64,000 bases of DNA from the NCBI RefSeq assembly GCF_002156705.1, contig NZ_CP019893.1:124001-188000 (forward strand), read 5' to 3'. The notes under the pieces are model-generated. The model worked only from the letters and a program-made list of their open reading frames with translations. It did no database searches and was not told where the DNA came from. Position 1 is the first letter of the stretch; each line of letters starts with the position of its first letter. A program made the translations under genes and the position numbers. Shown in pieces: positions 1 through 64,000 of the stretch. The stretch comes from Natrarchaeobaculum aegyptiacum (GTDB lineage Archaea > Halobacteriota > Halobacteria > Halobacteriales > Natrialbaceae).

Positions 1-1199
1 GCGGCGAGGGGATCTATCTGGTCACCGACGAGGGCGACGCCGATACGCTCTATCTCGCCTATCTCGACCTCGAGCGCGGCGAGCTCGAGACGGTCGCCGA
101 CGGGAACGGGTGGAACGTCGACGGCATCGCGCTGGACGACGAGACGGGGCGGTTCGTCTACTCGCGCAACGTCGAGGGCTACACCGACCTGACCGTCGGC
201 GAACTGGACCCGGAAGAGCCGACAGCGTTCGAGACGTTCCCCGGGCCCGAGTTGCCGGGCGGCGTCGCCGGCGGCGTCAGTTTCGGTCCCGACGCCGAGC
301 GGTTCGCGCTGTCGACGACGGGCGATACGGTCAACACGAACGTCTTCGTGGTCGACGTCGAGACCGGCGAGGCCGAACAGTGGACCGACGCACCCACGGC
401 CGGCATCCCGCGGGCGACGTTCGACGAGTCCGAACTCGTCCACGTCGAGAGCTTCGACGGACTGGACGTGCCGGGCTTTCTGACGTTGCCCGACGGGTCC
501 GACGACTCGAGCGACGACGGGGTCCCCGTCATCGTCGACATCCACGGCGGCCCCGAGAGCCAGCGTCGGCCCTCGTTCTCGTCGGTCAAACAGTACTTCC
601 TCGATCGCGGCTACGCATACTTCGAGCCGAACGTCCGCGGCTCTGCGGGCTACGGTGCCGATTACGCCGCACTCGACGACGTCGAGAAGCGGATGGATTC
701 GGTCGCCGATATCAGGGCCTGCGTCGAGTGGCTGCAGGATCATCCCGCGATCGATCCCGACCGGGTCGCCGCCAAGGGTGGCTCTTACGGCGGGTTCATG
801 GTCCTCGCGGCGCTGACGGAGTACCCCGACCTCTGGGCGGCCGGCGTCGACGTCGTCGGCATCGCCAACTTCGTCACCTTCCTCGAGAACACCGGCGACT
901 GGCGACGTGAGCTTCGAGAGGCCGAGTACGGAAGTCTCGATGAAGACCGGGAGTTCCTCGAGGAAATTTCGCCGACGAACAACATCGAGTCCATCGAGGC
1001 ACCCCTGTTCGTCCTCCACGGGGAGAACGATCCACGAGTTCCCGTCGGGGAGGCCGAACAGATCGCCGAGAAGGCCGAGTCCCAGGGTGTCCCCGTCCGT
1101 ACCCTCATTTTCGACGACGAGGGTCACGGCTTCTCGAAACTCGAGAACCGGATCGAGGCCTACTCGGACATTGCGGACTTCCTCGACGAGCACGTCTGA
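1..1199 (+). CDS. S9 family peptidase (prolyl oligopeptidase-like), 5' truncated
   Basis: The reading frame is open from the first bases of the window to the TGA at 1197-1199, so only the C-terminal part of the protein is present (about 399 residues). The upstream half belongs to the beta-propeller, seen as repeated strand-turn segments with many D and G. The downstream half is an alpha/beta-hydrolase domain. The catalytic serine lies in GGSYGGF (Ser codon 783-785), the acid in GENDPRVP (Asp codon 1029-1031) and the histidine in DEGHGFS (His codon 1125-1127), in the usual S9 order and spacing. Such enzymes cleave short peptides after proline or act as acylaminoacyl peptidases; the exact specificity cannot be read here. 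The start codon lies outside the window. Confidence 0.93.
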   Translation, partial: GEGIYLVTDEGDADTLYLAYLDLERGELETVADGNGWNVDGIALDDETGRFVYSRNVEGYTDLTVGELDPEEPTAFETFPGPELPGGVAGGVSFGPDAERFALSTTGDTVNTNVFVVDVETGEAEQWTDAPTAGIPRATFDESELVHVESFDGLDVPGFLTLPDGSDDSSDDGVPVIVDIHGGPESQRRPSFSSVKQYFLDRGYAYFEPNVRGSAGYGADYAALDDVEKRMDSVADIRACVEWLQDHPAIDPDRVAAKGGSYGGFMVLAALTEYPDLWAAGVDVVGIANFVTFLENTGDWRRELREAEYGSLDEDREFLEEISPTNNIESIEAPLFVLHGENDPRVPVGEAEQIAEKAESQGVPVRTLIFDDEGHGFSKLENRIEAYSDIADFLDEHV

Positions 1200-1352
1200 T
1201 ACGGTCTGCTGTACCTCATTTCCGGAGCAACCGCGACCCGTCCTGCGGTCTCCAGTACATCGTCACAGCAAACCGTATGAGTGCTGGAGATGGACGTGTC
1301 GAGAACGTTCGCCGAACACCACACCTATTCTTGCGACCCCCGAAGACCGCGT

Positions 1353-2024
1353 ATGGTTACGGGGGCGATCATCGCAGGCGGGCGCTCGACCCGATTCGGT
1401 GAGGCGGACAAGGCCGTCGCACCGCTGGCTGGCACGCCGATGATTCGACGCGTTGCGAACCGACTCGCCGGCACGGCCGCGTCGGTCGATCCCGGCGGGG
1501 ACGCAGCCAGCGACGGCGATCCGGTCGTCGACAACCTGCTGGTCAACTGCCGGGCAGACCAGCGCGCGGCGATCGAGGCGGCGATGGGGAGGTACCCGCT
1601 CGAGGTGCGCTACGTCGAAGACGACGAGCCGGATCTCGGGCCGATGGCCGGTATCCGACACGCCTGTCGGGGGGCCCCGGACGACCTCGTCGCCGTCGTC
1701 GCCTGTGACATGCCGTTCGTCGATCCGAGCCTGCTCGAGTACCTGTGTGAACGAGCCGCCGACGCGGAGGCGGCGGTCCCCCAGTTGAACGACGAGTGGT
1801 TCCAGACGACCCAGGCCGTCTACCGCGCCGAGCCGATGGCCGACGCCTGCGACCGCGCGCTCGCTCGAGGGGACCGACGAATCATCGAGCCGCTGTTCGA
1901 CCTCGAATACGTCGTCGTCGACCACGACGCCCTCGAGTCGGTGACGAGCGAGCGAACGTTCGAGAACGTCAACACCCGCGAGGAACTGGACCGGGCAGCA
2001 CGGCGCTACCGTGACGTGGCGTAG
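1353..2024 (+). CDS. mobA: Molybdenum cofactor guanylyltransferase MobA
   Basis: This 223-residue protein opens with the nucleotidyltransferase signature AIIAGGRSTRFGEADKA, close to the N-terminus as in MobA. A later VACDMPFVDPS segment matches the metal-binding acidic motif of the family. MobA joins GMP to molybdopterin to form the bis-MGD cofactor of DMSO reductase-type enzymes. The frame is open upstream to 1281, but the ATG at 1353 places the nucleotide-binding loop immediately after the start, as in homologues. The 3' end carries a small tandem duplication that includes sequence up to the stop. No other molybdenum-cofactor gene is adjacent, so the assignment rests on the motifs. Confidence 0.88.
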   Translation: MVTGAIIAGGRSTRFGEADKAVAPLAGTPMIRRVANRLAGTAASVDPGGDAASDGDPVVDNLLVNCRADQRAAIEAAMGRYPLEVRYVEDDEPDLGPMAGIRHACRGAPDDLVAVVACDMPFVDPSLLEYLCERAADAEAAVPQLNDEWFQTTQAVYRAEPMADACDRALARGDRRIIEPLFDLEYVVVDHDALESVTSERTFENVNTREELDRAARRYRDVA

Positions 2025-2044
2025 AGCGCTACCGTGACGTGGCG
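2003..2044 (+). repeat. 19-bp direct repeat at the 3' end of mobA
   Basis: The 19-mer GCGCTACCGTGACGTGGCG occurs at 2003-2021 and again at 2026-2044, a period of 23 bases. The first copy encodes the last residues of MobA and the stop codon TAG sits in the spacer. It looks like a short tandem duplication, perhaps by replication slippage. Confidence 0.9.
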
Positions 2045-2148
2045 CTGGTGAACAGCGCGCGCAAGCAACGGTAGAACGGACGCGACGTGACCCATCACGG
2101 GCTTTCCGTTCCGATGGCATTAACCGCCCGTCGGACCCTACTCCGGCC

Positions 2149-3168
2149 ATGCGCTGGCGACGAGCGGCGGCTGGTCTCACGCTCGCGGTCGCGGTCGTCG
2201 CCCTCCTCGTCTACGGGGTCGGCTGGGAGGAGGTCCTCGAGAACGTCCGTCGGGCCAACCCGGTCGCGTTCACGGTCGCCGTCGTCGTCGGGCTCGGGAT
2301 GCTCGCACTCCGGGCGGCGCTCGTCTACCGGCTGCTCGCGCCGGTCGACGGCTCGGCTCGCGGACTCACGTTCGTCACTGCCTACCTGACCGGATACTTC
2401 GCCCGGAGTGCGTTACCCTGGAGCCGGTCGACCGGGACGCCGATCACCGCCTACCTGCTGAGCCGGCCGTCCGAGTCGGAGTTCGAGGACAACCTCGCGG
2501 TGGTCGCTGCCGCGGAAGCGTTCAACGTCCTCGCGAGCCTCGTCGTCGCCGTCGTCGGCGTGATCCTCGTCGCAGCCGTCGGCGGCGGCTCGCTCTCGGG
2601 CGTCTCGACGAGCGTCGCACTCCTCACCGCCGGTGGCCTGGTAGCCGTCGTCCTCGTCGCGGTCGTCTTCGAACGCGGCCTCGCACGCTCGCTTACCGTC
2701 GGCGCGACGAGCCGCCTCGAGTCCGCCGCAGGCCGTGTACCCAAACTCTCCCCCGAACGCGCCGACGGGATTCTGACGGCTCGAATCGAGGGATTCTTCC
2801 GGACGCTCGAGGCGATTCAGGCCTCCCGGCGAACCCTCGCGGCGGCGTTCGCCATCGCCGTCGTCAGCTGGTTGTTCAACGCCGCGCCGCTGTATTTCGT
2901 CCTCCTCGCGCTCGGGGTCGACGTCCCGTTCGCGCTGGTGCTCGTCTGCGCGCCGCTCGCATCGTTCGGCGGGGTCGTCCCGCTTCCGGGAGGTAGCGGC
3001 GGGGTCGAGATCGTCCTCGCGGGGCTGCTCGTCGCGACGGCGGGTGTCTCCGCGGGCGCTGGGACTGCGGGCGCGATTCTCTACCGGCTCTCGACGTACT
3101 GGGCGCACCTCGTGCTCTGCGGGATCGTCGCCGTCTATCACACGCTCGTTCCGCCAGAGAGCCGGTGA
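2149..3168 (+). CDS. Flippase-like / lysylphosphatidylglycerol synthase transmembrane family protein
   Basis: This 339-residue integral membrane protein has about eight hydrophobic segments, beginning near residue 8. It contains the family signature around residues 84-105 (GYFARSALPWSRSTGTPITA), followed by the conserved PLPGGSGGVE loop near residue 280. These features define the UPF0104/LPG-synthase TM family, common in archaea. Relatives are associated with flipping or transferring lipid-linked groups; the substrate here is unknown. The ATG at 2149 follows a 124-bp gap after mobA with no sign of coupling. Hydrophobic residues dominate with few loops, so a soluble catalytic domain like that of bacterial MprF is absent. 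Confidence 0.85.
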   Translation: MRWRRAAAGLTLAVAVVALLVYGVGWEEVLENVRRANPVAFTVAVVVGLGMLALRAALVYRLLAPVDGSARGLTFVTAYLTGYFARSALPWSRSTGTPITAYLLSRPSESEFEDNLAVVAAAEAFNVLASLVVAVVGVILVAAVGGGSLSGVSTSVALLTAGGLVAVVLVAVVFERGLARSLTVGATSRLESAAGRVPKLSPERADGILTARIEGFFRTLEAIQASRRTLAAAFAIAVVSWLFNAAPLYFVLLALGVDVPFALVLVCAPLASFGGVVPLPGGSGGVEIVLAGLLVATAGVSAGAGTAGAILYRLSTYWAHLVLCGIVAVYHTLVPPESR

Positions 3169-3257
3169 GTCTCTGGGAGCTGTCCCAGCGCCCTGGTGTG
3201 ACTGTCCGCTGGAACCCGTGAGAAGGTGCCCGCAAAACGAGCACGAGCGATCTTCCG

Positions 3258-4979
3258 TCAGGGCTCGAGGCCCTCGCGGTCGCGCAGGTCCGCCCGGCGA
3301 ACCTTCCCCGTCGTCGTCTTCGGCAGTTCCGCGACGAACTCGAGTTCGCGGGGGTACTCGTAGGCCGCCAGTCGTTCTCGGACGTGGGTCTTCAGGTCGT
3401 CCCTGAGGGTCGTCCGGTCGTCGTCCGTCTCGGGCGTCGCCCCCTCGGCCGGGACGACGTACGCCTTGGGGACTTCGCCTCGTTCGTCGTGGGGGACGCC
3501 GATGACGGCCGCGTCGGCCACCGCGTCGTGGCCGGCCAGACTCTCTTCGACTTCTTCGGGGCCGATGCGGTAGCCGGCGCTGATGATCACGTCGTCCGTG
3601 CGACTCTTGAACGCGAAATAGCCGTCCCCGTCGACGGTCCCGAGGTCTTCGGTGAGTAGCCAGCCGTTGCGGACCTTTCGAGCCGTGCGTTCGGGTTTCC
3701 CGAGGTACTCTTTGAAACAGACCGGGTTCCCCTCGTACCGGACGGCGATCTCGCCGACCTCGCCCGGTTCGACGGTCGCCTCGGCAGTCTGGGGATCGAC
3801 GATCCTGACGTCGTGGCCCGGTGCGGGACGTCCCATCTTCCCCTCGCGGAACTCGGCGAGGGCCGTACAGTCGCCGACCAGCAGGTTGGCCTCGGTCTGG
3901 CCGTACCCTTCGTGGACGGCCGCACCGTCGAAGGTCGCCTCGGCCCAGTCGACGATGCTCTGGCCGAGCGATTCGCCGCCGCTCGGGATGACGCGGACGG
4001 AGTCGACGTCGAACCGATCTCGGGGCTCCTCGACCTGCATCATCATCCGCAGGGCCGTTGGTGGAGCGAAGAAGTTCGTCACCTCGTAGCGCTCGATCAC
4101 CTCGAAGGCCGCGTCGGGGTCGAACTCGCCGCCCTCGTAGGCAACGACCGGCCTGCCGTAGTAGAGCCCGGGAACGACGACGTCGAACAGCGAGGCGATC
4201 CAGGCCCACTCCGCCGGCGTCCAGTAGACGTCGTCTGCGCCGATCTCGAGGTTACAGAACGTCGTCAGGAACAGCGGCAGGTGCCCGAGGAGCATCCGAT
4301 GGGCGTGGCGAACGCCCTTCGGGTCCCCGGTCGTCCCGCTGGTGTAGATGACGATCGCGTCGTCCTCGGCGGCCGTGTCGACGGTCTCGAACGCCGACGG
4401 CTGTGCCTCGAGTGCCTCCCAGAAGTCGTCCTCGAGGTCGTCGTGGTCGTCGTCGGGCGGGTCGACGTCGCCGACAGTGAGCACGGACTCGAGTGTCGGA
4501 ACGTCGGCTGCGACCTCCCGGAGGGCGTCGACGTTCGACTCGTGGACGACGCAGACCCGGGCCTCGCTGTCTGTGAGTCGGTAGGCGAGGGCGTCGGGGC
4601 CGAACAGCGTCGACAGCGGCACCGAGACCGCGCCGAGTTTCCACGCGGCGACGTGTGCGAAGACCGTCTCCGGCGTCTGCGGGGCGTTGACGCCGATTCG
4701 GTCGCCCCGTTCGACGCCGGCGTCTGCGAGGGCGTTCGCCAGTCGGTTCGTCACCTCGTGGAACTCGCCGAAGGTGTACTGGTCACGCTCGCCGCGCTCG
4801 CCGTCGACGTAGAGGGCGACCCGGTCGCTCGTCTCCCCGTCCTCCGCCCACCGATCACAGACGAACGTGGCCATGTTGAACCGGTTCGGCACCTCCCACT
4901 CGAACGCCTCGCGAAGCTGGTCGTAGCCGTCCCACTCGCGCTCGTGGAAGTGATAGGCCTCGAGTCGTTGTCCTTGCAT
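3258..4979 (-). CDS. AMP-dependent acyl-CoA synthetase
   Basis: This 573-residue protein belongs to the ANL adenylate-forming superfamily. The P-loop-like motif YTSGTTGDPKGVRHAH is near residue 180, the GYGQTE motif (A5) near residue 345, and the C-terminal hinge and catalytic lysine motif in PKTTTGKVRR near the end. It activates a carboxylic acid with ATP and transfers it to coenzyme A. The overall pattern is that of the medium-chain or aryl acyl-CoA synthetase group, but the substrate is not determinable. I chose ATG 4979 because the longer open frame upstream overlaps the cyclase gene and lacks family features. The gene starts 5 bp after the stop of the cyclase gene, so the two are almost certainly co-transcribed. 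Confidence 0.9.
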   Translation of the reverse strand: MQGQRLEAYHFHEREWDGYDQLREAFEWEVPNRFNMATFVCDRWAEDGETSDRVALYVDGERGERDQYTFGEFHEVTNRLANALADAGVERGDRIGVNAPQTPETVFAHVAAWKLGAVSVPLSTLFGPDALAYRLTDSEARVCVVHESNVDALREVAADVPTLESVLTVGDVDPPDDDHDDLEDDFWEALEAQPSAFETVDTAAEDDAIVIYTSGTTGDPKGVRHAHRMLLGHLPLFLTTFCNLEIGADDVYWTPAEWAWIASLFDVVVPGLYYGRPVVAYEGGEFDPDAAFEVIERYEVTNFFAPPTALRMMMQVEEPRDRFDVDSVRVIPSGGESLGQSIVDWAEATFDGAAVHEGYGQTEANLLVGDCTALAEFREGKMGRPAPGHDVRIVDPQTAEATVEPGEVGEIAVRYEGNPVCFKEYLGKPERTARKVRNGWLLTEDLGTVDGDGYFAFKSRTDDVIISAGYRIGPEEVEESLAGHDAVADAAVIGVPHDERGEVPKAYVVPAEGATPETDDDRTTLRDDLKTHVRERLAAYEYPRELEFVAELPKTTTGKVRRADLRDREGLEP

Positions 4980-4984
4980 GGTGA

Positions 4985-5950
4985 TCACTTGATGGCGACC
5001 GGGTTGACCGGCGAGCCGGTTCCGTGGACGATCTTCAGCGGCGAGCCGACGTAGAGGAAGTCGTACTTGCCGTCGTCGGCACAGTCGTCGGCCAGTTCGT
5101 CGAGCCTGTTGATCTCGTTGAACGTCACCCCCTGATCGCGCAAGAGCGCACCGTGTAACGGGAGGAGTGTCTCGGTTTCGTCGGAGACGGTCTGTTCGTT
5201 CGCGATGGTATCGGTCCCGAAAGCCGGGATCTCCATCTCGTGGAACCACTCGACGAGGTCCTCGGAGTAGGTGATCCCCGGCTCGTCGAACTCGTCGCCG
5301 TAGAACGCCTCGTCGCCTTCCTCGTAGTAGAGTTCGATCCAGCCGGTCCTGATGATGGGGATGTCACGGGGCTGGAGTTCCACCCCCTGCTCGTCGGCAC
5401 ACTCGAGCAAGTCCTCGAGTTCGATGCGCTCGCCGCGGACGAGCCAGTCTTTGTCCATGTACCGGGCGATATCGAGCAAGACCCCGCGTCCGATGACGCC
5501 GTGGTCGGCGATCGGCTCGATACTGCACTTTTCCATTCCACCCTTGGTCGTCCCGGCGTCGAAACCGTTGTACAGCGTGTCGTCGTACCAGACGTGGCCG
5601 AGGGCGTCGAACTGGGTCGTCCCCTGCAGGAACATGTAGATGACGTCGTCTGCGTACTCGAGCCCACCCGATCCGGCCAGTTCGAATTTTCCGGACTCGA
5701 AGTGACCCCTGTCGAGTTCCATGTAGTGGTCTGCGCCCGTCCGTCCCGGCCAGACCGGATCCCCTTCGGGCCGACCGATCGGGACGCCGAGGGTGAACGT
5801 CTTCCCGTGTTCGACGGCTTCGACGCCGCGAAGAACCTCGTCTGCGGTGAGGTAGTTCAGCGCGCCGATCTCGTCCTCGTCGCCCCACTTCCCCCAGTTG
5901 CTCGGTGCATCCTCGAGTACGTCCGCAATGTCTCTGGACATTGGTACCAT
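4985..5950 (-). CDS. Cyclase family protein (kynurenine formamidase-like metal hydrolase)
   Basis: This 321-residue protein matches the cyclase/formamidase family PF04199. Its metal-site region reads FLQGTTQFDALGHVWYD, typical of the QGGTQWDALAH subfamily rather than the HxGTHxDxPxH form of KynB, so two canonical His ligands are replaced. A second conserved stretch, FGTDTIANEQ, follows near residue 255. Members hydrolyse cyclic amides or formamides. The partner gene 5 bp downstream encodes an acyl-CoA synthetase, so the pair may open a ring and activate the released acid. ATG 5950 lies about 23 bases downstream of a TATA-like TTTATC (near 5973), which fits a leaderless transcript; ATG 5941 is the alternative start. 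Confidence 0.85.
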   Translation of the reverse strand: MVPMSRDIADVLEDAPSNWGKWGDEDEIGALNYLTADEVLRGVEAVEHGKTFTLGVPIGRPEGDPVWPGRTGADHYMELDRGHFESGKFELAGSGGLEYADDVIYMFLQGTTQFDALGHVWYDDTLYNGFDAGTTKGGMEKCSIEPIADHGVIGRGVLLDIARYMDKDWLVRGERIELEDLLECADEQGVELQPRDIPIIRTGWIELYYEEGDEAFYGDEFDEPGITYSEDLVEWFHEMEIPAFGTDTIANEQTVSDETETLLPLHGALLRDQGVTFNEINRLDELADDCADDGKYDFLYVGSPLKIVHGTGSPVNPVAIK

Positions 5951-6151
5951 TCGACAGTGCCCACGATGTGAGAGATAAACGTTCTGGTCGCATCGAAGCC
6001 GAATCCGTCGTGACTGGCCGTTTGAGCCGACGTGGTAGGCGGCAATCGGTTTCGTCCCGATGCCCACGCTGGGAGGATGTGGATGGATTCGGGCGGATTT
6101 CCCGTTACCGACTCGAGCGAGACAGTCGGCTCGTGCTCTGGCGGTCGGCTT

Positions 6152-7213
6152 TCAGGCGATGACGCCGGTCTTCCTTGCGACCTCTCGAGCGGCGCGCTCG
6201 TCCATGCCGTCGCCGAGGATGGTGTACCGATCGCGGATCGCGTGGCACGTCGCGAGCGCTTCGACGACGGTGTCGTCGTCGATGCCGAGTTCCGACGCGG
6301 TCGTGGGGGCGTCGATGCTCGCGAGCGCGTTCCGGATGTCCCGCCAGATGCCGGCTTCGCCGCCGTGGAGGTAGGCGGTGAGGATCGATCCGACGCCGAC
6401 CTGGTGGCCGTGCAGTGCCACACCGGGCGCGAGACGATCGAGCTGGTGGGAAAAGAGGTGCTCGGCGCCGCTTGCCGGTCGCGAGGAGCCGGCGATGCTC
6501 ATCGCGACGCCAGAGGAGACGAGCGCCTTGGTGACGATCCAGGCCGACTCCTCGAGTCCGGGCCGGACGAGGTCGGCGTTGTCGACGAGGATCTCGGCGG
6601 TCATCTCCGAGAGGGCGGCAGCGTACTCCGAGTACTCGACGTCCTTGAGACGGTGGGCGAGTCGCCAGTCCATCACTGCAGTGTAGTTCGAGATGATGTC
6701 GGCACAGCCCGCGGTCGTCAACTCCCACGGAGCCTCCGCGAGGATTCCGGTGTCGGCGACGACGGCCAGTGGCGGTTCGGCGGCGACGCTGTGACGCGTG
6801 TCGCCGTCGGGGACCGACCCCCGGTTGCTCACGATCCCGTCGTGACTGGCCGCCGTCGGCACGGAGAGAAAGCCCATCTCGAGGTGGTCGCTGGCCATCT
6901 TCGCGATGTCGATCGCCTTCCCGCCCCCGACGCCGATCAGGTACGACGGGTCGGTCTCGTCGGCGACCTCGATGACGCGCTCGACAGCCTCGAACGTCGC
7001 CGTTTCGATGGTCACGACCGCTGGCTCGACGCCAGCGGCTTCGAAGTCGGCGACCATTGGCTCGGCGGCGACCTCCCGGGGCGTCGGACTGGTGACCACG
7101 AGCGGCTGGCCCTCGAGGTGGAGGTCGGAGACGACCTCGACGACCGCGTCTCGAACGCCGTGACCGACGACGACGTTCCGCGGGAGCCGTATCCACGTCG
7201 ACTTCTCGAACAT
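6152..7213 (-). CDS. egsA: NAD(P)-dependent sn-glycerol-1-phosphate dehydrogenase
   Basis: This 353-residue protein has the iron/zinc alcohol-dehydrogenase-like fold of archaeal EgsA. GVGGGKAIDIAK forms the nucleotide-binding loop near residue 93, and PTAASHDGI lies near residue 120. Probable zinc ligands are the Asp in GCADIIS and the histidines in GAEHLFSH and ALHGHQVG. The enzyme reduces dihydroxyacetone phosphate to sn-glycerol-1-phosphate, the stereospecific backbone of archaeal lipids, which supports the archaeal origin of the window. The length equals that of haloarchaeal homologues. ATG 7213 is the natural start, and the gene stands alone with about 200 bp to the cyclase gene downstream. 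Confidence 0.95.
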   Translation of the reverse strand: MFEKSTWIRLPRNVVVGHGVRDAVVEVVSDLHLEGQPLVVTSPTPREVAAEPMVADFEAAGVEPAVVTIETATFEAVERVIEVADETDPSYLIGVGGGKAIDIAKMASDHLEMGFLSVPTAASHDGIVSNRGSVPDGDTRHSVAAEPPLAVVADTGILAEAPWELTTAGCADIISNYTAVMDWRLAHRLKDVEYSEYAAALSEMTAEILVDNADLVRPGLEESAWIVTKALVSSGVAMSIAGSSRPASGAEHLFSHQLDRLAPGVALHGHQVGVGSILTAYLHGGEAGIWRDIRNALASIDAPTTASELGIDDDTVVEALATCHAIRDRYTILGDGMDERAAREVARKTGVIA

Positions 7214-7314
7214 AGCTATTCTGTCACACCCACGGGCTTTACGTGTTTTTCTCTCGCCGACGGGTGCTGGCTGGTCGTCGCGGGTCGGCCGACCTGCAAG
7301 CGACCGCGCGCCCG

Positions 7315-9192
7315 TTACTTTTCAGCGTCGTGGGCGAACCGCCGACCGCGAACCGAGAGCAGCGCGTAGCGGAGCACATCGGCGCCACGGCACGCGACCC
7401 CGGAAGACGACGTCCCAGAACCATGACTGACAGACACGACGATCGACGAGACCGACGAGAGCGCGGTACAGAACGATCGACCGACGAGGACCGGCGAGCG
7501 ACGCACCCACCGGACGACCGTCGCGGCGGTCGTGACCGTGAGGGCAAACGCCACGGCCGGGACGACGCTCACCACCGGGACGAGCGATCGCGCGACGCAC
7601 CGCCGGAGCGAGGCTACGGCAGGCGAGAAACCGGCGACCACGGACCCGCCGACGATCGACAGTTCCAGTCTCGCCGGTCCCACCGGGGGCCACAGCCCCG
7701 CCAGGACGACCGACGATCCTCGACGCGCCGCGAGCACCACGGCGATCGCGACCGACAGACCGAGTCGCGACCGATAGACAGCGGTGAACGACCGCCACCT
7801 CGAGGCGGCCACCAGCCGTCGGATCGATCGACCGACGCGAAGTCCCGGTCTGGCGAGCGGTCTCGAGACCGGAACCGACGGCGGACGGAGCAGGCCGGTG
7901 ACCAGCGAGGCGAACACCGACGCGACGGGCGCTCGGACGAGTTCCACACCGACGCGCGGCGGGAGGCGAACCTCGAGTACGGTGGGAGCGCACGACACGA
8001 CGACCGTCGGGGACCGCCGCCGCTCGAGCCCGGCCGATCGGAGTCCGGGCGAGGTCGGAAAGAGCAACGCGCACAGTCACCCCGGCGGGCGGAGAGGTCG
8101 CAGGCTGAATCGTTCGACCGTCAGGAGTCCGACCGCCGAAGCGATCGCCAACGCGGCCGTCGGCAGGAACGACCTCGAGGAGAGCGATCGGAAGGACGCG
8201 GACAGCCCCGAGACGCGGAGATGGGTGACGAACGCCGCGGTGGGGACCGATTCGACGACCGGTCTCGCGATGGTCGACCCGGCACTGATCACACCCGGTC
8301 CCGCGGTGGCAGGCGACGTGACGCGGGGAGTCACCCCTCCCGAGAGGGCGCCCGAGAACGTTCTCGACAGGGAGACGTGGACGACCGTTCCTCCCGGGGC
8401 GAGGGACACGAATCTCGGCGGCGGCCAGAACCCCGCGGTGAGGGGCGCACGTCGCCGCGTCGGGAGACGGCCGGCAGGGAGCAACGGCGTGACCGCCACT
8501 CGAGCGACCCGGCGTCCACCCGGAGCGAGCCCCGCCCCCGGTGGCAGGAGGGTCACGAGCACGAACAGGAGTCCCAGCGTCGGCCCCACGGACGATCCGA
8601 GCAGTCTCCCGACCGATCACGGGCGAGCGCTCCCCCGGCGGAGCGTCGAACCGGGACACCCGATACCCACGGTGGCGAAGCCGGGGGACGGACGGGCTCC
8701 CCCGTCGAAGAGGGGCTCGACCGCCAGCGTCGTCGCACCGAACGCGGCGGGCGCGGTCAGGAGCGAGAGCGGTCGACCAGTACTGACCGGCGCGACGCCA
8801 GCGTCGGCAGATCCGACCGGGAGCGACTCGAGGGTGAGGACCACGATCCACGGGGTCGCCGCGAGATTCCCCACTACGTCGGCGAGGACGACGTCAGGAC
8901 CCAGGAACGCTCCGGCGGTGGGCTAACCCACGAACAGCAGCAACGCCGGGACGAGCCGACGACCTGGACCGAAGGCGACGCCGAACGGCGCGAGGAGCGC
9001 GGCGTCGAGCGTGACCAGCCGCGAGCACACGCCCAGCAACCCGGCCAGCGCGAATCGACCGACGCTGGCGACGACCGGCGCAACCGCCGACACGTCCACG
9101 AGGGCGATCAGGGTGACGACGGAACCCGACACGATCACTATCGGGACGAGTGATCGCCCGCGGACTGGTCGAACTCTTCTTGCGTACGTCAC
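7315..9192 (-). pseudogene. Possible decayed or frameshifted membrane-protein gene in a very GC-rich region
   Basis: On the minus strand one frame, read from GTG 9192 to the TAA at 7315, encodes a run of hydrophobic V/A/L/S/P-rich segments that look like membrane helices. It is broken by in-frame stops at 8923-8925 (TAG), 8617-8619 (TGA) and 8077-8079 (TGA). In a hand count of about 100 codons, GC at the third position of this frame was about 80%, similar to coding DNA. The exact complementary frame on the plus strand (7243-9153) is open for 636 codons, but encodes an almost pure R/D/E/G/S/H polypeptide with no recognisable domain. Each reading is the mirror of the other, so only one can be genuine. 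I favour a broken membrane-protein gene between egsA and the divergent DUF123 gene, with low confidence. No family is recognised. Confidence 0.3.
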
Positions 9193-9266
9193 CGACTCCG
9201 CCCCACGAGCAACCGCCGCGCGACCAGACGGTAGCGCTTTTGCCCGATCGATCCCACCACGACCGC

Positions 9267-9680
9267 ATGGGCGGAACCTACCTCCTCGTGATCGACGTTC
9301 CGCGAGCAGTCAGCCTCGAGGTCGGTGCGCTCGGTGACGTGACGTTTCGGGCTGGTGTCTACGTCTACGTCGGGAGCGCGTTCGGGCCCGGCGGGTTCGC
9401 CCGCATCGACCGCCACCGCGAACTTGCACACGGCGAACGGGAGACGCGCCACTGGCACGTCGACTACCTGCTGGGTCACCCCGACACGACGCTCGAGGAC
9501 GCGATCACCTTCCCCGACGCCGACCGGGAGTGTGAACTCGCAGGCTCACTGCCCGGCGAGTCCGTCGACGGGTTCGGCGCGTCGGACTGTGACTGTCCGG
9601 CCCACTTGCTCGCGACGGCGTCGGCCGACGCGGTTCTCGAGGCGGCCGTCGACGCGGGTGGCCACCGAGTGACCGAGTAG
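9267..9680 (+). CDS. DUF123 / GIY-YIG-like protein
   Basis: This 137-residue protein matches the DUF123 family (PF01986). The N-terminal GGTYLLVIDVP and the following VYVYVGSAFGPGG segment correspond to the GIY and YIG motifs. RHWHVDYLL is the conserved His-rich motif, and CDCPAHLL near residue 110 is the C-terminal cysteine/histidine motif. Archaeal DUF123 proteins are predicted nucleases and sometimes occur fused to endonuclease III; here the domain stands alone. The open frame extends upstream to 9150, but ATG 9267 puts the conserved GGTYLL at the very N-terminus as in homologues. Confidence 0.85.
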   Translation: MGGTYLLVIDVPRAVSLEVGALGDVTFRAGVYVYVGSAFGPGGFARIDRHRELAHGERETRHWHVDYLLGHPDTTLEDAITFPDADRECELAGSLPGESVDGFGASDCDCPAHLLATASADAVLEAAVDAGGHRVTE

Positions 9681-9741
9681 CTCGAGACTCACGCCTGCAC
9701 CGACCCGATACGTTATCACGGACGGTTGCGATGTGGTACCT

Positions 9742-10335
9742 ATGTCCGATACCGATTCGACGCCGACGCTCGCAGACGACGCGATGATGCGGCTTCCCGT
9801 TCCGTCGTTCGAGGACCTCCCCGAGGACCTGCAGGATCGAATCGCAACAGAGACCGAGCGCAGTGGCTTCACGCCGAACGTGTTCGCCGCACTGGCGTAC
9901 AAGCCCGCTCACTTCCGCCCGTTTTTCGACTTCCACGACGCCATCGTCGACGAGAGCGCCCTTGAGCGTGAGGAAATCGAGATGATCGTCGTTGCGGTCT
10001 CCGGCGTCAACGACTGTTACTACTGTTCGGTCGCCCACGGCGCGCTCGTTCGCATCTACGCCGACGACCCACACCTCGCAGACCAGTTACTCGCCAGCCA
10101 CCGGATCGCCGACGTCGGGGCGGCCCACCGCGCGATGCTCGATCTGGCGGTGAAACTGACCGAAGAGCCGGCCGCCGTCGAGGAGGGCGACCTCGAACGG
10201 CTGCGCGAGGCCGGCTTCAGCGAGGAAGCGATCTGGGACATCGCTGTCGTGACGGCGTACTATAACATGAGTAATCGACTGGCCTCGTTCGCGGATATGC
10301 GGCCTAACGAGGAGTTTCACACGCTTGGCAGGTAG
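9742..10335 (+). CDS. AhpD-like peroxidase-related enzyme
   Basis: This 197-residue protein belongs to the carboxymuconolactone decarboxylase/AhpD superfamily. The redox motif is NDCYYCSVAHG near residue 95, with the two cysteines as C-x-x-C and the downstream His. The C-terminal half has the second helical repeat (DIAVVTAYYNMSNRLA). The pattern matches the uncharacterised peroxidase-related enzyme family, presumed to reduce peroxides with a thiol donor. The frame could start at GTG 9733, but ATG 9742 gives the usual N-terminus. No dedicated reductase gene is adjacent. Confidence 0.85.
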   Translation: MSDTDSTPTLADDAMMRLPVPSFEDLPEDLQDRIATETERSGFTPNVFAALAYKPAHFRPFFDFHDAIVDESALEREEIEMIVVAVSGVNDCYYCSVAHGALVRIYADDPHLADQLLASHRIADVGAAHRAMLDLAVKLTEEPAAVEEGDLERLREAGFSEEAIWDIAVVTAYYNMSNRLASFADMRPNEEFHTLGR

Positions 10336-10448
10336 TCCACGGACGGTGGCAGTTCTGTATCCGAACCTTCATCTCCGTCGTCGTCGAACGCTCACAGCGA
10401 GATGGTCGACAGCGTACCAACGCGCTGGTCACGTTCGATCTGGATTCG

Positions 10449-10751
10449 GTGGCAGACGACGATCCAGAGAGGGAGGATTCCGGAAACGTGGTGAGCGGGA
10501 AGACGAACGGATCCGAGAGACAGTCTTCAGGGAGCAACCCACGCCTCGATCGGCTGCTGGTTCTCGGACTGGTCGTCGGCGTCGGTGTGCTCGCGGTCGT
10601 CGCGGCAACCGGCGGCGACGACCCGCGAGCAGGGCGGTTACTCGTCGTCGCCCTGACCCCGCTCAACGGTGCGCTGGTTGCCTACGGTGTGGCACACACC
10701 CAAGAGCAATCGGATTCGAACGGCGACACGGCGTCGAGCGGGGAGGACTGA
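10449..10751 (+). CDS. Small haloarchaeal membrane protein, unknown function
   Basis: This 100-residue product has a hydrophilic, acidic N-terminus of about 33 residues, two hydrophobic helices (about residues 35-53 and 62-82) joined by a short GGDDPRAG loop, and a short acidic tail. I do not recognise a family. The start is a GTG. It ends 10 bp from the convergent glutamate synthase gene. The acidic composition and clear helix-loop-helix layout support a real gene, but the start is uncertain; a second GTG at 10491 is possible. Confidence 0.6.
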   Translation: MADDDPEREDSGNVVSGKTNGSERQSSGSNPRLDRLLVLGLVVGVGVLAVVAATGGDDPRAGRLLVVALTPLNGALVAYGVAHTQEQSDSNGDTASSGED

Positions 10752-10760
10752 CGACGGCGG

Positions 10761-13700
10761 TCAGTCGTCGCTCGCGGCGAAACTCGCTGACTCGACGTCT
10801 GCCTCGGTTCCGGGTGCTGCCGGCAGTTCGTTGCGCACGTCGTCGCTTCCCTCCTCGGTGATCGCCGTGTAGTAGGCCTCGGGCATCACCTTCACGAAGC
10901 ACTCGAGGGCGCGCTCCCACTCGTCGAGGAGCCGCTGGCCACGCTCGGAGCCGGTGTAGGCGACGTGGTTCTCGACGAGGCGACGCAGCATCTCCTCGTC
11001 TTTTTCTTCGAGTTCGTCCTCGATGGAGACCATCTCGGAGTTCGCACGGCGGGCGAACGTCTCGTCGGGATCGTAGACGTAGGCGACGCCGCCGGACATG
11101 CCCGCGGCGAAGTTCGTGCCCGTCTCGCCGAGTACGGCGACGACGCCGCCGGTCATGTACTCACAGCCGTGGTCGCCGACGCCCTCGACGACGGCCTTGG
11201 CGCCGGAGTTGCGGACGGCGAAGCGCTCGCCGGCGACGCCGTTGACGTAGAGTTCGCCGCCGGTCGCCCCGTAGAGGGCGACGTTGCCGATGGCGACGTT
11301 CTCGGTCGGGTCGTAGGCGGCCGTCTCGGGCGTCCGAACGGTGACCTTGCCACCCGAAAGGCCCTTGCCGACGTAGTCGTTCGCGCTGCCCTCTAGGTGC
11401 ATCGAGACGCCGCTGGCGAGGAACGCACCGAAGCTCTGGCCGGCGGTGCCCTCGAGGTCGACCGTGATGGTGTCCTCGGGGAGGCCGGGTTCGCCGTAGC
11501 GGCTGGTGATGCGATTCGAGAGCATCGCGCCGACGGTTCGGTCGACGTTCGTCACGTCTGCCGCCAGCGTCACGGGCTGGTGGTCCTCGATGGCGTCCGC
11601 AGCGGCCTCGATCAGGTCGCGGTCGAGCTGGGCCTCGAGTTCGTGGTCCTGTTCGCGGATCTTGCGCCGAACCTCGCTGCCGGGGTCGGCGAGCACTGCG
11701 GCGAGGTCGACCTGCCGGGCCTTGGGGTGGTCGACGTCGTCGCGCTGTGCCAGGACGTCGACCTGGCCGATCATCTCGTCGACGGTCGCGAAACCGAGTT
11801 CGGCCATGATCTCGCGCAGTTCCTGGGCGATGAACGTCATGTAGTTGATGACGTGGTCGGGTTCGCCGGGGAAGCGCTTGCGGAGGTCCTCACGCTGGGT
11901 GGCGACGCCGACCGGGCAGGTGTTCTTGTGACACTGCCGGGCCATCACGCAGCCCTCGGCGACGAGGCTCGCGGTGCCGAAGATGTACTCCTCGGCACCG
12001 AGGAGGGCGGCGACGGCCACGTCGCGGCCGGTCTTCAGCCCGCCGTCGGTCGAGACGCGGATGCGGTCGCGCAGACCGGTCTGACAGAGCATCTGGTTGG
12101 CCTCGGCGAGACCGAGTTCCCACGGGAGACCGGCGTGTTTGATCGAGGTGCGGGGCGAGGCGCCGGTGCCGCCGGAGTGACCCGAGATGTGGACCACGTC
12201 GGCGTTGGCCTTCGCGACGCCGGCGGCGATCGTGCCGATGCCGGCCTCGGAGACGAGTTTGACGTTGATGTCGGCGTCCTCGTTTGCCGCCTTCAGGTCG
12301 AAGATCAGCTGTTTGAGGTCCTCGATCGAGTAGATGTCGTGCAGCGGCGGCGGCGAGATGAGCCCCACGCCGGGCGTGGACTTGCGCACGTGGGCGATCA
12401 TCTCGTTGACCTTCGAGCCGGGGAGGTGGCCCCCCTCACCGGGCTTGCTGCCCTGTGCCATCTTGATCTGCAGTTCGTCGGCACTCGAGAGGTACGTCGA
12501 GGTGACGCCGAATCGGCCCGAGGCGACCTGCTTGACGTTACATTCGCGCTCGGTACCGAAGCGTTCCGGCGGTTCACCACCCTCGCCGGAGTTGGACTTG
12601 CCGCCGATGCGGTTCATCGCGATCGAGTTCGTCTCGTGGGCCTCCGGCGAGAGGCTTCCGAGACTCATTGCAGCCGTCGAGAACCGTTCGACGAGGTCCT
12701 CGACCGGTTCGACCTCCTCGAGCGGGATCGACTCCCGGTCAGAATCGAACTCGAGCAGTCCGCGAAGCGTCTGGAGGGACTCCTGCTGGTCGTTGATGAG
12801 TTCGGCGAACTCCTGGTAGCGGTCGTAGTCGCCCGATCGAACCGCCTGCTGGAGCGCGCCGACGGTCTCGGGGTTCCAGTGGTGGGAGATTCCCTCTTTG
12901 CGGTGGTTGAACTCGCCGGTGCGCTCGAGGGCCGATTCGTCCTCGGCGAATGCGGTCTCGTGGCGCTCGCGGACGTCGGCTTCGATCTCGGCGAGGCCGA
13001 TGCCTTCGGTCCGGTTCTCGGTGCCCTCGAAGTACTCGGCGACGAGGTTCGAATCGAGGCCGACGGCCTCGAAGATCTGGGCCCCCTGGTAGCTCTCGAC
13101 CGTCGAGATGCCCATCTTGGCCATGATCTTCAGCAGGCCGTCCTCGAGTGCGCCGACGTAGGCGTCGACGGCGACCTGCGTGTCGGCGCCGTCCGGGCCG
13201 GCAGTGAGGTCCTCGATGGTCTGGTAGGCGAGGTACGGGTTGACCGCGCCCGCACCGTAGCCGACGAGGGTCGCAATGTGGTGGACCGTCCGCGGGTCGG
13301 CGGATTCGACGACGAGGCCGACGTGGTTCCGAAGGCCGTTTCGGACGAGGTGATGGTGAACGGCACCGGTCGCGAGCAGGCTCGGAATCGCCACGCGCTC
13401 CGGGCCAGTGTTCCGGTCGGAGAGGACGATCACGTCGTGACCGCCCGCCTCGATGGCCTCGACGACGTCCTCGCGAACGCGCTCGATGGCCTCTTCGAGA
13501 TCCGGCCCGGGCTCGTCGCTCGTCGGCTCGTAGGTGACGTCGATCGTCGCAGCCGTGATCCCGTTTGCGGTACAGTCGCGGATCGACTCGAGTTCGGCGT
13601 CGGTGAGCACCGGCGAGTCGAGGACGAGCTGGCGGGCATGTGCCGGTGACTCGTCGAGCAGGTTGCGCTGGAAACCCAGCCGGCTCTCGAGGCTGGTGAC

Positions 13701-15314
13701 CAGTTCCTCGCGGATGTAGTCGAGTGGCGGGTTCGTCACCTGCGCGAACAGCTGTTTGAAGTACGAAAACAGCGGACGGTTGTACTCCGTCAGGACCGAC
13801 AGTGGCGTGTCGTCGCCCATCGAGCCGACCGGGTCCTTGCCCTTCGTGACCATCGGCTCGATCATGTTCTCGAGTTCGTCGTGAGTGTAGCCGAACGCTG
13901 CCTGGTGGTCTCGCAGGTCGTCGACGGCGTGCTGTGGCGAACTGTCGGCAGTCGTCCGGACGTCGTCGAGATGAACCTGTTCCTGCTCGACCCACTCGCC
14001 GTAACGGTCGTCGGTGAGGTCCTCGAAGACCTCCTCGTCGGGGACGACGCGCCCTTCTTCGGGATCGGCGAGGAACAGCTGACCGGGCTGGAGACGACCG
14101 CGTTCGTCGATCTCCTCGGGTGCCAGCTCGAGCGCGCCGGCCTCGCTGGCGACGATCAGTCGGTTGTCGGTCGTCACGTCGTACCGGCAGGGCCGGAGGC
14201 CGTTACGGTCGAGGACCGCCCCGACGCGCTCGCCGTCGGTCGCCGCGACGAGGGCAGGGCCGTCCCACGGTTCGACCAGCGAGGCGTGGAAGTCGTACCA
14301 GTCCTTGCGATCTGGGTCCATCTCCTCGTCGCCACGCCAGGCCTCGGGGACGAGCATCCGGAGGGCGTGCTCGAGGTCGCGTCCGCCCTGCATGAGAAGT
14401 TCGAGAGCGTTGTCGACACTCGCGGTGTCGGACTGGTCGGGATCGTCGATGATCGGTTTGACGGCCTCGAGATCTTCCAGGACCTCGCTCTCGATGTCCG
14501 TCTCGCGGGCGCGCATCCAGTTGATGTTGCCCTGAATGGTGTTGAACTCGCCGTTGTGGATGATGTTCCGGTACGGGTGGGCGAGGTGCCAGGCACCGAG
14601 GGTGTTCGTCGAGAAGCGCTCGTGGACCATCGCGAAGGTGGATTCGACGCGCTCGTCGGTGAGGTCGGGGTAGTATGAGGGTACCTGTTCGCCCTTGAGC
14701 AGGCCCTTGTAGACGATCGTCTTCGAGTCGAGCGAACAGACGTAGAAGCGCTCGCTGTTTTCGATGGCGGCCTCTTCGACCGAGTTCTCGAGGGCGCGTC
14801 GGGCGACGTAGAGACGTCGATCGAACGCGTCATCGGAGACGTCGTCCTCGGGTGTGACGAGGACCTGCCAGACGTCGGGTTCTGCGTCCACCGCAGTCTG
14901 GCCGAGCGAATCGTTGTTCGTCGGAACGTCGCGCCACTCGAGGGCAGTCAGATCGTAGCGTGCGAGGGTCTCCTCGGCGAGTGCGACGAGCGCCTCGCGT
15001 GCAGCGTCGTCCTGCGGGAAGAAGATCGAACCAACTGCGTAGGTCTCGGGGAGTTCGGCGTCGAAGACGTCCCCGATAAACGAGTGAGGGAGCTGCAGCA
15101 AGATGCCGGCGCCGTCGCCGGTGTCTTTCTCCGCACCGGTCGTTCCCCGATGCTCCAGGTTCTCGAGTAGTTCCAGACCGTCGGCGACGACGTCGTGGCC
15201 TCCTGCTCCGTCGAGGTCCATGACGACGCCGACACCGCAGTTCGACCGTTCGTCCGCCGGGTCGGCGAGACCCTGCGACCGACCGGTGGATGAGGCTCCG
15301 TGTGGCTGTGGCAT
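10761..15314 (-). CDS. gltB: Glutamate synthase large subunit (GOGAT)
   Basis: This 1517-residue protein has the full GltB architecture. A class II glutamine amidotransferase domain begins with the nucleophile Cys in NCGVGVV (about residue 28), after a short propeptide. A central domain follows, then the FMN-binding synthase domain containing CNVKQVASGRFGV and the SGHSGGTGASP loop near residue 970. The [3Fe-4S] cluster motif is CHKNTCPVG, and the GxGxG beta-helix domain forms the C-terminus. The enzyme moves the amide of glutamine to 2-oxoglutarate to make two glutamates. No small subunit gene (gltD) is next to it, so ferredoxin is the likely electron donor. ATG 15314 is preferred to GTG 15320. 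Confidence 0.96.
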   Translation of the reverse strand: MPQPHGASSTGRSQGLADPADERSNCGVGVVMDLDGAGGHDVVADGLELLENLEHRGTTGAEKDTGDGAGILLQLPHSFIGDVFDAELPETYAVGSIFFPQDDAAREALVALAEETLARYDLTALEWRDVPTNNDSLGQTAVDAEPDVWQVLVTPEDDVSDDAFDRRLYVARRALENSVEEAAIENSERFYVCSLDSKTIVYKGLLKGEQVPSYYPDLTDERVESTFAMVHERFSTNTLGAWHLAHPYRNIIHNGEFNTIQGNINWMRARETDIESEVLEDLEAVKPIIDDPDQSDTASVDNALELLMQGGRDLEHALRMLVPEAWRGDEEMDPDRKDWYDFHASLVEPWDGPALVAATDGERVGAVLDRNGLRPCRYDVTTDNRLIVASEAGALELAPEEIDERGRLQPGQLFLADPEEGRVVPDEEVFEDLTDDRYGEWVEQEQVHLDDVRTTADSSPQHAVDDLRDHQAAFGYTHDELENMIEPMVTKGKDPVGSMGDDTPLSVLTEYNRPLFSYFKQLFAQVTNPPLDYIREELVTSLESRLGFQRNLLDESPAHARQLVLDSPVLTDAELESIRDCTANGITAATIDVTYEPTSDEPGPDLEEAIERVREDVVEAIEAGGHDVIVLSDRNTGPERVAIPSLLATGAVHHHLVRNGLRNHVGLVVESADPRTVHHIATLVGYGAGAVNPYLAYQTIEDLTAGPDGADTQVAVDAYVGALEDGLLKIMAKMGISTVESYQGAQIFEAVGLDSNLVAEYFEGTENRTEGIGLAEIEADVRERHETAFAEDESALERTGEFNHRKEGISHHWNPETVGALQQAVRSGDYDRYQEFAELINDQQESLQTLRGLLEFDSDRESIPLEEVEPVEDLVERFSTAAMSLGSLSPEAHETNSIAMNRIGGKSNSGEGGEPPERFGTERECNVKQVASGRFGVTSTYLSSADELQIKMAQGSKPGEGGHLPGSKVNEMIAHVRKSTPGVGLISPPPLHDIYSIEDLKQLIFDLKAANEDADINVKLVSEAGIGTIAAGVAKANADVVHISGHSGGTGASPRTSIKHAGLPWELGLAEANQMLCQTGLRDRIRVSTDGGLKTGRDVAVAALLGAEEYIFGTASLVAEGCVMARQCHKNTCPVGVATQREDLRKRFPGEPDHVINYMTFIAQELREIMAELGFATVDEMIGQVDVLAQRDDVDHPKARQVDLAAVLADPGSEVRRKIREQDHELEAQLDRDLIEAAADAIEDHQPVTLAADVTNVDRTVGAMLSNRITSRYGEPGLPEDTITVDLEGTAGQSFGAFLASGVSMHLEGSANDYVGKGLSGGKVTVRTPETAAYDPTENVAIGNVALYGATGGELYVNGVAGERFAVRNSGAKAVVEGVGDHGCEYMTGGVVAVLGETGTNFAAGMSGGVAYVYDPDETFARRANSEMVSIEDELEEKDEEMLRRLVENHVAYTGSERGQRLLDEWERALECFVKVMPEAYYTAITEEGSDDVRNELPAAPGTEADVESASFAASDD

Positions 15315-15423
15315 ACACACTTCTTGTGGGAACTGGTATATGAGGCTGACCCATAATGACTAAGTGTATTATGTACACATATAATTAGATATAAGGCGTA
15401 AAAGTTCGCCGAGTTTGGCCCGG

Positions 15424-15438
15424 ATTTGCGTTGCAAAT
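15424..15438. promoter_or_regulatory. Palindrome ATTTGC-GTT-GCAAAT upstream of gltB
   Basis: This is a perfect 6-bp inverted repeat with a 3-base centre, about 110 bp upstream of the gltB start in an AT-rich segment. It has the size of a dimeric regulator site. No regulator can be assigned. Confidence 0.4.
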
Positions 15439-15471
15439 GTCCATGATGTTTCCAAATACTAAATACTGGAT

Positions 15472-15483
15472 GGACGATCGTCC
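15472..15483. promoter_or_regulatory. 12-bp perfect palindrome GGACGATCGTCC upstream of gltB
   Basis: This uninterrupted self-complementary 12-mer lies 158 bp upstream of the gltB start and 34 bases from the ATTTGC palindrome. It could be an operator, or chance in GC-rich DNA. Confidence 0.3.
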
Positions 15484-15921
15484 ACCGGCAAATTTTGGAG
15501 ATCGAATGTCATTTCGAAGACACAATTCGGCCAGCCCGACTCGTTCAACCCGAGTGGACAGTCTGCCAGCAGGCACGGACAGTTCGATCGGTCGTCCGGG
15601 TAGCACTCTCGGTGCCACCAGTCTGGCCGTCACCACTCGATAACTCGACTCACCGAACCCGTCGCTGGCGCTCGAGCACCTGAGACGAAAGCAAATGTCA
15701 GAGGCACGTAGTGTCCACCCCGGCAGAGTGAACACCACGGGATATTATTACGCGGTACCCGATAAGCAACCTTGGGTTAAACGATTAGGTTAGTGTGTGG
15801 CTCACACGCATTCCGTTTCGCGATCGATGCTCCCTCGAGGAGGGAATCGACGGGACTGCGTCGACCGAATAATCAGCTATCGCGACCGTAGACTTCGCTC
15901 GCGAACTTGTATGCGAAGAAG

Positions 15922-15996
15922 TGCTCCGACAGGGATTCGAACCCTGGTCATTGCCGTGAGAGGGCAATATGATTGGCCGGACTACACCATCGGAGC
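15922..15996 (-). tRNA. tRNA-Glu (anticodon CTC)
   Basis: Read on the minus strand, the 75-nt sequence folds into a tRNA. The 7-bp acceptor stem is GCTCCGA/TCGGAGC with discriminator A. The anticodon stem TTGCC/GGCAA encloses the loop CTCTCAC, giving anticodon CTC (reads GAG). The T arm is CAGGG-TTCGAAT-CCCTG. CCA is not encoded. A short hairpin (CTTCGC/GCGAAG) follows directly after the 3' end. Confidence 0.96.
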
Positions 15997-16077
15997 AGTC
16001 GTCTGCATTCGTTCGTTACGCGGGTCGATGTTTAAGGATTCCGTTTCGAGTTGCGATTGCGGTGTCGTAGCACGGGT

Positions 16078-17355
16078 TTACTCCTCGAACGGGGACCTGG
16101 TTGCCTCGGGTTCGAACCCCTCGAGGCTGATGATGTTCTCCCGGCCGACCCGAAGTTTGCTGATGGTGCCGTCGTCTTCCATGTCCGAGAGGAGCATGCT
16201 CACCTTCGATTTCGACCAGCCAGTTTCCTCGACGATGTTGACCTGTTTCATCCGTCCGCCGTTGTCCTTGATCAGCGAGACGACGCGGTCTTCGTCCGAC
16301 AGGAGTTCGTCGTCGGGGAGTGGCCCGCCCGGGGACCCGCTGGCTCTCTCGGGGACCGGATCGGTATCGCCCCTGCCGTCGGCGTCGTGGTTCGACGACC
16401 TGCTGGACTCTGAACCGAGGTCGGCGGTCGAACTCGTGTTTCGATCAGGGCCGGGGCCCACCTCCGGATCCCGTTGATCCTCCACGATTACGTCTCGATA
16501 TCGATACCAGACGGCTCCGAGCACCAGTCCGACCGCGAGGACGATGGCGGCGACGACCGGCCAGGATACGACGCCGTCCTCGAGCGTTCCATTTGCGGAG
16601 ACGGACGGAACGCCGATCGACGAGTCGGGTTCCGATCGCTCGAGGACGACGTACGGGTGGCCGTCGAGGAACTCCTGCTCGCCACTCCACTGGACCGAGT
16701 CGGCGTCCTCGAGAGACTGGCCGACGTACGATGGATCGGGTTCGGCGTGCTGGAACGCGAGTCCGTCGCCGGCCGTGATGACGATCGACTGTCGGTCGGT
16801 GAGGTAGATGTTCTCGAAGACGTCGCTGACGACGATCCGATCGTTCTCGTCGTCGATTTCGGCGAACCCGTGCCACGTAAACGACATTTCGACGACGCCC
16901 ATGGGGTTGAACTGTCGTTCGACCGAGGCAGACCGGTTGAAGTTGGTCGCCTCCATCTCCCGCTCTTCGGAGACGCCGTCGGTTCGGTCGACCATCGCGT
17001 GTGCCTGCTCGGTAAACTGGACGTACATCCCGGTTTCTTCCTCCTCGAACGTCTCTGCGAACGACTCGAAGTGGTCGCGCTCGTCCCCGTTCTCGTCCGG
17101 CTCGAGTCGTTGTTCGTATCGGAACGTCCACGTGGCACTGCCGTTCTCGTGGACGGTAATCTCGAACGAGGTCGTATCGAAGTCACCGGCGTCGATCTCG
17201 TTCGGCGTCGACCACGACGGCGAGGCCTGAACTGGGGTCGACGATGCCGCAGGAGAGACCCCCTCGTCTGCACCGACCGTGCCTGCCATCCCCGACCCGA
17301 CGAGCCCGACACTGAGCAGGAGGACGACGAAGACGACAGAAAGCGGCCGGGTCAT
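16078..17355 (-). CDS. Membrane-anchored winged-helix regulator with extracellular domain (DUF7345/DUF7343-like)
   Basis: This 425-residue protein starts with a signal peptide (hydrophobic residues about 5-24). It continues with an acidic extracellular domain of about 230 residues, a single transmembrane helix (about residues 267-287), a polar S/D-rich linker, and a C-terminal winged-helix domain (about residues 345-415; VSLIKDNGGRMKQVNI, then WSKSKVSMLLSDMEDDG). The order implies that an external or envelope signal is sensed outside and a DNA-binding domain is held at the inner membrane face. The family resembles haloarchaeal proteins annotated as DUF7345 plus DUF7343; that naming is from memory. 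It stands alone between tRNA-Glu and a divergent hydrolase gene, and its target is unknown. Confidence 0.8.
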   Translation of the reverse strand: MTRPLSVVFVVLLLSVGLVGSGMAGTVGADEGVSPAASSTPVQASPSWSTPNEIDAGDFDTTSFEITVHENGSATWTFRYEQRLEPDENGDERDHFESFAETFEEEETGMYVQFTEQAHAMVDRTDGVSEEREMEATNFNRSASVERQFNPMGVVEMSFTWHGFAEIDDENDRIVVSDVFENIYLTDRQSIVITAGDGLAFQHAEPDPSYVGQSLEDADSVQWSGEQEFLDGHPYVVLERSEPDSSIGVPSVSANGTLEDGVVSWPVVAAIVLAVGLVLGAVWYRYRDVIVEDQRDPEVGPGPDRNTSSTADLGSESSRSSNHDADGRGDTDPVPERASGSPGGPLPDDELLSDEDRVVSLIKDNGGRMKQVNIVEETGWSKSKVSMLLSDMEDDGTISKLRVGRENIISLEGFEPEATRSPFEE

Positions 17356-17475
17356 TCGTCCGAGTAGTACGTGCCGGAGCTAAAAATCCTTGTGAATACG
17401 GTAGTGGCAGGTGACGATCCGACCGCGTCAGGTCGTGTCGATACGCACAAACCCCTCGATAGCGAACGCCTCGCC

Positions 17476-18054
17476 ATGGTCGATAATCTCGCGCAGGGCG
17501 TCCGCGCGTTCACCAGTAACGTCTTCCTCGTCGATGGCGAGCGAACTGTCCTCGTCGACCCGGGTGCGAACTTCGACGTCGTCAGCCCGATCCGTGAGCG
17601 CGTCGGTAACCTCGACGCCGTCGTCCTCACCCACACCCACCGGGACCACGTGGGAAACCTCGAGTCCGTCGTCGAGGCGTTCGACGTCGACGTCTGGGGC
17701 TTCGACGACTCGCTCGACGGCGTCGATCACGGCATCGAAGACGAGGATCGGATCCAGCTCGGCGACGACGAGTACGTCGCTCTCCACACGCCGGGCCACA
17801 AAAACGACCACCTCTGCTTTTATGCAGAGCAACCGGAGATCCTCTTCGCCGGTGACCTCGTCTTCCAGAACGGGAGTTTCGGTCGAACGGATCTCCCCGA
17901 GGGCGACCGCCAGACGCTGGTCGAGAGCATCGACCGGGTGCTCGAGTGGATCTCACCGGATCTCGCGGAACTGCACACGGGACACGGCCCGAGCGTCGTG
18001 AATCAACCCTACGACCACGTGGAACTCGCGAGTCGGATGGCTCGGCAGGCCTGA
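17476..18054 (+). CDS. MBL-fold metallohydrolase
   Basis: This 192-residue protein belongs to the metallo-beta-lactamase fold. The metal motif is THTHRDHVGN (residues about 55-64), followed by His in TPGHKNDH, Asp in FAGDLVF and a C-terminal LHTGHGP. The short, single-domain layout resembles the glyoxalase II-like group. Substrate and pathway are not visible from the context. The frame is open upstream to 17371, but ATG 17476 gives the typical N-terminus, with the first beta strand (VFLVDGERTVLVDPG) starting near residue 16. Confidence 0.85.
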   Translation: MVDNLAQGVRAFTSNVFLVDGERTVLVDPGANFDVVSPIRERVGNLDAVVLTHTHRDHVGNLESVVEAFDVDVWGFDDSLDGVDHGIEDEDRIQLGDDEYVALHTPGHKNDHLCFYAEQPEILFAGDLVFQNGSFGRTDLPEGDRQTLVESIDRVLEWISPDLAELHTGHGPSVVNQPYDHVELASRMARQA

Positions 18055-18128
18055 ACGCTCGATCGGGCTGGTCCGATCGGCGAACAGCCTGTTTCCCTCG
18101 CTTCTGTGCTCGATCCAACCCGGATCGA

Positions 18129-18398
18129 CTACTCTTCTTTCAACCCGTAGTACCCCGGCTCTTCGTCGCTGCGCGGCTCCGCGACCACGAGATCGTCCGC
18201 GTTCGTCATGATCCACGGAATCGCCCAGTCGAGCAGGATGTCCTCTGTCTCGGCCTCGAGTTCGGCCTCCGGCTCCAGCCCCTGCAAGAGCCGCGCGATC
18301 TCGTAGACGGTGTACATCTGGTCGGCCTCGAGCAACTCCGCTGGTGTGTAGAAGTCACACGGTGGGAGCCGATCGAACTCGGATTTCGGAACTGGCAT
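18129..18398 (-). CDS. DUF5827 family protein
   Basis: This 89-residue acidic protein matches the small haloarchaeal family I recall as DUF5827. It begins PVPKSEFDRLPPCDFYTP and has a conserved VYEIARLLQGLEP helix and a C-terminal DEEPGYYGL. There is no membrane segment or catalytic motif. Function is unknown. The gene is convergent with the MBL hydrolase gene. Confidence 0.8.
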   Translation of the reverse strand: MPVPKSEFDRLPPCDFYTPAELLEADQMYTVYEIARLLQGLEPEAELEAETEDILLDWAIPWIMTNADDLVVAEPRSDEEPGYYGLKEE

Positions 18399-18722
18399 CT
18401 ATCTGGTGCTAGCGCGCGCTACGTTCTAAACGGTTCGTTCCGCACTCGTTCCCGACTCGAGCGACATGCTCTGTTCGAGGCAGACTGGACACACAGTTGT
18501 GCGTGTGGACAGCCCCGTGGTGGTTAGTTGTCACCCCCTGATCCTCGTCGGTCACCAACTGATCTCGAGGGGTGTACGTTTCTCGTCGGTCTGATATCGG
18601 AAAAAGGGGTGGGGCAGATTTGAACCACGGTCGCAGCGAAGCTGCTCCCTGATTCAAATCTCCCGACAACAATTTCTGACGAACGGTCTCCTCACTCCGT
18701 TCGTCGTTGTGTTCGTCAGAAA
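18399..18722. other. Non-coding stretch behind tRNA-Val
   Basis: I see no gene in these 324 bases. The 18608-18722 part holds inverted repeats and a second copy of the tRNA 3' end (see separate entries). An open minus-strand frame at 18409-18759 merely runs across the tRNA and these repeats. A T-run (T5 on the minus strand, 18603-18607) follows the tRNA-like copy and may act as a terminator. Confidence 0.6.
18608..18628 (-). repeat. Partial copy of the tRNA-Val 3' end
   Basis: On the minus strand, GGTTCAAATCTGCCCCACCCC repeats the T-loop/3'-acceptor part of the tRNA-Val gene (AGTTCAAATCTGCCCCAACCC), about 95 bases downstream of the real 3' end. It is in the same orientation and followed by a T-run. 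It looks like an attachment-site remnant or a tRNA-derived element. Confidence 0.75.
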
Positions 18723-18723
18723 T
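18672..18723. repeat. Perfect 13-bp inverted repeat abutting the tRNA-Val 3' end
   Basis: ATTTCTGACGAAC (18672-18684) is the exact reverse complement of GTTCGTCAGAAAT (18711-18723). The right arm ends on the discriminator base of tRNA-Val. An inner alternative pair (GACGAACGG/CCGTTCGTC) can also form. It may be a transcript-processing or termination hairpin. Confidence 0.8.
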
Positions 18724-18797
18724 GGGTTGGGGCAGATTTGAACTGCCGGCCTCCTCCATGTCAAGGAGGTGTCATAACCAGACTAGACCACCAACCC
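18723..18797 (-). tRNA. tRNA-Val (anticodon GAC)
   Basis: On the minus strand the 75-nt gene has acceptor stem GGGTTGG/CCAACCC with discriminator A. The anticodon stem CCTCC/GGAGG encloses loop TTGACAT (anticodon GAC). The T arm is GGCAG-TTCAAAT-CTGCC. There is no intron and CCA is not encoded. Confidence 0.96.
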
Positions 18798-18975
18798 GTC
18801 TGGTACTTCCCGTGGCCTTCGTCGCCACGTCCTCTGCACTCGTTCGTAGCCGGCCACCGTAATTGAAGGTTTCGAATCGGTCGCCGTACGCGACACGACA
18901 CCACGGCCTCCGACACGCTTAAGCCGATGTACTCATTTGGGCAATACAAGACAACTACGTACATTGGTGTTCACT

Positions 18976-19998
18976 ATGCAGGAGTACGTCGAACGCGTTA
19001 CGGACGGAGAGGACCTGACCCAGGAAGACGCTCGAGCGGTCTCGGCGGCCGTCTTCGAGGAGGCGACGGAGGCACAGATCGGGGCGCTGCTCGCTGCGCT
19101 CCGGGCGAAAGGCGAGACGAAAGCGGAGATCGCCGGGTTCGCCGAGGGAATGCGCGGCGTCGCACGAACGATCACCCCGGATCGGGAGCCGCTGGTCGAC
19201 ATCGTCGGCACCGGTGGGGACGACTACGACACGATCAACGTCTCGACGACGAGTTCGATCGTCGCCGCGGGCGCAGGCGTTCCGATCGCAAAACACGGCA
19301 ACTATTCCGTCTCTTCTTCCTCGGGCAGTGCCGACGTCCTCGAGCAGGTCGGCGTCGACATCGAGGCCGAACCGCCGGCCGTCGAGGCGGCGATCGAACG
19401 CGACGGCATCGGCTTCATGCTCGCGCCGGTGTTCCATCCGGCGATGAAAGCCGTCATCGGGCCGCGCAAGGAACTCGGAATGCGGACGATCTTCAACATT
19501 CTCGGGCCGCTGACGAACCCCGCCGGTGCCGACGCGCAGGTGATCGGCGTCTACGACCCAGACCTCGTCCCAGTCCTCGCGAGCGCACTTGCGCGAATGG
19601 ACGTCGACCGCGCGCTGGTCGTCCACGGTGCCGGGACCGACGAGATCGCCATCCACGGGGAAACGGAGGTCGCCGAAGTCGACGGCAGCGACGTCGAAAC
19701 CGACACGGTCACCCCCGGCGACCTCGGCCTCGAGGAGCGAGACATCTCGTCGATCGCCGGCGGCACGCCCGAGGAAAATGCCGCCGACATGCGCGGCATC
19801 GTCGAAGGCGACGTCACCGGCGGCAAGCGTGACGTCATCCTCGCGAACGCGGGGGCAGCGGTCTACGTCGCCGGCGAGGCCGACTCGCTCGCGGAGGGTG
19901 CCGAGATCGCCGCCACGGCGATCGACGACGGCGACGCGGCGGCGAAACTCGAGCGGCTGTGTGCGACTCCGGCCGGGCCTGAAGCGGAGGCACGATGA
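18976..19998 (+). CDS. trpD: Anthranilate phosphoribosyltransferase
   Basis: This 340-residue TrpD shows the PRPP-binding GTGGDDYDTINVST motif near residue 78, KHGNYSVSSSSGSADVLE near residue 105, and NILGPLTNPA near residue 175, all standard for the family. It joins PRPP to anthranilate, the second step of tryptophan synthesis. ATG 18976 gives the usual N-terminal helical domain; the open frame begins at 18937 but adds nothing conserved. It is the first gene of a tightly packed operon, its stop overlapping the trpF start by 4 bp. Confidence 0.96.
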   Translation: MQEYVERVTDGEDLTQEDARAVSAAVFEEATEAQIGALLAALRAKGETKAEIAGFAEGMRGVARTITPDREPLVDIVGTGGDDYDTINVSTTSSIVAAGAGVPIAKHGNYSVSSSSGSADVLEQVGVDIEAEPPAVEAAIERDGIGFMLAPVFHPAMKAVIGPRKELGMRTIFNILGPLTNPAGADAQVIGVYDPDLVPVLASALARMDVDRALVVHGAGTDEIAIHGETEVAEVDGSDVETDTVTPGDLGLEERDISSIAGGTPEENAADMRGIVEGDVTGGKRDVILANAGAAVYVAGEADSLAEGAEIAATAIDDGDAAAKLERLCATPAGPEAEAR

Positions 19999-20708
19999 AC
20001 CGGAGCCGAGGTCGAACGCGCGTCAAGGTCTGCGGACTCACCAACGAGGACGACCTCGGGGCGGCCGTCGATGCGGGTGCCGACGCCGTGGGGACGATCT
20101 GTGACGTTCCAGTCGAGACGCCCCGGGAGGTCGACCGCGACCGCGCGAAGGAACTGGTCGCCGGGACGCCGCCGTTCGTGACGTCGGTCCTCGTGACGAT
20201 GCCGACGGACGTCCACGAGACGATCGATCTCGTCGAGGCCGTCGGGCCGGACGCACTCCAGCTCCACGGCAGCGTCGATCTGGACGCCCTGGAGACGATC
20301 CGGGCCAGCGTCGACGTCTCCCTGTTGCTCGCGGTCGACGCCGACGACCTCGCGGCCGCCGACCGGTACGACGAGGTCGTCGACGGCTTCGTCGTCGACA
20401 CTACGGACGAGGAAGGTGCAGGCGGCACGGGCGAGACACACGACTGGGAGAACACTCGCGAGGCAGGCCAGGGCCTCGAGTCGCCGGTGGTCCTCGCCGG
20501 TGGGCTGACGCCCGAGAACGTCGCCGATGCGATCGAGACCGTCGATCCGTTCGCCGTCGACGTTGCGAGCGGTGTCGAGCGCTCGGGCGGGGTCAAGGAC
20601 CCCGATGCAGTGACTGCGTTCGTCGAGCGAGCGACGGCGGCCGGCGACGCGGCGAATCGAGACGACGAGCAGCGACGAGCGGCACCCGACCTGGAGCCAC
20701 AGCCGTGA
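19995..20708 (+). CDS. trpF: Phosphoribosylanthranilate isomerase
   Basis: This 237-residue (beta/alpha)8 enzyme starts with VKVCGLTNEDDL, which carries the catalytic Cys. It contains LQLHGS near residue 92 and LAGGLTPENV near residue 170, followed by the substrate-phosphate and product loop DVASGVERSGGVKDP. It catalyses the Amadori rearrangement of PRA to CdRP. The ATG overlaps the trpD stop (ATGA), and the C-terminus has an acidic, low-complexity tail. The next gene starts within its last codons. Confidence 0.95.
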   Translation: MNRSRGRTRVKVCGLTNEDDLGAAVDAGADAVGTICDVPVETPREVDRDRAKELVAGTPPFVTSVLVTMPTDVHETIDLVEAVGPDALQLHGSVDLDALETIRASVDVSLLLAVDADDLAAADRYDEVVDGFVVDTTDEEGAGGTGETHDWENTREAGQGLESPVVLAGGLTPENVADAIETVDPFAVDVASGVERSGGVKDPDAVTAFVERATAAGDAANRDDEQRRAAPDLEPQP

Positions 20709-22429
20709 CCACGACCATGACCGACGCAGATCCCACCGACGAACCGGCCGAACTGGTGACGCTCGAGACCGACCGAGATCGCTTCTGCGAGCACGCAGCC
20801 AGCGACGACGACCGGCCGGTCGTCGTTCGCACGGTCGCGACGCTCGAGGTCGAGACGACGCCGCTTTCGGCCTACGCCGCGCTCACCGGCCGGTCACCGA
20901 ACACCGACCGCGACCGATCGCCGTACGCGTTTCTGCTCGAGAGCGCCGAGAAGACCGCCTCGAGCGACCCCGACGGTGCGTTCCGGCCACGGTCGTCCGA
21001 CGCAGATCGCCACGCGCGGTTCTCGTACGTCGGGTACGACCCGGACGCGGTCGTGACCATCGACCCGGACGGCACCGAGGTCGAATCTCTCGGCACCGAC
21101 GGCCGCTTCGAGTCACTCGAGGCCAGCGTCGGCGATGAAGACGACCGTTCCGACCGGGACGTCGTGGACGTCCTCCGGGCGGCGATGCCCGACGCTCGCC
21201 TCGCGAACTTCCCCGACCACGACCGCCAGCACTTAGAAGGCGGGCTGGTCGGCTTCCTCGCCTACGACGCGGTCTACGACCTCTGGCTCGAGGAGGTCGG
21301 CCTCGACCGCCCCGAGTCGCGGTTCCCGGACGCCCAGTTCGTCCTGACGACGAAGACGCTCGCGTTCGACGAACTCGACGGGACGATGTCGCTGGTCTTC
21401 ACGCCGATTCTCGACGCAGGCGACGATCCCGGAGCCGTCTACGACGATCTGGTCGGCGAGGCCGAATCGGTCGCGGAGACGCTCCGGGACGCCGAGTGCC
21501 CCGAAACGGGTGGCTTCGTCTGTCACGGCGAGTCGGCCGGGTCGAGAGAGACCTACGAGGAAAGCGTTCGACGGGCGAAAGAGCACGTCCTCGACGGGGA
21601 TATCTATCAGGGCGTCATCTCCCGGACACGCGAACTCCGCGGGGAGGTCGACACCCTCGGCTTCTACGAAGCGATGCGCGACGTGAACCCATCGCCGTAC
21701 ATGTACCTCCTCGAGCACGACGACCTCACGGTCGTCGGGGCCAGTCCCGAGACCCTCCTCTCCGTGCGCGGCCGCGAGATCACGTCGAACCCGATCGCGG
21801 GGACGTGCGACCGCGGCGAGAGCCCGGTCGAAGATCGGCGACTCGCCGGCGAGATGCTCGCCGACGGCAAAGAGCGCGCCGAACACACGATGCTGGTCGA
21901 CCTCGCGCGAAACGACGTCCGCCGGGTCGCCGAACCCGGCTCGGTCGACGTCGCCGAGTTCATGAACGTCCTCAAGTACAGCCACGTCCAGCACATCGAG
22001 TCCACCGTCACGGGGACGCTCGCGGCCGACGCCGACGCCTTCGACGCCACTCGAGCGGCGTTCCCCGCCGGCACGCTGTCGGGTGCCCCGAAGATCCGGG
22101 CCATGGAGATCATCGACGACCTCGAGACCGAGCCGCGAGGGCTCTACGGCGGCGGCGTGGGCTATTACTCGTGGACGGGCGATGCGGACTTCGCGATCGT
22201 GATCCGGACGGCGACCGTCGAGAAGGGCGCTGACGAGCCAGCAGACAGAATCCGCGTGCAGGCCGGTGCCGGCCTCGTCGCCGACAGCGACCCGGCCGCC
22301 GAGTACGAGGAGACAGAGAAGAAGATGGGCGGCGTACTGGCCGCACTCGAGGCGATCGAACTCCCGTCTGCCGGTGAAGACGTCAGTGGCGACCCCGACG
22401 AACTCGAGCCCCCAGAGGTGAGCCGATGA
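20705..22429 (+). CDS. trpE: Anthranilate synthase component I
   Basis: This 574-residue protein has the chorismate-binding fold. FLLESAEK near residue 75 is the LLES motif of the tryptophan feedback site. The C-terminal catalytic core includes DIYQGVISR, GASPETLL, PIAGTCDRG, ARNDVRRV and GTLSGAPKIRAME. With TrpG it converts chorismate and glutamine to anthranilate. The GTG start overlaps the trpF stop by 4 bp; ATG 20717 is an alternative. Presence of the LLES motif argues for allosteric inhibition by tryptophan. Confidence 0.95.
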   Translation: MTTTMTDADPTDEPAELVTLETDRDRFCEHAASDDDRPVVVRTVATLEVETTPLSAYAALTGRSPNTDRDRSPYAFLLESAEKTASSDPDGAFRPRSSDADRHARFSYVGYDPDAVVTIDPDGTEVESLGTDGRFESLEASVGDEDDRSDRDVVDVLRAAMPDARLANFPDHDRQHLEGGLVGFLAYDAVYDLWLEEVGLDRPESRFPDAQFVLTTKTLAFDELDGTMSLVFTPILDAGDDPGAVYDDLVGEAESVAETLRDAECPETGGFVCHGESAGSRETYEESVRRAKEHVLDGDIYQGVISRTRELRGEVDTLGFYEAMRDVNPSPYMYLLEHDDLTVVGASPETLLSVRGREITSNPIAGTCDRGESPVEDRRLAGEMLADGKERAEHTMLVDLARNDVRRVAEPGSVDVAEFMNVLKYSHVQHIESTVTGTLAADADAFDATRAAFPAGTLSGAPKIRAMEIIDDLETEPRGLYGGGVGYYSWTGDADFAIVIRTATVEKGADEPADRIRVQAGAGLVADSDPAAEYEETEKKMGGVLAALEAIELPSAGEDVSGDPDELEPPEVSR

Positions 22430-23061
22430 GCGCAACGGTGACTGACGAGGCCAGCGCAGCCGACGATGGTGAGACCCTATCCGTGCTCTTCGTCGACAAC
22501 TTCGACTCGTTCACCTACAACCTCGTCGAGTACGTCAGCCAGCTCGAGGGCACCGAGACGACCGTCCTGAAAAACACCGCGACCCTCGAGGACGTGCGTG
22601 CAGTCGCCCCCGATGCGATCGTCATCAGTCCCGGACCGGGACATCCAGAGAACGACCGCGACGTCGGCATCACCATGGACGTCCTCCGGGAATTCAGTCC
22701 CGAAATACCGACGCTCGGCGTCTGTCTCGGGCTCGAGGCCGCCGTCTACGAGTACGGCGGCACCGTCGGTCGGGCACCAGAGCCGATCCACGGCAAGGCC
22801 TCGGCCGTCGACCACGACGGCGAGGGCGTCTTCGCCGGCCTCGAGCAAGGATTTCGTGCCGGGCGGTATCACTCGCTCGTGGCGCTCGAGGTGCCGGCGT
22901 GTTTCGACGTGACGGCGACGACGGAACACGACGGCGAGACCCTCGTGATGGGCGTTCGTCACTGCGAGCACCCGATCGAGGCCGTCCAGTTCCATCCGGA
23001 GAGCGTCCTTACGGGCGTGGGACACGACGTGATCGAGAACTTCCTCGAGTCAGTACGATAG
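22426..23061 (+). CDS. trpG: Anthranilate synthase component II (glutamine amidotransferase)
   Basis: This 211-residue class I glutamine amidotransferase has VDNFDSFTYNLVEY near residue 24, SPGPGHPEN near residue 65, the nucleophile Cys in GVCLGLEA near residue 102, and the His/Glu pair in VQFHPESVLT near the C-terminus. It supplies ammonia to TrpE. ATG overlaps the trpE stop by 4 bp, completing the D-F-E-G order. In the canonical GxCxGxQ motif the glutamine is glutamate here (GVCLGLEA). trpC, trpB and trpA are not in the window. Confidence 0.95.
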   Translation: MSATVTDEASAADDGETLSVLFVDNFDSFTYNLVEYVSQLEGTETTVLKNTATLEDVRAVAPDAIVISPGPGHPENDRDVGITMDVLREFSPEIPTLGVCLGLEAAVYEYGGTVGRAPEPIHGKASAVDHDGEGVFAGLEQGFRAGRYHSLVALEVPACFDVTATTEHDGETLVMGVRHCEHPIEAVQFHPESVLTGVGHDVIENFLESVR

Positions 23062-23079
23062 CTTCGCGTTCATCCGGGG

Positions 23080-23259
23080 CTAGAAGAACGGAACGTCGAC
23101 GATACCCGTCACGGCCAGTGCGACGAGGATAATCGCAGCGACGATCCCGACGCGAATCGCGATCTTGATAGCGATTTTGATCGCGACGATCGCTACTGCG
23201 ATGGCGGCCAGGACCGCCAGGGCGAGCAAAATCGTTCCCGAGGAGACTGGGTCGACCAT
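23080..23259 (-). CDS. Hydrophobic microprotein (59 aa)
   Basis: From ATG 23259 the minus strand encodes 59 residues, nearly all hydrophobic. After MVDPVSSG come two membrane helices rich in A, I and V, linked by an AIKIAIKIAIR segment with three spaced lysines or arginine. It ends in DVPFF. It is convergent with trpG, 18 bp away. No family is recognised. The clean start, regular composition and codon use suggest a real small membrane protein. Confidence 0.6.
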   Translation of the reverse strand: MVDPVSSGTILLALAVLAAIAVAIVAIKIAIKIAIRVGIVAAIILVALAVTGIVDVPFF

Positions 23260-23726
23260 ACCTGAGCACCCGTACCGAATCGACGTAATCTTTCTGGATA
23301 TCGTGATAGATTCGTTTCGTGACAGCAGTTGCGAACGACGGGTGGCCTGACGGAGTTGAGACGACAACGTTGGGCCGAGTAGCCTGCTCACGGCGGCGCA
23401 CCGTTCTCTCACCGCGAACCGGCCTGATCACCGGACAGTTCACTTTCACTGTGGTCTGAAAATCATTAAGACCATCCGCGCCGTAGGTCCACACGACGCG
23501 GTACGGGGCCGTCTGGCTGGCCCCTCGAACCGACACCGGAACCGAAACAGTACAGAGACTTCTATACAAATGAGTTTTCACTACTACAAGAAAAGTAGGA
23601 CGACAACACCACGTTTTATGAGGGACCGATGATTACCGAACCTTCGTCACGAATGATGAGAGTCAGGATTCGGAACCAGACGAGAATCGCAACCCGGCGG
23701 GGAGCTACCGGCGAGGTGACCCGCGC
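23260..23726. other. Intergenic region upstream of the ribonucleotide reductase gene
   Basis: I see no gene in these 467 bases. The segment nearer the reductase (23560-23640) is AT-richer and contains TATA-like stretches (for example around 23614), suggesting its promoter. Nothing resembling a cobalamin riboswitch was seen by eye. Confidence 0.6.
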
Positions 23727-26700
23727 ATGAGCCAGCAGGACCTCTCTGCGGCCGATCTTACACTGCCGATCAAGCGCACCGAAGGGGAGACCCTAGAAGA
23801 GCGCATGACGGCCAACGCCTACCACAACATCCTCCCGGCTCGCTACCTCCGCAAGGACGCCGACGGCGAGCTCATCGAAGAGCAAGAGGACCTCTTCGAG
23901 CGCGTCGGGCGAAACATCGCCCTCGCAGAAGCCGTCTACGAGGCCGAAAAACGCGACCTCGAGGTCACGGTCACGCCCGACCAGCTCAAGCCAGACCACC
24001 CCCGGCGTGACGAACTCGCCGAGGAGGTTTTCGGAGAGGGCGTCACGACCGACGACAGCGAGGAATCGGAGATGCCTCGAGCAGACGGCGAAGCCGTCGA
24101 CGCCGAGGTTCCCCTGACCGAGGAGAACGTCAACAAGTTCGCCTACGAGACGGTCGTCCCCGAACTCCCGGCAGAGGTCCGCGAACACGTCGAGGACGTC
24201 GCCGACACGTTCATCGAGGGGATGGAGAGCCTCTCCTTTATGCCGAACTCGCCGACCCTGATGAACGCTGGCGACGAACTCCAGCAGCTCTCGGCCTGTT
24301 TCGTCATGAGCCCCGACGACGACCTCTCGGACATCCACGAGACGGCCAAGAAGGCCGCCGAGGTGTTCCAGAGCGGCGGTGGGGTCGGCTACGGCTTCTG
24401 GCAGCTGCGCCCCTTCGGGGACTCGGTCGGGTCGACCGGCGGCATCGCCTCCGGGCCGATCACCTTCATGCGCACCTACGACCAGCTCTGTGAGACCATC
24501 GCCCAGGGTGGCACCCGACGCGGCGCCCAGATGGGCATCATGCGCGTCTCCCACCCCGACGTCATCGAGTTCATCCACGCGAAGAACAAGGACGTCTCGC
24601 TCGCCCACACGCTCCGACTCAACGACCCCGACGACTACACCTACACGACCTTCGCCGAAGCGCTCGAGGAAGCCCGCGAACTCATCGACGAGGAAGGGCG
24701 CGTCCCCAAGCACCTGCGCAACGCCGTCGAGGGCCACCTCTCGAACTTCAACATCTCCGTCGGCGTCACCGACGAGTTCATGGAGGCCGTCCTCAACAAC
24801 GAGGAGTACACGTTCACGAACCCGCGGACGGAAGAACCCCACATCGCCACCGAGGAAACGAAGGAGATGTACGAGCGCTACGACCTCGGCGAGCACGTTG
24901 AGGTCGGCGAGCCGCTCTCGATCCCTGCCGAACTCATCTGGGAGCGCATCGTCGAGGGCGCCCACGAGAACGGCGAGCCCGGCGTCATCTACCTCGAACG
25001 GGTGAACAAGGAACACTCCTTCGATACCGATAAGCATCCCGAACATACAATTCTAGCGACAAATCCCTGCGGGGAACAGCCGCTCGAGGAGTTCGAGGCC
25101 TGTAATCTCGGGCACATCAACCTCTCGACGCTCGCGGACTTCGACGCCCCCGACTGGCGCGTCTGGTCCGAGGAGCACGCCGAGGAGTACGACTCCCACG
25201 AGGAGGCCGTCGCGGCCTTCCTCGAGGAAGCCATCGACTTCGAGGAGTTCGACGAGCGCATCGAGTACGGCACCCGCTTCCTCGAGAACGTCGTCACCAT
25301 GTCTGACTTCCCGGTCGAAGAGATCGAACGGAAAGTCCGGGACATGCGCAAGATCGGCCTCGGGATCATGGGGCTGGCACAGCTGTACATCCAGCTCGGC
25401 ATCCGCTACGGCTCCGAGGAGGGCAACGAAGTCGCCCGCCAGCTGATGACCCACATCAATCACGAGGCCAAAGCGACCAGCCACGAACTCGCACTCGAGC
25501 GTGGCTCCTTCGCCGACTGGGACGATTCGAAGTACGCCGCTCCGACGGAGTACCGCGAGTGGTTCGAACACCAGACCGGCGAGGACGCCGACGACTGGGA
25601 CGATGGCTTCCCCATCCGCAACCACAACGTGACGACCATCGCACCCACCGGAACCACGTCGATGGTCGGCAACACGACCGGCGGCTGTGAGCCCATCTAC
25701 AACGTCGCCTACTACAAGAACGTCACCGACGACGTCCAGGGCGACGAGATGCTGGTGGAGTTCGACGACTACTTCCTGCGCGTCTTAGAGGCCAACGACA
25801 TCGACGTCGACGCCGTCAAGGAGGAAGCCCAGGAGCAGATGGCCACCAACCAGTTCGCAGGTGTCGAGGGCCTCTCGACGGTGCCAGACTCGATCGGCGA
25901 ACTGTTCGTCATCACCGCCGACCTCTCGGCGAAAGACCACGCTGCGGTCCAGTGTGCCTGTCAGGAAGGCGTCGACTCGGCTATCTCGAAGACCGTCAAC
26001 GCACCCAACGACTCCACGCTCGAGGACGCCAAGGAGGTCTTCGAGTGGGTCTACGAGAACGGCGGCAAGGGCGTCACCTACTACCGCGACGGGACCCGTA
26101 GCAAGCAGGTGCTGACCACCCGAGCGGACAACGCCGACTTCGCCGACGAGACCGAAGCCGCCGAGGCGCTGGTCGAACAGATCGACGAGATCTTCGGCGG
26201 CCTCGAGCAGTTCCTCGAGAACGAGGACGTTCGCGAGGTGCTCGAGGCCGACGTCGACGCGTTCGTCGCCGACGAGAGCAAACCCGTCCAGGTCGACTTC
26301 ACCGAGAAGCGCGAGCGGCCCGACGCCCTGCAGGGTGTCAGCCAGCGCATCGACACCGGCTACGGCAAGGTCTACGTGACGATCAACGAGGACCCAGAGA
26401 CCGGCCAGCCGTTCGAGCTGTTCGCCAACATCGGCCACTCCGGTGGCTTTACCAACTCCTTCACCGAGGCGCTCGCGAAGGTCATCTCTACCTCGCTGCG
26501 CTCGGGCGTCGACCCCGAGGAGATCGTCGACGAACTCTGTGGCACGCGCAGCCCGAAAGTCGCCTGGGACAAGGGCGAACAGATCCAGTCGATCCCTGAC
26601 GCCATCGGTACCGCGATGCGCCGCTATCTCGAGGACGAGATCGACAAGCCGTACCCGACCCAGCAGACTCTGGAAGAGTCTGCCGACGCGGGTGCCGAAC

Positions 26701-26885
26701 CAGACCACGCCGAGCACGTCGACCACGAGACCGACGGCGGGGCAGCGACGATGGATAGCACCGACGCCACTCAGGATCTCATCGACGCCGGTGAGTCGCC
26801 GGAGTGTCCCTCCTGTGGCGCACTCTCGCTGTACTTCTCCGAAGGCTGCAAGACGTGCGAATCCTGTGGCTGGAGCGAGTGCTGA
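23727..26885 (+). CDS. nrdJ: Adenosylcobalamin-dependent (class II) ribonucleoside-diphosphate reductase
   Basis: This 1052-residue protein has the class II reductase layout. Substrate-site Cys lies in LSACFVMSPDDD (near residue 190), glycyl-like loop residues in SGGGVGYGF, and the active-site NPCGEQPLEEFEACN motif near residue 448. Next come TGTTSMVGNTTGGCEP, the C-terminal region with TYYRDGTR, and a zinc-ribbon-like tail (CPSCG...CKTCESCG) ending WSEC that holds the redox cysteines. It reduces ribonucleotides to deoxyribonucleotides using B12. Large NrdJ-type enzymes of this length are usual in haloarchaea. No intein interrupts it. The ATG follows a GAGGTGA ribosome-binding sequence. Confidence 0.95.
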   Translation: MSQQDLSAADLTLPIKRTEGETLEERMTANAYHNILPARYLRKDADGELIEEQEDLFERVGRNIALAEAVYEAEKRDLEVTVTPDQLKPDHPRRDELAEEVFGEGVTTDDSEESEMPRADGEAVDAEVPLTEENVNKFAYETVVPELPAEVREHVEDVADTFIEGMESLSFMPNSPTLMNAGDELQQLSACFVMSPDDDLSDIHETAKKAAEVFQSGGGVGYGFWQLRPFGDSVGSTGGIASGPITFMRTYDQLCETIAQGGTRRGAQMGIMRVSHPDVIEFIHAKNKDVSLAHTLRLNDPDDYTYTTFAEALEEARELIDEEGRVPKHLRNAVEGHLSNFNISVGVTDEFMEAVLNNEEYTFTNPRTEEPHIATEETKEMYERYDLGEHVEVGEPLSIPAELIWERIVEGAHENGEPGVIYLERVNKEHSFDTDKHPEHTILATNPCGEQPLEEFEACNLGHINLSTLADFDAPDWRVWSEEHAEEYDSHEEAVAAFLEEAIDFEEFDERIEYGTRFLENVVTMSDFPVEEIERKVRDMRKIGLGIMGLAQLYIQLGIRYGSEEGNEVARQLMTHINHEAKATSHELALERGSFADWDDSKYAAPTEYREWFEHQTGEDADDWDDGFPIRNHNVTTIAPTGTTSMVGNTTGGCEPIYNVAYYKNVTDDVQGDEMLVEFDDYFLRVLEANDIDVDAVKEEAQEQMATNQFAGVEGLSTVPDSIGELFVITADLSAKDHAAVQCACQEGVDSAISKTVNAPNDSTLEDAKEVFEWVYENGGKGVTYYRDGTRSKQVLTTRADNADFADETEAAEALVEQIDEIFGGLEQFLENEDVREVLEADVDAFVADESKPVQVDFTEKRERPDALQGVSQRIDTGYGKVYVTINEDPETGQPFELFANIGHSGGFTNSFTEALAKVISTSLRSGVDPEEIVDELCGTRSPKVAWDKGEQIQSIPDAIGTAMRRYLEDEIDKPYPTQQTLEESADAGAEPDHAEHVDHETDGGAATMDSTDATQDLIDAGESPECPSCGALSLYFSEGCKTCESCGWSEC

Positions 26886-26986
26886 TCGACTGCACCTGAC
26901 TCACCATCGCTGACCACTCGATTTTCTTCTCGCGGGTAGACCGCATCGACAGAAAGCATTACCAGTCTCCGAACCCAGCTACAGAC

Positions 26987-27133
26987 ATGAGCGGTGACGA
27001 CGACGCACGTGTCGTAGCGGCTGGTTCTGGACCTCCATGCCCGTTCTGTGAGGCCTCGATGTACAAACGCCACTGCAAGTACGTCTGCCCACAACACGGT
27101 GTTGTCGTCGACTGCAGCGATCCATTCCTGTGA
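26987..27133 (+). CDS. Zinc-finger microprotein (48 aa, HVO_2523-like)
   Basis: From ATG 26987 to TGA 27131-27133, this 48-residue protein has an acidic start (SGDDDA) and a compact metal-binding core: CPFC, then a HC pair in KRHCKYVC, then the PQHGVVVDC segment. The spacing C-x2-C ... C-x3-C fits a small zinc finger. It resembles a haloarchaeal mini-protein family I recall as HVO_2523; that name is tentative. It lies 100 bp downstream of the reductase gene. Function is unknown. Confidence 0.75.
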   Translation: MSGDDDARVVAAGSGPPCPFCEASMYKRHCKYVCPQHGVVVDCSDPFL

Positions 27134-27163
27134 CACACCGCTGGATTCGTCTCTGAAATTTTC

Positions 27164-27895
27164 TCAGTCACCCGTCGACGGGTGGCGTCGTGCACTCGAC
27201 TCTTCGCGTCGCTGCAGGATCCGATAGACCGGGCCCGCGAGAAGAATTGCAGCCGCAGCGACGCAGGCCACCGTCAGGGCGAGACCGAGATCGCCCATGC
27301 CATCTGCCGTGATCGTCGCTGCTGAGGCCCCGACGACGACCGCAGCGACCGTCCACGGAAGTTCGCCGATCGCCGTTCCGACGAGGAGGTACCGGAGCCT
27401 GACACCGCAGGCTGCGGCCGCACACGTCGCCACGTCAGACGGGATCGGTGCCAGCCGAGAGGCAGTCACGCCACGAACCGGCCCCGCAGTCCGGTAGTAG
27501 CGCGTCGCGACGTCACCGGCGCGCTCGAGCGTCGACTCGAGACGACCTGTCGGTCCCGGTTGCATCGTCGTCGCCGGCGAGTCGGCTCCTCCCACGAACC
27601 ACCGGGCCGCCAGAAAGGGCGGGACGACCGTCACGAGGACGCCGACCATCGCGACCGGAATCCCCAGCGTGACGCCGAGGCCGTAGCCCACGACGATCGC
27701 CAGCGGCGTCGTCGGCCAGGCGAACAGCGGCCTGACGAGGTAGAGTCCGGCGACGACGAAGCCGAACGTGACCGGATCGGCGGCGAGGGTCTCGAGCGTT
27801 TCGAACGTCGCCGACGGCGAGACGAGCACGCCCGCCGTCAGGACTGCGACGACGAGGAGAACTCCGAGAAGCGCTCGGCGCGAGACCGGCTGCAT
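27164..27895 (-). CDS. VTT-domain (TVP38/TMEM64/DedA-like) membrane protein
   Basis: This 243-residue protein has about six hydrophobic segments. The VTT/SNARE-associated domain is recognised by PLFAWPTTPLAIVVGYGLG (residues about 56-75), a hydrophobic hairpin, and a second re-entrant segment with RLAPIPSDVATCAAAACG near residue 155. Relatives act in lipid scrambling or membrane homeostasis; the substrate here is unknown. It is convergent with the small zinc-finger gene (30 bp apart). Confidence 0.85.
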   Translation of the reverse strand: MQPVSRRALLGVLLVVAVLTAGVLVSPSATFETLETLAADPVTFGFVVAGLYLVRPLFAWPTTPLAIVVGYGLGVTLGIPVAMVGVLVTVVPPFLAARWFVGGADSPATTMQPGPTGRLESTLERAGDVATRYYRTAGPVRGVTASRLAPIPSDVATCAAAACGVRLRYLLVGTAIGELPWTVAAVVVGASAATITADGMGDLGLALTVACVAAAAILLAGPVYRILQRREESSARRHPSTGD

Positions 27896-27992
27896 CGATC
27901 CACCGTTTCGCTCGAGAGTATGAAGGTTTTGTGTCTGGCAGACCGGCGCGCCGGAACCGTTAAGCGCCCCGCGCCGACAGAACGAGGCGACG

Positions 27993-28415
27993 ATGGTCGG
28001 CGACGGCGACAGAGACGGCGACGAGGCTCGAATCGGCGGCGCAGACGTTCAGGACGACCCAGTCGCGCGTCGGGTCGAACTCGGCTGTGCCCTCCTCGAG
28101 CGACTCGAACACGAGGAACTCTCCCTCGCGGCTGCCGTCGACCGGATCGAGACGATCACGAGCGATCCGGCGGTGACGCGAACGATCCTCGACGAAGCCG
28201 AACTCCGCGGGATCATCGAACGCGAAGATGGAATTATCCGACCCCGGAGCCGCCAGTACGTCCGGTTCGGGCAGGACGTCTATACGAAAGAGGGAGAATT
28301 TACCTGCCGACGCTGTGGCTCCTCGCTCTCGACCGGCCACTTCGTCGACCTCGACGCTGGTGACCTCGGCCCCTTCGGCTCGTCGTGTATCAGGAAAGTG
28401 ACTGGGAGAGAGTGA
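27993..28415 (+). CDS. DUF5830 family protein
   Basis: This 140-residue protein has an acidic start, a helical N-terminal region (LLERLEHEELSLAAAVDRIE), a winged-helix-like middle (AELRGIIERED) and a C-terminal zinc-binding segment FTCRRCGSSLSTGHF followed by GSSCIRKVTGRE. The cysteines CxxC ... C fit a metal knuckle. It matches the haloarchaeal family I recall as DUF5830, of unknown function. Other start codons are possible because the first 25 residues are low complexity. Confidence 0.75.
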   Translation: MVGDGDRDGDEARIGGADVQDDPVARRVELGCALLERLEHEELSLAAAVDRIETITSDPAVTRTILDEAELRGIIEREDGIIRPRSRQYVRFGQDVYTKEGEFTCRRCGSSLSTGHFVDLDAGDLGPFGSSCIRKVTGRE

Positions 28416-28443
28416 GGTCCTCTGAACCGTTCGAAGACGTCAG

Positions 28444-29610
28444 TCAGCGTCCCTGCCTGAGTTCCGCGATCAACTGCTCGATCGTCTCCTGCTGGGCTTC
28501 GATCTGAGCAGTCTGGCGCTCGACGGCTGCCTCGAGCGTCTCGAGGCGCTCGAGGATCACCGGATCGACCGCAACGGAGTCCGACTGGTCGTCGTCGATG
28601 GGGGTCGACGCTGTCTCTCCGTCGAGGTCGGGTTCGGCCTCGAAGACGTTCCCCGTTTCGACGGTCGCGGTCTGTGCACCGTCGTCGCGCCCGGCAGTTC
28701 GTGAGTCGTTCGTCCACGATTCGGCGGCAACGCTACGGTCCTCACCCGAACCTGAACCGCTCGCGGCGCTTCCGGCCGTCGTGGCTGACGCCTCCGCGCC
28801 GGCGTCGGCCGCCTGAGCGACGTCGCGGTCGCGCAACTCGGCGTCAGGAGACTCGTCGGCTACGTTCTCGAGGACCTCGTCGTCAGGTTCCGGCGGGTTG
28901 GCATCGAGCGGTTCGACCCCTTCGCCGAAGTCCATGGCTGCCCGCGGCTCCTCGTCGTCCCCGTCGTCGTCATCGGCGTTCAGGGCGTTCAGCTCCTCGA
29001 GCGAGTCGACGTCGTGGAATTCGAAGAGGGCACGCTTGAGGCGTTCCCGAAGGTCGTCTGCGTCCTCGTTCGGGGCTTTGATCCGCTGTGGGCGGCCGTC
29101 GACCTCGAGGACGATCTGAGTGGCGACGCTACCGGCTTCGAACGTGAGTTTCGTTACGTCGGCAAAGTGGTACTCCTCGTACTCGTCGTCCCAGACGGCG
29201 CTCCCGATGTGTTTGACGAGCCGTTCGCTCGTGACGATCAGCGTCAGTTCGCTAAAGCGGTAGGTCTGGACGACCGTTTCCCCGGGATCGGTGATCTCGT
29301 TGCCGTTCAGGACGCCCGCGAGAACCGGATGTAACGCCGCGTCGGTCTTTTTCGCGGGGATGGTGAACTCCTTTGTTCCCTCGAGTGGGTACTCGAGTGT
29401 GAACTTGGTTTTGCGACGTCCTTCAGAGAGGACGAGTCGGTCTGCACCGTGTGGGAACTCCTCGACGGATTCGTCGCTGAGGAGTCCTTCGGCGCGGTAG
29501 ACGAGGGTTCGCGTAGGGGTGATGAAGAGTTCGTCTTCACCGCCAAGCGGGACTCTGGCCGCGATCTCCTCGTCACCGAGGGAAGACTGGACGATACCGG
29601 GAACGCTCAT
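28444..29610 (-). CDS. DUF7115-like protein with PH-like N-terminus and C-terminal coiled coil
   Basis: This 388-residue protein begins with MSVPGIVQSSLGDEE. It continues with two beta-rich repeats resembling bacterial PH-like modules (residues about 10-190; DELFITPTRTLVYR and RFSELTLIVTSERLVKH). A long acidic, disordered S/D/E linker follows, then a C-terminal coiled coil (about residues 355-388; ERLETLEAAVERQTAQIEAQ). There is no signal peptide or membrane helix. Function is unknown; the coiled coil suggests oligomerisation. ATG 29610 is chosen over the longer open frame because conservation starts there. Confidence 0.7.
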   Translation of the reverse strand: MSVPGIVQSSLGDEEIAARVPLGGEDELFITPTRTLVYRAEGLLSDESVEEFPHGADRLVLSEGRRKTKFTLEYPLEGTKEFTIPAKKTDAALHPVLAGVLNGNEITDPGETVVQTYRFSELTLIVTSERLVKHIGSAVWDDEYEEYHFADVTKLTFEAGSVATQIVLEVDGRPQRIKAPNEDADDLRERLKRALFEFHDVDSLEELNALNADDDDGDDEEPRAAMDFGEGVEPLDANPPEPDDEVLENVADESPDAELRDRDVAQAADAGAEASATTAGSAASGSGSGEDRSVAAESWTNDSRTAGRDDGAQTATVETGNVFEAEPDLDGETASTPIDDDQSDSVAVDPVILERLETLEAAVERQTAQIEAQQETIEQLIAELRQGR

Positions 29611-29763
29611 GTCCGGGTAGTTAGAAAGGCCATGTGATAAATCCGTGGGTCCCCGTTGCACGGTCGCTGTCCCGTGGTTTTACACGAGTCGATCGTGTGG
29701 AACGGTTACACGGCGGGGTCGAATGGGAAGGTTAAAGAAATACACGCCACTACACCCGAATGA

Positions 29764-29915
29764 GCCCGGGTGGCTTAGCTGGACATAGCGCCGCACTCAT
29801 AGGGTTTAGAGATTCGGTGCGGTTTCGCCTTGGAAGCCTCCCATCCCACACGAGGACCGCCGAGCCTCGAACCTGGGATATGCGGAGATCGAGGGTTCGG
29901 AGCCCTCCCCGGGCA
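29764..29915 (+). tRNA. Elongator tRNA-Met (anticodon CAT) with a 78-nt intron
   Basis: Exon 1 (29764-29801) holds acceptor GCCCGGG, the D arm, anticodon 5' stem CCGCA and loop CTCATA (anticodon CAT). Exon 2 (29880-29915) supplies A38, stem TGCGG, T arm GAGGG-TTCGGAG-CCCTC, acceptor CCCGGGC and discriminator A. The intervening 29802-29879 lies after position 37, the canonical archaeal intron site cut by the splicing endonuclease. Elongator tRNA-Met introns of similar size are known in Haloferax. CCA is not encoded. The G1-C72 pair marks it as an elongator. Confidence 0.92.
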
Positions 29916-29969
29916 TTTTCGAGGAAGTCACGAACGTAGTAAGTGACGACGCTGAACAATGCCCGGGGA
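29906..29969. repeat. Inverted copy of the tRNA-Met acceptor end
   Basis: TCCCCGGGCA (29906-29915, the tRNA 3' end) reappears as its reverse complement TGCCCGGGGA at 29960-29969, with an inner pair GTCAC/GTGAC between. The arrangement could fold as a hairpin that competes with the tRNA acceptor stem. Confidence 0.7.
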
Positions 29970-30028
29970 GGCAGAGAGCCCGGTAGGTCTCACGCGAACG
30001 CCAGTGAGCGTGAGGCAGGAATTTGCGC

Positions 30029-30049
30029 GGTTCGGAGCCCTCTCCGGCA
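30029..30049 (+). repeat. Partial copy of the tRNA-Met T arm / 3' end
   Basis: GGTTCGGAGCCCT (30029-30041) is identical to the T-arm part of tRNA-Met at 29894-29906 and is followed by a degenerate acceptor end (CTCCGGCA). It lies about 130 bases downstream in the same orientation, as for the tRNA-Val copy. Confidence 0.7.
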
Positions 30050-30153
30050 CTGGCTTTCGACACAGCAATTCCGGACGGCGAAGGTACCGGGTCCGTCGGA
30101 TGCCGACGTTTCTGAACCAGAACATAAACTCGTCTACCCGCACTCGAGTCCGA

Positions 30154-30888
30154 TCAGCGGAACTGCATTCCGCCGTTTACCGAGAGAATTTCACCCTGAA
30201 CGTAGGGATTCTCGAGCAGAAACTCGACGGCGTGAGCGACGTCGTCGGGCTGGCAGGCGTACTGAGGAAGGTGCGTGTCGATCTCCTCGTGGCCCTGAAA
30301 GTCGACCGACTCGAGATAGTCGACGATGTCGTCGTTCAAATCGGTCTCGACGGGGCCCGGTGCAACTGCGTTCACCTGAACGCCGTCGTCGCCCAGTTCT
30401 CGCGCGAGCGCGCGAGTGAGTCCGTGCAGGCCGGCCTTGCTGGCAGCGTAGGCCGGGTCGACGGTCCCGGCGGTACCGCCGATACTCGAGACCATGATGG
30501 CATCGCCGGCTGTCTCGCGTAAATCGGGAGCCGCAGCTCTGGTAACGGTGAACGCACCGACGAGGTTGGTCTGCAAGACATCCAGAAACGTCCCGGGATC
30601 GAGGTCCTCGAGCCGTTCGGGACGGACGATCCCGGCGTTGTTCACCACGGCGTCGATCTGCCCGAACTCCTCACGGGCCTGGGTGACGAGGGCTTCAGCG
30701 GCTTCGGGATTTCCGACGTCGGCCTCGATAGCGAGGGCCGACGAGCCAGCGGCTTCGACCTGTTCGACCACTTCCCGAGCGGCTGCTTCGTTGCTCCGGT
30801 AGTTGACGACGACGTTTCGACCGGACGCGAGTCGCTCGACGATCGCTCGACCGATACCCCGGCTCGAGCCGGTTACGATGGTTACCAT
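30154..30888 (-). CDS. SDR-family 3-oxoacyl-ACP reductase-like protein
   Basis: This 244-residue short-chain dehydrogenase has the NAD(P) motif TGSSRGIGRA at the N-terminus, NNAG near residue 83, catalytic Ser in MVSSIGG and Tyr/Lys in YAASKAG (about residues 151-155), then APGPVETDL. It ends in the FabG-like GEILSVNGGMQ. It reduces a keto or oxidises a hydroxyl group; haloarchaea lack a standard fatty-acid synthase, so a different substrate is likely. ATG 30888 sits about 25 bases downstream of a TATA-like GGTATAGG, fitting a leaderless mRNA, and an inverted repeat covers this promoter. Confidence 0.88.
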   Translation of the reverse strand: MVTIVTGSSRGIGRAIVERLASGRNVVVNYRSNEAAAREVVEQVEAAGSSALAIEADVGNPEAAEALVTQAREEFGQIDAVVNNAGIVRPERLEDLDPGTFLDVLQTNLVGAFTVTRAAAPDLRETAGDAIMVSSIGGTAGTVDPAYAASKAGLHGLTRALARELGDDGVQVNAVAPGPVETDLNDDIVDYLESVDFQGHEEIDTHLPQYACQPDDVAHAVEFLLENPYVQGEILSVNGGMQFR

Positions 30889-30914
30889 ATAGGTCGTTTA
30901 TACTACCGACCTAT
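30889..30914. promoter_or_regulatory. Operator-like inverted repeat over the SDR promoter
   Basis: ATAGGTCG (30889-30896) and CGACCTAT (30907-30914) form a perfect 8-bp inverted repeat with a 10-bp spacer. The repeat lies between and over the putative TATA element (about 30913 on the minus strand) and the start codon, where a repressor would block transcription. Confidence 0.6.
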
Positions 30915-31488
30915 ACCGGTAACGGTCCCGTAGACGGGACACCGACCCGGAATATCATTCGTTAGGTGGTACTTCCACGGTAGCAGCGATGCCTAGATAG
31001 ACCGGGACGAGCCTGCCGTGAACCGCCTCGGGGTCAGGCTCCGAAGCGTGGCCCAAATTCGGGATGAACACTCCCTGCGAACCATCGGTCGGATAGCCGC
31101 GAACGGTTCACGAGGAATGCGGTCGGCCTGTCCACGAGGCCCGACACCACCCGCCGCAACCGCAATCCGGTACCACGGTGTTTCGAGAGGTAGCGCATTC
31201 CCTTCGGACGGACGATTTCGTGAAGACGTTTACCGCCTACTGCGCCCGTTATCTGCGTTCCATTCCTGTGGCAAATCAAGTGTTGTCACGGGCTTTATCC
31301 CCGAGGCTTGACCTCGGGGAACTCGCCCTGTACGGCCTGTAGAACGGACTGACCGTCGGTTAGCTGGACTGGACACCAGCCATCGCAGGTGCGCCGTCAT
31401 CGGCCGAGACTCGAGGAGAAAAGTCAGTTCCGCCGTTCGTCTGGCTCGAGTGGCGCTGCAGATTCGAGACGCGGTAGCGGTCGAACCG
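30915..31488. other. Intergenic region without a clear gene
   Basis: I see no convincing gene in these 574 bases. Frames on both strands (for example 31018-31311 plus and 31034-31279 minus) lack family features. A strong hairpin lies at 31299-31319. The stretch may be remnant DNA. Confidence 0.5.
31299..31319. repeat. Strong GC hairpin resembling an IS200/IS605-type end
   Basis: CCCCGAGG (31299-31306) and CCTCGGGG (31312-31319) form a perfect 8-bp stem with a 5-base loop, followed by AACTC. The TnpB element end at 55085-55104 has the same plan (C-rich stem, short loop, G-rich stem, then AATCCC). It may be an IS remnant or an intrinsic terminator. Confidence 0.45.
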
Positions 31489-31755
31489 TTACTGGATCGA
31501 GTACCCTGCCGCGATGGTCAGCAGAAGGACCATGAACAGCGCGGTGACCATCATGTAGGTGACCGAACGCGGCTCCTCGAGCAGGTGCATGTAGTACCCC
31601 GAGATCAGCAGTGTCTTTGCGACCGCGAGGACGAACGTCCCGGCCAGTGCCATCTGGTACGTGAGCGGACTCGCGTCCATGAAGAACAGGAACTTGCCTG
31701 TCCCCAGCGCCAACAACACGACGTAAATGATGGTGTAGGTTCGAGCGTCAGCCAT
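31489..31755 (-). CDS. Cytochrome c oxidase subunit IV-like protein
   Basis: This 88-residue protein has three hydrophobic helices (about residues 6-24, 32-52 and 62-85). The central one ends in VAKTLLISGYYMHLLEE, typical of the prokaryotic subunit IV (CyoD/COX4-pro) family. It is on the same strand as, and 265 bp downstream of, the fused subunit I/III gene, so it belongs to the same terminal oxidase. It likely stabilises the complex and carries no cofactor. ATG 31755 is the first start that fits the family. Confidence 0.85.
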   Translation of the reverse strand: MADARTYTIIYVVLLALGTGKFLFFMDASPLTYQMALAGTFVLAVAKTLLISGYYMHLLEEPRSVTYMMVTALFMVLLLTIAAGYSIQ

Positions 31756-32020
31756 TGGTACACCGTGAGAGTGACTTCCACTTATAGCTTCCTCATACGC
31801 TCCGTATCGACGGTCGGGTTCCAGTTCGACCCGCACCAGTGGGTCTCGAGGACCGGACGTCGTTCGTCTCTATTACGCTCTCGATCGGAATATGCCAGCT
31901 CGGGCAGTCGGGTCTCAAGCGCACGATTATCGGCAGGTGGAACGAGAAAAGAACTGACAGAACGGGCCGCGAGACGCGGTTACTGCGTGTCGAGAAACGA
32001 AGAAAATCCAGACCGAACGC

Positions 32021-34492
32021 CTACATCAGGTAGAACAGTGGGAAGAGGAACACCCAGACGATGTCGACGAAGTGCCAGTAGAGGCCGAAGAACTCCACTG
32101 GGCGGTGGTCCTCGAGGTAGGCGTCGATGCTCACGATCCGGTAGATCATGAACAGCGCGATGAGCACGCCGATGATGACGTGCAGCGCGTGCAGTCCGGT
32201 GGTCACGAAGTAAATGGAGTATTCGATGCTACTCCACCAGTACACGCCGTCGGCGAACTTCGCACTGTACTCGTAGGCCTTCACGCCCATGAACGTGAGT
32301 GCGAGCGCCAGCGTCGCGCCCATCGCACCGAGCAGGCCCCGCTTGCTCCGGCGTTCCGCGAACACCAGCGCCAGAATCACCGTGAAACTCGAGGTGAGCA
32401 GGACGTAGGTGTTCAACAGTCCGGCCCACTGGATCGTATCGAGTTGCCAGTTGCCCCAGCCGAAGTGCAGGCGCATGAAGATGAACGCGCCGATGATCGC
32501 ACCGAAGACGACCACGTCGGAGGCCAGGAACACCCAGACACCGAGTTTGGTGTTGCCGATGTCCTCGAACGGCCAGCGCTCGGCGATCGGCATCTCGGGT
32601 GCGTTGAACTGCTCTTTCCCGAACTTGAACAACGTCACACCGAGGGCAATGAGCCCGACTGCAGTCAGGATCGGATAGATGATGTTGGCCTCGGGCGTGA
32701 CCGGGACCGAGTGGCCACGCGCCTCGGCGAACTCGGCCACGTAGGCCGTAATGCCCGAGAGACCGAGGAAGAACACGAACGTCGCCACGCCGATGCCGAA
32801 CGGCCAGATGCTCGCGTGATCTGCGTGTTCCTCTTCGTGTCCGTGTGCACTCGTCCCAGCGGCGTCACTCTCCTTGGCGACACCGCCGTCGGTTGCCGCA
32901 GCGGCGTCGTCGACGAACTCGAGTCGGCCCGTCGCGTAGGATGGCCGGCCGCTCCAGTTCTCGAGTGGCGGCGGGGACGGGATCGTCCACTCGGCGGTGC
33001 GTGAGTACTCCCACGGGTTGTCCGGCGCGTCGGGACCGTACTTCAGGCTGTACAGCAGCGTTCCGATCAGGATGAGGAACGAGAAGCCGAAGACGAACGC
33101 ACCGACGGTCGACAGCTGGTGGTAGATCTCCATCGACGGGTCGAAGTGGAAGACGCGCCGCGGGGTCTCCCACGCGAGGAACTGCGGGAAGTACAGCAGG
33201 TTGAAGCCGACGAAGAAGACGGCGAAGTTGAGCTTCCCGAGCGTCTCGGAGTACATCTTACCGGAGATCTTTGGCCACCAGTAGTAGAGACCGCCGATCA
33301 GTGCGGTCGCACCCGAGACCATCACGTAGTGGAAGTGGGCGACGACCCAGTAGGTGCCACGGAACTCGTAGTCGAGCACGACGGCACCGAGGAAGACCCC
33401 GGTGATGCCGCCGAGGATGAACAACACGAGTGCGCCGAGGCTAAAGAGGAACGGCGTGGTAAACCGGACCCGTCCCTTGACCATCGTGTAGATCAACGCG
33501 AAGACCATCAGGTCGAACGGTAACGAGATCCCGATGGTCGTCGCCATCATCAGCGTTTTGATCTCCAGGTTGATGGTCGTCAGGTACATGTGGTGCATCC
33601 AGACGAGGAACGACTGGACGGTAACCAGCACCATCGCGATGATGACCCACTTGCGGCCGACCAGTCGTCGACCGGTGAACGTCTGGAACGTCTCGAACAT
33701 GATCCCCAGCGCGGGGAAGAAGACGATGTACACCTCCGGGTGTCCGAAGAACCAGAAGATGTGTGCCCACAGCAAGCTCGAGCCCTGTTCGGCCGTGAAG
33801 TACAGCGTGAGGAACAGGCGGTCGGAGAGCTGCAGGAGCAGCGCCGCCAACAGGGCCGCGAACGCGAACAGCATCATCCAGACGGTCAGGAGCCACGACC
33901 AGGTGAAAAGCGGCATGTTCCACAGGCCGAGGCCCTCGGCGCGCGAGCGGTGAATCGTCACGAGGAAGTTCACCGTCCCGATCGTGATCGAGATTACGAA
34001 CAGGGCAAGTCCGAGGATGGTCGCGTTACCACCTGCCTCTGCACCGCCCATCGCCGGCGTGTACGTCGGGACGTTCAGCGGGGCGTACATCGTCCATCCA
34101 CCGGAGAAGGTCCCGCCCTGGAAGAACGAGATACCGATGAGGAGCCCAGAGAACAGGTAGAACCAGTAGCTCAGGGCGTTCAGACGAGGGAACGCGAGGT
34201 CGTCTGCGCCGATCTGCAGCGGTACAAAGTAGTTCGCAAACCCGGCTGCAAACGGCGACAGGAACAGGAAGACCATCGCGAGTCCGTGGGCCGTGACGGC
34301 CTGGTTGAACTGATCGCCGTCGAGCAAGCCGATACCGCCGGCTTCCCATAGCTGGATTCTGAACAGCAGTGCCAGCACCCCTCCCAGCAGCAGGAAGAAG
34401 ATCGCTGTCGAGAGATAGAGGATGCCGACGTCTTTGTGGTTCGTGGTGACGAGCCACCGTTTCACCGAGGTCATCGGCGGAAGGTCACTCAT
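32021..34492 (-). CDS. Cytochrome c oxidase subunit I fused to subunit III
   Basis: This 823-residue protein consists of a complete heme-copper subunit I (residues about 1-520) followed by a hydrophilic linker and a subunit III domain (about 560-823). In subunit I, low-spin heme ligand His lies in AVTAHGLAM, the CuB/Tyr-His motif is GHPEVYI, the CuB His pair is in WMHHMY and the heme ligands are in VAHFHYVM. The presence of both E and Y in HPEVY places it in the A family of proton-pumping oxidases. Subunit III is recognised by VWVFLASDVVVFG and GLHALHVIIGV. It reduces O2 to water. The ATG overlaps the subunit II stop (ATGA), so translation is coupled. Confidence 0.95.
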   Translation of the reverse strand: MSDLPPMTSVKRWLVTTNHKDVGILYLSTAIFFLLLGGVLALLFRIQLWEAGGIGLLDGDQFNQAVTAHGLAMVFLFLSPFAAGFANYFVPLQIGADDLAFPRLNALSYWFYLFSGLLIGISFFQGGTFSGGWTMYAPLNVPTYTPAMGGAEAGGNATILGLALFVISITIGTVNFLVTIHRSRAEGLGLWNMPLFTWSWLLTVWMMLFAFAALLAALLLQLSDRLFLTLYFTAEQGSSLLWAHIFWFFGHPEVYIVFFPALGIMFETFQTFTGRRLVGRKWVIIAMVLVTVQSFLVWMHHMYLTTINLEIKTLMMATTIGISLPFDLMVFALIYTMVKGRVRFTTPFLFSLGALVLFILGGITGVFLGAVVLDYEFRGTYWVVAHFHYVMVSGATALIGGLYYWWPKISGKMYSETLGKLNFAVFFVGFNLLYFPQFLAWETPRRVFHFDPSMEIYHQLSTVGAFVFGFSFLILIGTLLYSLKYGPDAPDNPWEYSRTAEWTIPSPPPLENWSGRPSYATGRLEFVDDAAAATDGGVAKESDAAGTSAHGHEEEHADHASIWPFGIGVATFVFFLGLSGITAYVAEFAEARGHSVPVTPEANIIYPILTAVGLIALGVTLFKFGKEQFNAPEMPIAERWPFEDIGNTKLGVWVFLASDVVVFGAIIGAFIFMRLHFGWGNWQLDTIQWAGLLNTYVLLTSSFTVILALVFAERRSKRGLLGAMGATLALALTFMGVKAYEYSAKFADGVYWWSSIEYSIYFVTTGLHALHVIIGVLIALFMIYRIVSIDAYLEDHRPVEFFGLYWHFVDIVWVFLFPLFYLM

Positions 34493-35559
34493 TCGTCGTC
34501 ACCTCCATCGGTCTGTTCCTCGTCGGTGTCGTTCGATTCGTCGTCATCGTTGTCGTCATCAGCTTCGTCTTCGTCCTCGTCGGCCCCGTCGTCAGCGTCT
34601 TCGTCGTCTGCTGCGTCGGGGTCCTCGAGGGTGAAGGTCTCGTCGGTCGGTCCGGTGAAGCTGATGGTGTCCTCGACGTCGTCGTACTGCTCGCTCGTGA
34701 CGACGATGTCGTAGGTGCCACCCTGTCCGAAGTCACCGATCTCGACCGTTCCGTTCTCGAAGTCCTCGGGACCGAGAGTCGCAGAGAGGTCCTCGTCGAA
34801 CTCGGCGTTGTCCTCGTGCTCGAGTTCGACCTCGAAGTCCTCGGTCACTGGCTGTTCGTCCTGGTCCTCGAGCGTGATCGTCAGGGTCAGCTGGTCGTCG
34901 ACCCAGGCCTCGTAGTCGTCGGGTTCCATGACGGTCACGTCGGAGGTCATCCCGGAGTGGCCGAAGCCACAGAGTTCGAAACACTCAGCGGTGTGATTAC
35001 CGGTTTCTTCGGCCATGAACCAGGTTTCGTCAACCTCTCCGGGGATCGCGTCTGCTTTCACCCGAAGATCGGTGATCCCGAAGGTGTGCCACACGTCGCG
35101 TGCGGTCACTTCGATCCAGATCGGTTCGTCAGTCGGGACGACGAGTTCGTTGGTCTCGATCCCGTTATCGTACGTGTACGCCCATCCGAACGCAAACCCT
35201 TCGACGTCGATTTCGATGGCGTCTTCAGGATTGTTGTCGGGCCCATCTTCGACGTACAGCAACATCCCGTAGGTCCAGACGACCAGCGAAATAACGATGA
35301 TCGCACTGATCCCGAACGAGAGGAACAGTTTCTTTCCGCCCTTTCCACCTGTCGGTAACTCTCCGAGCGTTGGCAGCTCTTCGTCGTCGGCAGGCTCACC
35401 GTCGTCCCGATACTTGTACGCGTTGTACAAGGTATACGCGACGACAACCACGCCGACGAGCGTCCCGAGTCCGAGGAATACGAGGAAGATGTCCTCGAAC
35501 ACGTCGACGCGCGTCTGCACTTGCATCGGAGTCGTAAGTGCGTTGTAGATTGTATTCAC
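34489..35559 (-). CDS. coxB: Cytochrome c oxidase subunit II with an added C-terminal domain and acidic tail
   Basis: The 356-residue protein has two N-terminal membrane helices (about residues 21-42 and 78-100) and the periplasmic cupredoxin domain. The CuA site is in HTAECFELCGFGHSGM (C-x3-C-x3-H-x2-M) with its upstream His in DVWHTFGI, so it accepts electrons from a copper protein or cytochrome. After the CuA site it continues with an additional beta-rich domain of about 90 residues and a tail of about 40 mostly D/E residues, which ordinary subunit II proteins lack. GTG 35559 is preferred; it lies below a TATA-like GTATAGCC and leaves the first helix intact. The stop overlaps the subunit I start. 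Confidence 0.88.
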   Translation of the reverse strand: MNTIYNALTTPMQVQTRVDVFEDIFLVFLGLGTLVGVVVVAYTLYNAYKYRDDGEPADDEELPTLGELPTGGKGGKKLFLSFGISAIIVISLVVWTYGMLLYVEDGPDNNPEDAIEIDVEGFAFGWAYTYDNGIETNELVVPTDEPIWIEVTARDVWHTFGITDLRVKADAIPGEVDETWFMAEETGNHTAECFELCGFGHSGMTSDVTVMEPDDYEAWVDDQLTLTITLEDQDEQPVTEDFEVELEHEDNAEFDEDLSATLGPEDFENGTVEIGDFGQGGTYDIVVTSEQYDDVEDTISFTGPTDETFTLEDPDAADDEDADDGADEDEDEADDDNDDDESNDTDEEQTDGGDDE

Positions 35560-35834
35560 CTCTATTTGAAGTCCGGCTATACGTCGGCCGATGGTCTCCG
35601 GGGCCACTTATCTATTTGGAAACTGCCCTACTCGGGCGACGTTTCTGCCCCGACGACCGATTGACCGTCGTTTGGTACGACTGCACAGTCCTCATACGAA
35701 TCGATGGAACGATGCCTCTTTTCTCTATCGGTTCCCCACGATCGATTTACCGGAAATTGGCCGAACGGGTTCGGTTGGGGCCCTCGTTTGCGACGGACGG
35801 CAACTTTCAAATCCGCCGACTCTGTAGAGAGTGT

Positions 35835-36125
35835 ATGCCAGAAGAAGTACTCTTCAAGTTCGAACGTCGGATGGATCGGTCAGACATCTCCCAGTACCTC
35901 CGTGCTGTCGCCGACAACTTAGAACAGGGAGAGGCGATCACGATCGAAGCCGGCGACGAGTCCGTGACGATGGACCCCCCAGCTCAACCGACGTTCGAAG
36001 TGAAGGCCGAACGCGAAACCTCGAGTTCTGGCGGTGACGCAGAACTCAGCATCGAGTTCGAACTCGAGTGGGACGAAGGCGAGTCCGGGGACGGTAGCGA
36101 CGACGGATCGTTGCAGATCGAGTGA
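35835..36125 (+). CDS. Amphi-Trp domain protein
   Basis: This 96-residue acidic protein begins PEEVLFKFERRMDRSDIS, followed by a helical segment (YLRAVADNLEQGEA), a TIEAGDESVTM strand and a low-complexity acidic tail. This pattern matches the small amphi-Trp domain family widespread in haloarchaea. Function is unknown; a role in nucleic acid or protein contacts is possible. It stands between the divergent oxidase genes and adk. ATG 35835 is chosen because conservation starts there. Confidence 0.8.
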   Translation: MPEEVLFKFERRMDRSDISQYLRAVADNLEQGEAITIEAGDESVTMDPPAQPTFEVKAERETSSSGGDAELSIEFELEWDEGESGDGSDDGSLQIE

Positions 36126-36224
36126 GTCCTCGCAGGTCGGGGTCGACAAACCGGTTCGTCCACCGGAGACTCTTCCCCAGCGGCATTTCTTTAAGCCTTT
36201 ATGCGGGGCCGGAGAACCGCCGGT

Positions 36225-36860
36225 ATGGCTCAGCCACGAATCTTGATCCTGGGTGCGCCCGGCGCAGGTAAAGGAACACAGAGTGCGAACATCACCGAGG
36301 AGTTCGACGTCGAACACGTCACCACCGGTGATGCCCTCCGATCGAACAAGGAGATGGACATCTCCGACCTCGACACGGAGTACGACACGCCTGGTGAGTA
36401 CATGGACCGTGGCGAACTCGTCCCGGACGAGGTCGTCAACGCCATCGTCGACGAGGCCCTCTCTCAGGCCGGCGGCTTCGTTCTCGACGGCTATCCACGC
36501 AACGTCGATCAGGCCGAAGAACTCGAGGACATGACCGATCTCGACGTCGTCCTCTACCTCGAGGTCAGCGACGAGGAACTGATCAACCGGCTGACCGGCC
36601 GCCGACTCGACCCCGAGACCGGCGACATCTACCACCTCGAGTACAACCCGCCCGAGGATCCGGAGGTCGAGGAACGACTCGTCCAGCGCGACGACGACAC
36701 CGAGGAGACGGTCAAAGAACGACTCCGCGTGTTCGAAGAGAACACCCAGCCGGTCATCGAGTTCTACGACGACAGGGGTGTACTCGAGCGGGTCGACGGC
36801 GAGCAGGCTCCCGCCGACGTCTGGGAGGACGTGAAAGAAACGATCGAAGAAGCAGCCTGA
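36225..36860 (+). CDS. adk: Adenylate kinase
   Basis: This 211-residue kinase has the P-loop GAPGAGKGTQSA near the N-terminus, the AMP-binding region (TTGDALRSN), the DGYPRNVDQAEEL motif near residue 85, and a LID with GRRLDPETGDIYH that lacks the zinc cysteines of some bacterial forms. It interconverts ATP+AMP and 2 ADP. The upstream CTTTAAGC stretch (about 36188-36195) is a candidate TATA element about 33 bases before the ATG. The gene is convergent with the DUF7289 gene, 2 bp from its stop. Confidence 0.96.
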   Translation: MAQPRILILGAPGAGKGTQSANITEEFDVEHVTTGDALRSNKEMDISDLDTEYDTPGEYMDRGELVPDEVVNAIVDEALSQAGGFVLDGYPRNVDQAEELEDMTDLDVVLYLEVSDEELINRLTGRRLDPETGDIYHLEYNPPEDPEVEERLVQRDDDTEETVKERLRVFEENTQPVIEFYDDRGVLERVDGEQAPADVWEDVKETIEEAA

Positions 36861-36862
36861 GG

Positions 36863-38371
36863 TTAGTTTCTGACGTCGATTTCGTGGTGTGCGACGTTGA
36901 GGTAGGTCAGTTGTGGCGGCAGCGTGTACTTGTTGGGGTAGAGCGAAATGTCGTTATTCTCGAGTGAGTCGTCGTACGTGAAGTTGACACCGGCCGAGTG
37001 AATGTTACTCGAGGATGCGATTACCGCTCCAGTGAAATCGACGTTCGACTGCATGCAGACTTGCTCGGTACAACCTGGTCCGAAGACCTCGTTTTCCTTG
37101 TCGCCCCACTCGTCTGCCGCCGCGTAGATCGTTCCGGTGTACGAACTTCCGCCAGGACCGACCGCAATGTGGGTATCCGAACTTCCATAGAGTTGTAGGG
37201 AGGCAGCATTTCCGTCGGTAACAAGGACGTCGCCGTTATCTACGTGGAAGTTTCCGGTCGTGTAGATCTTCAATTCGTTATCCGAGCCGTTCGGCGTGGC
37301 CTCGAGCGTTCCGCCTACCGTTATATCGCCGTCAACGACCAGAGTCACGTTGTCTGAAGACGTATCGAAGACGAGTTCGTCGGTATTGTGGAGATCGAGG
37401 TCGTCGTCGGTCCAGTAGGTTCCTGGCCCATGGGTTGTGTCAGTGTCTGTTATTTCGGTGCCATCGTCTTCCGCGTCCTCGACGATTTCGTCGATCACGG
37501 GATCGAGTTCCGGCATGGATCCGTGAGCGACCGTAGCGTTAACCTCGGCGTTCTCGAAGTCGTCGAAGTTCTCAGAGACGAGAATTCCATCCTCGTAGGA
37601 TTCTTCGACGTCCAGGTATCCCACCAGAACCTCGATCGTCTCGTTCTGATGATCGACGTCCTGCACCGAGGTGTCTCCCGCTTCTGACCGGAAGAACGTC
37701 TCCCAGCCACGGTAGTACTCGCTCTGGATCGTAATTGTGACACTTCCGTTGACAACGGTCGCTTCCTGATAGGCAGTTGTCTTGGCAGACGAGAGCGTCA
37801 CGTCACCTGTCCCGAGGTGTTCGTCACCCGTCGCCGTGAGGACCGGCAACGTCAGCGTGTCGGTCGAGTGCTCGTAACTGATTGCCGGTGCAGAGACGAC
37901 CTGCGTTTCGTTCCCGCGTTCCCTGAAGACTGCGCCAGCTTCGTATGCGAGCACCGAACCATCGGTGTCTTGCCACTCGATCGTCCCAATCGTCAGGTCC
38001 TCGATCTCCACGCCCTCGGACTCGTTCGAAGAGACGTTGATCGTCCCGGTCTCTTCCCGGACGACGGTACCCTCTTGCCCGACGTCGAGGTCGATCGTGC
38101 GTGCGACGCCCGATCGGTTGTCCGATGCCGCCGCCATCTGATGGCTGAGCTCGACGAACGCGGATTCGACCCGTTCGCGTTCCGATTGTTGCTCGAGACT
38201 CGAGACGGCCTCCCCGCCGACGAGGAAGAGGCCGACGCTGAGCGTCCCGACCATCCCGAGGAGCAGCACGATCCCGACGAGTGTCGACTGGCCCCGATCC
38301 GACACCCAACCCGTTGACGTTCGATCACCACCGTGCCCTGACATACCTCCGACGGGGACGGGACTCATCAA
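36863..38371 (-). CDS. DUF7289-like protein with a type IV pilin-type N-terminus
   Basis: The 502-residue protein starts with a short positive and flexible segment, then DRGQSTLVGIVLLLGMVGTL, the class III signal of archaeal pilin-like proteins, where a PibD-type peptidase would act. The rest is a secreted, acidic region with many S/T/N/D residues and a C-terminal domain with scattered G and beta-strand patterns, fitting a surface-exposed fold. It resembles the haloarchaeal DUF7289 family. It probably assembles into or decorates a pilus-like structure. The first Met (38371) is used; Met at 38344 is a possible alternative. Confidence 0.8.
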   Translation of the reverse strand: MMSPVPVGGMSGHGGDRTSTGWVSDRGQSTLVGIVLLLGMVGTLSVGLFLVGGEAVSSLEQQSERERVESAFVELSHQMAAASDNRSGVARTIDLDVGQEGTVVREETGTINVSSNESEGVEIEDLTIGTIEWQDTDGSVLAYEAGAVFRERGNETQVVSAPAISYEHSTDTLTLPVLTATGDEHLGTGDVTLSSAKTTAYQEATVVNGSVTITIQSEYYRGWETFFRSEAGDTSVQDVDHQNETIEVLVGYLDVEESYEDGILVSENFDDFENAEVNATVAHGSMPELDPVIDEIVEDAEDDGTEITDTDTTHGPGTYWTDDDLDLHNTDELVFDTSSDNVTLVVDGDITVGGTLEATPNGSDNELKIYTTGNFHVDNGDVLVTDGNAASLQLYGSSDTHIAVGPGGSSYTGTIYAAADEWGDKENEVFGPGCTEQVCMQSNVDFTGAVIASSSNIHSAGVNFTYDDSLENNDISLYPNKYTLPPQLTYLNVAHHEIDVRN

Positions 38372-38760
38372 TAATCCGTACAGTCGATCAGACCGTTTTC
38401 GAACCGTTCATTCCGTTCATTTCGCCGTTCTGAGAGAGCAAGCGAGTCGGATGCGAGCGAAACCAGCGCCGTCATCGTTCACGGTTGATCCCCGGTCGAA
38501 ATCGTCCGGATCACCAGACTGCGTCGATTCGGGACGATTCTATCAGAAGTCGTCATGCTACTCCTCCGACCAATTTCAGCTCCGCTCGTGCAGAACGTCC
38601 GTTGTGGAAACATTAAAGTCAGGACAGGAGAATATTAACGTGATTTCCGATTGAACCGTCATCGACTCCGACGGATACCGTCGGCACCGATCGCCGTCGA
38701 TCGGAGACGACACACCAGAAACGCTAGCCTGTGGGGACAGGCCCCGGGGAGGGTGAACAG
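38372..38760. other. Intergenic region between divergent genes
   Basis: I see no gene in these 389 bases. Part of it (38570-38660) is AT-richer than its surroundings and likely carries promoters for the pilin-like gene and the small membrane protein. Confidence 0.6.
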
Positions 38761-39021
38761 ATGATTCGAGCACTCGACGACCAGTTTCCGGCCGAGATCA
38801 CCCGGACGACCCTCTACCACGTGGTCCGTCTCGGACTGCGGCTGTACGTCGCAACGATCGTCCTCGTCAGCATCTACAGCGTCTTCTGGCTCGCTGAGAT
38901 CGCCGGACTGATTCCAGAACGCCTGCTCTCGACGATCTGGATCGCAGTCGCCGTGATGGGGGCCGTTTTCGTGGTGCTTCTCGTCGCGCTCTTCTACGGC
39001 GCTCGCTCGAGCAGCCGATAA
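38761..39021 (+). CDS. Small two-helix membrane protein, unknown
   Basis: This 86-residue protein has a short N-terminal amphipathic region (MIRALDDQFPAEI) and two transmembrane helices (about residues 20-45 and 55-80). The start is marked by a strong ribosome-binding sequence GGAGGGTGA 6 bases before the ATG, unusual for this mostly leaderless group. I do not recognise the family. It lies upstream of an Nmad3-like gene on the same strand. Confidence 0.65.
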   Translation: MIRALDDQFPAEITRTTLYHVVRLGLRLYVATIVLVSIYSVFWLAEIAGLIPERLLSTIWIAVAVMGAVFVVLLVALFYGARSSSR

Positions 39022-39093
39022 CCTCGTCTCGCCGGTTCCGAGGCGGCCGTCCGTCATCACGACGAATCGGGAGCGTTATCGCCCCGTCGCCGA

Positions 39094-39933
39094 ATGTCTC
39101 GCGTGATGACGGTCGTTCTCGCTGGCGTCGGTGCAGACAGTACCAATCTCGGGACGCTGGCCCCGCTGTACGACGACGGGCACTTCGAGTACGTCCCGAT
39201 TCCGGAGAAAACCAGCCAGACGAGCGAAGAAGCGACCCTTGGGTCGTGGCGCCTCGAGCACGATCCGGGAGGACGAACCGCGGCGGACCTGACCACGCGA
39301 ATCGAGCCGACGCCGGTCAGCGGCGAGTACGAACCGGTCACCGGCCCGGACCTCGAGTCCTGGCCGCTGCACCGCGATCCGAATTTCGAGGCGTTGACCT
39401 ACGGCGAACACCGCTCGAGCGGGTACGTCAGCCGGTTGCGCCGCCTGGAGCCGGGCGACGTTGTCGGCTTCTACGCCGGATTGCGACGACCGGAAGGCGA
39501 GCGGGCTCACCGGTACCTGATCGGCTATCTGACCGTCGAGCGGGTGGACGTGATCGAGCCGGAAACGCCGGCAGACGAGCGCGCGTCGATTCTCGCGCAC
39601 CATCCCGAGAACGCTCACACGAAACGCGCTGTCGGAGACGAGTTGTTCCGGTCGGAGAAACCGGTCGTCCTGGTCGACGGCCGCGAACCTGGCGGCCTGT
39701 TCGACCGCCACCCGATTCGGCTGAGCGAGTACGAGGTAAAGCCGGGCAACGAGCGTGCCCAGTACTACCTGCGACCGGAAGTGACGTCGACACTCGAGGT
39801 AACCGCTGGCGGCGAGAACATGATGTTCAAACCTGCCTACGAGTGCGCACTCGAGGGCGAGCAGTTCAGACGGCTCGTCGGGCCGCTCGAGGGGCGCACC
39901 GCTTCGAACGGTGAGATCGACCGGACCCGGTGA
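39094..39933 (+). CDS. Nmad3-like protein (putative nucleotide modification associated domain)
   Basis: The 279-residue protein has an N-terminal region TVVLAGVGADSTNLGTLAP followed by LYDDGHFEYVPIPE. This is the kind of N-terminus I associate with the Nmad3 family, proposed from gene neighbourhoods to act with modified-base systems in phages. There is no membrane segment or secretion signal. A central LRRLEPGDVVGFYAGLR motif and a YYLRPEVTSTLEVTAGGENMM segment are the best conserved-looking parts. No phage genes or known modification genes are nearby. The ATG at 39106 is an alternative start. The next gene starts 82 bases after its stop. Confidence 0.55.
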   Translation: MSRVMTVVLAGVGADSTNLGTLAPLYDDGHFEYVPIPEKTSQTSEEATLGSWRLEHDPGGRTAADLTTRIEPTPVSGEYEPVTGPDLESWPLHRDPNFEALTYGEHRSSGYVSRLRRLEPGDVVGFYAGLRRPEGERAHRYLIGYLTVERVDVIEPETPADERASILAHHPENAHTKRAVGDELFRSEKPVVLVDGREPGGLFDRHPIRLSEYEVKPGNERAQYYLRPEVTSTLEVTAGGENMMFKPAYECALEGEQFRRLVGPLEGRTASNGEIDRTR

Positions 39934-40015
39934 CTGGAACTCACCGGGAGGGTGCCAGTTCACCGGCGGCGAGGAACCAGTCGGTTTCTTGTGGCGTTCG
40001 GTCGAACCATCGGCA

Positions 40016-40636
40016 GTGACAGAGGATCGATCGCGACACGACCGCGTTCGCCGCCATCCGACGCCGGGTGCGGGAAACTCGCTGTCTCACTGGACGAACG
40101 CGAAGTCGCCGCTCCGGGTCGCGTACAACTACGTGCTCGTCTGGCTCGCCCGGATCGCCCCCAGCCTGCGGCTTCGTCGCTGGTGCCTGCGACGACTCGG
40201 TGCGACCGTTGGAACGGGCGTTTCGTGGGGACTCGAGGCCACTCCGGACGTCTTCTGGCCGGAGTTGATCACCCTCCGTGACCATGCCATCGTCGGGTAC
40301 GACGCGACCCTGCTGTGTCACGAGTTTCTGCAAGACGAGTACCGGACCGGCGAGGTCGTCGTCGGCGAGCGCGCGATGATCGGTGCTGGAGCGATCGTTC
40401 TGCCGGGCGTCGAGATCGGTGCCGGGGCGAGCGTTGCGGCGAACTCGCTCGTGACGCGGGACGTGCCACCCGGTGAGACGGTGGCCGGCGTCCCCGCGCG
40501 GCCGATGCGATCGAGTGGGGATGGGCAGCTGGCTGGCCTCTCTCGAGTCGAGGCCGACGAGACGGGATTCGAGGGTGAGCGCGACGATTCTCGAGACGGG
40601 GAGGACGATGGGTCGCCTGTATCGACCGAGGACTGA
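40016..40636 (+). CDS. Acyltransferase of the left-handed beta-helix (hexapeptide) type
   Basis: This 206-residue protein has an N-terminal basic and hydrophobic helix (ALWLARIAP-like region) and a beta-helix section with hexapeptide repeats (VVVGERAMIGAGAIVLPGV, EIGAGASVAANSLV) ending in the typical VAGVPARPM cap. Such enzymes transfer an acetyl or acyl group, often to sugars or lipids. The acidic C-terminal tail is not conserved. GTG 40016 is used because the frame upstream (to 39911) overlaps the Nmad3-like gene without family features. Confidence 0.78.
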   Translation: MTEDRSRHDRVRRHPTPGAGNSLSHWTNAKSPLRVAYNYVLVWLARIAPSLRLRRWCLRRLGATVGTGVSWGLEATPDVFWPELITLRDHAIVGYDATLLCHEFLQDEYRTGEVVVGERAMIGAGAIVLPGVEIGAGASVAANSLVTRDVPPGETVAGVPARPMRSSGDGQLAGLSRVEADETGFEGERDDSRDGEDDGSPVSTED

Positions 40637-40667
40637 GTCAGCCGAATCGGTCGGGGAACTCGACGTA

Positions 40668-40753
40668 CTATAGTAGCCACTGCACGTCAGTGCACACCTG
40701 ATCGCCAGACGAATCGGCGATCAGTGTGGGAATCGTTGCAGTTGTTACTATAG
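40668..40753. repeat. 86-bp imperfect inverted-repeat element (possible MITE)
   Basis: The outer arms CTATAGTAGCCACTGCA and TGCAGTTGTTACTATAG are near-perfect reverse complements. Inside them TGATCGCC and GGCGATCA form a second stem around AGACGAATC. The unit could fold into one long hairpin and resembles a small non-autonomous transposable element with TA at its borders. Confidence 0.6.
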
Positions 40754-40829
40754 ATAGAAGTCCGGGTGGTCGCCCGAAACCTTCGATAGACAGATCGAGC
40801 AGGAGAAAGCTGAGTCGTCGACGATCGCC

Positions 40830-41999
40830 CTAGAGCGACGACCAGGACTTGCGAGCCTCGCCCCACGAGGTGATGGAGGCGATCCAGCGAGCGGCGATGA
40901 GTTTCTTCAGGTTCTGAGCGGCGATTCCATCGAAGGTGGTGACGGGAAGGGTGAGCCCGAAGGCTGGCTTGATCTCGTGGGCGACGGCCTCTTCGCCGAC
41001 CGAGACGACGGTCCCTTTGTCCTCGAACTCCCAGGTCTTCAGCGGTCGGCCCTCGATCGCACGGGCGATGTTTTCGCCAGCGACGTCGGCGGCCTGCCAG
41101 GCGGCCTGTGCCGTCGGCGGTGCAGGCTGGTCGCCCTGATCGACGATCGCGGAGTCGCCGATGGCGAAGACACGGTCCTCAGAGGTCTGGAAGGTCGCCT
41201 CGGCGTTGACCCGGTTGTGCTGATTCTCGAGGTCGACGCCGTCCATCGCGTCGCGGCCGGTGATGCCGCCGGTCCAGACGAGCACGTCGTGGTCGAGGGG
41301 CTCGCCCTCGTCGAACTCGATGACGTCTGCTTTCGCTTCCGTAATCGGATCGTCGGTGTGTATCTGGACGCCGGCGTCTTCGAGTTTGTCGCGAAGAGCC
41401 TGCTGGATTTCTGGATCGTTGCCGGGGAAGATCTCGTCGAGTGCTTCGACGAGGTGGATCTCGAGGGGTGCACGGTGGATGTCGCGGAACTCCGCGATCT
41501 CACCGGCGGTCTGGATGCCCGAGAGGCCAGCGCCGCCGATGACGATCTGGGCGGGATCGCCGCGGGTGGCCTCCTCGCTCGCTTCCGTGACCGCCTCGTG
41601 GATTTCGAGGGCGTCGTCGAGGCTCTTGAGGGTCAGCGAGTGTTCCTCGAGACCGGGGATGCCGTAGTAGGCAGTCTGGCTGCCGAGTGCGACGAGCACG
41701 TAATCGTACTCGACGTCGTCGCCGTCCTCGAGTTCGACGACCTGTTCGTCGACGTCGAGACCGGTGACGGAGTCTTTGATGAACCTGGTCGACGGCGAGG
41801 CGATTGCGTCGACGGGGAAGGTGATGTCGGTTCGGACGTCGGGATCGCGGATGACGCGGTGGGATTCGTGGAGAACGAGGTGGTAGTCGACGTCGGCGAT
41901 CCACGTGAGTCGCGTGTCCGCCCCGAGTTTCGATTGTAGCGTGTTGACCGCACCAGTACCGGCATACCCGGCACCGAGCACGACGACCTTCTCAGTCAT
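40830..41999 (-). CDS. Type II NADH dehydrogenase-like FAD oxidoreductase
   Basis: The 389-residue flavoprotein begins with the Rossmann FAD motif VVVLGAGYAGTGAV. It has a second nucleotide motif IVIGGAGLSGIQTAGE near residue 152 (NAD binding) and the C-terminal FAD motif VFAIGDSAIV near residue 280. These mark the NDH-2 or sulfide:quinone-oxidoreductase-like group; no extra cysteines typical of SQR are obvious, so NDH-2 is more likely. It would feed electrons from NADH to the quinone pool, fitting the terminal oxidase encoded 5 kb away. Confidence 0.85.
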   Translation of the reverse strand: MTEKVVVLGAGYAGTGAVNTLQSKLGADTRLTWIADVDYHLVLHESHRVIRDPDVRTDITFPVDAIASPSTRFIKDSVTGLDVDEQVVELEDGDDVEYDYVLVALGSQTAYYGIPGLEEHSLTLKSLDDALEIHEAVTEASEEATRGDPAQIVIGGAGLSGIQTAGEIAEFRDIHRAPLEIHLVEALDEIFPGNDPEIQQALRDKLEDAGVQIHTDDPITEAKADVIEFDEGEPLDHDVLVWTGGITGRDAMDGVDLENQHNRVNAEATFQTSEDRVFAIGDSAIVDQGDQPAPPTAQAAWQAADVAGENIARAIEGRPLKTWEFEDKGTVVSVGEEAVAHEIKPAFGLTLPVTTFDGIAAQNLKKLIAARWIASITSWGEARKSWSSL

Positions 42000-42117
42000 G
42001 GTAGACAGTCTGCAACCCTCGGTTACAAAGGTGTTGAATTGTACACTGCCCTGTCTAGTACTGTCACACCATGTCGTTCATGCGATGCTGGTGTCACCCT
42101 CGACGTGTTATCCTCGG

Positions 42118-43035
42118 CTAGAGAATTCGCGTTCCGAACGCGCTCGCGGTGAGTTCGGCCGCGAGTGACGCGGTCTCGTTTCGCTCGTCGAGGATCGGAT
42201 TCACCTCGACGACGTCCATCGACCGGACGACGTCCTCGCGGTCGTTTCTGCTGGCGATCGTCTCGAGTGCCGCGTGGGCCTCGCGGTAGGTTACGCCGCC
42301 GCGGACGGGGGTACCGACACCGGGTGCGGCCCGTGGATCGAGCCAGTCGAGGTCGAGACTGAGGTGAACGCCGTCGGTGCCGTCGGTGGCGACGGCCAGT
42401 GCCTCCTCGACGACGCTTGTCACGCCGCGATCGTCGATGTCGGCCATCGTAAACGCCGTGACGTCGCTGTCCCGGAGCAGTTCGCGCTCCCGGTCGTCGA
42501 GGCTCCGGAGACCGACGTACGCAATCGACTCCTCACTCACGGTCGGCGCGTGCGCCCACGCCATGGACTCGGCTCCCTCACGACCAAGTACGGCACCGAG
42601 TGACATCCCGTGGACGTTCCCGCTGGGTGAGGTCTGGGGCGTGTTCAGGTCCGCGTGGGCGTCGAACCAGATCACTCCGATCGTCGCATCTCGAGCCGAG
42701 CCGTTCATCGACCCGATCGCAAGGGAATGGTCACCACCGAGGACGAGTGGGAAGGCACCCTCGGTGAGTGCGGCCGCGACTTCGTCGGCGAGACGAGTGC
42801 AGACCGACTCGATCTCCCGGAGGAACTTGGCGTTTCCACGGTCTGGTTGGCTCGCGTCCGGATCGCGTTCTTCGGCCCGCGGGACGAACAGATCGCCCGC
42901 GTCGACCGGTTCGACGCCCGCACGCTCGAGTTCGTCGCTCAGGCCAGCATAGCGGATCGCGGAGGGGCCCATGTCGACACCTCGCCGATTCGCGCCGAAG
43001 TCCATCGGGACGCCGATGATCCGAACGATCGTCAT
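42118..43035 (-). CDS. rocF: Arginase
   Basis: The 305-residue protein is of the ureohydrolase family. The manganese ligands lie in GGDHSLAIG, in WFDAHADLNTP, and in SLDLDWLDP near residue 225. The SGNVHGM segment after the DAHAD motif marks arginase rather than agmatinase. It cleaves arginine to ornithine and urea. ATG 43035 gives the standard length; the open frame goes on upstream, across the intergenic region and the antisense of the next gene, without family signal. It is transcribed divergently from the DtxR-type gene (115 bp gap). Confidence 0.92.
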   Translation of the reverse strand: MTIVRIIGVPMDFGANRRGVDMGPSAIRYAGLSDELERAGVEPVDAGDLFVPRAEERDPDASQPDRGNAKFLREIESVCTRLADEVAAALTEGAFPLVLGGDHSLAIGSMNGSARDATIGVIWFDAHADLNTPQTSPSGNVHGMSLGAVLGREGAESMAWAHAPTVSEESIAYVGLRSLDDRERELLRDSDVTAFTMADIDDRGVTSVVEEALAVATDGTDGVHLSLDLDWLDPRAAPGVGTPVRGGVTYREAHAALETIASRNDREDVVRSMDVVEVNPILDERNETASLAAELTASAFGTRIL

Positions 43036-43126
43036 CGACCAGGTGTACGAGGGCCACGGATTTGGTCGTACCGGGACGAACGACCGGGGGATCGAACTCG
43101 GCACCGTCCCAGCGACAGGTTTAGGG

Positions 43127-43140
43127 TTAGACGAATCTAA
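43127..43140. promoter_or_regulatory. Palindromic site TTAGA-N4-TCTAA before the DtxR-type gene
   Basis: TTAGACGAATCTAA is a palindrome with 5-bp arms and a 4-base centre. It lies 10-23 bases before ATG 43150, within the presumed promoter. The same pattern recurs before the ZIP transporter gene (43926-43939), which suggests autoregulation. Confidence 0.7.
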
Positions 43141-43149
43141 TTGCAGACG

Positions 43150-43836
43150 ATGATGCTGAGCGACGTGATGGAAGACTACCTCAAAGCCATCTACCAGCTC
43201 CAGCGAGAGCGTGACGACCGGATCAAGACCTCCGAAATCGCCGACGAGCTGGACGTCACGTCGCCGACGGTCACCAGCATGGTCGAGAAGCTCGAGGATC
43301 GCGAACTGGTCGACCGAGAAAAGTACCGCGGCGTCACCCTCACCGAGGAAGGCGAGACCGTCGCCCTCGAGGTGATCCGCCACCACCGACTGCTCGAGGC
43401 CTACCTCACCGAGCACCTCGATTACGACTGGTCGGAAGTCCACGACGAGGCCGACCGCCTCGAACACCACATCAGCGAGGACTTCGAGGCCCGCGTCGCG
43501 GACGTCCTCGGCGAGCCCGAGGTCGATCCCCACGGCTCGCCGATTCCAGGCGCCGACCTCGAGCCGCCGGAGCGAACCGACGACGATCCCGTCTCGGAGT
43601 TTGCCGAGGGTGACACTGTCGTCGTCGAGGAGGTCGCCGACCACGACGCAGAGATTCTCTCGTATCTCGCAGACCACGGCGTCGAGCCGGGAGTCGAACT
43701 CGAGATCGTGGAGGTCGCGCCGTTCGGAATGGTGACCGCTCGGCCAGCCGACTCGGAGGAAACGGTCTCGCTCCCGGAGACGGTCGCCCACCACGTCCGG
43801 GTCGGTCGCGTGAGTCCTGCTGAAGTCGAATCGTGA
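43150..43836 (+). CDS. DtxR-family metal-dependent transcriptional regulator
   Basis: The 228-residue protein has the N-terminal winged helix of the DtxR/MntR/SirR family (MEDYLKAIYQLQRE, then IADELDVTSPTVTSMVEKLEDREL). The metal-binding dimerisation domain (HHRLLEAYLTEHL, EADRLEHHISEDF) contains the expected Glu and His ligands, and a C-terminal SH3-like FeoA-type domain follows (residues about 150-225). It senses Mn or Fe and binds palindromic operators. ATG 43150 lies about 26 bases below a TATA-like TTTAG, consistent with a leaderless mRNA; TTG 43141 is unlikely. The transporter gene downstream shares its operator motif. Confidence 0.92.
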   Translation: MMLSDVMEDYLKAIYQLQRERDDRIKTSEIADELDVTSPTVTSMVEKLEDRELVDREKYRGVTLTEEGETVALEVIRHHRLLEAYLTEHLDYDWSEVHDEADRLEHHISEDFEARVADVLGEPEVDPHGSPIPGADLEPPERTDDDPVSEFAEGDTVVVEEVADHDAEILSYLADHGVEPGVELEIVEVAPFGMVTARPADSEETVSLPETVAHHVRVGRVSPAEVES

Positions 43837-43925
43837 GCAGACCGGCCCGTTGCAACGGGATTCTGGGATGTGAACCGAGGATTTAGACACGCTCTAGTGG
43901 CGTCTGTGGCTGGAAAGGTATAAGT

Positions 43926-43939
43926 TTAGACGCGTCTAA
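43926..43939. promoter_or_regulatory. Perfect palindrome TTAGACGCGTCTAA before the ZIP transporter
   Basis: This is a perfect 14-bp palindrome that fits TTAGA-N4-TCTAA. It lies just downstream of a TATA-like GGTATAAG (43917-43924), so binding would block transcription start. A weaker relative, TTAGACACGCTCTAG, is at 43883-43897. Confidence 0.75.
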
Positions 43940-43949
43940 TACACTCGTA

Positions 43950-43997
43950 ATGAGAACGCTATTCGATCTTCGACTGACGGTGGGTGGTGACGAATGA
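43950..43997 (+). CDS. 15-codon leader ORF before the ZIP transporter
   Basis: ATG 43950 opens a short frame (MRTLFDLRLTVGGDE) whose stop TGA (43995-43997) overlaps the ATG of the ZIP gene (ATGA). The putative TATA box centred about 28 bases upstream puts transcription start at or near this ATG, so translation of the small ORF could be leaderless and would be coupled to the transporter. A GGTGGTGA ribosome-binding sequence for the transporter lies inside it. Expression of the peptide is not shown. Confidence 0.5.
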   Translation: MRTLFDLRLTVGGDE

Positions 43998-44929
43998 GTC
44001 GGCGCGTGCTGTCCGATCTTCCACGGTGGGTGCTGGCGCTCGGCCCAATCGCAATCCTCGTTGCCGTCTTCGCCGTCCTCTATTTCACGTCTCCGTTCGG
44101 AACTCTCGACTCGGTTGGCGACGCGAGCACGCTCGAGATCCTCTGGATGCTGACGATCATCGGCTCCATCGCGGGGATCATCCCCGTCGCGATCGGGATG
44201 CTCTGGTTCCCGTTTATCCGCGATCTTGAGACGCGCTATCTCCACGCATTCCTCGCGCTGGCAGCCGGTGTGCTGGCGTTCATCGCCCTCGAGATGACCG
44301 AGGACATGATATTCGACTACGGCGTCAACGTCGAGAACACGGCACTGGCCGCATCGGCCGTGATCGTCGGCGTCGGTGGCACGTTCGCCGTGATGTACGC
44401 TGCGAGTCAGTGGCGCCAGCGAAAGATGACCGCAACCGACAAGAGCGGCCTCGAGATTGCCTACCTCGTCGCGTTAGCGCTCGGTCTCCACAGTATCGGT
44501 GAGGGACTTGGAATCGGTGTCGCCTACATCAACGAGGATCCGACACTGCTGATGTTGCTCGTGCTCGCGTTCATCATGCACAACGTGATGGAGGGGCCGA
44601 CAGTGGTCGCCGCCGTCGCGCGCGACCGGAAAACGCCACCCCTGCGTCACTTCGCTGCTATGGGCGTCATCGCGGGCGGCCCCGTCATCCTCGGGGGCTG
44701 GATCGGGAGTTTCGCCCAGTCTGACCTGCTCGCCGTCCTGTTCTTCGCGATCGCAATCGGCGCGATCTTGCAGGTGCTCATCGAAGTCGCAGACCTCATC
44801 CGGTTCGACGCGGAGGCCATCCTCACGCGGATCAACGCCGCCACCTTCGCCGTCGGCTTCGTGCTCATGTTCCTCCTCGAGGACGTCCTCACGGAGGTGC
44901 TCCTCGAGGGGTGGCTGTTCGCCGGCTGA
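43994..44929 (+). CDS. ZIP-family metal transporter
   Basis: This 311-residue membrane protein has about eight hydrophobic segments and the ZIP metal-site motifs LGLHSIGEGLGIG (TM4, near residue 160) and IMHNVMEGP (TM5, near residue 195). These His/Glu residues form the binuclear metal pathway. It moves Zn, Mn or Fe across the membrane. A DtxR-type palindrome lies in its promoter, so metal-responsive repression is likely. The ATG overlaps the stop of a 15-codon leader ORF. Confidence 0.9.
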   Translation: MSRRVLSDLPRWVLALGPIAILVAVFAVLYFTSPFGTLDSVGDASTLEILWMLTIIGSIAGIIPVAIGMLWFPFIRDLETRYLHAFLALAAGVLAFIALEMTEDMIFDYGVNVENTALAASAVIVGVGGTFAVMYAASQWRQRKMTATDKSGLEIAYLVALALGLHSIGEGLGIGVAYINEDPTLLMLLVLAFIMHNVMEGPTVVAAVARDRKTPPLRHFAAMGVIAGGPVILGGWIGSFAQSDLLAVLFFAIAIGAILQVLIEVADLIRFDAEAILTRINAATFAVGFVLMFLLEDVLTEVLLEGWLFAG

Positions 44930-45163
44930 CGACGAACTCGTCGTCGCGCGGGCCCTCTCCGCTCGATTCGACCGGCCACTCCACGTCGTCGACCGCGTTG
45001 CTGACGTTCGCCCAACAGTTCACCCGGTCACTGGGCATTTCTATCGACTTCCCCGTCGGTGATTTTACGGGCTCGAACGTCAGAACCGGTTCCACTGGGA
45101 ATTGCCAGCAACCGGGAGTGGTAACCCGTCGGGTTTAAGGAATCCAAATACGAATAATTCGCT

Positions 45164-45697
45164 ATGTCATCGATCGAATTGACCCCGAGTCAAAAAAAGA
45201 TTCTCCGCGCATTGACGAATCTCCACAAGGAGTCCGAAGACGCCATCAAAGGTGAAGACATCGCCGATCAGGTCGACCGCAACCCCGGGACGATTCGCAA
45301 TCAGATGCAGAGTCTCAAAGCACTGCAACTCGTAGAGGGTGTCCCCGGCCCCAAGGGTGGATACAAACCGACCGCGGCCGCCTACGAGGCCCTCGAGATC
45401 CAGCAGATGGACGACCCGGCGTCGGTCCCGATCCAGCACGAAGGCGAACCCGTCGAGGACGTCATCGTCGAGGAAATCGACCTCTCGAGCGTCCACCATC
45501 CGGAACTCTGCCGCGCAGAGATCCACCTGCAGGGAACGATCGGCTCGATCAGCGAGGACGATTCGGTCATCGTCGGTCCGACCCCGCTCTCGAAGCTCGT
45601 CGTCGAAGGGAGCGTCGACGGCAAGGACGACACGAACAACATCCTCATCTTGCGCATCGACGACATGGTCGCTCCCGCCGAAGAGCCCGAGCACTGA
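45164..45697 (+). CDS. Winged-helix transcriptional regulator (Rrf2-like, haloarchaeal)
   Basis: The 177-residue protein has an N-terminal winged helix (residues about 5-65; LTPSQKKILRALTNL, DIADQVDRNPGTIRNQM, then VPGPKGGYKPT as the wing). A C-terminal domain of about 90 residues follows with CRAEIHLQGTIGSI and NNILILRIDDM segments. It resembles haloarchaeal proteins annotated as Rrf2-type or generic HTH regulators. A small-molecule ligand is possible for the C-terminal domain. Target genes are unknown. The upstream region has an AT-rich TATA-like segment. Confidence 0.8.
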   Translation: MSSIELTPSQKKILRALTNLHKESEDAIKGEDIADQVDRNPGTIRNQMQSLKALQLVEGVPGPKGGYKPTAAAYEALEIQQMDDPASVPIQHEGEPVEDVIVEEIDLSSVHHPELCRAEIHLQGTIGSISEDDSVIVGPTPLSKLVVEGSVDGKDDTNNILILRIDDMVAPAEEPEH

Positions 45698-45928
45698 GAG
45701 TCGCCCGACCGACTCGCTCGACGCACTGCCGCCGTAGACGTCTCTGACGGTCGTTTTCTCAGCTTCTCCGCGTAATGCTCACCGGAAGTTCGCTTCGCCT
45801 TCGAGTCCGTACCACACGAGGCAGTCCCGGGAACGTCGGCTTCTCTCGAGTGCCCTGCTGTACTGTGGCGGAATTCGAACCGTCGAAACCGTTGCCAACG
45901 GAGTTACTGCGTCGAAAACGAGTCTCCG

Positions 45929-48427
45929 TCAGTCGTCGTCGCTGGTGTCGGCGTCGCCGTCCTCGTCTGCGGCCATCGACGCAGCCGGAATCGTGTCCAC
46001 GCTCGCGACTGCGTCGCCGGCTTCGACGTCCATGACGATGACGCCCTTGGTGTTCCGACCGACGGTCGAAACTTCGTCGACGCGCGTGCGAACGATCTGT
46101 CCGTTTTCGCTCATCAACACGAGGTGGTCGTCGTCGTCGACGGCCTTCACGGCCGTCACCGGGCCGTTTCGTTCGTCGGTCTTGATGTCGATCAGTCCTT
46201 TCCCGTACCGCGACTGGGTGCGGTACTCACTGAGGACCGTCCGTTTCCCGTACCCGTTCTGCGTGACGGTGAGCAGCGCCCGCCCGTCCTCCTCGTCGGT
46301 CGCGACCAGCCCCGCGACGGCGTCGCCAGCCTCCAGATCGATGCCGTTGACACCGCGTGCGGTTCGCCCCATCGCACGGGCTTCGGTCTCGTCGAACCGG
46401 ATGGTCATCCCGCCCTCGGTGGCGATCACGAGGTCGGTGGTCCCGTCGGTCACTTCGACGTCGACCAGTGCGTCGCCGTCCTCGAGCGAGGCAGCGATCT
46501 TGCCGTTGGACTGGATGCGTTCGAACTCCTCGCCCGCGGTGCGTTTGACGTAGCCGTGCTTGGTGACCATCGTGACGAACTCGTCGTCGTCGAACGTGTC
46601 GGTGTCGACGACGGCGGTGATCTCCTCGCCGTCGTCTAGGTCGAGGATGTTGACGGCCGACTTCCCGCGAGCGGTCCGGCCCATCTCCGGGATCTCGTAG
46701 GTCTTGAGCCGGTAGACTTTGCCCTGGTTGGTAAAGCAAAGCAGGTAGTCGTGGGTGTTCGCCCGGAAGACTGCCGAGACGCGGTCGCCTTCCTTGACGT
46801 CCGCGCCGATGATGCCCTTGCCGCCGCGACCCTGGGGGTCGAACCGGGAGATGGGCATCCGCTTGACGTAGTCGTCTTCGGTCATGACGACGAACACCTC
46901 CTCCTCGGGGATGAGGTCCTCGTGGGTGACCGTGCCCTCGTCCTCGATGATCGAGGTGCGCCGATCGTCGTCGTATTCGGCGTCGATCTCGCGTAGTTCC
47001 TCCTTGATGACGCCGAGCAGTTCCTCCTCGCTCTCGAGGATGGTCCTCAGGCGTTCGATCTCGGCCTGAACCTCCTCGTACTCGGCTTCGATCTCGGCGG
47101 CCTCCATCGAGGTGAGACTGCCGAGTTGCATCCGGACGATGTGATCGGCCTGGTCGGACGAGAAGTCGAACTCCGTCTGAAGAGCTTCTTTGGCCTCCGT
47201 CCGGTTCTCGCAGTTGCGGATGAGTTCGACCACGTCGTCGACGTTGTCGAGTGCTTTCAGCCGCCCTTCGAGAATGTGGGCCCGGTCTTCGGCTTCCTCG
47301 AGGTCGTATTCGCTTCGCCGGCGGACGACCTCCCGGCGGTGGGCGACGTACTCCTCGAGGGTCTCTTTGAGCGAGAGAACCCGGGGCTGGCCGTCGACCA
47401 GCGCGAGGTTGATGATGCCGAACGTTCGCTCGAGGTGATTCTCGAGCAGGCGGTTCTTGACGATCTCGGTGTTCGCGCCGCGTTTGAGTTCGACGACGAT
47501 ACGCACGCCGTCGCGATCGGACTCGTCACGCAGGTCCGAAATACCGTCGATCTCGCCCTCGTTGACGTCGTCTGCGATGCGTTCGACGAGGCGGGCCTTG
47601 TTGGTCTGGAACGGGAGTTCGGTGATGACGATGCGTTCGCGGCCCGATTTCCACTCTTCGACCTCGAACTCCGCGCGCACGCGAAGTCGGCCGCGGCCAG
47701 TCTTGTAGGCCTTGTAGATGGCGTCCCGGCCGACGATGTTTGCGCCAGTGGGGAAGTCCGGGCCCTTGACGTGTTCCATCAGCTCCTCGACGGTCGCGTC
47801 GGGATTGTCGATGAGTTCGATGGTAGCGTCGATTACCTCACCGAGGTTGTGCGGCGGGATGTTCGTCGACATCCCGACGGCGATTCCCGACGATCCGTTG
47901 ACAAGCAGGTTCGGGAACGCTGCTGGCAGGACGTCGGGCTCTTGCAGACGGTCGTCGTAGTTCGAGGAGAAGTCGACGGTGTCTTTGTCGATGTCCTCGA
48001 GCAGTTCCTCGGCGATGGCGGCCATCCGGGCCTCTGTGTATCGCTGGGCTGCAGGCGGGTCGCCGTCCATCGAGCCGAAGTTCCCCTGCCCGTCGACGAG
48101 GGGATAGCGCATCGAGAAGTCCTGTGCCATCCGGACGAGCGTGTCGTAGATCGCGCTGTCGCCGTGTGGGTGGAAGTCACCCATCGTCTCGCCGACGATC
48201 GATGACGATTTGCGATGGCTGGAACCGCTCGTAACGCCCATTTCGTGCATCGCGTAGAGGATGCGTCGGTGGACGGGTTTGAGCCCGTCTTCGACGCGCG
48301 GGAGCGCACGACCTGCGATGACGCTCATCGCGTAGTCGATGTAGCTCTGTTCCATCTCCTCTTCGATGCGGACGTTTTCGACTGTCCGTGCCTCTATATC
48401 GGTCGGATCGGGTACGTCTGAACTCAT
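45929..48427 (-). CDS. gyrA: DNA gyrase subunit A
   Basis: This 832-residue protein has the GyrA breakage-reunion domain, including the quinolone region [17 protein letters not shown] and the catalytic Tyr in [11 protein letters not shown] (about residue 120). The coiled-coil tower follows, then a C-terminal beta-pinwheel domain with the GyrA box QGRGGKG and repeated R-T-A/G blades. The Ser and Asp of the quinolone region are retained. It makes up the gyrase with GyrB, adding negative supercoils. ATG 48427 lies 22 bp below the gyrB stop; the tail is an acidic D/E run. Confidence 0.97.
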
Positions 48428-48449
48428 GTAGTTACTTCGCCTCGAATCC

Positions 48450-50384
48450 TCAGATGTCGATCCACTCGGCTTCCGGCGCGTTCTCCTTGATGAACTGCTT
48501 GCGCGGTTCGACCGCATCGCCCATCAACACCGAGAACATCTTGTCCGCCGCAGCGGCGTCCTCGACGGTGATCTGTTTGAGGATGCGGTTTTCGGGATTC
48601 ATCGTCGTCTCCCAGAGCTGCTCGGGGTTCATCTCGCCGAGACCCTTGAACCGCTGGACCTGCGACGGGTTGCCGTTGCACTTCTCCGCGACGATTTCGT
48701 CGCGTTCGGCGTCGGTCATCGCGTCGTAGGTCTCCCCGCGGTAACGAATCCGGTACAGCGGGGGCTGGGTCGCGTAGACGTAGCCACCCTCGAGCAGCGG
48801 GCGCATGTGCCGGTAGAAGAACGTCAGCAGCAGGGTCCGGATGTGTGCCCCGTCGACGTCGGCGTCTGTCGCCATGATGATCTTCTGGTAGCGGACGTCC
48901 TCGACGTCGAACTCGTCGCCGATCCCCGCGCCGATGGCGGTGATCATGTTGCGAATCTCGTCGTTCTCCAGGATCCGATCGAGGCGGTGTTTCTCGACGT
49001 TCAGGATCTTCCCCTTGATCGGGAGAACGGCCTGAAACTCGGGGTTTCGAGCCTGTTTGGCGCTACCGCCTGCGGAGTCACCCTCCGCGATGAAGATCTC
49101 GGCTTCCTCGGGATCTTTGGTCTGACAGTCCGCGAGTTTGCCCGGCAGGGAGGTCGACTCGAGTGCGGACTTCCGGCGAGTCAGCTCTTCTGCCTTCTTC
49201 GCCGCCATCCGGGCTTTCGCGGCCTCGACGGCCTTCAGGATGATCGCCTGTGCCGTGTCGGGGTGTTCCTCGAAGTAGGTGCCCAGACCCTCGTGGACGG
49301 CGCTCTCGACGATGCCCCGGACCTCGCTGTTGCCGAGTTTCGTCTTGGTCTGGCCCTCGAACTGCGGGTCGGGGTGTTTGACCGAGATGACCGCAGTCAG
49401 CCCCTCGCGGATGTCTTCGCCCGTGAGGTTCTCGTCGAGATCCGACAGCAGGTCGTTGTCGTTCGCGTAGTCGTTGACGACTCTGGTGAGGGCGGTCTTG
49501 AAGCCCGTGAGGTGGGTGCCGCCCTCGCGGGTGTTGATGTTGTTCGCGAAGGCGTGGATCGACCCCTGCAGCTCCTCAGTGGCCTGCATCGCGACCTCTA
49601 CCTGGATGTTCTGGTCTTCGTCTTCGAAGTAGATGACGTCGGCGTGCATCGCCGAGCGCGTCTCGTTTAAGTACTCGACGAACTCTCGGATGCCGCCTTC
49701 GTACTCGTAGGTCTCCTCGACCGGTGGATCGTCGTCGTGTGCGTCCGGTCGTTCGTCCCGGAGCGTGATGGCCACGCCGGAGTTGAGGAAGGCGAGTTCG
49801 CGCAGGCGGTTCGAGAGCGTCGAGAACGTGAAGCTGTCTGCCTCGAAGATACCCGTGTCGGGCCAGAACCGGATCTGGGTCCCGTTCGATTCACCGGACT
49901 CCATGTCGCGGACTCGCTCCATGTCGCCGTCGGGTTCACCCTGCTCGAAACGGTGGCGAAAGACCCCACCGTCGCGTTTGACCTCGACCTCGAGTTCCGC
50001 GGAAAGGGCGTTGACCACCGAGACGCCGACGCCGTGGAGCCCACCGGAGACCTGGTAGGACTTGTTGTCGAACTTTCCGCCCGCGTGCAGCACAGTCAGG
50101 ATCACCTCGAGTGCGGGGCGGTCGTACTCGTCGTGGGTGTCGACGGGGATACCGCGACCGTCGTCGGCGACGCTCACCGACTCGTCCTCGTGGATGGTGA
50201 CGGTGATGTCGTCGCAGTGACCGGCCAGCGCCTCGTCGATCGAGTTGTCCACGACCTCGTAGACCAGGTGGTGGAGACCTCGAGAGTCAGTAGAGCCGAT
50301 GTACATCGCGGGCCGTTTGCGGACGGCCTCCAGGCCCTCTAAGACCTGGATCTGTCCGGCACCGTACTCGCTTTCCTGGGACAT
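48450..50384 (-). CDS. gyrB: DNA gyrase subunit B
   Basis: The 644-residue protein has the GHKL ATPase domain ([32 protein letters not shown]) near the N-terminus, a transducer region, and the C-terminal TOPRIM domain with [10 protein letters not shown] (about residue 425) and DADVDGAHI. It hydrolyses ATP to drive supercoiling with GyrA. The gene precedes gyrA as an operon, with the candidate TATA element 34-41 bases upstream of the ATG. Confidence 0.97.
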
Positions 50385-50417
50385 GTAAAACCTGTTTTCG
50401 GGTAGTGGACGGGGACT

Positions 50418-50425
50418 AATAAAAG
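50418..50425 (-). promoter_or_regulatory. TATA-like element before gyrB
   Basis: TTTTATTA on the minus strand lies 34-41 bases before the gyrB ATG, giving a predicted start site some 10-15 bases upstream of the ATG. A run of alternating GC (GCGCGAGCGC) lies farther upstream. Confidence 0.5.
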
Positions 50426-50552
50426 TTCACGTACGCGCGCGAGCGCGAGCGCGAAATGCCGGGCCAGAGTCTGATATCGGACCGTCGAAAAACGAAGCGA
50501 GAGACCAGGTTCGGCCGTCTACGTCCAGAGTCCGAGGACCTCGCCTGTGGCG

Positions 50553-52487
50553 TCAGAGGAACCGGAACGTCTCGAGGTTCTTCGGTGCGAACGTTCGCAT
50601 GTTGTAGTCGTGGTAGAGGGCCGAGGAGAGGTCCTGGACGGAGCGTTCGTCGCCGTGGACACAGAGGACTTTCTCGGGGCGGGGATTCATCGTCTTCACG
50701 AAGTTCTCGAGTCCGGCCCGGTCTGCGTGACCGGAGAAGCCGTCCACGGTCTCGACGTTGACGTTGAGCGAGAGGGTGCCACGGCCGTTGTCGCCGTTGA
50801 CGGGACCGATCTCACTGGTCGGGATCTCGTCCCAGCCGCTCTGGATGCGCCGTCCGAGGGTTCCCTGCGCCTGGTATCCCGCGAAGAGCAGTGTCGAGTC
50901 CGGGTCGGGGCCGATGTGGCCGAGCCAGGACATGATCGGACCGCCGGTGACCATCCCCGAGGTCGAGAGGATGATACAGGGGTCGCCGTCGGCCACGTCC
51001 TGGCGTTCTTCCTCGCCACCGTCGATGTGGTTGAACTGCTCGGCGAGGAACGGGTTCTCGTCTTCGTGGAAGATGCGGTCCCGGAGATCGTCCCGGAGGT
51101 ACTCGGGATAGGTCGTGTGGATGGCCGTCGCCTCCCAGATCATCCCGTCCAGGTGGACCGGCATCGTCGGAATGTCACCGGAGCGCATCGCCTCCTCCAG
51201 GACGAGCATGAGTTCCTGTGATCGACCGACCGCGAACGCGGGGATGAGCGTCTTGCCGCCCCGTTCGGCGGTCTCCCTGACGACTTGCTTGAGCTTCTCC
51301 TCGGAGTCTTCCTGATCGGTCTGGTAGTCGTTGCGCCCGCCGTAGGTCGACTCGAGGACGAGCGTCTCTACCCGCGGGAAGTCGTTGACCGCGCCGTTGA
51401 ACAGGCGGGTGTCCTCGTAGTGGATGTCGCCGGAGAAACAGACGTTGTAGAGGCCGTCGCCGATGTGGAAGTGCGAGACGGCGGAGCCGAGGATGTGACC
51501 CGCGTTGTGGAAGGTGAGTTTAACGTCCGGCGCGATGTCGGTGACGTCGCCGTACTCGAGCGGGATGCAGTGTTTGATCGCCTCGCGGACCTGTTCGGAC
51601 TCGTACGGCGGTGTGCGTCCCTCTTTCGCTGCGACGTCGAGGTAGTCGAGAGTCAGCAGGCCCATCAGGTCGCGGGTTGGCTCGGTACAGTAGATCGGGC
51701 CGTCGTAGCCGTACTTGAACAACAGCGGGATGAGCGCGGAGTGGTCGAGGTGAGCGTGGGTGAGGACGACGGCGTCGATCGTCTGTGGGCCGGCACCGAG
51801 AGCCTCGGGGGCGTGCAGGTACGGCACTTCGCCTTCTGCGCCGGGTTTGTCGCCGCAGTCGATGAGAATGCGCGTCTCGGGCGTCGAGAGGATGAACGAC
51901 GCACGACCGACCTCGCGACAGCACCCGAGCGTCGAGATGCGGACGTACTCGTCGTCGGACATCTCCTCACGGTGGATCTGTCGACCGACCCTCTCCAGAA
52001 TGTCTCGCCGCTCGTCGCGTTCTTGCTTGAGGAAGCTCCGAACGTTCGAGACTGTCGAGGACTCGATCGGTGGCGTCCGGACGACTTCGGGCGTCCAGCC
52101 GACGTTCTTGGTGATGTCACGGAGCGTCGAGCCGTGGCGGCCGATGACCATCCCCGGCTTCTCGGCCTCGATGACGACCTCACCGGTGTCGGCGTGGAAG
52201 TCGAGGTCGGTGACGCCCGCTTCGTCGGGAATTACCTGAAGAATTTCTTCGCGAGCCTGTTCCGGCGTGGAAAGCGCACTCGGGTCTGGACGGACCGTAA
52301 TGCGCTTTCGAAACTTGCTCGCGAGTTTCCGAACGAGGTCACCCTGGTTCGCGAACTTCTTCGGGTCGCGCGTGTAAACGACGAGTTCGGGGCCTTCGTA
52401 CTTCACCGAGGAGACCGAGATATCGCCCGGTAACTCCTGCGTGATCTTTGCTTTCAAATCGTCAAGTTGCTGCTCTACAGTGCTCAT
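50553..52487 (-). CDS. Beta-CASP ribonuclease aCPSF1/FttA with N-terminal KH domains
   Basis: This 644-residue protein contains two N-terminal KH-like domains (residues about 5-150, with the GXXG loop in VIGRHGSTL). The metallo-beta-lactamase core follows with HAHLDH (about residue 242), HNAGHILGSA and CFSGDIHYEDT, then the beta-CASP domain and a C-terminal VHGDERS. This is the archaeal CPSF73-like factor that cleaves nascent RNA and terminates transcription. It has STLGCCREVGR in place of the more common GGCREVG. Other RNA-processing genes are not adjacent. Confidence 0.95.
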   Translation of the reverse strand: MSTVEQQLDDLKAKITQELPGDISVSSVKYEGPELVVYTRDPKKFANQGDLVRKLASKFRKRITVRPDPSALSTPEQAREEILQVIPDEAGVTDLDFHADTGEVVIEAEKPGMVIGRHGSTLRDITKNVGWTPEVVRTPPIESSTVSNVRSFLKQERDERRDILERVGRQIHREEMSDDEYVRISTLGCCREVGRASFILSTPETRILIDCGDKPGAEGEVPYLHAPEALGAGPQTIDAVVLTHAHLDHSALIPLLFKYGYDGPIYCTEPTRDLMGLLTLDYLDVAAKEGRTPPYESEQVREAIKHCIPLEYGDVTDIAPDVKLTFHNAGHILGSAVSHFHIGDGLYNVCFSGDIHYEDTRLFNGAVNDFPRVETLVLESTYGGRNDYQTDQEDSEEKLKQVVRETAERGGKTLIPAFAVGRSQELMLVLEEAMRSGDIPTMPVHLDGMIWEATAIHTTYPEYLRDDLRDRIFHEDENPFLAEQFNHIDGGEEERQDVADGDPCIILSTSGMVTGGPIMSWLGHIGPDPDSTLLFAGYQAQGTLGRRIQSGWDEIPTSEIGPVNGDNGRGTLSLNVNVETVDGFSGHADRAGLENFVKTMNPRPEKVLCVHGDERSVQDLSSALYHDYNMRTFAPKNLETFRFL

Positions 52488-52803
52488 AGTAGCCGAATCT
52501 GGCGTGCGTGAACTCGCCTCTGAGAGGGATCGTCTGGCGGAACGGCTGTCGTCGTCAGACTGTACAGAACGCCGAACACAGCGGAATCGACCGCCGGAAC
52601 AGGTGCGTCTGTCGATGCGACGACTCGAATCCGGATCATCTGTCTCTCCGTTCGCCGTGTGACGACCGCTCCCAGGGTGGAGTGTCCTGATCTGTGCGGG
52701 ACAATTCCAGAGAGAACCCGCTTACCTGACGCTATTTGTTGCGGGGTATAAAAGCCTTCGCAAAAGCAAGGGCATTCGGTGACGAACCGGCCATTCGAGC
52801 AGT
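52488..52803. other. Divergent intergenic region
   Basis: I see no gene in these 316 bases. A TATA-like TATAAAAG at 52747-52754 faces the gene at 52804, about 50 bases before its start. No further structure stands out. Confidence 0.6.
52747..52754 (+). promoter_or_regulatory. TATA-like TATAAAAG
   Basis: A consensus-like archaeal TATA box lies 50 bases before the ATG of the 52804 gene, implying a 5' leader of about 25 bases. Confidence 0.5.
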
Positions 52804-53307
52804 ATGTTACTCACACCCGAGCGCGTTCGAACGGAACGAGACTGGATCGCAGACCGTGCAGATCGCGTCGTCCCGGTGATCAACGACGTCAGAGACGACC
52901 TCGGAACGATCTTCGAGACCGACGTCGACGACGTGACCGAAGTCCAGTACCGCGCGGAGGTCGACGCCGTCTTCGCCGACGGTGATCTGGCGGTCAACGT
53001 CGCCGCGCTGGTCGCACTCCTGCGCGACCTCGACGTCGAGGGCGACTATCCCGGATTCGTCGTCGACGAACTCCTCGGCCGCGAACTCGCCGCGACGATC
53101 GCCGGCTCCCAGCCACTTCGTACCCTCGGCGAGGCGACGTTCCACTACGCAGACCTGCAGGTCCACGGTCAACCGGACGAACCAGCCGGCGTCGACGACC
53201 TCGAGGCGGCGCTCGCGGCTGGATTTCAGGAGCGACTACCGGGCTGGGACTGGACCGAACGGGAGAGCCCATTCTCACCCGCCCGTGGCGACCAGACCCA
53301 CGAATAA
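52804..53307 (+). CDS. Conserved haloarchaeal hypothetical protein
   Basis: The 167-residue acidic protein begins MLLTPERVRTERDWIADRADRVVP and ends with a PGWDWTERESPFSP motif. It is predicted to be soluble and helical, with a D/E-rich centre and no cofactor motif. I do not recognise a family. It is convergent with the lipoprotein gene. Confidence 0.7.
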   Translation: MLLTPERVRTERDWIADRADRVVPVINDVRDDLGTIFETDVDDVTEVQYRAEVDAVFADGDLAVNVAALVALLRDLDVEGDYPGFVVDELLGRELAATIAGSQPLRTLGEATFHYADLQVHGQPDEPAGVDDLEAALAAGFQERLPGWDWTERESPFSPARGDQTHE

Positions 53308-53324
53308 ACGAGAGTGTAGGGTCT

Positions 53325-53906
53325 TCAGCCCTGTTCTTCGACCTGTTCTTGCAGCTCTTCCTCGAGTGCTTCTTCGTCCATCTCGTCGGGGTCGGGCTGG
53401 GCGGCCATGGCCTCCTGGGCCTCGACATATTCCTGACTCGGAAGCAAGGCGCTGACCGCACCGTCGTTGAGTTGAGCGACCAGCGCTTCGGCGTCGCCGT
53501 CGACGAGGAAGGCTCCCTGGTCGGGCATCGACGCTTCGACGTGATAGGCGTCTGCGTCCGCTGCGGTCGACTGGAACGAATCGGCGAGGTCGTCGATGAT
53601 CTCCATCTGACGCCGTTGCATCTCCTGTTGGGCCTGCATCTGGTCGAGTTCGCCCGCTTCGACCTGTTCGACGATCTCGGCTTCGATTTCGGCGAGTTCG
53701 TCGGGGTCGGGCTGGACGAGTGCGGTGAGCGCCGTGTCGCTTACGTCATCGGGGTCGATCTCGTCGCCGTCCCCCTGTTCCTGGGGGGTCTCGGGTTCAG
53801 AACCGTCGTCGGTCGATGGTTGCAGATCACTACAGCCAGCGACCGAAGCCGCTGCACCAGCCGTCGCCAGTTGGAGGAACCGACGACGATTCTGGATTCG
53901 TTTCAT
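53325..53906 (-). CDS. Tat-exported lipoprotein, unknown function
   Basis: This 193-residue protein carries a twin-arginine signal (NRRRFLQLATAGAAASVAGC) with a lipobox-like VAGC, so it is exported folded through Tat and anchored by a lipid. The mature part is extremely acidic and rich in E, Q and A, including a predicted coiled-coil stretch (EIEAEIVEQVEAGELDQMQA) and a C-terminal E-run. No catalytic or ligand motif is visible. Binding or structural roles are possible. Family not recognised. Confidence 0.75.
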   Translation of the reverse strand: MKRIQNRRRFLQLATAGAAASVAGCSDLQPSTDDGSEPETPQEQGDGDEIDPDDVSDTALTALVQPDPDELAEIEAEIVEQVEAGELDQMQAQQEMQRRQMEIIDDLADSFQSTAADADAYHVEASMPDQGAFLVDGDAEALVAQLNDGAVSALLPSQEYVEAQEAMAAQPDPDEMDEEALEEELQEQVEEQG

Positions 53907-54095
53907 TACGTCCCGGCCTCGACACTCCGCACGAATAAGCCTTTCCGACGTTCTTCGTTACCGATACAGATCAGGGTCGTCGAGGGCTCTCGAAACCACC
54001 TGTGCCATCCCCCGCTGCCTCCAGTCAACGCCACTTACTATCAGTTTACGCGAGTTGCCATCAGTTTGGCACCTCACGGGAGTCCGGCACGTCGG

Positions 54096-54962
54096 ATGGA
54101 CGTGGTCGAGTCGTTTTTCCCCACCCGCGGAGAACGATCGATCGTGTCCAGCTCCGACGAGACCCGACCCGGTGACCGGGCGACCACCGTGAGCCTCGAG
54201 TCTCCCACACTTGCGACCGCCCACGAGGCTATCGTCGATGCACTCGATCACGGCGCGCTCTGCACGGTGGTCGGTCGCTGTCGGGTCGACGGCTCGGAAT
54301 CGATCGAGAGGCCGGCTCCGACCCGCGTCTGCGTGTTCAAACCCGATGGAACCGCCCTCGTTCACGGACTCGAGGGGCGGAGTCCGCTCGCGACGTCGGG
54401 CACGGGAGGTGCGTTCACGGTGTGCCTCGAGTCGGATCGCCTCGTCGTCGAGCGGGACCAGAAATCAGTTCGATCGTCTTCGAGTCGGCGTTCGGAGACG
54501 TTCTGCGTTCGGGTCGAGACGGTCCTGCACGTGAACGTCGTCGAAACGGACGAACGAGACGAACCGCCCGAGGCCGAGACGACTCGACAGACACACGGCG
54601 AGTCCCCGACCGAAGCCGACCTCCGACACCGGCTCCTCGAGGCTCCCGACCTGCTCGAGCCCGGCTTCACGCCGCTGGCGACGGAACGGCGGACTTCCGC
54701 GGGTCCGGTCGACGTCTACGGCGAGGACGCTGCCGGTCGCACCGTCGTCGTCGAACTCAAGTCCCGCCGCGCTGGACCGGACGCGGTGAGCCAGCTTCGG
54801 CGGTACGTCGACGCCCTCGATCGTGACCTCCACGCCGAGACGACCGTTCGTGGCGTTCTCGTCGCCCCCTCCGTCACGTCTCGCGCGGATCGCCTGCTCG
54901 CCCGGTACGGCCTCGAGTTCGTCGCGCTCGAGGGATCGACCGACGCCGACGGTTCCGCCTAA
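54096..54962 (+). CDS. nucS: Mismatch-specific endonuclease NucS/EndoMS
   Basis: The 288-residue protein has an N-terminal DNA-binding domain with LVHGLEGRSPL-like and FKPDGTALVHG motifs, and a C-terminal RecB-like nuclease domain. Its core, GPVDVYGEDAAGRTVVVELK, contains the catalytic D and the E-x-K. It is followed by AGPDAVSQLRRYVD, the other conserved NucS motif. NucS cuts both strands at mismatches. Length and motif order fit. The frame is open from 53349, but the true start is at or near 54096. A region of low homology (residues 10-30) may mean a start further down. Confidence 0.85.
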   Translation: MDVVESFFPTRGERSIVSSSDETRPGDRATTVSLESPTLATAHEAIVDALDHGALCTVVGRCRVDGSESIERPAPTRVCVFKPDGTALVHGLEGRSPLATSGTGGAFTVCLESDRLVVERDQKSVRSSSSRRSETFCVRVETVLHVNVVETDERDEPPEAETTRQTHGESPTEADLRHRLLEAPDLLEPGFTPLATERRTSAGPVDVYGEDAAGRTVVVELKSRRAGPDAVSQLRRYVDALDRDLHAETTVRGVLVAPSVTSRADRLLARYGLEFVALEGSTDADGSA

Positions 54963-55084
54963 TCGTCGCCGTGACCGCCGCGGGAGTCCTCGCGTACACG
55001 TCGGGCAGGTCCCCGGGCGTCGACGACGTCGCGTCGGCACGCGCCTCGACGGCACCGACCCTGGTGAGTTCCTGTTGACATCCT

Positions 55085-55104
55085 CCCGCGCCTAAAGACG
55101 CGGG
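55085..55104. ncRNA. Hairpin end of the TnpB element, likely 3' part of an omega RNA
   Basis: CCCGCG (55085-55090) pairs with CGCGGG (55099-55104) around an 8-base loop. It sits 34-53 bases past the tnpB stop codon and matches the right-end structure of such elements. In TnpB systems the RNA made from this end guides the nuclease, the guide being the flanking DNA just beyond. Transcription here is inferred. Confidence 0.5.
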
Positions 55105-55137
55105 AATCCCACGGCACCGCACCGCTGAGTTGGGATA

Positions 55138-56457
55138 TTAGGGTTTGCAGTCTACCACTTGTTCCCTCGGTGAGAATCCGTGGGACAAGTCATGAAGGTA
55201 GACTCCGGGCTGTGCCAACCAGCCGGTACTCCTATCCTCGCCCAAACTGGCCGAAGACTCGGAGTTACGTTGGTTCAACTCGAGACGGATGTTCTCCGCC
55301 CCGTTCACATCGGCGTTGAACGCCGCATCGCACGACTCACAGACGTACAATCCACGTTCGACGCGCTGACTATCATCTTCTCTACCGCAGACACAACACG
55401 TCTTACTCGTGTCGCGCTCAGATACTTCCACGACTTTGATTCCCTCGACTTTTGCTTTGTAGGTGAGAATCTTCGTGAAGCGGTCGAACGCCCACCCGTG
55501 CAGGTCAAGGTTACCGTGCTTTCCCCAGTTCTTCGACTCGCCATTTTCATCCTCGCGGACACCATCTAAGTCACCGACGTTGATTTGGCCAACACCGTTC
55601 TTGACACACCGCTGGACGATGTGTTTGGCGAGACTGTGAAAGAAGTGGGTGCGGCGCTCCGACCACTTGTGATGAAGTCGTGTGGCTTCATCGCCACCAG
55701 AATCGTCGCACTTGGCAATCTCCTTTGGGAAGTAGTACCCATCTTGCTTCAAGCGATTGCCGGGGTACAGGTCTGCTTCCTCGGTGCTGTAGGCAACCGC
55801 CGCAAAGTTGCTGATGCCGAGGTCGACACCCGCTGTCTCGGTTCCGGGTGCGTTGGGTGTCTCGATCTCGTCTTTACACACGAGGTGAAGTTCCCATCGC
55901 TTCTTCGCTTTGTCGTAGACAGCACGAACCTGTTGTACGTTCTCGACGCTGATGTCGGGGCGAGTTTCGTATTCGACAAGGATGTACTCCCATGCTTTCG
56001 GGTGTTCCTTGTGATTCGCACCCTTTGACAGACGAATACGGTTGTTCTTCGTGTCGTGTTTGATGCCGTTTTGCTTCCACGTCACCGTCGAACGCGGGTG
56101 CTCTTCGTGGACGCGGTTGCCGTCGTTGTCGTAGTAGTTTTTCTTGCGGTAGCCGGGAGGATTCGCTCGACAGTCTGACTTCCTCTTCCCATACCACGAG
56201 TTGAAGCTTTCAGCGAGCTCTTCCAGAACGCGCTGACTGGACTGAGAGTGCAGTCCCTTGTATTTTGGATGGCTCTTCAACTCATTTTTCAGGTCGCCGT
56301 GGTCGGGGATCTCCCCGGTTTCCTCCCACACGTTGCGGGAGTGGTAGTTAGCGACGTTCCAGAGCTTGCTGGCGCTCCACCCGTGACGGTCAAGCGAGTC
56401 TGCAACCTGTGAATGGTTGCGGATTTTCGCTCTGTACGTCCGGTGAATGTCCAGCAT
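55138..56457 (-). CDS. tnpB: TnpB (RNA-guided endonuclease family)
   Basis: The 439-residue protein begins with the helix-turn-helix region LDRHGWSASKLWNVANYHS and has the RuvC-like pieces GVDLGISNFAAV (about residue 210), GQINVGDLDGVRED (about 295) and the DVNGAENI motif (about 392). A zinc finger, CCVCG...CESC, lies between. It binds an RNA made from the element end and cuts DNA. The usual catalytic Glu of the second RuvC motif is Gly here (VGDL). Base composition is lower in GC than neighbours, as expected for a mobile gene. Confidence 0.9.
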   Translation of the reverse strand: MLDIHRTYRAKIRNHSQVADSLDRHGWSASKLWNVANYHSRNVWEETGEIPDHGDLKNELKSHPKYKGLHSQSSQRVLEELAESFNSWYGKRKSDCRANPPGYRKKNYYDNDGNRVHEEHPRSTVTWKQNGIKHDTKNNRIRLSKGANHKEHPKAWEYILVEYETRPDISVENVQQVRAVYDKAKKRWELHLVCKDEIETPNAPGTETAGVDLGISNFAAVAYSTEEADLYPGNRLKQDGYYFPKEIAKCDDSGGDEATRLHHKWSERRTHFFHSLAKHIVQRCVKNGVGQINVGDLDGVREDENGESKNWGKHGNLDLHGWAFDRFTKILTYKAKVEGIKVVEVSERDTSKTCCVCGREDDSQRVERGLYVCESCDAAFNADVNGAENIRLELNQRNSESSASLGEDRSTGWLAQPGVYLHDLSHGFSPREQVVDCKP

Positions 56458-56509
56458 TGTGGAACGTCTCTATAAGTGGTTATATTGATTTGAAAGGTAA
56501 ATGTTGTTG

Positions 56510-57274
56510 TTAGCGTGGAATATCCAGCAGTAGTGTAGCCGGTGGATTGTTGCTCACCGTGTCGGCTTCATCACCCGCCTGTTCGTCACTCGGTTCCGAC
56601 GACTGTCGGAACCCTCCCTCCTCACGGGAAGGCGGGTGTATTCGCCTTAGAATTCTATAAGCGAGTGCGCCGACGAGAACCGCGGTCCCGGCCGATGCCG
56701 CGTAGGGGGCAATCGGTGCGGCAACGAGGAGTCCGATCAGGTAGACTACGGCCCAGACTCCAGCGAGGAAGCCGACCACGACGAGCGCGAGCAACAGAAT
56801 CGAGCCGGACATCCGGAGCGTCAGCGCCCAGTCTGCGCTCGAGCCCACCGCAAGGACGCCGAGTGCGGAGCAGACGGCGACCGACGCTGCGAGGGCGAAG
56901 ACGACCGTGTCGCGATGCTCGAGGCAACGGCCGTTCCGACAGGGACCGAGAGCACGCCAGTGACGACGAGCCAGACGGTGAGCGGGAAGGCGACTGCAGC
57001 GCCGAGAAATCCGAGCAGGTGGACGGACCGCTCGAGTGAGAGGCGTCTCGACCTGCCGTCACCACGCGCGAGGGCAACGTACGCGACGACGAACAGGGGT
57101 CCCGATCGAGAGCACTGTCGCCCCCGGGAGCGATCGCCCGGTCCCGAGGACGGCCGCCCAGAGACGTCCAAATCCGACCAGCGAGACCCCTGCGACGAGA
57201 ACCGTAGCGATCACGAATCCAGGGATACCGGTGATGGTTCTGGAGACACTGTGGGCGGCGCTCGAGTGTGCCAT
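56510..57274 (-). pseudogene. Frameshifted membrane-protein gene
   Basis: Three overlapping minus-strand frames give one continuous membrane protein if two frameshifts are allowed. GTG or ATG 57274 opens AHSSAAHSVSRTITGIPGF with a helix, then the frame changes near 57090 to FVVAYVALARGDGR and another set of helices. It changes back near 56905 to VVFALAASVAVCSALG, ending at TAA 56510. About 250 residues and six or so helices would result. The family is not recognised. A TnpB element lies at its 3' end, and the gene may be decaying or the assembly may hold errors. Confidence 0.6.
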
Positions 57275-57411
57275 CAGCGTACTCGCGAGTTATTAGCCAA
57301 CGTACATAACTCGTGTGGACTGGGCTATCCCCCGTCACGTTTCTCGTTTTCGCGCACCGGGACGAGGACGACGATGTATTCACCGACCCGAAAGATGAGC
57401 CGGGCGCGAGT

Positions 57412-60219
57412 TCACTCCTCGAGCAGTCGCTTCAGCCGATCGAGTTCGGTCAGGGCCTCGACGGGCGTGAGCCGTGCGACGTCGACCGCCCGGAGTTCGG
57501 CCGCGACGTCCGTCGGGTCGTCGCCGCCGTCGGAGGCCGCTCGAGTGGTCGTCGCCGATTCCCCGTCGGCATCGGCCGACGGAGTCGCGAAGTCGTGCTC
57601 GGCGTCGGTCCGGTCGTCATCGTCGGCGGCCTCCGCGACCAGCGCTCGAGCCCGTTCGACGACCGGGTCGGGGACGTCCGCCGCGCTCGCGACCTCGACG
57701 CCGTAGGAGCCAGTCGCCGCTCCCGGGGCAACCTCGTGGTCGAACGTGACCTCGCCGTCGACCCGGTCGACGTCGAAGTGGAGGGTGAACGCGCTCTCGA
57801 GGTCCGCCGCCAGTTCGGTCAGCGGGTGGTGGTGGGTCGCAAAGAGCGTCGTCGCGCCGACGTCGTCGTGGACGTACTCGGTGATCGCTCGGGCGATGGC
57901 CAGTCCGTCGGCGGTAGAGGTGCCGCGGCCGACCTCGTCGAGCAGGACGAGCGAGCGGTCGTCGGCCTCCCGGAGGATGGTCGCGAGTTCGTCCATCTCG
58001 ACCATGAACGTCGAGCGGCCGCCCGCGATGTCGTCGCTCGCGCCGACGCGGGTGAAGATCCGATCGACCGGCGTCAGCCGGGCCGATCTGGCCGGGACGA
58101 AGCTGCCGATCTGCGCGAGGATCACGATCAGGGCGACCTGTCGCATGTACGTCGACTTGCCTGCCATGTTCGGGCCCGTGACGATCGCGACCCGTCGATC
58201 CGGTGACAACCTGGCGTTGTTCGGCACGAACGACTCCTGTGTGCGTTCGACGACGGGGTGGCGTCCCCTCTCGATCTCGATCTCGAGGCCGCCCCCGTCG
58301 CCCGCCTCAGCGGTGCCATCCGCACTGCTCCCACCAGCGACGATCTCGGGTCGACTGTAGCCGTGTTCGGCAGCGACGGTCGCGAGCGAGACGAGCGCGT
58401 CGAGTGTCGCCAGCGCCTCCGCGAGCGACTGTACCCGTTCGACCTCGTCGGCGACCGACCGGCGGACCTCACAGAAGAGTTCGTACTCGCGTTCGTCTGC
58501 GCGCTCTTCGACGCTGACGATCTCGTCCTCGCGGGCCTTGAGTTCGGGTGTGACGAACCGTTCTGCGTTCTTCAGCGTCTGACGGCGCTCGTAGTCGTCG
58601 GGGACGGCTTCGAGGTTCGGCTTCGTCACCTCGATGTAGTAGCCGTGGACCGCGTTGTAGTCGACTTTCAGCGAGTCGATCCCGGTTCGTTCGCGTTCGT
58701 CGTCCTCGAGATCGTCGATCCAGCGTTTGCCCTCGCGGGCGGTCGACCGTAACTCGTCGAGGGTCTCGTCGTAGCCCGCGGCGACGATGCCGCCCTCGGT
58801 GATCTCGATCGGCGGCGCTTCGACGATCGACTCCTCGATCAACTCCCGGACGTCCTCGAGCGGATCGAGCGCGTCGTGAAGCCGACAGAGCCGGTCACAG
58901 TCGGCGTCCTCGAGTTCTTCCCTGATTGCCGGAACCACGGCAAGGGTATCACGGAGCGACCGCAGGTCGCGGGCGTTCGCTCGCTCTCGAGAGATCCGGC
59001 CGATGAGCCGCTCGAGGTCGTAGACGTCCCGGAGGAGGTCGTGCAGTCGTTCGCGAGTCTGGACCGCTCCTGTCAGTTCCTCGACGGCGTCCAGCCGCGC
59101 CTCGATTCGCTCGGGCTCGAGCAGCGGCCGTCGAATCCAGCCGCGAAGTGTGCGGCCACCGAGAGCGCTCGCCGTCTCGTCGAGGACGCCCACGAGCGTC
59201 GCGTCCGCGCGGCCGTGGACCGCCCGCGGATCGAACAGCTCGAGGCTCCGCAGGGCGACGGCGTCGAGCAGAAGGTACTCGCGGGGATCGTAGCGCGTGA
59301 GCCGGGTAATGTACTCGAGGCGGGCCTCTTCGGGGGCTGTGAGTCGAGGGTCGGCAGCGCGGACGTGGTCGTCGCCGGCGTCGGCGTTGGAATCGTCGTC
59401 ATCGGCCGGCTCACCACGTTCACCTTCGTGCGCCCCGCCTCTGACGTATTCAGCGTAGGCGAGGACCGCACCGCAGGCGCGGATCTCGGCCTCGCTCGCG
59501 AGCATGGCGTCGGGATTGCGGACGTACGCCGCGAGTTTCTCGCGGGCCCACTCCGGATCGAAGGCCTGCTCGGTGAACGGCGTCACCATGCACTCGCCGG
59601 TGAGCAGGTTCGTCGGCGCGTCGGGGCCGACGACGGCCTCTGCCGGGTCGAAGCGGCTGATCTCGTCGGCGATCGACTCCCGCGAGCCGGAACTGGTCGC
59701 GAGGAAGTCGCCGGTCGAGACGTCGAGCAAGGCGAGGGCGAGTTCGGCGTTCGGTTTCTCCGCCCCAGACTCGTCACCAGACCCGCGGGCCAGCGCCGCG
59801 ACGAAGTTGTTGTCCGCGCTCGAGAGGAGTTCGTCCTCGGTGAGCGTTCCGGGAGTGATCACCCGCGTGACGGCTCGTTCGACGACGCCGCTTGTCTCGC
59901 CGGGTTCTTCGACCTGATCGGCGATCGCCACCCGGTAGCCGGCCTCGAGCAGGGTTTCGATGTAGGACTCGGCGTTGTCGATGGGAATGCCGGACATCGG
60001 GTACTCGCCGGTCGAGTCCTCGCGCTTGGTGAGGGTAATCTCGAGCAGGCGAGCGGTCCGTTCGGCAGCCTCACAGAAGGTCTCGTAGAAGTCCCCGACC
60101 TGGAAGAGCACGAGCGCGTCGTCGTAGCGCGCACAGAGGTCGTGGTACTGCGCCATCATCGGCGTCAGTTCGTCGCGTTTCTCGGCCATCGCATCTGGCG
60201 GGCCAAGCGCCGGGTCCAT
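57412..60219 (-). CDS. mutS: DNA mismatch repair protein MutS
   Basis: The 935-residue protein contains the mismatch-binding domain with QVGDFYETF (residues about 32-40), connector, lever ([22 protein letters not shown]) and clamp. The ATPase domain has [13 protein letters not shown] (about residue 635), VMDEL-like Walker B ([13 protein letters not shown]), and a C-terminal helix pair. It belongs to the MutS1 group. The large acidic insert near residue 280 is typical of haloarchaea. mutL is not adjacent in this window. ATG 60219 is used; the frame upstream to 60357 has no conserved segment. Confidence 0.95.
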
Positions 60220-60538
60220 AGTCGTTTGTGAACCCGACGCCGGATGCGGAAATACCTTGCTGGTCGAGTGGACACACGAGTTCGAAAGAACTGACCGCGG
60301 ACGGTGGGAAGCCGGTAGCGAGTAGCCGAGCGGGGTCGACTGCTCCTGACTGACCACGAGTTCTCCCGGCTCCCACCGGACAGGCGCTCGCCGTATCGAG
60401 CGCCGGGTCGTCGTAAGGGGTGATAGTCACGTGGTGATCCGGTTCGAGGAACCGAATCGACCACGATCACCTCTCACCGTTCGAAAACGTAAACACGCTC
60501 GAGTATTCCACAAACGTGAGAATTTCGAGCCGCTAGTG
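60220..60538. other. Intergenic region between mutS and the CHY zinc-finger gene
   Basis: I see no gene in these 319 bases. Its mutS-proximal half presumably contains the mutS promoter. No repeat or clear operator stands out. Confidence 0.6.
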
Positions 60539-60862
60539 TCAGGTCTCGAAGTATCGGTCGGCGTGGGCCCCACACCCCGGGTTGAACGATGCATCACAGG
60601 AGGGACACGCGTACTCGCTCTCGAGGTATTCGGGACCCGTCAGTTCGGTCTCGCAGACCCCACACAGCACCGAGGGCTCGTCGAAGCGGGCGCGCGGCCA
60701 CGGGACGGCGTCGTGATCTGCGACGGCCTCGTGGCAGCGGTAGCAGGGATAGTATCGGTCACAGCAGGCAAGCCGGAAGGCGACGACGTCGCGGTCGGTG
60801 TGGTAGTGGGCACAGCGCGTCTCGGGGCCGACGTCGACACCGTGGACGGATCGCTCACTCAC
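60539..60862 (-). CDS. CHY zinc-finger protein
   Basis: This 107-residue protein has the CHY-type zinc finger pattern: ETRCAHYHTDRDVVAF, then CCDRYYPCYRCHEAVADH, CGVCETELTG and a final CPSCDASFNPGCGAH. Three metal sites are plausible. In haloarchaea such small proteins occur singly; function is unknown. It lies near the gas vesicle genes, but no link is established. Confidence 0.85.
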   Translation of the reverse strand: MSERSVHGVDVGPETRCAHYHTDRDVVAFRLACCDRYYPCYRCHEAVADHDAVPWPRARFDEPSVLCGVCETELTGPEYLESEYACPSCDASFNPGCGAHADRYFET

Positions 60863-61008
60863 GGTCGCTCGAGAACGAGTGTGCCCTCGAGTGACGTGGT
60901 GGTTTCGATCCGTGAGCCGAGAGGTCGCCAGTGCTCTTCGTGGGCGTCATCGGCGCACCTCTCGGAGCCGGCGGTGCCATCTCACTCGGTGACGGCCGTA
61001 TCACCGAG

Positions 61009-61581
61009 TCACTCGAAGGCTGCCGTATCGCCGCGCCGGTAGCGATCGAGGCGGCGGTAGCCGTGGACGGTGGCGTCTTCGTCGAGTTCGACCTCGTACC
61101 GCCCCATCACGTCCTGGGTGTCCGGGACCGATCGACGTTCGATCACGTCGACGATCGCGCGCCAGCCATCTTCCGTGGGAACGATTTCGGTCACGCTGTC
61201 GAACTCCTGCCCGATGAGTTCGCCCGCCGTCGCCTCGACCGTTCGGCGAACCGCGAGGACGCCCTCGATCGACTCGTCGGCGTCGACGTCCTCGTCTGCG
61301 TCGACGCTCTCCGGGTCGGTCTTCTCCTCGGCTGTCATGTCGACGCCGTCGAGACTCCGGCTTCGGTGCTGGGATTCCTGTTCGGCCTCGTCGGACTGGG
61401 CCTCCGATTCGTGCTCGGACTCCGATTGTGCTGATTCTGTCTCTGTTTCACTCACTGTCGGATCACTCTCGTCGTGCTGGAAGCAAAACCCGCCCTCGGT
61501 GGCTGGCCGCGAGCAGCGCTCTCCGCTCTCGGTGAGCGCTACACACTGATCGGTCGAGTCGTTGGTGTCGGCTTCGGCCAT
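61009..61581 (-). CDS. gvpO: Gas vesicle protein GvpO with an N-terminal zinc-binding motif
   Basis: The 190-residue protein has a C-terminal GvpO domain (about residues 105-185; VRRTVEATAGELIGQEF, EDGWRAIVDVIERRSVPDTQ, then MGRYEVELDE and YRRGD). The N-terminus has CVALTESGERC...GGFCFQHDE, a Cys/Cys/Cys/His pattern similar to DUF5763-type zinc domains, joined by an S/E-rich disordered linker. Other GvpO proteins I recall lack that domain. GvpO is needed for gas vesicle gene expression or formation. The gene is downstream of gvpN by about 48 bp. Confidence 0.85.
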   Translation of the reverse strand: MAEADTNDSTDQCVALTESGERCSRPATEGGFCFQHDESDPTVSETETESAQSESEHESEAQSDEAEQESQHRSRSLDGVDMTAEEKTDPESVDADEDVDADESIEGVLAVRRTVEATAGELIGQEFDSVTEIVPTEDGWRAIVDVIERRSVPDTQDVMGRYEVELDEDATVHGYRRLDRYRRGDTAAFE

Positions 61582-61629
61582 TGCCCTTGATACTGGGTCT
61601 CCCTCGGTACTGGTCTGTCGTCCGATTCC

Positions 61630-62655
61630 TCAGAGGGCCCCGGCGATCTTCGATCGGAGTTCGTCGACGCCGTCTGCGCCTTCGCCGGCAATTTTCGGTG
61701 AGAGGACGTCCGTGAAGACCTCCTCGAGCACCCCGTCGTCGAACACGTCGGCCTCGTCGCTCCCGCCGAACACCGCGAGTCCCTTCGCGGCCGTGATCGC
61801 CGCCCGCGTCCCGACGACCACGTCGAGATCCCCGCGCAGCGTTCGCGTCGCCTCGACGATCGTCTCGACGTCCTCGTCGGCGAGGTCCACGTGCGAGCGA
61901 ACGATTTTGCGCTCGGTCTCGGCGTCGTAGTAGTCGACGTGGACGCCGACGAATCGGTCCAGCAGCGCGTCTTGCTGCCGGTGGACGCCCGCGTACTCGA
62001 CGTCGTTCGACGTGAGGATCGCCCGGAACTCGGGGTGGACGTCGATCGAGCGATCCTCGCCACGCTTTCCCGGTCGCTCGAGGACGCCCTCCTCGAGGAC
62101 CGATAGCAGGACGTTGTGCGCCGAGGGATCGCTGCGCGAGAACTCGTTGTAGACGAGCGTCGCGCCCTCTCGGACCGCCACGGAGAGGGGGTTGTCGACC
62201 CACCGCTCGCGGACGATTTCGGTCTGCTTGCTGACGCCGCTGACGAACCGGTCGTCTTCCCGGTAGCGCTCGCCGCCGGCGTGGTCGCCCACGAGCGCAG
62301 CAGTGTCGACCGACTCGTCGCCGTTGAGCCAGACGACGGGTCGGCCGCGTTCGGCCGCGGCGGAAAGCGCGAGCGCCGTCTTTCCACAGCCCGTGGGCCC
62401 GATCAGGTGGACCGGCTGGTCGGCCTCGAGCCAGCCCGTGATCCGGCCGCGCAGGGTGTCGACGGCGTCGGTCTCGACGAACGGTTCGGGTGCCACCTCG
62501 CCCGGATCGGCGAGCGCGGTGTCCCCGTTCGTCTCGCGGGCCTTCGAGGCCTTGCGCGCGAGGTCTTTCTTCGCTCTCCGGCCCTCCTTCGACGACCGAT
62601 CGCTCCTGATCTTGCGACCTCGAACCTTGCGCTCGCGCGAGCTGTGGTCTGCCAT
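61630..62655 (-). CDS. gvpN: Gas vesicle protein GvpN (AAA+ ATPase)
   Basis: The 341-residue protein has a basic N-terminus (about 45 residues of R/K/S) and an AAA+ MoxR-like core. The Walker A motif is GPTGCGKTAL (about residue 90), Walker B is LVYNEF (about 165), and sensor 1 is AILTSNDVEY (about 210). GvpN acts in enlarging nascent gas vesicles. It is 6 bp downstream of gvpA, so the three genes A-N-O form an operon. Confidence 0.93.
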   Translation of the reverse strand: MADHSSRERKVRGRKIRSDRSSKEGRRAKKDLARKASKARETNGDTALADPGEVAPEPFVETDAVDTLRGRITGWLEADQPVHLIGPTGCGKTALALSAAAERGRPVVWLNGDESVDTAALVGDHAGGERYREDDRFVSGVSKQTEIVRERWVDNPLSVAVREGATLVYNEFSRSDPSAHNVLLSVLEEGVLERPGKRGEDRSIDVHPEFRAILTSNDVEYAGVHRQQDALLDRFVGVHVDYYDAETERKIVRSHVDLADEDVETIVEATRTLRGDLDVVVGTRAAITAAKGLAVFGGSDEADVFDDGVLEEVFTDVLSPKIAGEGADGVDELRSKIAGAL

Positions 62656-62661
62656 TCGGGA

Positions 62662-62943
62662 TTATGCAGATTGCGGCGACGATTCGGGTCGCTGTTCGAC
62701 CTCGAGTTCTTCGAGTTCCTCGAGGTCGCCCTCTGCGGTGGCTTGCTCAATTTTTGCGATCTCCTCCGCGTAGTGCAGGAAGGTGTCGACCGAGGCGACG
62801 ACGACACGCGCTTCGATCGTGAGCAACTCGATGCCGACGACGGACACTCGGGCCCAGATGTCGATGACGACACCCTTGTCGAGGATGCGATCCAGTACCT
62901 CCGCGAGGCTCGACGAGTCGGGCCGCCGTTGTGGTGATGCCAT
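62662..62943 (-). CDS. gvpA: Gas vesicle structural protein GvpA
   Basis: The 93-residue protein has the nearly invariant GvpA core ([20 protein letters not shown], then [20 protein letters not shown]), which polymerises to form the ribbed shell. The C-terminus extends about 15 residues beyond many GvpA and is acidic. ATG 62943 is preceded by GGAG 10 bases upstream. gvpN follows directly, and no gvpC lies between as in most haloarchaeal clusters. Confidence 0.95.
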
Positions 62944-63110
62944 GCTATCTACTCCGTCGTTCCCGGTGGTCGACCAACTGGGCTGGCGCTGCGCGTGCAA
63001 GCCAGTTGCAGAGCAGCTCGTAGCCGATCGAAGCGTGACTCCGGCGAGCGTTGTGAACGGTCGACCTGTGCCGGCACCACAGTTACTCCGGACCCCGTCG
63101 ACGCAGGGAT

Positions 63111-63509
63111 ATGACCGACGGTGACGATCGCGATCTCGAGGCGGCAGGACCGATGGCAACCCGGACGGCGGGTCTCGCGGCTGGACTGGGCGCAGTAATA
63201 TTCTTTTCCGGGATCTTCTTCACCGGAACGGGGTATATCGTTCCGAACAACGTCGTCGCTGGCGTGTTGATCGGCGTGGCGGGGTCCTACGCGGCCGCTG
63301 TCCCGGGCGGGGGTCGACTCCCCGCGTTTCTCGCGCCGATCGTGGTCCTGCTGGTCGGGCTGTGGGTCGTCGCCTCGCCGTTCGTCTTCGACGTCAGCGG
63401 GCCACTACTGTGGGCGTCCGTCGTCCTCGGGGCGGTCGTGGCGGTCCTCGGTGCGGCGAGCGCCTACGGCGGCTGGCAGGTCTCCCAGACCACCGCCGCT
63501 GGCGCCTGA
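63111..63509 (+). CDS. SPW repeat-like membrane protein in the gas vesicle locus
   Basis: The 132-residue protein has four transmembrane helices (about residues 20-38, 43-62, 68-90 and 97-118). Its [17 protein letters not shown] motif resembles the SPW repeat family. The N-terminus is hydrophilic. It lies between divergent gvpA and gvpF, in a position where regulatory or gas-vesicle-linked genes are often found, but no function is known. Confidence 0.7.
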
Positions 63510-63746
63510 GTAGCCCTCGGTCACGGCTGTCGTCCGTGCGGTGAATACGTGGAAGTGACTGGCGAGAGGCTGCGGTTGCAAGCACCACGGTGAGGCGGCG
63601 CGTCCGTGAAGCACGTCCCGTTAGACCGTGATTCGAGTTCCGACCACAGTCACAGTCGCCGCTTTCGGGGACCGCGGTACCGGCACCCGACCGCTCCGGG
63701 CGCGACGACCTCGAGGCGACCCCGACCCGCCGGAGGTGTGCGTCCG

Positions 63747-64000
63747 ATGACGAGCCGGTACGTCTACGGCCTCGTCGACGGCGAGCAGGTCGAGTTCGAG
63801 GCCGACGCCGTCCGCGGTGGCGACTACGTCTACACGATCTCGCATCGCCGCCTCGGGGCCATCGTCTCAGACGTCGAGACGACCGACCTCGAGGAGACCG
63901 ACGACGACGCCACCCGCCACGACGAGGTCCTCCGGGAGGTGATGGATCGCGACGGCGGCCGGTCGGTCGTCCCGATGCAGTTCGGGATGGCTTTCGAGAG
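63747..64000 (+). CDS. gvpF: Gas vesicle protein GvpF (GvpF/GvpL family), 3' truncated
   Basis: The frame from ATG 63747 is open to the window end and encodes 84 residues so far. SRYVYGLVDGEQVEFEAD opens the family's ferredoxin-like domain, followed by SHRRLGAIVSDVET and the VVPMQFGMAFE segment. GvpF takes part in nucleating the vesicle. GGAGGTG lies 8 bases before the ATG, a strong ribosome-binding site. The rest of the gvpFGHIJKLM group is expected beyond the edge. Confidence 0.85.
   Translation, partial: MTSRYVYGLVDGEQVEFEADAVRGGDYVYTISHRRLGAIVSDVETTDLEETDDDATRHDEVLREVMDRDGGRSVVPMQFGMAFE

Follow-up and report, generated by a model that had tools for sequence, protein, structure and literature searches.

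A TTAGA-N4-TCTAA palindrome as the predicted operator of an MntR-type DtxR regulator and of metal-transport genes in Natrialbaceae-type haloarchaea

We analyzed a 64-kb window of the Natrarchaeobaculum aegyptiacum genome (genome positions 124001-188000; the genome is 3.93 Mb in one contig). The window carries genes for a DtxR-family regulator and a ZIP-family transporter, and an arginase gene divergent from the regulator (Table 1). An initial annotation had placed a TTAGA-N4-TCTAA palindrome (N4 site) before each of the first two genes. Both palindromes are there, and the window contains no other exact match. Operator 1 is located 10 nt 5' of the DtxR start codon. Operator 2, a perfect palindrome, has the TATA box on one side and the ZIP gene on the other. 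The annotation also listed a third, looser copy. Its position was correct, but its spacer has five bases instead of four, and this N5 form is conserved rather than a decayed copy.

Table 1. Features of the locus, with positions in the 64-kb window
Feature	Position	Strand	Evidence
Arginase gene (RocF), divergent from the DtxR gene	42118..43035	-	TIGR01229, 285.8 bits vs cut-off 227.6
TTTAGGG, probable TATA-like element of the DtxR promoter	43120..43126	+	Strong conservation directly 5' of the palindrome (consensus from 81 DtxR promoters)
Candidate operator 1, TTAGACGAATCTAA (N4)	43127..43140	+	73/90 orthologs with <=1 mismatch
DtxR-family metalloregulator, MntR-type, with FeoA/SH3 domain, 228 aa	43150..43836	+	PF01325, PF02742, PF04023, all above cut-offs
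Candidate distal operator, TTAGACACGCTCTAG (N5), upstream of the ZIP TATA box	43883..43897	+	Expected 0.01; 34/54 relatives with <=1 mismatch
BRE-like GGAAAG and TATA box GTATAAG (43918-43924), ZIP promoter	43912..43924	+	gtggaaAAg.tATAag conserved in 52 relatives
Candidate operator 2, TTAGACGCGTCTAA (N4), between TATA box and probable ZIP transcript start	43926..43939	+	52/54 relatives
Mini-ORF, MRTLFDLRLTVGGDE, probably leaderless, stop overlapping the ZIP start (ATGA)	43950..43997	+	Conserved ATG and frame
ZIP-family metal transporter, 311 aa	43994..44929	+	Pfam Zip, E 3.3e-6 (under cut-off); fold; motifs

The regulator contains the winged helix-turn-helix and the metal-binding and dimerization domains of the DtxR/MntR family. 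Its best NCBIfam match is MntR (NF047407, 208.8 bits), under the cut-off of 350, and the protein is therefore MntR-like and outside the named equivalog. Among solved structures the top match is 5zr4, M. tuberculosis MntR, whose deposition describes it as a metal-dependent transcriptional regulator. It is followed by 8pvt, SloR, IdeR and ScaR. The ligand positions D9, H79, E83, H98, D102, E105 and H106 are all invariant in 90 orthologs. D9 and D102 are aligned to Met10 and Cys102 of the iron sensor IdeR, so the ligands are of the manganese type (Asp/Glu) rather than the iron type (Met10, Cys102). Arginase is a manganese enzyme, and its gene is the head-to-head neighbor of the DtxR gene in 75 of the 90 orthologous loci.

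The ZIP protein is divergent in sequence. It scores 27 bits against the Pfam Zip cut-off of 35.1, and a sequence search against solved structures returned no match for it. We therefore searched with its predicted fold (pLDDT 77.8, pTM 0.79). The ten best matches in the PDB are BbZIP-type structures (probability 1.00, TM 0.55-0.77), and the next match has an E value of 0.06. The motifs HSxxEG and HNxxEG are invariant in 21 orthologs. The predicted fold and the presence of H(N/S)xxEG in two helices place the protein in the ZIP family. Downstream of the ZIP gene, positions 45164-45697 encode a winged-helix protein whose DNA-binding domain is of the HrcA type (PF03444). A probable ortholog of it closely follows the DtxR gene in genomes without the ZIP gene (L031, L032).

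Exact N4 sites were absent from all 100 dinucleotide-preserving shuffles of the window, compared to two in the real sequence. The complete genome contains four exact sites and no copy of the reversed control pattern. Chance as the source of the palindromes was ruled out by the shuffles and the reversed controls. Three of the four genomic sites adjoin metal-homeostasis genes; one of them is located 54 nt 5' of a gene for a ZnuA-type binding protein, which itself follows a second DtxR gene. No metal gene was seen in the vicinity of the exact site at genome position 21387. When one mismatch is allowed, the genome has 11 sites versus 22 for the control. The lack of excess suggests that the signal there is carried by exact half-sites only. 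The looser pattern TTAG-N6-CTAA also showed no excess in this genome, with 15 copies versus 24 for the control.

The DtxR ortholog is present in 123 of 125 genomes of the Natrialbaceae-type family. We examined site conservation at 90 orthologous DtxR loci from Natrialbaceae-type haloarchaea; a second collection supplied named relatives, most of them Natrialbaceae. At the DtxR promoter the N4 site is exact in 42 loci, has at most one mismatch in 73 and at most two in 82, and its distance to the ATG is 23-26 nt in nearly all of the 90. At the ZIP promoter, a site with at most one mismatch is found in all but two of the 54 loci with a ZIP neighbor. Of the 36 loci that lack a usable ZIP neighbor, 27 keep the DtxR-promoter site at the same stringency. 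Beyond the family, this site is kept in Halorussus, Haloarchaeobius, Halostella, one Halobacterium species and Haloarcula relatives, and was sought and found absent in Halonotius, Natronomonas and Salinarchaeum. A few genera, including most Halovivax, Halonotius and Natronomonas, have kept the DtxR protein and show no N4 site.

The initial annotation had suggested asking whether the motif is randomly distributed. It is not. Exact N4 sites are four times commoner than the reversed control in the 125 genomes (257 versus 64). We assigned by hand the 79 exact sites of 34 genomes (G000-G033) to genes, and 63 of them precede five families linked to metals: the window DtxR ortholog (20), the ArsP_2 (PF11449) permease (19), the ZnuA-type importer (15), ZIP (8) and the DtxR paralog (1). 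Two more precede a multicopper oxidase gene, and 14 were assigned no target gene. The multicopper oxidase gene in locus L228 is preceded by a perfect TTAGACGCGTCTAA, and a ZIP-like gene is found about 1.7 kb downstream; the palindrome and its flanks are identical in locus L281 (genomes G025, G028). A search for ArsP_2 in the genome of the window itself gave no hit, but this test is weak, as the control genomes were equally silent. Judged from these genomes, the N4 switch that precedes metal-transport genes throughout Natrialbaceae-type haloarchaea is real, and of an already known kind of control.

The promoters suggest how the sites could work. The DtxR promoter reads TTTAGGG, N4 site and ATG (43150), and the ZIP promoter reads N5 site, GGAAAG, GTATAAG, N4 site and ATG (43950). 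Haloarchaeal transcripts are mostly leaderless, 72% of them in Haloferax (PMC4983044), so the N4 site is probably located at about -25 to -10. A dimer bound there would stop initiation, and the position between TATA box and start fits repression. In the mechanism that we propose, the DtxR protein at the operators would obstruct the basal factors or RNA polymerase both at the ZIP promoter and at the promoter of its own gene, and metal uptake would stop. When manganese falls, both promoters would be released. A ZnuA-type ABC importer elsewhere in the genome, and the ArsP_2 permease in relatives, would be under the same operator. At ZnuA-type genes the distance from the N4 site to the start codon is mostly 54-60 nt, which apparently puts the site 5' of the TATA box, and one simple mode of blocking may therefore not account for every target.

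A mini-ORF lies between operator 2 and the ZIP gene. Its ATG is found 9-10 nt 3' of the operator in 50 of 52 relatives, against a background of 0.011 per position. In all 50 of these the frame is open and ends between -6 and +8 nt relative to the ZIP start, whereas early stops interrupt the two other frames in 45 and 25 cases. The length of the mini-ORF varies by whole codons and the peptide sequence is not conserved, which argues for translational coupling rather than a functional peptide. The mini-ORF is very probably located at the very start of the ZIP transcript, which would begin at 43950, and we infer that translation of ZIP is coupled through it. Coupling by ATGA/TGATG is established in Haloferax (PMC6728339), and uORFs have been reported there (PMC4983044). 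Like the uORFs and termination-reinitiation cases of Haloferax volcanii (PMC4983044, PMC6728339), the ZIP leader combines a small 5' ORF, a stop/start overlap and an SD-like sequence inside the upstream ORF. Unlike them, the mini-ORF is kept in frame in about 50 species, at a promoter that is probably metal-regulated.

The genome encodes further DtxR-family proteins. One of them, an MntR-like paralog encoded at genome position 381896, shares 53% identity with the window regulator. It has a similar DNA-binding region and an N4-like site of its own. Its best NCBIfam match is also MntR. In the region around it (380500-386500, L105), this second MntR-like gene is followed by the ZnuA-type ABC importer; a mixed site, TTAGAATAGGCTAA, precedes the regulator (region position 1329), and the exact N4 site precedes the importer (2070). 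The same two-site layout is found at this cluster in many relatives' genomes. A short Idr-like protein (genome 340134) is present in 123 of 125 genomes. A related box of the classical, iron-type form, TTAGG-N4-CCTAA, is found in three copies (1022968-1023135, L128-L130) before a gene for an SBP_bac_6-type, probably iron, binding protein. It is also found at 3071443 (L133) and 386452 (L127), in one case before an ABC ATPase gene and in the other before a P-type ATPase gene. The occurrence of the TTAGG form before other genes offers a lead: manganese and iron control may be told apart by whether the fifth base of the half-site is A or G.

N5 sites are found at two kinds of promoters. At the ZIP promoter, the centers of the N5 and N4 sites are 41.5 or 42.5 bp apart in 32 of 54 relatives, approximately four turns of B-DNA. 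In eight others a weaker N5 match is located 37.5 bp from the N4 site. The window's own genome also has an N5 site, TTAGACTCGCTCTAA, at 2155624, 8 nt 5' of the ATG of a CDF (cation diffusion facilitator, PF01545) gene. This palindrome about 8 nt before the exporter gene is strongly conserved (L210:2025-2039; orthologs L213-L217 and L232-L248). The aligned CDF promoters read GGAAAAGACCCAAG[G/T]TTAGACTNNNTCTAA, with ACCCAAG at the position that the TATA box has in the ZIP promoter; GGAAAAGACCCAAG is conserved where the TATA box of the exporter promoters is expected. Over whole genomes the N5 pattern showed no clear excess over the control by eye, and its support is its conserved position. That N5 serves the DtxR paralog alone is disfavored, as the CDF site persists in genomes that have no second close homolog. 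Elsewhere, a mixed site, TTAGAAGGGGCTAA, precedes an MgtE-type divalent cation transporter gene (genome 2159651, L043), 4 kb from the CDF exporter. Another N5-type palindrome, TTAGATGCCGTCTAA, is located between genes for a PadR-like regulator and an inorganic pyrophosphatase in several genera (L211:1872-1886; also L214 and L222), and may be a PadR operator instead of a DtxR one.

Taken together, it is likely that TTAGA-N4-TCTAA is the operator of the window's MntR-type DtxR protein, which would mediate manganese-responsive repression of itself, ZIP and a ZnuA-type importer, and of an ArsP_2 permease in relatives. We infer the binding to the sites, manganese as the signal and the repressive sign. 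The proposal of the initial annotation, in which the regulator represses itself and the transporter when metal is plentiful, is supported by these results. Quite unlikely is an assignment of the N4 sites to another DtxR-family protein, the paralog or the Idr-like one, which would make the window regulator merely one more target. The resemblance of the paralog to the window protein and the N4 or near-N4 sites of its gene cluster are compatible with it, as is the near-universal presence of the Idr-like protein. However, many site-bearing genomes lack a second close homolog (for example G015, G017 and G024), Idr-type proteins are linked to iron in the literature (PMC11349517), and the window's own genome has the triple iron-type box described above. 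A system as proposed that answers to zinc or iron instead of manganese is unlikely. The ZIP and ZnuA families include zinc as well as manganese carriers, the weak family-level hits include ZupT and AztC, and iron and manganese sensing by DtxR proteins overlaps, with T. denticola TroR answering to both (PMC2628430). The ligand set of the regulator, the structural matches to 5zr4 and to the manganese regulators SloR and ScaR, MntR as the best NCBIfam match of both paralogs and the conserved arginase neighbor all argue for manganese.

The sign of control is a separate question. Bacillus MntR represses import and activates CDF efflux pumps (PMC9993123), the CDF gene with the N5 site has a poor TATA-like sequence, and at ZnuA-type genes the N4 site is upstream of the probable TATA box. 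These features would suit a positive action of N4, or a regulator that acts as activator or repressor depending on the site, which we nevertheless consider very unlikely: at DtxR and ZIP the N4 site comes immediately after the TATA element, and about 9-12 nt separate its end from the point where transcription probably starts. Binding at such a position usually blocks initiation. For N5 the matter differs. A metal-loaded repressor at an exporter gene would give control in the wrong direction, suggesting that N5 serves activation or is bound by another protein. We also considered a spacing code, in which one manganese regulator would read N4 as a signal to repress import and N5 as a second mode that activates the weak-TATA CDF exporter and, together with N4 four helical turns away, clamps the ZIP TATA/BRE from both sides. 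This is doubtful. If it is true, bifunctional archaeal manganese control would be decided by one spacer base pair.

An autoregulated MntR/SirR-like repressor of metal uptake is the best reading of the regulator. Halobacterium salinarum SirR is a Mn(II)-dependent repressor (PMC3600143). Like the window protein it is a haloarchaeal DtxR-family member, and it represses manganese uptake genes and is autoregulated. Its known targets are an ABC importer and not the ZIP gene found here. Bacillus subtilis MntR (PMC9993123) is also a manganese sensor that represses import, with a link to CDF exporters that here would run through the N5 site. It differs in having no FeoA/SH3 domain, another operator and a bacterial promoter, and CDF activation is here a possibility only. 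The corynebacterial DtxR box, TTAGGTTAG(G/C)CTAACCTAA (PMC1382209), shares the half-site family TTAG(G/A), and its first 14 bases read TTAGG-N4-NCTAA. That box consists of overlapping iron half-sites over 19 bp, whereas the sites described here are single 14-bp palindromes whose half-sites carry A and T at position 5, and they do not match the corynebacterial-type operator TTAGGTTAGSCTAACCTAA.

Leyn and Rodionov (2015, cited in PMC11349517 and PMC11218638) reportedly described, by comparative genomics, the archaeal DtxR regulons FetR, MntR and ZntR, with palindromic boxes before ZIP and TroA-type importers. The system described here resembles these regulons in its DtxR protein, its palindromic boxes and its ZIP and TroA-type targets. 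The initial annotation had called the motif and its target possibly uncharacterized. This may hold for the exact motif and the lineage only, but archaeal DtxR regulons including ZIP genes had been predicted before. With regulons of this kind already described, the N5 sites and the mini-ORF may be the new details.

The analysis provides, from raw sequence alone, a defined operator and a small predicted regulon for metal homeostasis in a large haloarchaeal family. The N5 sites and the mini-ORF lead to hypotheses on how an archaeal repressor acts beside the TATA box. The N5 sites also raise the possibility that exporters and importers are under shared control by one protein.
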